This document shows positions 1-22,501 of a stretch of 22,501 nt of DNA, one piece after another. Numbering within the stretch: position 1 is the first letter of the stretch; each line of letters opens with the position of its first letter. Source of the DNA: a virus; the IMG/VR virus record IMGVR_UViG_3300028844_001946, positions 1-22,501 of that record, one strand, 5' to 3'. The notes beneath the pieces are model-generated. The model saw only the letters and a list, made by a program, of their open reading frames with translations, was not told where the DNA came from and searched no databases. The translations under genes were made by a program, and so were the position numbers.

Positions 1-471
1 AGAATCCATCAATGGATTAAGAAATCCCCCTGTTTCTCTTTCTCCAGAACCTATAGAAACTGCTATGTCATCGTATACAAAATTCGGGTCTGGAAGGGGA
101 GCCATTTGTTGTTGCATTTGATAAGGTAACAATGCTTCTTTTATCAGCATAGAGTTATCGTATTCAGCCTTTTTAGTCTGCTTTAACTCCTCAAATTGCA
201 ATTGCCATTCTTTATTGATTTTATCTTGGGCTAATTTTGAATCATTCATTATTTTTTGAATATTTGCTTGATGGTCTTGTTGGTCTTTTAATCTTTGAGT
301 CGTCTGATTCTCCATCTCTATTTTATACATATTTGCATCATCTCGTGCATTGTTCATCAACACAGCATCCATGGTCTTCATTTGTTTATCATGGGCATAC
401 TTACCTTGTATCTGTTGATTACTACCCATGTGGTCTAAAATCTTCCCTATTAAGTTTCCTTTATCTGCCAT
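1..471 (-). CDS. Partial coiled-coil protein, possible internal virion protein (C-terminus off left edge)
   Basis: An open frame of 157 codons that begins at ATG 471 and runs off the left edge, so the C-terminus is missing. A good Shine-Dalgarno (AGGAGA, 479-484) lies 7 bases before the ATG and overlaps the stop codon of the preceding gene. The visible part is rich in Gln, Lys, Asp and Met, has no membrane segment, and from about residue 20 to 110 has heptad-like spacing expected of a long helix or coiled coil (KIEMENQTTQRLKDQQDHQ). It then turns Pro/Gln-rich (QMQQQMAPLPDPNF). I do not recognise the family. It is the third of three consecutive genes after the nozzle-like block, the place where P22-type phages keep their ejection (internal virion) proteins, so a virion or ejection role is a positional inference only. 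Confidence 0.75.
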   Translation of the reverse strand, partial: MADKGNLIGKILDHMGSNQQIQGKYAHDKQMKTMDAVLMNNARDDANMYKIEMENQTTQRLKDQQDHQANIQKIMNDSKLAQDKINKEWQLQFEELKQTKKAEYDNSMLIKEALLPYQMQQQMAPLPDPNFVYDDIAVSIGSGERETGGFLNPLMDS

Positions 472-482
472 TTTATTATCTC

Positions 483-1142
483 CTATGCATCCAGTGCATC
501 TTTTTCAGCATCATACTTTGCTTGTTCTAAATTGTAGGTTTGTTCTTTATCAAGTTTTTTACCTATACTGTCATTAATAACTTTGTTTTGGTTACGAATA
601 TTGTTTGAAATAATATTATCAATAAAGTTTCCCCTAGAGTTATTCGTAGCAAGGTTGCCTTGAGGTACTTTATTCATTCTACTTTGCGTTATTGAATTTT
701 GACCATATATATTATTTATAGCGTCCATATCAATGTTTTCTATTTGCTTGTTATACAAATCAGTAGATTCAGTTTTCATTTCATTAATACGACGTTTTAC
801 TCTACCTTTTCTATCGCTAGTAGTACCACTATCTCCTAACCCTACAAATTCAAGTGCTTCACCAAAAAGCCCTTTACGTCCAATATGGGTGTCCCAGAAT
901 TTTCCCCAACCAGATTTACCAAACTTTTTTCCAAGAGGATTACGAAGAAACTGCTTTAAAAAGTATTCGGGCATTCCAGTTTTTGGATTTATTGTACCAG
1001 AACCAAATTGCTGTACTAATGCTTGACCTTCTTTGCCGTATTTGTCAATTATATCTGCTTCTGCTTTTGTTACATGAGATAACAAACCACCTACTTTTCT
1101 AGTTTCTGTATCCCCAAATCTTCCTTTACTTTTAAGACTCAT
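483..1142 (-). CDS. Putative internal virion protein, 219 aa
   Basis: A 219-aa basic protein whose ATG overlaps the stop of the gene before it (ATGA), indicating translational coupling. Residues about 18-62 carry the most family-like stretch: GGLLSHVTKAEADIIDKYG, then GQALVQQFGSGTINPKTG. A GSGT-NPKTG-PEY signature of this kind occurs in uncharacterised phage virion-associated proteins as far as I recall; I cannot name the Pfam family. The middle (about 65-100) is Gly/Lys/Phe-rich with short amphipathic helices, and the C-terminal third is Asn/Gln/Lys-rich and probably helical. There is no signal peptide or clear membrane span. Position between a 198-aa and a coiled-coil gene after the tail-nozzle block suggests an ejected or internal protein. 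That function is inferred, not seen. Confidence 0.7.
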   Translation of the reverse strand: MSLKSKGRFGDTETRKVGGLLSHVTKAEADIIDKYGKEGQALVQQFGSGTINPKTGMPEYFLKQFLRNPLGKKFGKSGWGKFWDTHIGRKGLFGEALEFVGLGDSGTTSDRKGRVKRRINEMKTESTDLYNKQIENIDMDAINNIYGQNSITQSRMNKVPQGNLATNNSRGNFIDNIISNNIRNQNKVINDSIGKKLDKEQTYNLEQAKYDAEKDALDA

Positions 1143-1735
1143 TTAAGCCACCTATTTAATGTAGAACCTTTCTTATTAGCACCACCAGCAAGTCCAGCAA
1201 TTAATAATGCAACCATAGCGTATGGATTACTTGCTACTGACGTTCCCATTTCTTTTAATCCAACTTTTGTAGCCTCGGCAGTTCCCATTTCAGTTGCAGT
1301 TTTTCCTAATTGTTGAACATCACTTACTCTAGCATCTGGAGTTATACCTTGTTTTCCAGTAGCAAATAATGTATCTCCACCTTTCATAAATCCTTTATCT
1401 GCAACCTTAGTGCCATCTGCTAATACGGATAAAGTATCTTTTGTGTGCTGTGCTCTAAGCCATTCTGGTACTTCTCCTTTTATCAAATTATCACCAACCA
1501 TTCTATCTGTCCATTCAACATCGTCCATAACACTATATTTTCTTGCTACATCTATTCCAGTATTACCATATTCAGTTTGTTGCAACCCAGTTTTAAATAC
1601 ATTGTACCCTTTAACTAAGTTTGTTAATCCTGTATCCCTTCTCTGTTCTCTTTTATTTCTATCATTCCAATATTCGTCTACTGCACTTCTGTTGTTTTGA
1701 TAGTTTGAGCCACTGCTCCAATTCGGTTCACTCAT
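1139..1735 (-). CDS. Putative internal virion protein with C-terminal hydrophobic segment, 198 aa
   Basis: A 198-aa protein starting at ATG 1735, two bases after the preceding stop (1737-1739), and ending in an ATGA overlap with the next gene. Residues 1-40 are charged and Asn/Arg-rich (DEYWNDRNKREQRRDTG); the middle is mixed; residues about 165-188 form the one hydrophobic stretch (NPYAMVALLIAGLAGGA), followed by a basic tail ending in NRWLK. A single hydrophobic, glycine/alanine-rich C-terminal helix is compatible with a protein that contacts or crosses the cell envelope during DNA ejection, and the neighbouring genes fit that setting. No catalytic motif was found, and no lytic-transglycosylase signature could be recognised. 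Real gene, function unassigned. Confidence 0.72.
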   Translation of the reverse strand: MSEPNWSSGSNYQNNRSAVDEYWNDRNKREQRRDTGLTNLVKGYNVFKTGLQQTEYGNTGIDVARKYSVMDDVEWTDRMVGDNLIKGEVPEWLRAQHTKDTLSVLADGTKVADKGFMKGGDTLFATGKQGITPDARVSDVQQLGKTATEMGTAEATKVGLKEMGTSVASNPYAMVALLIAGLAGGANKKGSTLNRWLK

Positions 1736-1736
1736 G

Positions 1737-2171
1737 TTAATCCCTCTTTAAACTTCTAAACGTATACGATACGTCTATTAATTTGAAATCATTAGCCACA
1801 TTCGATATGCTATATGTTCCACTTGTGTTGTTGTATACAAATCTTAACGCTAGTTTGCGTCCTCTTGAATTTTGTTTAAACTTAAATTGAGCAGTTTTTG
1901 CTACTCCACTAGTCTTTTTTAACCAGCCTTCTACTCCATATTCGTTTTTAAATTCACTTTTAAAAGGAACCCACGATGCTTGGTTATCAATTTTGTATTC
2001 TACTTTAATAGGCGATATTCCAGTTCCTTTTAATTCATACGTAACAGAACATTGACTATACTTTTTAAACATTGTTGGGTCACCTAAATCAAACTGCTTT
2101 GTGATTATTTCACTACCAACAGTAAAACCTTGTCGTGACTTAGACGATTTTTTGATAACTAGGTTAGGCAT
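1737..2171 (-). CDS. Beta-rich tail protein, partner of the nozzle-like protein, 144 aa
   Basis: A 144-aa protein predicted to be mostly beta strand. The core reads FDLGDPTMFKKYSQCSVTYE (residues about 27-46) followed by a polar loop and IKVEYKIDN, then KLALRFVYNN and a short C-terminal strand ending in TFRSLKRD. This layout (a line describing a Gly-Asp-Pro turn, then alternating strands, then a domain closed by a basic tail) matches short proteins that often follow nozzle or tail-hub genes in uncultured marine phages, where they look like a detached C-terminal domain of that protein. That homology is from memory and not proven here. Its ATG lies inside the last codons of the 37-aa gene upstream (8-base overlap), and no good Shine-Dalgarno is visible, so it probably depends on translation of that small gene. 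Confidence 0.7.
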   Translation of the reverse strand: MPNLVIKKSSKSRQGFTVGSEIITKQFDLGDPTMFKKYSQCSVTYELKGTGISPIKVEYKIDNQASWVPFKSEFKNEYGVEGWLKKTSGVAKTAQFKFKQNSRGRKLALRFVYNNTSGTYSISNVANDFKLIDVSYTFRSLKRD

Positions 2172-2277
2172 TACTTTCTTTTTCTCTGTTTACATCTTCT
2201 TGACAATCATCACAAACACCATTAAATGCTTGTTCAATTATTTTATCACACTCTATACAATGAAATGGAAATGGCAT
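2164..2277 (-). CDS. 37-aa double-CxxC (zinc-knuckle-like) microprotein
   Basis: A short frame of 38 codons including stop, starting at ATG 2277 behind a clear AAGGAG Shine-Dalgarno that overlaps the stop codon of the nozzle gene. The product has two CxxC pairs, CIEC at residues 7-10 and CDDC at 22-25, separated by 11 residues, which is the usual spacing for a small zinc ribbon or knuckle. The remainder is acidic (QEDVNREKES). No other motif is present. It sits between two tail genes and overlaps the next by 8 bases. Zinc binding is inferred from the cysteine pattern only. It could be a folding or assembly factor, or a regulator made late. The strong ribosome site and gap-free fit argue that it is a real gene. 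Confidence 0.72.
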   Translation of the reverse strand: MPFPFHCIECDKIIEQAFNGVCDDCQEDVNREKESNA

Positions 2278-2287
2278 TATTTACTCC

Positions 2288-5200
2288 TTATTGACTGTAG
2301 TTTGGTTCCCAGTTTGTTGCGTCAAATTGTTCTTGTGCTACTGATTTATCTTTTCCTTGAGGGTTATTGCTATTATTATCTTGAGACTGACTGCCTGTTC
2401 CTGTACCATGTTGAGCCCATAACAAATGACCCTCTGGATTGTTCACAAAGCCTGTTTTTTGAGTGGAGGCATATAACTTATCACTCTCACTAAAACCTCT
2501 CGTATTAAAGTTATATATGAGCGTTTTAGGGTTATTCTGAGTATCTTGACATATGTGTGCTTGGTTCCAGTATGCGTCATATCCAATATGCGTTCTTGCA
2601 GTATAATAATTTTCCCAATTTTGCTTAGAAATAGTACTACCTTCTAAGTTCTCTGTAAGTTTTCGCACTTCAGTGCCATTATATATCCATAACCCACTTC
2701 TACTTACCCACATAATACCATAAGGTGTACTTGTAACTTGATTGTCACCAGATACCCCACAATGATTAATTGTTTGTTCTATTATTTCAGTAGACTGACC
2801 ATTCTCTAATGTCTTTACTCCCATAATAGTTAATGAGTTTTCTTTAAACTGACATAACTTATTCCCAGCAACCCTTAAACAAGTCACTTCATCTCCGTCA
2901 TTAATAGTGGCTTCTATTAAATTATCTATACTAACTGAATCGTACATACCTACAGGGCTTTTAACTATACCATCTGGAAAATAAGTAAGTGTTCCATCTT
3001 TATTTTTTATTCTAACATTGCCATAGTATGCTCTTCTATTAAAGACACAAGCAGTTTTCCACCCAGAACCTTGTCCCCAACCAATAGGATTGTCCCATTT
3101 AATACCATACTTACTAAAGAACGATATAGGAGGGAATGCTTTGTAAATAATATAATCTTTAGCAGAACCACTAGTTGTATTAGGATTTCCTGTAGTGTAA
3201 GCCTGTATTCCGTTATTTTGTGCTGTAAAAAAGTTTTTCCACACTCCTGTTGCTGAACTTTTCCATCCTTTAATTAAATCCAGTTCGGCTAACTGGTAAA
3301 TATTAACAGAGTCATATTTTGTAAATCTTCCCCATATTTCAATTGACTTAAGGCGAGTGTTGTGTAAACCAGTACCATCACCAGTTATCATTTTAGCACC
3401 CATTTTTACCATAAGACCTAAACTTGCATTATCATCCCCTGGCTTAAAACTTATAGTATTACCAGCGTTATTTTTAAATGCTTGAGGTTCTGATATTGCT
3501 CCACCATAATATGTATATGTGTAATAAAATTCTATGACTTCATCTTTCATAAATAATCCATCCATTTTAGAATGACTAGCATGAGTTCCGTCAATAAAGT
3601 CTACAACTAATTTTAATCCAGTATGCTGAGGAGCATCCCCTCCAGTAGAATTACAATGTACTGGGAATATATCATCGTTTACTTCTTGCGTTCTAAACAG
3701 ATTGTTCTTTTTAGATACATGATGAGAATAATCACCATTATGAACACCACTTGAAGGTGTTGATATGTAAGGGACAGGGCTTAACTCACTTGCGTAAAAT
3801 TCCCCATCTGCTGTGAATGTATTATCAAGATATACGTGATTGTTTAAATTTAAATATCCAAACCATTTTGGCTGTGTTCCAGCATGAAAATCTGCATCTG
3901 ATACTTTTAAATACCCTTCTGCATCTGTGTAGTTTAACTTGCAATCTAATGCTTGACTCGTATTTGACCTTAAATCAATACTGTAATCAAGCCAATTATC
4001 GTTTTCTATAGAATAAATTGAAGTTTGGGTATTCAGATTTGAAATTGCAATTAAGTTTTGAAATGATTGACCACTTGTTAAATCGCCTATATTTGCTGAA
4101 CTTGCATTAGTAACTGTTGATGTAAGGTCTTCAAATCCATACGCAGTTGGCGTATTTTCATCTTGAAAGATATGCATTGTTCTACTGTCTATTCTTTCAA
4201 TGTTAATACTATGTTGAGGCAACGTATCTTGTACTTTTTGTACTAATTGATTTACTAGCGATATTGAAATATTTAAGGCTGATTGACCTAATTCACTATC
4301 AATTGTAGCAGTGACAGTTGTTTTAGTTGTTTGTGCAACATTTGTATATAAATCTATAGATAGCGTATACGTAGCAGTATTTGTTGGTGAGTTTATTTCA
4401 AAATTGTAAGCCCACTTAGAATACTGACCTAACTGTACTCCAAATGTTGAATAATCTTCTTCAACATCTGTATGGAGGAATTTAAACGTTTGCCCTCCCA
4501 TGTTGTTTGATTGTCTTGAACTACTATTTAAGTTTTTTCTAGGAATAGATTGACTGTTGATAGTCAAGTTTCCACTACTTGGTGCCATTCTTTCTTCATT
4601 GCCATATACGTGTAAATGCATAGATACAGTGCCATAATGGTCAAAGGTCATCATGCTTCTGTAGACATAAGGTTGAAATGTAGTATCGGGGCCAGGCCAA
4701 GTAGTATCGTAAAACTCTGACGCTTTAATAGCAGTTATCATATAATTACCACTATTATAATTACTATCTGGAGTAGAATTATCTCCACTGTTTGTTTGAG
4801 TCCAATTAAAATCATCGTAATTATTTGAATGGTCTGGTGGGCTAGTAGGTTCTACATCATTAAATGAAACACCAAATCTGGATGAGCCTTCAGCCCCTAT
4901 AAAAGATTCCATCTCAGCATGAGTATTCCATACCCAATTTATATGGTCTGTTTTGTAAGAATGAGTCGTATTAGTATTATTAGCGTGAATCTCTCTTTCC
5001 CATATTTTTACAGATAAGCCATGTATTCTATTTGGATGCCCTCCATTTTTATCAAAGATATAATTAGTACTAGCCAAGTAATTGCTAAACACAGGAACAC
5101 TACCTTCTCTAAGAGTATCAACTAAAGTTACTCGACCATCAGAATCTGAATCCATCATTGACATATAAAAGATAACTCTTGCTCGTATAGAAGCGTCTAC

Positions 5201-5482
5201 TACATTAACACTTGGCGTAGAAGAATATTGACTTGCTCCAGAAGTAACTAAATTAGTATCGGTACTCCAAGCGTGTATGTTTTTCGACGCCCACGAAGGG
5301 AAATCTGCTGATATATCTAAGGTAGATGCAGATTCTTGCGTTGGAACACCTTGCAATGTTCCCACACCATCTGATACGAAATTGTTACATTCTTGTAATT
5401 GATTATTCTTTAATCTTTCAGCAGAGTACCCTTTGACTACTCCACCACTAAAATCATTAATCGTTTCGACTAATTTAGCCAC
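2288..5482 (-). CDS. Large tail nozzle / packaged-DNA stabilisation-like protein, 1064 aa
   Basis: The largest gene in the window, starting at GTG 5482 with GGAGG 11 bases upstream inside the end of the metallophosphoesterase gene (8-base overlap). The N-terminus (residues about 8-50) has the pattern of phage proteins that form the distal portal-tail ring: a short FSGG segment, then CNNFVSDGVGTLQG, comparable to the opening of tail-nozzle and stabilisation proteins. The C-terminal part (about 845-1000) looks like beta-propeller blades: GDEVTCLRVAGNKLCQFKEN, then HCGVSGDNQVTSTPYGIMW, then SRSGLWIYNG, the strand-turn units seen in T7 gp12 and P22 gp10-like nozzles. At 1064 aa it is clearly longer than P22 gp10 (about 470) or T7 gp12 (about 800). 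Residues about 60-830 would be inserted beta-rich domains rich in Ser, Thr, Asn and Asp. A tail nozzle is the best call; a receptor-binding function for the insertions is possible. Confidence 0.72.
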   Translation of the reverse strand: MAKLVETINDFSGGVVKGYSAERLKNNQLQECNNFVSDGVGTLQGVPTQESASTLDISADFPSWASKNIHAWSTDTNLVTSGASQYSSTPSVNVVDASIRARVIFYMSMMDSDSDGRVTLVDTLREGSVPVFSNYLASTNYIFDKNGGHPNRIHGLSVKIWEREIHANNTNTTHSYKTDHINWVWNTHAEMESFIGAEGSSRFGVSFNDVEPTSPPDHSNNYDDFNWTQTNSGDNSTPDSNYNSGNYMITAIKASEFYDTTWPGPDTTFQPYVYRSMMTFDHYGTVSMHLHVYGNEERMAPSSGNLTINSQSIPRKNLNSSSRQSNNMGGQTFKFLHTDVEEDYSTFGVQLGQYSKWAYNFEINSPTNTATYTLSIDLYTNVAQTTKTTVTATIDSELGQSALNISISLVNQLVQKVQDTLPQHSINIERIDSRTMHIFQDENTPTAYGFEDLTSTVTNASSANIGDLTSGQSFQNLIAISNLNTQTSIYSIENDNWLDYSIDLRSNTSQALDCKLNYTDAEGYLKVSDADFHAGTQPKWFGYLNLNNHVYLDNTFTADGEFYASELSPVPYISTPSSGVHNGDYSHHVSKKNNLFRTQEVNDDIFPVHCNSTGGDAPQHTGLKLVVDFIDGTHASHSKMDGLFMKDEVIEFYYTYTYYGGAISEPQAFKNNAGNTISFKPGDDNASLGLMVKMGAKMITGDGTGLHNTRLKSIEIWGRFTKYDSVNIYQLAELDLIKGWKSSATGVWKNFFTAQNNGIQAYTTGNPNTTSGSAKDYIIYKAFPPISFFSKYGIKWDNPIGWGQGSGWKTACVFNRRAYYGNVRIKNKDGTLTYFPDGIVKSPVGMYDSVSIDNLIEATINDGDEVTCLRVAGNKLCQFKENSLTIMGVKTLENGQSTEIIEQTINHCGVSGDNQVTSTPYGIMWVSRSGLWIYNGTEVRKLTENLEGSTISKQNWENYYTARTHIGYDAYWNQAHICQDTQNNPKTLIYNFNTRGFSESDKLYASTQKTGFVNNPEGHLLWAQHGTGTGSQSQDNNSNNPQGKDKSVAQEQFDATNWEPNYSQ

Positions 5483-6236
5483 GTATTAATTTTCCTCCGT
5501 AAGAAGTGACACCATTAACAATGTCAAGTGCCATAAGGTTGAAATTGTTATTAGAATATATATCAACCAATCCCACATTATGACTCCAGTTAGTAGGTCT
5601 TCCACGTAAATAGTCTTTGTTCATATCTGCTAAGCATCCCATTGAATATGCCATATGGGCTCCTTGGATGTGCGTGACGACACTTTTTTGGGAGTCGTGA
5701 GTGTGCCCATAGATGACGTTGCATCCCATTTGTAAGGCGTGAGTTCTTGCATGGGCAATTCCCATGTAGTGTCCTCCGTGATAAGCGTATAACTTGCTTC
5801 CGAAAACTTTAATGAGTTTACCATAGTCAGCCCACTTATATCCACGCTCCTTGAATTTAAAGGCTTTTTTTGAATGGTAATCTTCGAGGTAGGGGTTTTC
5901 GTCAACGAAATAGTCGAACCACTTTTCGTGATTTCCTTGGGTAAATGCTTTTTTTGTACATCCCACTTTGTCCAACGCTTCATCAATTCTATCGAGCCCT
6001 GTATTACCTTGCTTAATCTCTTCGTCAATGAAAGGTAATTGGTATTCCAACGGAGGACGCTTTTTCTTTCGCCATTGCCAGTGACTGACGGATTCGCCAT
6101 CAACTGTATCTCCTAATAATAAAAATGCTGTTGGTTCTATTTCTGCTATTACGTTTAAAGCACATTTAAATGCCTTCTCATCGTGATTTGGAAAGTGGAT
6201 GTCTGGAAAGACTACCACTCTTTCTTTTATATGCAT
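5475..6236 (-). CDS. Calcineurin-like metallophosphoesterase, 253 aa
   Basis: All signature blocks of the calcineurin-like metallophosphoesterase superfamily are present in order: PDIH (D12, H14), GDTVDG (D43), GNHE (residues 101-104, N102 and H103), the HGGH block (H153), and GHTHD (H178 and H180). Length (253 aa) is normal for a stand-alone enzyme. These residues should bind two metal ions and hydrolyse phosphomonoesters or phosphodiesters in the cytosol; the substrate cannot be told, and nucleic acid, nucleotide or phosphoprotein are all possible. The start ATG 6236 has GAGGA 6 bases upstream. The final codons contain the ribosome site of the nozzle gene, so the two are co-expressed. An enzyme of this kind inside a late structural operon is notable. 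There is no signal peptide. Confidence 0.9.
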   Translation of the reverse strand: MHIKERVVVFPDIHFPNHDEKAFKCALNVIAEIEPTAFLLLGDTVDGESVSHWQWRKKKRPPLEYQLPFIDEEIKQGNTGLDRIDEALDKVGCTKKAFTQGNHEKWFDYFVDENPYLEDYHSKKAFKFKERGYKWADYGKLIKVFGSKLYAYHGGHYMGIAHARTHALQMGCNVIYGHTHDSQKSVVTHIQGAHMAYSMGCLADMNKDYLRGRPTNWSHNVGLVDIYSNNNFNLMALDIVNGVTSYGGKLIRG

Positions 6237-6260
6237 ATGATTCCTCGTTTATGCCCACGA

Positions 6261-6659
6261 TTAATCCAGTATTTCAAAATGTACTAAGTCGTCAAAATTA
6301 TTATCTTTAGTAGTACGTTGCTCTTGTTTTAGCGAAGAAGACGACCAGTCTCCTCCCCAACGAACATTATAGCCTAATTGAGATGCGATACCCAAGACGA
6401 AACCACCCAAATAATGAAAATCATCACGTGCATCCCAATCAATAGGATAAGGGCAAATGTCAACAGCCCTCCCAGCAACGTGCTTTCCAAATTTAGTTTT
6501 GCTTTTGCCTTGCTCCACAAGTTCATCTTGTCTCTTCTGGCTACGTAACCCTTCAATTACTGTAATGTCAAAGTATTTACAAACTTCATGCAAGAGGTCA
6601 ACCAATCTAGGGTCAACACCTTTAAGTCTTGATTTACTACGTTTACCTAATCTAGGCAT
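6261..6659 (-). CDS. M15-family zinc endopeptidase, probable endolysin, 132 aa
   Basis: A compact L-alanyl-D-glutamate peptidase-like protein of the M15 family (VanY / phage T5 endolysin type). It shows GLRSQKRQ (residues 37-44), then the metal-binding block KHVAGRAVD with H60 and D67, then WGGDW (101-105), and finally DLVHFEI with the catalytic acid D124 and third zinc ligand H127. The spacing of seven residues H60 to D67 and three from D124 to H127 equals that of T5 endolysin (H66/D73 and D130/H133). It should cut the peptide stem of Gram-negative peptidoglycan. No signal sequence is present, so export must come from a holin among the membrane proteins just upstream. The ATG follows the previous stop directly (TAAATG) with AAGGA about 10 bases upstream. 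Confidence 0.92.
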   Translation of the reverse strand: MPRLGKRSKSRLKGVDPRLVDLLHEVCKYFDITVIEGLRSQKRQDELVEQGKSKTKFGKHVAGRAVDICPYPIDWDARDDFHYLGGFVLGIASQLGYNVRWGGDWSSSSLKQEQRTTKDNNFDDLVHFEILD

Positions 6660-6818
6660 TTACTCAAAATCCTTCATTGCGTCTTTTATCTTAGCAACCA
6701 TTGCGTCATCTTTTTTTGATGGAGTAGCCTTAACGATTAAATCAATTACTTTTATAATAAATGCTTTCGCACCTCTTTTCTTTACTTGCTTTTTAATATA
6801 TGCTGATAACATACTCAT
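6660..6818 (-). CDS. Small basic hypothetical protein, 52 aa
   Basis: A 52-aa frame starting at ATG 6818 with an AAAGGA ribosome site, and stopping directly before the endolysin start (TAA then ATG). It is Lys-rich at both ends (AYIKKQVKKRGAK, then PSKKDDAMVAKIKDAMKDFE) with a short hydrophobic helix in between (FIIKVIDLIVKA, about residues 20-31). That is too short and amphipathic for a confident membrane span. The strict fit between the 49-aa gene and the endolysin, with no leftover bases, supports it as real. Function unknown. Given its place in the lysis block, an amphipathic membrane-interacting accessory factor is conceivable, but nothing in the sequence proves it. Confidence 0.65.
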   Translation of the reverse strand: MSMLSAYIKKQVKKRGAKAFIIKVIDLIVKATPSKKDDAMVAKIKDAMKDFE

Positions 6819-6820
6819 AG

Positions 6821-6970
6821 TTATTTATCCTTTCCTGTAGCCTTTAATATTGCTTTTTTAATAGATGACCAAATTAAATCATCCCATGTAGATGGGCTTA
6901 GAGCAACTGCTTTGTCTATACTAAGTATAACAATAAGTGCATATTCCCAATTATCTACTATTAATTCCAT
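6821..6970 (-). CDS. Small membrane-associated protein of lysis block, 49 aa
   Basis: A 49-aa protein from ATG 6970, with AAGGGA upstream. It has one hydrophobic stretch near the N-terminus (WEYALIVILSIDKAVALS, residues 8-25), then the pattern STWDDLIWSSIKKAI and a basic C-terminus. Proteins with NWE at the start and a WDDLI helix later are, to my memory, common uncharacterised small proteins in marine phage lysis regions. Only two bases separate its stop from the next start. A holin-accessory or regulator role is the natural guess from position, but holin identity cannot be settled from a hydrophobic helix that contains Asp and Lys. Confidence 0.65.
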   Translation of the reverse strand: MELIVDNWEYALIVILSIDKAVALSPSTWDDLIWSSIKKAILKATGKDK

Positions 6971-6984
6971 ATTACGATTCCCTT

Positions 6985-7206
6985 TTAATTAAAGTATCTC
7001 ATTACATAACTAACAATAACTGGGATAATAAGTACTGCTACAGTACCTATTGTCCTTAATTCAATTAATGTTCTCTCGTGTTCTGCAACTTTGCTATTAA
7101 GTTTAGCCAAATGATTTTCTACTCTTGTTAGCGTTTTAAATATTGTACGTTGTCTTTCATCAAATTTTACTAGCAAGGCCAGTATATCGTCTTTTTGTGG
7201 TACCAT
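6985..7206 (-). CDS. XhlA-like coiled coil plus C-terminal membrane anchor, 73 aa
   Basis: A 73-aa protein with a charged helical N-terminal region (residues about 5-48; KFDERQRTIFKTLTRVEN and AEHERTLIEL with heptad spacing) followed by a single membrane span (about 52-70; TIGTVAVLIIPVIVSYVM) and a short basic tail. This order, coiled coil first and tail anchor last, is that of XhlA-type phage and haemolysin proteins, which associate with holins and help lysis. Assignment rests on architecture, not a specific motif. It starts at ATG 7206; no strong Shine-Dalgarno is seen. It is the best candidate in the cluster for a direct holin or holin partner. Confidence 0.7.
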   Translation of the reverse strand: MVPQKDDILALLVKFDERQRTIFKTLTRVENHLAKLNSKVAEHERTLIELRTIGTVAVLIIPVIVSYVMRYFN

Positions 7207-7218
7207 GAGTAATCTTTG

Positions 7219-7524
7219 TTATTTGTTTCGTAGACTGCCTTTTATCTCAGACACTTGATTATCTAAATCGTTTATCTCTTTATTTAATGAATCAAATTTT
7301 CTATCAAGTTTGTCATCTGACTGATTCCATCTCCCGATTAATTTGATTATCATTCCTTCCATATTTTCTAAAGTTTCACTCTGCCCTTTGTTTTCCACTT
7401 GCAAATTCCTTAAAGACTCTGCTTGTTCATTACCCCTTTTGTTCATTGAGTATACCATAAAGACAAACATTGCCCCTACGACCCCAATCATCCCAGCCTC
7501 TGAATAAACTGCTAAAAAATCCAC
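7219..7524 (-). CDS. N-terminal membrane anchor plus coiled coil, 101 aa, GTG start
   Basis: A 101-aa protein beginning at GTG 7524. That G is the last base of the TAG stop of the gene before it (TAGTG), so translation is almost certainly coupled. An N-terminal membrane span (about 8-26; EAGMIGVVGAMFVFMVYSM) is followed by a positive cluster (NKRG) and a long coiled coil with spaced Leu/Met/Ile (SDDKLDRKFDSLNKEINDLD). The positive charges directly after the span suggest that the C-terminus stays in the cytosol, which argues against an inner-membrane spanin. Function is unknown; a role in lysis timing or as an antiholin-type partner is possible. Confidence 0.68.
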   Translation of the reverse strand: MDFLAVYSEAGMIGVVGAMFVFMVYSMNKRGNEQAESLRNLQVENKGQSETLENMEGMIIKLIGRWNQSDDKLDRKFDSLNKEINDLDNQVSEIKGSLRNK

Positions 7525-7844
7525 TATTTCTTACCCCTCTTTTTACGTCCCCAACTAAGTGGGTTAATGTTAAACTCCTTCTCGTAAAATTTAAGTTTCT
7601 CCTCGAGTTCAACACGTGCTTGAGTTTCTTCGTGAATATGTTTTTCGAGAAGTCCTTCAATCTTTTCATTTGATACTACAGACTCTTTCTCTAAAAGGGA
7701 TATGCGATTTTCTATTTGCCACCATGCATAGACTAACGATGCTAATGCAAAAAATAATTGTACAAGCCATTTAAGATTTAATGATAAAACATAATTATCA
7801 TCAATTACTTCTCCTCTAAGGCTTCGTGCTGTCTTTGGTTTCAT
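7524..7844 (-). CDS. Membrane-anchored coiled-coil protein, spanin-like topology, 106 aa
   Basis: A 106-aa protein with a basic N-terminus (KPKTARSLRGE), one membrane span (about 25-43; WLVQLFFALASLVYAWW), and a coiled coil that continues from the membrane (QIENRISLLEKE and KHIHEETQARVELEEKLKFY) to a strongly basic end (GRKKRGKK). The positive N-terminus predicts N-in, C-out topology, leaving the coiled coil in the periplasm, as in inner-membrane spanins. No outer-membrane lipoprotein partner with a lipobox was found nearby, so spanin is only one possibility. It overlaps the previous gene by 29 bases and the next by one. Confidence 0.68.
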   Translation of the reverse strand: MKPKTARSLRGEVIDDNYVLSLNLKWLVQLFFALASLVYAWWQIENRISLLEKESVVSNEKIEGLLEKHIHEETQARVELEEKLKFYEKEFNINPLSWGRKKRGKK

Positions 7845-8052
7845 TCTTTAAGTCTTGATTAACTTTAGACATCCAGAATGTTCTACCACCTATCAATTGC
7901 TCTATATTAAACTGTCCCTGTTGAATTTTTTTATCCAAATCAGAAACATGATTTAATCCACTTTTGACTTCATCTGGTAGTTTACTCCAGTTGTAATTTT
8001 TTCCATCAATCGTGACTATATCGTTTCCTTTTTGTGTTTTACGTTTAGCCAT
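7816..8052 (-). CDS. DUF6447-like small phage protein, 78 aa
   Basis: A 78-aa protein starting at ATG 8052 with AAAGGAA upstream. The sequence IDGKNYNWSKLPDEVKSGL (about residues 15-33) then a helical stretch LDKKIQQGQFNIEQLIGGR resembles the uncharacterised DUF6447 family of phage proteins (a DGK-Y turn, a Leu-Pro/Ser-Asp-Glu helix cap, and a paired helix with Gln/Ala). The match is by eye. No membrane span or catalytic residue. It overlaps the next membrane gene by 29 bases and is probably expressed with the lysis block, although its role is unknown. Confidence 0.65.
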   Translation of the reverse strand: MAKRKTQKGNDIVTIDGKNYNWSKLPDEVKSGLNHVSDLDKKIQQGQFNIEQLIGGRTFWMSKVNQDLKNETKDSTKP

Positions 8053-8101
8053 AATATTCCTTTTAGTTACCTTAAATTTCTACTCTTTGTATAGGGAGTC
8101 T

Positions 8102-8920
8102 CTACGATTTAACTGCGAATTGGTATTTAGTACCTTTCCATTCAATCTGAGCATTTCCTTTGCTTACTGAAAATGATTTTATATCAGAAAGATGACTGTT
8201 ACCATCTGAGCCATTTGTACCATTTGTACCATTCGCTCCAGCACTTCCTGTTGCCCCTGTATTTCCAGTATCCCCTTTATCTCCTTTGGCTCCAGCACTT
8301 CCTGTAGGGCCCTGTGGCCCAGTAGCACCAGTATCTCCCTTAGCCCCAGCAGAGCCATTTGAACCATTCGTTCCAGGGTCACCTTTATCACCTTTTGCAC
8401 CAGCACTTCCAGTTGCCCCAGTATCACCTTTATCTCCCTTTGCTCCAGCAGAACCATTTATACCATTTGTCCCAGAATCACCTTTGGGGCCTTGGGGGCC
8501 TGTATTACCAGTATCGCCTTTGTCGCCTTTTGCCCCAGGAGAACCATTTGAACCATTGCTACCAGCACTTCCTGTACTACCTTTTGCACCAGTAGCACCT
8601 TGTGGCCCAGTGGGGCCAGTTGCACCAGTGGCACCTTTTGCCCCAGTGGCTCCTTGTGATGACCATTGTTCTGATTCAGCAGAACCAAAAGCATTAAATA
8701 CCATTTTATACATATGATGGACATCATCATGTAGTTTATTAAGGTCACCTCTTAATTCTTCTATAACATCAATTAGGTTATTTGAAATAGGGTCTTCAGT
8801 AGATGACATTATAGTATCATCTGCTTTGTACATATGAGCCAATTTAGCCTTAGTTTTATAAGTCGTTGGCTTACTGGTTAGGTTTAATAAGTTTGAGTTT
8901 GTTAATTTTTCTTTTGCCAT
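8102..8920 (-). CDS. Collagen-like phage fibre/head-decoration protein, 272 aa
   Basis: Three parts can be seen. Residues 1-89 form a helical N-terminal region ([20 protein letters not shown] is a good trimerisation or attachment coiled coil). Residues 90-240 are an uninterrupted Gly-X-Y series of 50 triplets, with many KGD, TGA, TGP and NGS units. Residues 241-272 are a small beta-type cap ([15 protein letters not shown], ending KYQFAVKS). Such collagen-like segments are common in phage fibres and should form a rigid triple helix between a virion-bound base and a distal knob. The gene starts at ATG 8920, immediately after the fibre stop at 8922-8924, with only a weak Shine-Dalgarno. The triplets lack hydroxyproline-type PP units and use Thr and charged pairs instead, typical of bacterial and phage collagens. 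Confidence 0.85.
8201..8653 (-). repeat. Collagen Gly-X-Y coding repeat tract (50 triplets)
   Basis: The coding DNA for residues 90-240 of the collagen-like protein is made of 9-base units with Gly at every third codon and no interruption. Longer higher-order units recur (for example the block [13 protein letters not shown] occurs several times with small variants), which indicates growth by in-frame slippage or unequal recombination. The tract is a likely place for length differences between related phages. On the plus strand it also yields spurious Pro-rich frames. Confidence 0.9.
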
Positions 8921-8921
8921 T

Positions 8922-10043
8922 TTATATTTTCGCTATTGTTAAATACGCTCCATAAAGATATTGAGAGACAGTTGAAGGATGCCATCCCAGTATAAAATAC
9001 CTACCATTTGTGTCATCTGCTGTAATACCCGAACTAGGGCTTGTAGAGTATAAAGTGTTTGTATAAATGCTTGTTGGTGGTTGACAAGATGTTGTAGTTC
9101 CTACACCAATAGTAGAGTAACTAGCAGTTATACCTACACTTGCAGTCCCATTAACTCGAAAATGAGTTACTTTGTACCCACTGGGTATTATAATATTTGC
9201 ATAGGCTTCAAGATAATTATACATAACCTTTGCTTGACCACCACTGTCTACCATAGCAAGGTTACCATATTGATTGTCATCGTTTACAACAAATTCGCTT
9301 GGAGTTACAAATATTTTTGTTTGTGTATGCCAACCAAGATTTGCTTTTGCTGGTGTTACTGCATTACTTGCTATTTTAGATTCTGTTACAACATTACTAT
9401 TTAACTTAGAAGAACTGCTTACTGCATATGTAGATAATTGAGTTCCAGTTACAGCACCATTGTCAATCATACTTCCAGTAATTGTATTTGGCTGAATACT
9501 AAATGAACTAGTTCTAGTACTTTCATCAGTAGTTATATCAATTCCATCACTACCTTCAACAGTCCACCATTGAGTAGAACCACTACTTGGGTTCAATCCT
9601 ATTATAACATCTGGATTGTTTTCTTGAATATCAAGAGTGTATGTAGTATTTGTATTAGTAGGAACTGCCCAAGAAAACGAGCCATCACCTTCAGATTTTA
9701 AAAATTGAGTAAGACTACCATTTCCACTAACCATCAATTTAGTAGCATTAACTGAATCGTGTTGTAGATACTGAGTATCTATTGACCTTTCTACATAATG
9801 ATTTGAATCAATAGAGTCATCAGCAATTTTTGCTCCAGTGATTGCATCATCAGCAATTCGTGCTGTAGCAAAAGTACCACTCGTTATTTTAGAGGCACTT
9901 AAATTCGGTATCCTGGCAGTCGTAAACGTGCCACTTGTAACTAAACTAGCAGAATGATTCGGAACAGATGTAAGAAAATTGCTGTCATTAGTTAAGTCTG
10001 ATACATTATCCCCATTAAGGACAAATTTTTTATACGATGGCAT
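8922..10043 (-). CDS. Tail fibre-like protein with ITSGTF/ARI repeats, 373 aa
   Basis: A 373-aa protein with the low-complexity beta-repeat style of phage fibre shafts. Residues about 25-75 repeat [20 protein letters not shown] then [20 protein letters not shown], the pattern found in many fibre shafts of cyanophage and marine phage. The middle (about 130-190) contains [18 protein letters not shown] and [15 protein letters not shown]; the C-terminal third is less repetitive, likely a head domain that contacts the host. The ATG 10043 has AAAGGAAA about 9 bases upstream, and the gene overlaps the 69-aa gene before it by 14 bases. No chaperone or endosialidase domain could be recognised. Receptor binding is inferred from class. 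Confidence 0.75.
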
Positions 10044-10239
10044 CCGTTACTGTTTCCTTTTTCTGGGTCTTTTCAAAGGTTTTATTTAGCCTTTCAAGGA
10101 GTTTACCAAAGACAATAGCATCACTGCCTTTAATATTTACTGCTTCCATGGCCTGTATTATTATAGTTAATTCTGTTGCATTAAGTTCAGTCTTCAAGGT
10201 TTCCTCTATGTATGTTTCCAAGTTTTTGAATAGTAGCAT
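10030..10239 (-). CDS. Small helical hypothetical protein, up to 69 aa (start uncertain)
   Basis: A short helical protein; the conserved-looking part is ELTIIIQAMEAVNIKGSDA followed by FGKLLERLNKTFEKTQKK, two helices separated by a KGSDA turn. The ATG at 10239 would overlap the 59-aa gene by 53 bases and has only a distant GAGG. A TTG at 10197 has GAGG (10203-10206) five bases upstream and would cut the overlap to 11 bases; I think it is an equally good start and would give a 55-aa protein. Pairs of such small genes lie between fibre genes of marine phages in my recollection. Function unknown; the fibre operon position suggests fibre assembly or regulation. Confidence 0.62.
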   Translation of the reverse strand: MLLFKNLETYIEETLKTELNATELTIIIQAMEAVNIKGSDAIVFGKLLERLNKTFEKTQKKETVTDAIV

Positions 10240-10366
10240 ACGCTTGTTCTACCTCTGAGCCTTCAAACTGTGAACGTGCTATAAGTTTTAATAAGAAATC
10301 ACTATCCTTAACCCCCAGACGAACTGGGGGCTTTGGACGTGATTTTGTTTTAACAACGTTGGACAC
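10187..10366 (-). CDS. 59-aa hypothetical protein, GTG start
   Basis: A 60-codon frame (59 aa) starting at GTG 10366, whose G is the last base of the TAG stop of the long fibre gene upstream (TAGTG). The predicted product begins with a basic, Pro-rich stretch (KTKSRPKPPVRLG) and continues with a helical part (DFLLKLIARSQFEGSEVEQA). The form of the second half, with a hydrophobic helix and GSEVE turn, looks like a small conserved helical protein rather than a random frame. It is too short to be found by length alone, but fills exactly the 127-base gap left between its neighbours. Function unknown; it forms a unit with the 69-aa gene, which it overlaps. Confidence 0.62.
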   Translation of the reverse strand: MSNVVKTKSRPKPPVRLGVKDSDFLLKLIARSQFEGSEVEQAYATIQKLGNIHRGNLED

Positions 10367-11802
10367 TAATTAGTTCTTAAATAAAGAGCACCACCAACAA
10401 CTTGAGTTCCACCCACAGGAACTGAAGTATCAGATGAGTCTAATGAAGAATTAACTTTCTGTGTCTGTACTCTTGCAGATGCTGATGGAAAAGCAGTACT
10501 TGAGCCATTTCCAACTGCCCAACCAGATGCTGATTCATCCCAGAATAAGAACTGATTGTTTCCAGAACTTCCTCTTTCTACACACAATCCAGTGTCAACA
10601 GCAGTGCCAGTATGTCCAGCATTAAGTACCATCTTATTATCACCAATCTCAAGTGTTTCAGTATTGGTAGTAATTGTTGTTCCTTGTACTGTTAAGTCAC
10701 CACTTAAGGTCATGTTAGCAAAAGTCGGACTTGCACTTGTTGCAACAGATTGTCCAATACTTACAGTGTCTGACGCAACTGTTACACCAGTTCCAGCACC
10801 AACTGCTAGTGTTTTATTATAAGCACCAGATGAAGCAGAGCCACCACCAGTTAAACCATTACCAGCACCAACATTTACACTTTCAATCGCATTTAGTGTA
10901 TAACCAATGCTATTACTAAAGAATCCAAGGTCGATTTTGCCATAACTAATTTGAACTGCTTTACTAGCAGAATCATCATACCCAATTAGCATATCGACAT
11001 CGCCCATCATGGCATTACCAGAATTAAAAGTAGACAATGTATCTAAATTGCCTAAGTCTAAGTTTAGAGTTCCAGAACCAGTAACTGTTCCAGTAAGACC
11101 TTTACCAGTCCCTACAGATGTTACAGTACCAGCATTAGATGTCCAACCAGAGTCATTGCTAAATTGACCTAGTTTTATTTCGTTAATCATCTTTCTTTTA
11201 GATACACCAGCATCTAAGTAGATTAATTCATCAGCACTACCAACTACATCAGCAGTACCATCTGCTAATTCAGAACCATCAAAAGCAAAAGAAACAGAAG
11301 AAGCACTTGATTGGTTTCCAGTAAAAGAACCTCCACCAGATATTCCAGTACCAGCACTCAATGTCATTGTAGAATTGTTAGCAGATGACTGAGTAGCCCA
11401 TTTAAAAGTTCCATTACCAGCAGATGTTAATACTTGGTTGTTTGTCCCATTAGCCAAAGCACCACTTGAAGGGCCTTGAAGATTAGATGCATGAACTTTA
11501 TTATCTTGAATACCAGTGGTTAAAACAACGTTAGAACCTCCTGTGTATGTTACACCAGTTGCACCAATGTCTCCTGTTATACTTATAGCACCAGAAGTCG
11601 CTAACGCAGATGCTGTACCAGCATTCCCTGTTGTATGTTGATTACCAACGGAATTAACTCCTGGTAAATTAATGTTGGCACTACCATTAAATGATACGCC
11701 ACCTATAGTTCTCGCAGTTTTTAGAATATCGGCTTTAGCACTTGTTTGAGCAACGTGTCCAGACGAATCTTCAACTACGACTTTTGCGTAGGTTACACTC
11801 AT
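10366..11802 (-). CDS. Long tail fibre-like protein, 478 aa
   Basis: A Gly/Ser/Thr/Asn-rich 478-aa protein. Residues about 1-50 hold the attachment-like start (KVVVEDSSGHVAQTSAKAD, then RTIGGVSFNGSANINLPGVN, a pattern of T4-like and cyanophage fibre shafts), and repeated strand-turn units follow: VTSVGTGKGLTGTVTGSG (about 228-245), AIESVNVGAGNGLTGGGS, and SATFANMTLSGDL-type segments near 355. The C-terminal part has TTNTETLEIGDNKMVLNAG and a final strand ending in LYLRTN. It has no globular enzyme motif. The gene begins at ATG 11802 with AGGAG 10-11 bases upstream, one of the better ribosome sites in the fibre block. Likely a trimeric fibre for host recognition. Confidence 0.78.
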   Translation of the reverse strand: MSVTYAKVVVEDSSGHVAQTSAKADILKTARTIGGVSFNGSANINLPGVNSVGNQHTTGNAGTASALATSGAISITGDIGATGVTYTGGSNVVLTTGIQDNKVHASNLQGPSSGALANGTNNQVLTSAGNGTFKWATQSSANNSTMTLSAGTGISGGGSFTGNQSSASSVSFAFDGSELADGTADVVGSADELIYLDAGVSKRKMINEIKLGQFSNDSGWTSNAGTVTSVGTGKGLTGTVTGSGTLNLDLGNLDTLSTFNSGNAMMGDVDMLIGYDDSASKAVQISYGKIDLGFFSNSIGYTLNAIESVNVGAGNGLTGGGSASSGAYNKTLAVGAGTGVTVASDTVSIGQSVATSASPTFANMTLSGDLTVQGTTITTNTETLEIGDNKMVLNAGHTGTAVDTGLCVERGSSGNNQFLFWDESASGWAVGNGSSTAFPSASARVQTQKVNSSLDSSDTSVPVGGTQVVGGALYLRTN

Positions 11803-11826
11803 ATTATTTCACTCCTATGTTTATTT

Positions 11827-12279
11827 TTAGACACTAACGCAAACCATCAGTGTTCCACTTTGGTTTATTAAATCTCCCAAGGAACTCCCACTCGATGGAG
11901 CACTAGATAGAGCCTTTAATCTTACTTCCCCTGTACTCCTCGCTGAGAGTATTGAATCATTGCCTGTTTTTAAATCCACGTGGTTTGTACCTAAAAACAC
12001 ACTTGCAGAGGTTAAATTGCTTTCTTTCCCAATAATTCCATTGGTACTATAAATTCTTGTTCCTGTTATTTCTGAATCAGCATTAATCTGGTCTGTTACA
12101 GCCAATGTACCTTTTACTACAACGGATGAAGTACTCATTGATAAAGGAGTAGCATTCCCCTTGCCATCTCTTACGTATTTTAAAGAACCGAGTATTCCAG
12201 AATTTGGGTCACCATCTTTTAAAATATTTAGTATGTCGCCATACGTTGATTGTATAGTATTGTCACCTAAACCAGCCAT
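11827..12279 (-). CDS. Short fibre-like structural protein, 150 aa
   Basis: A 150-aa protein with an N-terminal helix (MAGLGDNTIQSTYGDILNIL, 1-20) and then fibre-style strands: STSSVVVKGTLAVTDQINAD, GTRIYSTNGIIGKES and SASVFLGTNHVDLKTG, ending VCVSV. The strand style equals that of the following long fibre. The start ATG shares one base with the TAA stop of the 60-aa gene (TAATG), with AGAGG close by, so these genes are coupled. It may be the base or adaptor piece that anchors the longer fibre to the tail, which would fit the position between connector genes and fibres. That role is inferred. Confidence 0.7.
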   Translation of the reverse strand: MAGLGDNTIQSTYGDILNILKDGDPNSGILGSLKYVRDGKGNATPLSMSTSSVVVKGTLAVTDQINADSEITGTRIYSTNGIIGKESNLTSASVFLGTNHVDLKTGNDSILSARSTGEVRLKALSSAPSSGSSLGDLINQSGTLMVCVSV

Positions 12280-12461
12280 TAGCCTCTTATCCCTCTAATT
12301 GTTGTTATAGCATTAGATACACCTTTTATAGTAGCACTTGCTTGAGATATTCCTCTGCCTATAGTTTCTGTCAGTAACTTCCACATATATGTAACATGGA
12401 CATATTTTCGAGTTTCTTCATTCCACTTAGTACCACTTTCATTATTGGCAATACCTTTCAA
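12279..12461 (-). CDS. 60-aa hypothetical protein, TTG start
   Basis: A 60-aa frame whose only plausible initiator is TTG 12461, overlapping the TGA stop of the gene before it, with AAGGGA about 8 bases upstream. The next in-frame ATG is at residue 26 and would leave only 35 residues. The N-terminal half is charged (NESGTKWNEETRKYVHVTY); the C-terminal half is a Gly/Ala/Thr/Ile amphipathic stretch (GRGISQASATIKGVSNAIT) without charged breaks, ending RGIRG. The start and stop both overlap neighbours (TTGA and TAATG). Unrecognised; position suggests a small tail or connector component. Confidence 0.6.
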   Translation of the reverse strand: MKGIANNESGTKWNEETRKYVHVTYMWKLLTETIGRGISQASATIKGVSNAITTIRGIRG

Positions 12462-12856
12462 AATTCAGTCCCTTGAATAGAAATGCCTAGTTCTTCACTT
12501 TTATGAGAATTTGATTCTTGTTTCCCTTGGGCACACGCCATATCAAATTTGTTATGAAAGTATTGAGCCATCTTGATTTCACCTTTTTTCTCATACCCAT
12601 GAGCAATTGCTTTATAAGTCAATGCTTCGTGGTATTCAACAGGGATAGTAGGAGATTCATCCATGCCAGTTTCTACTCGTATTGTTCCACCAGCACCATC
12701 AGAAACAGTACCACCATTATCTACTTTTACAAAAGGAAAATCATGTCTTGAAGCGTGTAAGGTTAAAGTCCCAGCAGTTGGCCCAGACACTTTGCCACTA
12801 TTGGCTATATCACCTATTGCTATTGCATCTTTGTCTATCCAGTATACTTTAGCCAT
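12458..12856 (-). CDS. Putative connector/head-completion protein, 132 aa
   Basis: A 132-aa protein of two parts: residues 1-65 are beta-rich (YWIDKDAIAIGDIANSG, GTLTLHASRHDFPFVKVDN), and residues about 68-125 are helical (IPVEYHEALTYKAIAHGYEK, then AQYFHNKFDMACAQGKQE). The IP-EYHEAL-YKAIAHGYE helix with a following YFHNKF helix resembles small connector or adaptor proteins that sit between capsid and tail genes in marine podoviruses. I infer a virion role; the exact ring position is not decidable. Start ATG 12856 shares a base with the previous stop (TAATG), so it is coupled to the 105-aa gene. Confidence 0.65.
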   Translation of the reverse strand: MAKVYWIDKDAIAIGDIANSGKVSGPTAGTLTLHASRHDFPFVKVDNGGTVSDGAGGTIRVETGMDESPTIPVEYHEALTYKAIAHGYEKKGEIKMAQYFHNKFDMACAQGKQESNSHKSEELGISIQGTEF

Positions 12857-13173
12857 TATAAATCCAAGTCCTGTTCTTCTGGAGCAGATAAAAGACGTTG
12901 TATCATCTTTCCATCAAAGTACACCAGATTAATTGAAACGATTTCATCTTCTATTTGATACCACCTTACCCCATCTGCTATTGTTACATCAAATACGCCT
13001 CTTAAAATTTTTGTCTTTTTTGTAAACTCTCTCATGGCTTGATTTAAATATATACGAGCCTCGTTCTCTAACATCTCTGGATGATGAGTACGTACTAGTT
13101 CTATTAAATGTTGTTGCGTAAGTCCATAACCATGTTGTGGTGAATTGGGAGTTGTTGCATTAGTTTGAGCCAT
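12856..13173 (-). CDS. Putative helical connector protein, 105 aa
   Basis: A 105-aa protein. After a polar, Gln/Asn/Pro-rich N-terminus it forms helices TQQHLIELVRTHHPEMLENE (about 19-38) and ARIYLNQAMREFTKKT (39-54), then two or three strands (RGVFDVTIADGVRWYQIED, then INLVYFDGK). The helix pair followed by a small strand hairpin is a common layout of portal-adaptor proteins. No identity with a named adaptor can be claimed. The ATG 13173 has GGGGAAG 4-5 bases upstream and lies 14 bases inside the end of the 221-aa gene; the downstream neighbour starts at its own stop. Presumably part of the neck. Confidence 0.62.
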   Translation of the reverse strand: MAQTNATTPNSPQHGYGLTQQHLIELVRTHHPEMLENEARIYLNQAMREFTKKTKILRGVFDVTIADGVRWYQIEDEIVSINLVYFDGKMIQRLLSAPEEQDLDL

Positions 13174-13825
13174 TATCTTCCCCTGTTGCTACTTGAACAC
13201 CTAGACGTTGTAATTCTTGATTATACATCCCTAAAATGGTGTTTAATTCTTGTGTTCCACTCTGAGCCAATTCAATATCTTCATCTTCATGTAAATACTT
13301 ATTAACTCTATATTGTAAAAGTTTGACAGAAGCACCCAAGATAACTGCATATTCTGCTGTGTCTGGAAAATTACCAATAGCAATATCGCTAAATTTAGGT
13401 TCTGGGTAAGTAGTTGCGTATAATTGACCTTTTTCGCTACTATCTGGGTCTGGTTTAATAAATAATGCTCCACCTACTGTTGTCTGTCCTTCAATATAAT
13501 ACACTGGTGCTCTTTTTGTAGGTTCGTAAATACTACTAGAATTAGCCTGTGCATAACTTTTAAACTCTAATGGCATTTCAACACAACCAAAATCATTGCG
13601 TAAAACTTTAACAATCTTCTTATCTGTTACATCTACTCCAGCACTACCAGTAATGTTAGTTACTATACAATCTTTTATTAAGACGTCATCTGGTAAAATA
13701 TCAACAATTGTTCTTGCTGACTGCTTGAGATACGTGTTTAATTGTAGTTTATAAGCACTTATCTCAGAAGTACCATCCAATGCTGGTCTTCCTACTATGT
13801 TTTCTATTTGTAATTGAAATGTCAT
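13160..13825 (-). CDS. Putative head-tail adaptor (first gene after capsid), 221 aa
   Basis: A 221-aa acidic protein. An N-terminal helical part with YLKQSARTIVDILPDD, then strands with KIVKVLRNDFGCVEMPLEF (about 69-87), and YYIEGQTTVGGALFIKPDP (108-126) followed by a YPEPKF turn, then long helices (DTAEYAVILGASVKLLQYRV). The strand block RNDFGC ... VYYI ... LFIKPDP and C-terminal helices are a layout I associate with uncharacterised head-tail connector proteins of marine podoviruses, and the gene sits where P22 has its gp4 adaptor, directly downstream of capsid. It starts at ATG 13825 with no good Shine-Dalgarno, behind the intercistronic hairpin. Confidence 0.7.
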   Translation of the reverse strand: MTFQLQIENIVGRPALDGTSEISAYKLQLNTYLKQSARTIVDILPDDVLIKDCIVTNITGSAGVDVTDKKIVKVLRNDFGCVEMPLEFKSYAQANSSSIYEPTKRAPVYYIEGQTTVGGALFIKPDPDSSEKGQLYATTYPEPKFSDIAIGNFPDTAEYAVILGASVKLLQYRVNKYLHEDEDIELAQSGTQELNTILGMYNQELQRLGVQVATGEDNGSN

Positions 13826-13839
13826 ATTTTATTCTAAGG

Positions 13840-13867
13840 TGAGGGGGCAGAAAACTCCACCCCCTCA
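13840..13867 (-). terminator. Strong intercistronic hairpin after major capsid gene
   Basis: An 8-bp perfect inverted repeat (TGAGGGGG at 13840-13847 and CCCCCTCA at 13860-13867) with a 12-base loop. It lies 20 bases after the capsid stop (minus strand) and 14 bases before the next start. No run of T follows the stem on the minus strand, so it does not look like a full intrinsic terminator. It more likely blocks exonucleases or partly attenuates, making capsid mRNA more abundant or stable than the downstream messages. Confidence 0.6.
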
Positions 13868-13887
13868 TTTATTCCTGTTCTATTTAA

Positions 13888-15195
13888 TTAAGCCACATCA
13901 ATTAAGAAGTGAGATTCAACTAAAGAGATTCCTACGCCTTCATCAGACATATATTGGTCTTTAACACCATCATAGTCTGGAGCCTGGATAGAAGCCTGGA
14001 ACTGAGGCTTTCTATACTGAGCGTGGAAGAGGTTTTCGTCACTAACAATCAACATTGTGTTGTTGTAAGGGCCTCTTAACGCTGGAGTTGGAATCATCTG
14101 GATAGCACCATGAGGTGTTTCAAGAACTCTGTAGTTAAAACCAAGAGCGTCTCTCTTCATATCACCTATGTTTACTGTCCAACCAGAATCACCAGCAAAT
14201 CCAGCAGAGCCAGATAACTTAGACCAATGTCCAAGTGCACCAGCACCTACAAAAGCACGTTTCATACCAGCCTCTGGAACATACTGGAATACTCTTTCCA
14301 TTACGTCTACGAATTTGGAATATGTGGAAACGTCTGCTGAAGCATAGTGATTTTTATAATCACCAACTAAACCAGACCTTTTAATTGCTGGAATAATTCC
14401 CATGGTAGTACGAACTGTGTTAGCACTAGCAGTTTCATCGTGAATTGCTTCAGCATCAGCAAATCCAGCAAGTCCAGACCAGTTCTCGCCAAACAAGAAT
14501 GCTCTTTCTTTCTGAATTTTATGCTCTTGTGATTTCATGTCACGTAGTCTAGCCAATTCCTTAGATTCTCCACGTAAAGAAGCCTGTAACAAAGTTCCAG
14601 TTACTTCTACTGGTGTTTTGAAAATCTGACATTGGTTGAAGACAACGCCTAAGTCATCACTCCAAGACTGTGGTGAGTTTGTACCTTCACCATGTGCTGA
14701 ACCAATTACCATTGCATAGTCAGTGACTTTAACATCTATTCCAGTTGCTTTAGGTGCTAATAACTTAAAGTTAATTTTATCACCAGTTGCATTGTAGTTA
14801 GTTATTAATGCTCTAAACTTAGGAGCATGAGCAGAAGAGTAAACTTCTATTTCAAGTCCTATTAAGTTTGCACCAATTCCAATGCCTTCTGCTCCGTCAA
14901 CTGCTACGTCATTAGACTTAGCGTCTTTACCTGGCATATCACCAGTAGCGATTACAGTTTTAAGATTAAACTTCTGTTTTACCCAAGGGTTTCTATGTTC
15001 AAACATTTTGAAAGTAGGGTCACTTAGTCCAGACATTGTGCTTTGGTTCGCAATAACTGTAGTGAAAGGAGTTACATCAGTCCAAAGTTCTTTAACAACG
15101 TTTGGGCGAATGTAGAAATCCCTTCTATCAGTATAGAGAACACCACTTGAGCCTAGATTTTTAGAGCCTATTGCTCTTGTATCTCCGTCAGCCAT
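13888..15195 (-). CDS. Major capsid protein, 435 aa
   Basis: Assigned as the major capsid (coat) protein from position (right after portal and scaffold), length (435 aa; P22 coat is 430), strong AGGAGA ribosome site and an even, globular composition. The N-terminal arm (residues 1-30) is charged and flexible, followed by KELWTDVTPFTTVIANQST (35-53), which resembles the start of the HK97-fold core. Helical region ELARLRDMKSQEHKIQKERA (about 213-232) would be the long spine helix, and ALGFNYRVLETPHGAIQMI is a strand region near the C-terminus. No specific Pfam family could be named by eye. It is preceded by a 21-base gap after scaffold and followed by a hairpin, fitting high expression. Confidence 0.82.
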   Translation of the reverse strand: MADGDTRAIGSKNLGSSGVLYTDRRDFYIRPNVVKELWTDVTPFTTVIANQSTMSGLSDPTFKMFEHRNPWVKQKFNLKTVIATGDMPGKDAKSNDVAVDGAEGIGIGANLIGLEIEVYSSAHAPKFRALITNYNATGDKINFKLLAPKATGIDVKVTDYAMVIGSAHGEGTNSPQSWSDDLGVVFNQCQIFKTPVEVTGTLLQASLRGESKELARLRDMKSQEHKIQKERAFLFGENWSGLAGFADAEAIHDETASANTVRTTMGIIPAIKRSGLVGDYKNHYASADVSTYSKFVDVMERVFQYVPEAGMKRAFVGAGALGHWSKLSGSAGFAGDSGWTVNIGDMKRDALGFNYRVLETPHGAIQMIPTPALRGPYNNTMLIVSDENLFHAQYRKPQFQASIQAPDYDGVKDQYMSDEGVGISLVESHFLIDVA

Positions 15196-15216
15196 TATTA
15201 TTTTCTCCTAATAAGG

Positions 15217-16110
15217 TTATTTTCTGTTATTTGCCATTAAGCCCAAGTTGAACAAATCCTCATCAGAATAGTTTGGTTGTGCTTGACCAGTCTGCACAGC
15301 AGTTGGTGTAGGCACTTGCATTCTTTTCTGAGAGTTCTGCATCGCTTGAACTTTTTGTTTTGTTGCAACCTCTTGCTGAGATGGAGCCTGTCTTAGTCTA
15401 TCAAGACTAACTAGGTTCTCTAGCGTTATTGACTCTGGGGTAGAATAGTACTTCATAAATTCAGATGCCTTTTCGGGCGAATATCCATATTGATTTTGTA
15501 ACTGTTCAGCCATACCAACTTCTGCCTGTTGTCTCTCATACGCCATTCTTTGCTGAGCCTGTTGTTGCTCTTGAGCCTTTATTGCGTTGTATCTTGAGAC
15601 TTCCATTGCTTCTTGGTAGTCAACAATGCCTTCACGATAATCATCCATAGCCATACGATATTTGTATGACTCTGAATCACTATCCATCACTGCTTCGTTT
15701 GCATCATAACTGTTAGGTTTCGTTGGACGTTGGGGACGCTGTGGTGCTTCATTCGATTTCTCTTGTGAGGGAACCGAAGGATTATCACCAGAGAGTGACC
15801 TTGCTACTGATTTCAAAACTTCTGGATTGCTTTGTATGTACTCAGCAATAGGAGCAATATTATTATATTCCTCTAATTGTTTTGATAACGCATCATGTTC
15901 ACTCGCCTTTTTGTCGTAACGAGATTGCCAATACTCAAAACGTGATTGCTCATCGCCTTGTGCATTGTCTGTTGTTGTTGCTTCTGCAACTTGAGTTTCC
16001 TCTTCGTCTCCGAAAGGTTCTAACTCAACTTTGGGTGTATCCTCAACATTTGTTTCTTCTCCCCAATAAGGAGTTTCTTCAGCAATGTCTTGGGTAGTTT
16101 CTTCTGTCAT
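15217..16110 (-). CDS. Scaffolding protein, 297 aa
   Basis: A Gln/Glu-rich, acidic and largely disordered or helical protein directly between portal and capsid, the usual scaffold position. Start chosen at ATG 16110, which has AAAGGA 6-7 bases upstream; the frame is open up to TTG 16146 but that start would overlap the portal gene. Residues 1-60 are strongly acidic (ETPYWGEETNVEDTPKVELE); the middle has long helices rich in Gln (AQEQQQAQQRMAYERQQAEV, about 180-200); the end is Gln/Asn/Pro-rich with a small hydrophobic box and a basic end (LFNLGLMANNRK), which may bind coat subunits. Length is close to P22 gp8 (303 aa). No protease motif was seen, so the scaffold is probably released, not cleaved. 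Confidence 0.8.
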   Translation of the reverse strand: MTEETTQDIAEETPYWGEETNVEDTPKVELEPFGDEEETQVAEATTTDNAQGDEQSRFEYWQSRYDKKASEHDALSKQLEEYNNIAPIAEYIQSNPEVLKSVARSLSGDNPSVPSQEKSNEAPQRPQRPTKPNSYDANEAVMDSDSESYKYRMAMDDYREGIVDYQEAMEVSRYNAIKAQEQQQAQQRMAYERQQAEVGMAEQLQNQYGYSPEKASEFMKYYSTPESITLENLVSLDRLRQAPSQQEVATKQKVQAMQNSQKRMQVPTPTAVQTGQAQPNYSDEDLFNLGLMANNRK

Positions 16111-16132
16111 TTGTATTCCTTTCCCAATTTGT

Positions 16133-18334
16133 CTAATTGACAGCAACTGGGTTTATTTGTTGACTGTTGATTTCCCTGTTTTCTTCTTTGACCTTGCCTA
16201 GTTCATCATTCAATCTCGCTTCGTACAATTGACTTGCCTTCTGCGTTTTATTGGCTGAATCCGTTAACTTGGTCTTGAATTTTTCTATTTCCACACGTTT
16301 CCTATCTGATACCGATTCTCTTTGAGCAGTTTGTAAGTCACCCTCAAGGTTCTTAATTTGCTCTTCTTGTTGCTGGACTTGAGATTGTAATTGTGCAATA
16401 ATACTCGTCCGTTTAAGAACACCTTCTGTATCTGCCACTTCGGTCTGTTCAAGTACTTCTTGTTGGTCAATGATTCCCTTTTCATATAGGTTCATGTAAT
16501 AATCAAATCGTGCCCATCTATTGGATGGCAATGTGGAGCCACTAACAACGATAAGGTCGTATTGACCTATAGTTACATCGTTTATTCTGCCCAGTACTTC
16601 TCCAGTAAAATCATCGTACATGGGTTCATTCATTGTGGTTTCAGATGTTGTACCATCTGGCTTCATAAGTCTTATTACTTTTTCGTCTGTGTAGGTTTGT
16701 TGGATTAACTTGACAACTACTTTTCCCATTTGGTTTAACATAGCATCAATGTCATCTAACTTTGATTTAATTCTTCTTTGGGCATATTCATCAATGGCTA
16801 CTGTTCCTTTGTATGTTTGAGGAGCAGAACCTGGGTCTCCTTGAGACAACGGATGAATGCCTAGTATGTGATAGATACTGCTTTTAGCATCTTCTCTATT
16901 TTTATATAATTCATTTGGCAGAGGAACTGGCCCAGCAACGATAGGTTGTCCTAGTTCGGGGTCATATTCAATAACACCAGTACCAGCACGTGACCACTCT
17001 TGTTCGAGTTGTTGTCTATTCATAGAGCCACGAGGTATTAGTAGTTTTGTATTAGTCGAAGAACTGGCGTGAGCAATGATAAGAGAGGTTATCTTATTTA
17101 TATATTCTTGGATGGGCTTAATGAATCGCACATCACTCATTGGATATGGATTCCTATTATGCCTATTCATTAGCGTGACTATGGGATATTCATCAATATC
17201 CATAATCTGTTGTGCTAATAAAGCCCTTCCAACAGAAAGCACACGTTTTATTCTATCTACTAGTACCTTGTTGCAAACAACAATTTCCTCTGCCACTAAT
17301 TGTTCAAAATTCATTTGAGTAAGTTTCGTGGTACTTCCTTCAACAGCCTCTGGCGTTTCTTCACCTGGCTGTGGATATGGTTGCCCTGTCTGAGGGTCTT
17401 GCATCATATGGAAGGTATCACCGAACTGTTGCATCATGCCCATTAGTTCTTGAACTTTTTCTATATCCGTAACAAAAGCAACACCAGCCTGTGTTTCTAC
17501 CATCATTGCTGGTTTCTGTAAGAACTCTTCATATTTATCGTCAGCATGAATGTATTCGTTTCCATTCGTTGTGTCTACACAATGCCAGAATGGTAATTGA
17601 ATTTTTTCATATCTGTCGATTACTTGATAGTTCCTATTGTCTGTTGTATCTCCATCCACTGGGCCCACAATTGTATCTGTTTCACTTGTACGTGATTCGT
17701 GTGGGTATCTATCATTGGATGATTGAGTCATAGAAGAAAAGAGAGTGTTCCCTTCTTCATCTGGTTGCATTACTTGTGGATAGGCATTCTGTACTTGCTC
17801 CTCCGTTAGCGTTTTGGAAATCATTATGTTACTTGCATCTCTGCAAAAAGTGTCCCTAGATGCTGGGTCAATAAACAAATCAAATGGGTCTACTGCTTTA
17901 AAACAGACTTCGCCTCTTCCGAAATCCATCATAGGGTCTACATAAGCAACCATAGCCCCCATCCCTTTTACGTAGTAATCATCTATAACTTGTTTTAATT
18001 CTGATGTGCCTGTTGATATATCCCAGATGTAGGACATAATATCTGAAAAGACTCTTCCTACTTTTGTGTCACTATCATCTCTTCCAGTAGACTGGAACTT
18101 TGGTTTATTTGCAGTAAGTAATGCTTTTGCTTGTTCTACTGCTGGATGAATGACATTGTCAATAATAGGAGACTGAGCCCTATCTTTTAATGTTTTAGTT
18201 TGTTCAGCAGTCCATTGACTGTTATTTCTGAACTCGTCGTCCTCCATTGCTTGAGTAGCCCACTCAACTCTCTGAGCGTGGTAATCTTCTAGAAGGTCTT
18301 CGCTTTTTTGAACTTCGGGATGTGTTATAGGCAT
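16133..18334 (-). CDS. P22-type portal protein, 733 aa
   Basis: The 733-aa protein has the size and layout of P22-like portals (P22 gp1, 725 aa). Typical points include the N-terminal NSQWTAEQTKTLKDRAQSP and IIDNVIHPAVEQAKALLTAN (about 37-76), followed by the AVDPFDLFIDPASRD clamp region (about 146-160), a central wing with MNRHNRNPYPMSDVRFIKP (about 388-406), and a long helical C-terminus from about 625 on (LQSQVQQQEEQIKNLEGDLQ), the equivalent of the P22 helical barrel. Twelve copies should form the vertex ring for DNA entry and exit. It starts at ATG 18334 without a convincing Shine-Dalgarno, 46 bases after the large terminase stop, an unusually weak start for such a gene. It ends 22 bases before the scaffold start. 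Confidence 0.9.
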   Translation of the reverse strand: MPITHPEVQKSEDLLEDYHAQRVEWATQAMEDDEFRNNSQWTAEQTKTLKDRAQSPIIDNVIHPAVEQAKALLTANKPKFQSTGRDDSDTKVGRVFSDIMSYIWDISTGTSELKQVIDDYYVKGMGAMVAYVDPMMDFGRGEVCFKAVDPFDLFIDPASRDTFCRDASNIMISKTLTEEQVQNAYPQVMQPDEEGNTLFSSMTQSSNDRYPHESRTSETDTIVGPVDGDTTDNRNYQVIDRYEKIQLPFWHCVDTTNGNEYIHADDKYEEFLQKPAMMVETQAGVAFVTDIEKVQELMGMMQQFGDTFHMMQDPQTGQPYPQPGEETPEAVEGSTTKLTQMNFEQLVAEEIVVCNKVLVDRIKRVLSVGRALLAQQIMDIDEYPIVTLMNRHNRNPYPMSDVRFIKPIQEYINKITSLIIAHASSSTNTKLLIPRGSMNRQQLEQEWSRAGTGVIEYDPELGQPIVAGPVPLPNELYKNREDAKSSIYHILGIHPLSQGDPGSAPQTYKGTVAIDEYAQRRIKSKLDDIDAMLNQMGKVVVKLIQQTYTDEKVIRLMKPDGTTSETTMNEPMYDDFTGEVLGRINDVTIGQYDLIVVSGSTLPSNRWARFDYYMNLYEKGIIDQQEVLEQTEVADTEGVLKRTSIIAQLQSQVQQQEEQIKNLEGDLQTAQRESVSDRKRVEIEKFKTKLTDSANKTQKASQLYEARLNDELGKVKEENREINSQQINPVAVN

Positions 18335-18380
18335 AAAATTGCGTAAAAACTATCCCTTATGGGAGGGGGTGTCGCAACGA

Positions 18381-19871
18381 CTAAACAGTCATCCAGTCCA
18401 CCATTCGTTTAAACCCACCAGATTTATGTGATTGAGTCTGATTTTCCATTGTATCATGCATTGCACCATAGCATCCTTTGTTTGCATAAAAGAATCCATC
18501 CAATAAATCATCATGCTTTCCTCTTGGAAACAGCAATAATTCATTTATAAAGTCTTCCATTTCCTTTTTTACCATATGCACATTGCCTCTAGCAAATAGA
18601 GGTTGTAATGATTCTAGTCTTCGTGACTTACTTGTTCTGGGATTTTCTTTAATCTGCAATCCAGGAATGAATAAGTTTTCTTGCTCACAGCGTTTAATAA
18701 CATATTCACGTAACATTTCTTGATACCCAACACTTTCTATCCGTGTCTTGGTAGAACGATACTTACGGAAATTATCTACAATGGCTTCGGCTAGATTAAG
18801 AGGCGTTGCTCTTTTTCTGTAGTATGGCAATACATAGCGATTGCCTTCTTCATCTACTCCAATATTGAAGATAACACTAAAGTCAGCAGTCTGCTTTGTA
18901 CTGGATGCTGGGTCAACCCCAGTAAATATATTAATAGGGATTTGTTTCTTTTCTGGAAAGGTCATCTCTAAAAAGGCTTCTTTTGCATCATTTAACCAGA
19001 CAGTACCTTTGTAAAACCGAAAATCATCAGCCCGAAAGAGTTGGTCTTCGTCTCCTACTATTTCACACATATACTCTCTGTAGAATACGGAGAGCCTATT
19101 AATGGATTCTAATTCTTTTTTCTTTTCCAGTAGTTTTTCAATCGACCACCAATCTTCCCATAATGCCTTTCCGTTATCTATGTCTGGTTTATATTCTAAA
19201 TTAACCCACCCATGCATTTCTTTTAACGTTTCTACCATGCAACGTTCATGCTGGGGTGTTCCAATAACAATAACTCTTCCTTTTCTCGGGTCTACAGAAG
19301 GCACTGCTGATTGAAGTAACCAGCGAAGATTCGACTCCATAGCCTCTGATGTCTTTGTATTGTTTTCATCTTCTGGGTCGTCAATGATAATAAGCGTGGG
19401 TCTTTGGTTCCCTATCTTTATTCCTCGTAACTGTTGGCCAGTTCCCTTGCAAATTATCATTGACCCATCTTTTAATTCTATTTCTGCTTTCGCCCAACTT
19501 TTAGCAGAGTGGCTTCCCCAGTATCCAAACAGCTGTCTAAACGATTCGCTAAAGTCCAGTGTATCTTTGATTAGACCTAGCAGTTTCACAGCATGGTCTT
19601 GTGTTCTGGACGACAACACAATAAGTTTCTTTCCTTCTCCAAACATCAAATGGTGCATAGGAAGAATGCCTCCCACAATAGAAGACTTGGCATGACCACG
19701 TGGAGCAATAATGTTTATCTGTTTGTTCCCTAAATTGGATACGTGCTTAGATAAATCGTAATGAAAGTCTGGCGATTTTGCAGAAAACATATTGGGAATA
19801 CAAACTTTCCCAAACAACATCATGTCTCCTTTTAACTTCTGTAAGACTTCTTTCTGTTCTCGTTTATCCAT
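18381..19871 (-). CDS. terL: Terminase large subunit, 496 aa
   Basis: The motor and nuclease for genome packaging. ATPase domain: Walker A-like APRGHAKS (56-63, K62), Walker B LIIIDDPED (160-168, with D164-D165 and E167), coupling motif GTP (204-206). Nuclease domain: GVDPASS (318-324, D320), IES (378-380, E379), and HDDLLDGF (453-460) with the last acidic pair, an RNase H-like metal site. Length is normal. It should join the portal during packaging. The variant P-loop (PRGHAKS rather than GKT) is common in phage terminases of this type. Start ATG 19871, AAAGG 9 bases upstream; overlaps the TTG-started membrane protein by 8 bases. Confidence 0.96.
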   Translation of the reverse strand: MDKREQKEVLQKLKGDMMLFGKVCIPNMFSAKSPDFHYDLSKHVSNLGNKQINIIAPRGHAKSSIVGGILPMHHLMFGEGKKLIVLSSRTQDHAVKLLGLIKDTLDFSESFRQLFGYWGSHSAKSWAKAEIELKDGSMIICKGTGQQLRGIKIGNQRPTLIIIDDPEDENNTKTSEAMESNLRWLLQSAVPSVDPRKGRVIVIGTPQHERCMVETLKEMHGWVNLEYKPDIDNGKALWEDWWSIEKLLEKKKELESINRLSVFYREYMCEIVGDEDQLFRADDFRFYKGTVWLNDAKEAFLEMTFPEKKQIPINIFTGVDPASSTKQTADFSVIFNIGVDEEGNRYVLPYYRKRATPLNLAEAIVDNFRKYRSTKTRIESVGYQEMLREYVIKRCEQENLFIPGLQIKENPRTSKSRRLESLQPLFARGNVHMVKKEMEDFINELLLFPRGKHDDLLDGFFYANKGCYGAMHDTMENQTQSHKSGGFKRMVDWMTV

Positions 19872-19983
19872 GTAAGATTACCTTTGCAAGTACGCTTTCA
19901 CTGACAATCCCTAAATAATATCCTAGCATAAGCCCTATCCCCACTCCCACAACAATGTATTCTATTTTCTCTTCCAACTTCAA
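19864..19983 (-). CDS. 39-aa single-span membrane microprotein, TTG start
   Basis: A 40-codon frame starting at TTG 19983 (overlapping the TGA stop of the 63-aa gene) or at TTG 19977. The product is a charged N-terminus (KLEEKIE), one clean membrane span (YIVVGVGIGLMLGYYLGIV, about residues 9-27) and a short tail. Its stop lies 8 bases inside the large terminase gene. It exactly fills the gap between the two neighbours, which favours a real gene, but there is no ATG or convincing ribosome site, so the call is tentative. Function unknown. Confidence 0.5.
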   Translation of the reverse strand: MKLEEKIEYIVVGVGIGLMLGYYLGIVSESVLAKVILHG

Positions 19984-20171
19984 TAATCACTACCTATCAC
20001 ATAGTGCGAATCATCTACATACGCTCTTAATTCCATATCTTCTGCTACTTCTTGCATGACCTTACAGAAGGATTCAAGTTTTGCGATATTCTTTCCTTTT
20101 GCTTCTACGATTACGTGTTTTTTTGACACTACGCTTTCCAGAGACCGATTTCTTTTTTCTTCGTCTTTCAT
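19980..20171 (-). CDS. 63-aa hypothetical protein
   Basis: A 63-aa protein starting at ATG 20171, which shares its A with the TAA stop of the gene upstream (TAATG), and with GGAG 7 bases upstream. The N-terminus is highly charged (KDEEKRNRSLESVVSKK), followed by a strand (HVIVEAKGKN), a helix (IAKLESFCKVMQEVAEDMEL) and a final strand (RAYVDDSHYVIGSDY). It has the look of a small alpha/beta fold. There is no motif for a known packaging factor, though its place between the putative small and large terminase genes allows a packaging role. Unrecognised. Confidence 0.62.
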   Translation of the reverse strand: MKDEEKRNRSLESVVSKKHVIVEAKGKNIAKLESFCKVMQEVAEDMELRAYVDDSHYVIGSDY

Positions 20172-20296
20172 TAGGCATCTCCATTTCCATCTTGTTTAAA
20201 CCATAAATAACTTTTCTTTTCCCATTCGCCCTTAGACCACATCTTGCTATTTACAATAACGAGCCCTACGACGAGTAATAATGTAATTTCTATCAT
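20171..20296 (-). CDS. 41-aa membrane microprotein
   Basis: A 42-codon frame from ATG 20296 (ATGA overlap with the end of the 251-aa gene), with AGGA 4 bases upstream. It has an N-terminal membrane span (IEITLLLVVGLVIV, about residues 2-15) then a polar tail rich in Lys and Trp (SKMWSKGEWEKKSYLWFK). Its stop is shared with the next start. Tight coupling on both sides supports a real gene. It is one of three very small genes lying between the small and large terminase candidates, an unusual place. Function unknown. Confidence 0.62.
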   Translation of the reverse strand: MIEITLLLVVGLVIVNSKMWSKGEWEKKSYLWFKQDGNGDA

Positions 20297-21048
20297 ACTT
20301 CCTGTTTCCTCTCTAGTTTGAGTTTGCGTGATTCTTCTGTTTCTATTTCATCCAGTATCTTTTTTGTCACATCTATTTGAACTGAATCTGTTATCTGCTG
20401 TTTCCCAGGTAACATATCCATTATCCGTATATATTGTTCAGCACCACGTAGCATATTGCTAGGGTCACCATTATTCTTTGCAATATCAATTGCACTTGCG
20501 ATAATATCCAGTACATCTCCTTGATTTAAATCTCTATCATCAAGGTAGTCTTGGATTTTCTTGTCTATCATTGACATAATCTTCTCCGACTTAAATAATC
20601 TTTTTACTGTTGCACCAGGAATCTGTTGTCCAGGGCGATATACTTCACCCAAACTATTCCAATCTATTTTACCAGTCTGCATCATCTGCTGAACGTATAG
20701 GTTTACAGCGTTTTTTGCCCTAGTGGTGCCACTTTCTCTCTCATCCCAGGTTCGTATACCCATTTGAGAATACTCGCCAGAATCACGATGTGGGACGTAC
20801 TCTAGTTTGGCTCGTTTACTCACCCAAACACGTGCAAAGGGAAATACCTTTTGAAATGCGTCCTTATATTGTTTTACATCGAGGCATTCTGCTACAAATC
20901 CATCATCTGAAAGACCATAGTCTCCTTTTTCAGCCTCTTTCCAGCCTACAAACTCTAAATCACGCTCATTTGCCTCTTCCTGTGAGAAAACAGGGTACGT
21001 AACGTCTTTAAAATCGTTTATTTTTAATTTTCTTGTGATGAAATCCAT
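20293..21048 (-). CDS. Probable terminase small subunit, 251 aa
   Basis: Assigned from context and a weak motif. It lies upstream of the large terminase on the same strand, 251 aa long (somewhat long for a small subunit). Residues about 147-200 carry TVKRLFKSEKIMSMIDKKIQ, similar in layout to the helix after the DNA-binding domain of Terminase_2-type small subunits, followed by further helices (VLDIIASAIDIAKNNG) and QYIRIMDMLPGKQQITDSVQ near residue 205-224, and an acidic-basic tail. The N-terminal part (1-130) is mixed and unlike anything I recognise. It should recognise the packaging site and regulate the large subunit. Alternative: an unrelated small protein with a helical end. Overlaps the preceding gene by 25 bases. 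Confidence 0.6.
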   Translation of the reverse strand: MDFITRKLKINDFKDVTYPVFSQEEANERDLEFVGWKEAEKGDYGLSDDGFVAECLDVKQYKDAFQKVFPFARVWVSKRAKLEYVPHRDSGEYSQMGIRTWDERESGTTRAKNAVNLYVQQMMQTGKIDWNSLGEVYRPGQQIPGATVKRLFKSEKIMSMIDKKIQDYLDDRDLNQGDVLDIIASAIDIAKNNGDPSNMLRGAEQYIRIMDMLPGKQQITDSVQIDVTKKILDEIETEESRKLKLERKQEV

Positions 21049-21266
21049 GGTTTTGGCTCTACGTACTCATATCGAGAGTGTTCGTAACACCAATTATCCT
21101 CATTTAATATAAAATTCTTATAGGTATGCTTTGTACTGTCTTGGTCTAGCAACCATATCTCTTTAATTCCTTGTGTATCTTTATTTACTTCATATCCTAA
21201 GACTGTCCAGCCAGTACAATCCTTCATTAGCGTAAGACTAAGAAGTAAAAACCCCATTATTTTCAT
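21024..21266 (-). CDS. 80-aa protein with signal-like hydrophobic N-terminus
   Basis: An 80-aa protein with a short hydrophobic start (MKIMGFLLLSLTLMKDCTGW, residues 1-20) that looks like a signal peptide with a weak N-region, and a polar, Trp/Tyr/Glu-rich remainder containing C60 that could pair with C17. There is no proper lipobox before C17. It might be exported, for example a surface or superinfection-exclusion factor, but this is speculation. ATG 21266 has AAGGA about 12 bases upstream; the frame overlaps the nuclease-like gene by 29 bases and the small terminase candidate by 25. A start at the second Met (21257) is possible. Confidence 0.55.
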   Translation of the reverse strand: MKIMGFLLLSLTLMKDCTGWTVLGYEVNKDTQGIKEIWLLDQDSTKHTYKNFILNEDNWCYEHSRYEYVEPKPWISSQEN

Positions 21267-21765
21267 GTTGCGTGTGATTCCTTTTTATTTTGTTAACAAA
21301 TGCTTTTGTATACCTCAATTCCTTCACTGTCCAATTGTTAACTTCGGAGTAACTCGCTAAATAATGACTAGCCTTATGATTATCTTCTAGTTTCACAAAC
21401 CAATAGAACTCACACTTCTTTTTTTCATTCAAGTGGGCTTTATAATTCACATATAAGTCGTATGTATTAGGCTTTACTGCCTTCACATCCATCTTAATGC
21501 CATCAATGGTAATATCTGGTTCTGGTAATGGTTGAGTATCTACAATTAATGCAGACTCAAAGGGTATGTTATTTTCAATTAAAAAATTTTGTGCTACGAG
21601 TTCCCCAAGGATACCAAGATAACTTATAGTGTTCTCCTGTTTCCCCCTGTACCCCTCACTTCCTACGGAATATACATCGGCTGATAACTTCGTTCTGAGT
21701 TGAGCCATCTCACTTGCAACACGTTCCAGTATTGCTGGGTATTGTTGTGTCCCTTTAAAAATCAA
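21238..21765 (-). CDS. PD-(D/E)XK nuclease-like protein, 175 aa
   Basis: The core residues of a PD-(D/E)XK nuclease fit well: an acidic helix residue E55 in GILGELVAQNFL, then PEPDITIDG with D84, and KMDVKAV with D93 and K95, that is D-X8-D-X-K, the spacing of the fold. A helix before (residues 45-62) and two strands after are in the correct order. It should cut DNA, maybe structure- or sequence-specifically; there is no DNA-binding domain besides the core. The open frame begins at TTG 21765; an ATG at 21708 would remove 19 residues and leave all core residues, and the start is therefore uncertain. It is the first gene after the dyad-rich region and just before the packaging genes. Target unknown (own DNA processing or host DNA degradation). 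Confidence 0.75.
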   Translation of the reverse strand: MIFKGTQQYPAILERVASEMAQLRTKLSADVYSVGSEGYRGKQENTISYLGILGELVAQNFLIENNIPFESALIVDTQPLPEPDITIDGIKMDVKAVKPNTYDLYVNYKAHLNEKKKCEFYWFVKLEDNHKASHYLASYSEVNNWTVKELRYTKAFVNKIKRNHTQHENNGVFTS

Positions 21766-21784
21766 TTCGGGCCCTTAGTACTAC

Positions 21785-21853
21785 TACTGTAATGTATACT
21801 AAAATACTGTTTAACATTACTGTATGTAAACACTACAGTGTATACATTACTGT
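21785..21853. promoter_or_regulatory. Operator-like dyad and direct-repeat cluster
   Basis: In a 127-base gap ahead of the nuclease-like gene lie repeated TACTGT words (at 21785, 21805, 21818 and 21848), a perfect 10-base direct repeat ACATTACTGT (21814 and 21844, exactly 30 bp apart, about three turns), an 11-bp inverted repeat GTAATGTATAC (21789-21799) with GTATACATTAC (21840-21850), and ACTGTA (21819-21824) with TACAGT (21834-21839). This looks like a multi-site operator for a repressor or activator. A minus-strand TTTACA (21825-21830) with TATTTT 18 bases on is the best promoter guess and lies within it. It is not a strict SOS box (spacing of CTGT and ACAG is 11, not 8). Confidence 0.6.
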
Positions 21854-21877
21854 TAAAAAGCATCCGTTGTACCCATG

Positions 21878-21916
21878 TTGTCAAGTCTTTTTTTAGTCAT
21901 ATTGACAAATATTTGT
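21878..21916. promoter_or_regulatory. Second dyad pair next to the operator cluster
   Basis: TTGTCAA (21878-21884) and TTGACAA (21902-21908) form a perfect 7-bp inverted repeat with 17 bases between, and ACAAATATTTGT (21905-21916) is a perfect 12-bp palindrome overlapping the right arm. The left arm read on the minus strand is TTGACA, a consensus -35 box, but no good -10 stands 16-18 bases downstream of it. Overlaps the end of the 58-aa gene. Confidence 0.5.
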
Positions 21917-22069
21917 ATAATCTTCTTCACGGATAATATCCATGCGTTCATAAATCATCGCTTCAGATTCGGCAATCTTTAATATAATAAACATCTTCTC
22001 AAACTCGTCATCACTCAAGTCTACTATCTCAAACTTTTGCGTCTCTTTGTTCCATCGTTCAACTTTCAT
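21893..22069 (-). CDS. 58-aa acidic protein, first minus-strand gene
   Basis: A 59-codon frame from ATG 22069, the first minus-strand gene on the left of the divergent region. The product is acidic and helical (EIVDLSDDEFEKMFIILKIA, about residues 14-33, then YERMDIIREEDY), with no cysteine motif besides one Cys near the end and no membrane span. No classical Shine-Dalgarno is present; the leader is short and CCCC-rich before the ATG. It lies before the operator cluster, so it may be transcribed separately from the structural operon, for instance as a small regulator or anti-factor. Function unknown. Confidence 0.65.
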   Translation of the reverse strand: MKVERWNKETQKFEIVDLSDDEFEKMFIILKIAESEAMIYERMDIIREEDYTNICQYD

Positions 22070-22124
22070 GGGGTAATACTAACACTCTTGTAGGGGGGTG
22101 TCTCAAGTGGGGAAAATCTTCAAA

Positions 22125-22158
22125 ATTATATTTAGAGTGCGTGTGAGTGATATATAGT
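22125..22158. promoter_or_regulatory. Back-to-back promoter-like boxes in divergent gap
   Basis: On the minus strand a perfect TATAAT (22125-22130) lies 56 bases before the ATG of the 58-aa gene, but its -35 region is poor. On the plus strand TATAGT (22153-22158, 5 of 6 bases of consensus) has TTTAGA (22131-22136, 4 of 6) at a 16-base spacing, pointing towards the GC-richer gene. The arrangement fits a divergent promoter pair for sigma-70-type polymerase, tentative by eye. Confidence 0.45.
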
Positions 22159-22164
22159 GTAACC

Positions 22165-22193
22165 ACCCCCACCCTGTTCGGGTCATGGGGGGT
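22165..22193 (+). other. GC-rich bulged stem-loop in plus-strand leader
   Basis: ACCCCC (22165-22170) can pair with GGGGGT (22188-22193), and the inner ACCC (22171-22174) with GGGT (22180-22183), leaving a 5-base loop and a 4-base bulge on one side. No U-run follows, so it is not an obvious terminator; it would sit in the 5' leader of the plus-strand gene if the promoter at 22131-22158 is used. It may protect the mRNA or control translation. Confidence 0.5.
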
Positions 22194-22205
22194 CACTTTC
22201 TCGTT

Positions 22206-22229
22206 GAAACATTTCGTTCCTCATGTTTC
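22206..22229 (+). other. Second leader stem-loop
   Basis: GAAACAT (22206-22212) and ATGTTTC (22223-22229) are perfect complements with a 10-base loop. A third, smaller stem ACCC-TCAA-GGGT is at 22267-22278, 17 bases before the plus-strand start codon. Together with the GC-rich stem-loop they make an unusually structured 130-base leader. Confidence 0.45.
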
Positions 22230-22294
22230 CCCTCGGTGCAGTTGCTCACAAGTGTCCCCATCTCTGACCCTCAAGGGTTCCCTTGCTGTGACCG

Positions 22295-22501
22295 ATGTCT
22301 ATGACCGTCAGAATCTCTGGCGAGGATAGTCGTGGCAAACGTAGTTTGCTTAACGACGCTCCTCTTGCCGAGTACTCTGCTGACGAAGTCCAGACAATGG
22401 TTGACTCCAGCATCTCTGTGTCCATCTTTCTTAAAGATGAGACCAGGGCTGATGAAGCCAAGTCCATTGTCAGCGACTTCTTTGGTCACTACAAAGGCGA
22501 C
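22295..22501 (+). CDS. Partial plus-strand gene, different base composition (C-terminus off right edge)
   Basis: An open plus-strand frame of 69 codons reaching the window edge. ATG 22295 is the first possible ATG because a TGA lies just upstream (22289-22291); ATG 22301 is the alternative. The third codon positions favour C and T (gac, gtc, atc, ggc, tcc), and the DNA is visibly more GC-rich than the rest of the window. The product starts MSMTVRISGEDSRGKRS, then DEVQTMVDSSISVSIFLKDE, and is charged and soluble-looking. I recognise no family. No Shine-Dalgarno is evident. It probably opens the other (early or replication) arm of the phage. It could also be one member of an exported or highly expressed gene set with a separate history. 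Minus-strand frames across the same bases are shadows. Confidence 0.65.
   Translation, partial: MSMTVRISGEDSRGKRSLLNDAPLAEYSADEVQTMVDSSISVSIFLKDETRADEAKSIVSDFFGHYKGD

Follow-up and report, generated by a model that had tools for sequence, protein, structure and literature searches.

Hairpins for single-strand initiation are a feature of plasmid and phage origins. The genome of phage N4 has three promoters for the virion RNA polymerase (RNAP); their hairpins are short, located at -17 to -5 and closed by a loop of 3 nt, and bases that are not conserved have no role there beyond maintaining the hairpin (PMC4496689). That a two-barrel virion RNAP can have its own motif is known from phage P23-45, where an AT-rich sequence marks about 14 starts; the passages describing it mention no hairpin (PMC10770324). 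A folded element of another kind is putL of the temperate phage HK022, which lies directly after PL; put functions as RNA, is composed of two stem-loops and acts on the host RNAP (PMC9378689).

The window analyzed here, from an uncultured marine phage, is the whole of a linear virus fragment from IMG/VR, 22,501 bases in length. Its structural arm is read leftward from the p58-like gene, and the first gene of a rightward arm is cut by the end of the contig (Table 1). Positions 22070–22294, which a preliminary description had singled out as a GC-rich divergent control region, are exactly the gap between p58 and the plus-strand gene starting at 22295, and this is, as had been claimed, the only divergent junction in the window among the likely coding ORFs. 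The GC content is 0.476 in 22001–22500 against about 0.37 around it, and the reported G-runs (22092–22097 and 22187–22192) and C-run (22166–22170) are present. The first gene of the rightward arm specifies about 103 aa in relative L114. It possesses no Pfam or PHROG match, and its product gave a confident model (pLDDT 92.6), yet no significant fold match.

Several other features of the left side deserve mention. Between p58 and p175 (21770–21862) short repeats are clustered, some direct and some inverted (ACTGTAATGTATAC / GTATACATTACTGT, and ACATTACTGT twice), in what looks like an operator array. By eye p175 itself (21238–21765, minus strand) resembles a PD-(D/E)xK nuclease (GELVAQNFL ... PDITIDGIKMDVKAV), with no Pfam match. 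The structural arm also includes a collagen-like Gly-x-y repeat protein (8102–8920, minus strand), whose coding stretch is richer in GC than any other in the window. Inspection further suggests a calcineurin-like phosphoesterase (5475–6236, minus strand) and an M15-type peptidase, probably the endolysin (6261–6659, minus strand).

Table 1. Coordinates of features in the window and in related contigs (positions refer to the window unless a contig or accession is given)
Feature	Position	Strand	Remarks
SU10-type major capsid protein	13888–15195	-	structural arm
P22-type portal	16133–18334	-	structural arm
Terminase large subunit	18381–19871	-	structural arm
p58-like gene, first of structural arm	21893–22069	-	homologue with AExxI motif beside the element in almost all relatives
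Leftward -10-like TAGTATT, weak	22073–22082 (TAGTATT about 22074–22080)	-	sequence inspection; a few bases upstream of the p58 ATG
AAAAwT tract	22122–22127	+	-11 to -6 relative to TAGA; AAAA 97–100% conserved
Core block TAGAGTGCGTGTGAGTGATATATAG	22133–22157	+	consensus TAGAaTGnGtGtGnGtGATATAyrg; one copy per contig
C-run CCACCCCC	22163–22170	+	consensus CyACCCCC
Hairpin 5' arm	22171–22198	+	ACCCT, bulged G22176, GGGTCA, TGGGG, TCACTT; position fixed, sequence varies between lineages
CGTTGA motif	22202–22207	+	GTTGA begins 70 nt after TAGA in the window
Hairpin 3' arm	22250–22278	+	AAGTG, CCCCA, TGACCC, AGGGT; complementary to 22171–22198
CCCTTG	22280–22285	+	recurrent CCCT(T/C/G)G motif directly after the 3' arm
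First gene of rightward arm	22295–22501	+	69 aa visible, cut by contig end
Giant DxDGD protein	L082:689–10165	+	
Giant DxDGD protein	L089:7088–17212	+	
Giant DxDGD protein	L086:4071–13595	-	
Giant DxDGD protein	L088:5052–14441	-	
Giant DxDxD protein (DLDID)	L215:9015–17792	+	
L209 / L214 / L215	JAHISV010000010.1, about 92–138 kb		probable prophage next to tRNA-Ser(gct)

Relatives were gathered from IMG/VR by a search with the large terminase subunit (TerL), which yielded 459 stretches, and by a scan with an exact pattern, which yielded at least 119, nearly all of those listed showing the whole layout. The two sets of loci have contigs in common, and among the matches listed 78 sequences were left at <85% identity. 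The preliminary description had proposed a comparison of the leader in related phages, and at least 78 non-redundant relatives share a composite element in the same layout; its TAGAaTGnGtGtGnGtGATATAy block is present in nearly every TerL locus which reaches the junction. Conservation at the positions required by the pattern comes partly from the selection of hits; the AAAAwT tract, the C-run, GTTGA and the spacings lie outside the pattern. Among 28 whole contigs (14–89 kb) 27 were positive at up to three mismatches with one convincing site each, additional matches being overlapping or clearly degenerate, and a reversed-pattern control gave almost no matches in the same contigs.

Across the 78 sequences the order is AAAAwT, TAGAaTGnGtGtGnGtGATATAy, C-run and GTTGA. 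Relative to TAGA (0–3), AAAA occupies -11 to -8 and T -6; G is found at 6, 8, 10, 12, 14 and 16, ATATAy at 17–22 and CyACCCCC at 30–37, and about 28 variable positions separate the C-run from GTTGA. The distance from TAGA to GTTGA is 68–70 nt in 171 of 172 loci among the matches listed. The exception, L139, is without the rest of the element too and is probably a chance match to the pattern. Some members have further copies of GTTGA at 81–82 and 86–88 nt. No covariation beyond phylogeny was detected within the rigid module. The element, its fixed spacing and its single copy are solid, computed observations, and so are the pairing of the arms, the lack of a G.U signature and the polymerase fold in relatives described below.

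The ATG of the p58 homologue usually lies 53–70 nt from TAGA. On the other side the neighbor is a gene for a small protein of several unrelated families, the element remaining constant while the family changes, and by a simple test a Shine-Dalgarno sequence precedes this gene in 119 of 176 loci. Six contigs (L008, L009, L034, L055, L080 and L158) end inside the element, about 24–65 nt after TAGA.

The preliminary description had proposed a possible shared promoter, probably choosing between the two arms of the genome, and had pointed to back-to-back -10-like boxes. Both boxes exist, TATATAG at 22151–22157 on the plus strand and the weak TAGTATT on the minus strand, but sigma-70-like matches at the junction are no commoner than in shuffled sequence (10 found against 8.0 ± 3.0 expected). 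Terminator-like matches near the gap are likewise at the level of shuffles, and folding of the window as a single sequence was not significant (z -1.75 as DNA, -1.10 as RNA); the evidence first offered was therefore insufficient by itself. What exceeds chance is the conservation, across dozens of lineages, of the promoter-like block, of the 68–70 nt to GTTGA and of the covarying arms. Ordinary divergent early promoters for host sigma-70 RNAP, with repressor operators nearby and a structure of no special meaning, would suit the temperate genes (integrase, HTH proteins) and the operator-like repeats at 21770–21862. However, the match count equals that of shuffles, and no -35 hexamer is found 16–18 nt from the -10 in the conserved block. 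To judge from its sequence the TATA block is not sigma-70-like, its conservation being far above the sigma-70 level. Since such promoters would also leave the fixed GTTGA spacing and the covarying arms described below without a reason, we regard them as very unlikely to be the explanation.

Three stem-loops had been described in the gap. They do appear in the single-sequence DNA fold, but they are not kept in relatives; what is conserved is one long imperfect hairpin (Table 1). Counted from GTTGA, the segment between -32 and about -6 pairs with a downstream strand at a variable distance of about 25–200 nt, with arms of about 20–27 nt which include bulges, and a loop of about 27–200 nt. With dinucleotide shuffles of the same downstream stretch as the null, arm pairing reached p<=0.05 in 45 of the 78 sequences versus 3/78 for a control arm. 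In the alignment of the window clade 88.9% of the cells pair, both partners have changed in 8 of 11 pairs, and the covariation of 0.366 (0.104 ± 0.031 after shuffling) was reached by 0/500 shuffles; sliding the partner by one column reduces pairing to 43–47%. A second clade, from which inner loops were removed by hand before alignment, is concordant (0.181 versus 0.061). The compensatory base changes proposed as a check in the preliminary description are thus found in both clades.

Bulges in the 5' arm are clustered at -27/-26, and the 3' arm has a 2-nt insert at -15/-14. Conserved bulges at fixed places speak against an origin of the hairpin by template switching alone. An invertible element and an operator dyad were ruled out because the arm sequences differ between lineages, and a pseudoknot between the C-run and the G-run, seen in a few members, was dropped since distant members have no G-run. 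Inserts of roughly 100–200 nt downstream of GTTGA, between the arms, occur in L007, L018, L056, L059, L068, L069, L074 and L081. Within them are further inverted repeats, long and nearly perfect (17 bp in L018), from which it seems that the hairpin may have expanded repeatedly. Words of the type TACTGTA/ACAGTA, akin to the repeats at 21770–21862, are seen in the hairpin inserts of L056, L062, L069 and L081.

Does the hairpin act as DNA or as RNA? The 45 significant sequences contain 906 Watson-Crick pairs and 80 mismatches (9 G.U, 16 A.C and 55 other), with G.U and A.C scored alike. G.U amounts to 1.0% of pairs and is rarer than A.C, and the spread of mismatches is that of random expectation. 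In duplexes computed with RNA energies the share of G.U is 4.0% for the plus strand and 3.8% for the minus strand. By comparison, the tRNA stems of two putative host MAGs, counted in much the same manner, have 39 G.U in 454 pairs (8.6%) and no A.C; Fisher values against these stems (4e-12 and 4e-9) are inexact, the sequences being related and the tRNA register having been chosen to maximize pairing. As G.U is not tolerated, selection would seem to be on a DNA hairpin rather than on an RNA leader. By these figures the target of selection would be DNA, or else transcripts from both strands, and not a rightward RNA alone. The scarcity of G.U and the strand symmetry favor a hairpin acting as DNA and are not proof of it.

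The suggestion that the leader might be a regulatory RNA, made in the preliminary description, is weakened, although the compensatory changes speak for it. Stated fully, the right operon would have a structured 5' leader RNA, either a put-like antiterminator or a translational regulator, with its promoter at the TATA block. The hairpin is indeed just downstream of the promoter-like block and mostly upstream of the Shine-Dalgarno sequence and ATG, RNA folding of single members yields the conserved long hairpin, and HK022 putL in its position directly after PL (PMC9378689) offers a parallel. Against this stand the rarity of G.U and the absence of any Rfam match above the gathering threshold for the window or 20 relatives, where there were weak matches at most. 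The several unrelated families downstream also disfavor autoregulation by the gene product. We consider an RNA leader unlikely.

A hairpin of Watson-Crick pairs only, in single copy at the point of divergence, would also befit an origin of replication, in which an AT-rich unwinding stretch (ATATATA and AAAAwT) and an initiator module would be joined to a DNA hairpin for loading primase, read by the DnaB-like helicase/primase which the phages encode. The extra GTTGA copies in some members speak for it too. Nevertheless, neither an iteron array nor a known initiator was found, and the C-run, the promoter-like spacing and the adjacent start of the downstream gene fit transcription equally well, so that an origin appears to us distinctly unlikely. 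A site for DNA packaging or a genome end is highly improbable: the element is about 2.2 kb upstream of terL, and a few contigs, those named above, end inside the hairpin, but long contigs run through the element to end elsewhere, and strain variation downstream of the conserved block breaks assemblies too.

Relatives of the window possess, at the end of the structural arm, a gene for a giant protein of 2,925–3,374 aa with the motif RVPANAISGTR...GADVDGDK. The catalytic DxDGD / DxDxD motif is present as DVDGD in four of five giants and as DLDID in the probable prophage L215 (Table 1). No meaningful Pfam, PHROG or PDB sequence match was obtained. The AlphaFold model of the core (921 residues, pLDDT 79.5, pTM 0.76), however, retrieved with Foldseek the virion RNAP of the crAss-like phage φ14:2 (E 1.4e-8, prob 1.00; 6vr4), followed by QDE-1 (2.1e-7) and, further down the list, P23-45 gp96; the alignment is limited to the core of the predicted model (TM 0.35 to 6vr4). 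On the strength of this model the giant proteins are apparently an undescribed family of virion RNA polymerases in temperate phages.

Most of the contigs returned by a scan of IMG/VR for the giant protein were ones in which the element had been found before. A profile detects it in 17/24 element contigs, including very distant clades and most contigs of >=29 kb. The misses are mostly short contigs, and also G008 (57 kb) and G003 (33 kb). Together with G044, the chance match to the pattern, these are the three element-pattern contigs of at least 33 kb with no polymerase match; the chance match (L139, without GTTGA) lacks the giant protein. Because element and polymerase belong to one lineage, finding them together gives weak support for a functional link. 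The contig of the window stops short of any giant gene, the polymerase being known from relatives alone, and the window protein 1–471 showed no match to the protein which precedes the giant.

The relatives are temperate phages (integrase, HTH proteins) whose contigs of about 40–50 kb comprise the structural arm and a divergent arm; the latter specifies Sak annealing, DnaB-like helicase/primase, RusA-like resolvase, ParB-like, ArdC-like and integrase proteins. In these contigs no T7-type RNAP or sigma match was found; with PF00940 (single-subunit T7-type RNAP) the control genomes were likewise without a match. L209 belongs to a Bacteroidetes MAG, in which its contig of 142 kb has the phage genes flanked left and right by bacterial ones and adjoined by a tRNA-Ser; one relative at least is therefore probably a Bacteroidetes prophage. 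No att repeats of 15 nt or more were detected in the stretches compared. The element of L244 is identical to that of L209 and hence adds nothing independent. The best matches of TerL among 50,697 phage records were <60% and about 25% identical, which indicates an uncultured group; it is abundant and, by these comparisons, has no close relative among those records.

A rigid signal followed by a hairpin, once per genome and alongside a giant RNAP of the injected type, is probably the start site of that enzyme. The explanation which we prefer, and hold with about as much doubt as belief, is that the element is a single-copy composite DNA promoter at which the injected virion RNAP starts the rightward, early arm. 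The giant polymerase would enter the cell together with the phage DNA and recognize the rigid AAAAwT / TAGAaTGnGtGtGnGtGATATAy / C-run / GTTGA module. A DNA hairpin folded from the two arms of the inverted repeat would help to load or position the enzyme, and transcription would proceed into the right arm, which in relatives carries Sak, DnaB-like helicase, RusA-like, ParB-like and integrase genes. We infer promoter function, the match of polymerase to site and the role of the hairpin; a rightward direction is suggested by the position of the module, which is upstream of both the hairpin and the right gene, and by the early-type genes on that side. The loop of about 27–200 nt, which would be hard to extrude from duplex DNA, argues against this promoter, as does the single site where N4 and P23-45 have several.

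The proposed promoter resembles those of N4 in being of few copies beside early genes, in the giant virion-injected polymerase postulated for it and in an inverted repeat which is kept while its bases vary. Unlike the short stem and 3-nt loop of N4, the arms are about 20–27 nt and bulged and enclose a long loop of variable size; ahead of the hairpin is a sequence block of 24 nt. The N4 enzyme is T7-like whereas the polymerase of the relatives is of the two-barrel type, and there is one site in place of the three in N4 and about fourteen in P23-45. With φ14:2 gp66 and P23-45 gp96 (PDB 6vr4 and 8h2n) the relatives share a giant DxDGD protein, the predicted core of which matches 6vr4 and QDE-1, and the location of its gene at the end of the structural arm, but there is no detectable sequence similarity. 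As in HK022, a folded element directly follows what may be an early promoter of a temperate phage; in contrast to the two stem-loops of put RNA acting on host RNAP (PMC9378689), it is one long conserved hairpin without the G.U signature of RNA. The likeness to the hairpins of single-strand initiation lies in a hairpin, here probably of DNA, which occurs in single copy beside a helicase/primase replicon; no initiator binding repeats were found here.

In the papers considered here, little is documented on where crAss-like phages and their kin have the start sites of their giant two-barrel virion polymerases. A single candidate site, strongly conserved, fixed in its spacing and with a hairpin of DNA type, provides an exact sequence for testing in vitro, and the element may serve to recognize members of this abundant group of uncultured phages. 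More doubtful is the broader proposition that a two-barrel (QDE-1/crAss-type) virion RNAP might depend upon a single DNA-hairpin promoter per genome, a solution independent of the T7-like one of N4, in an uncultured temperate group of which at least one member is probably a prophage of Bacteroidetes.
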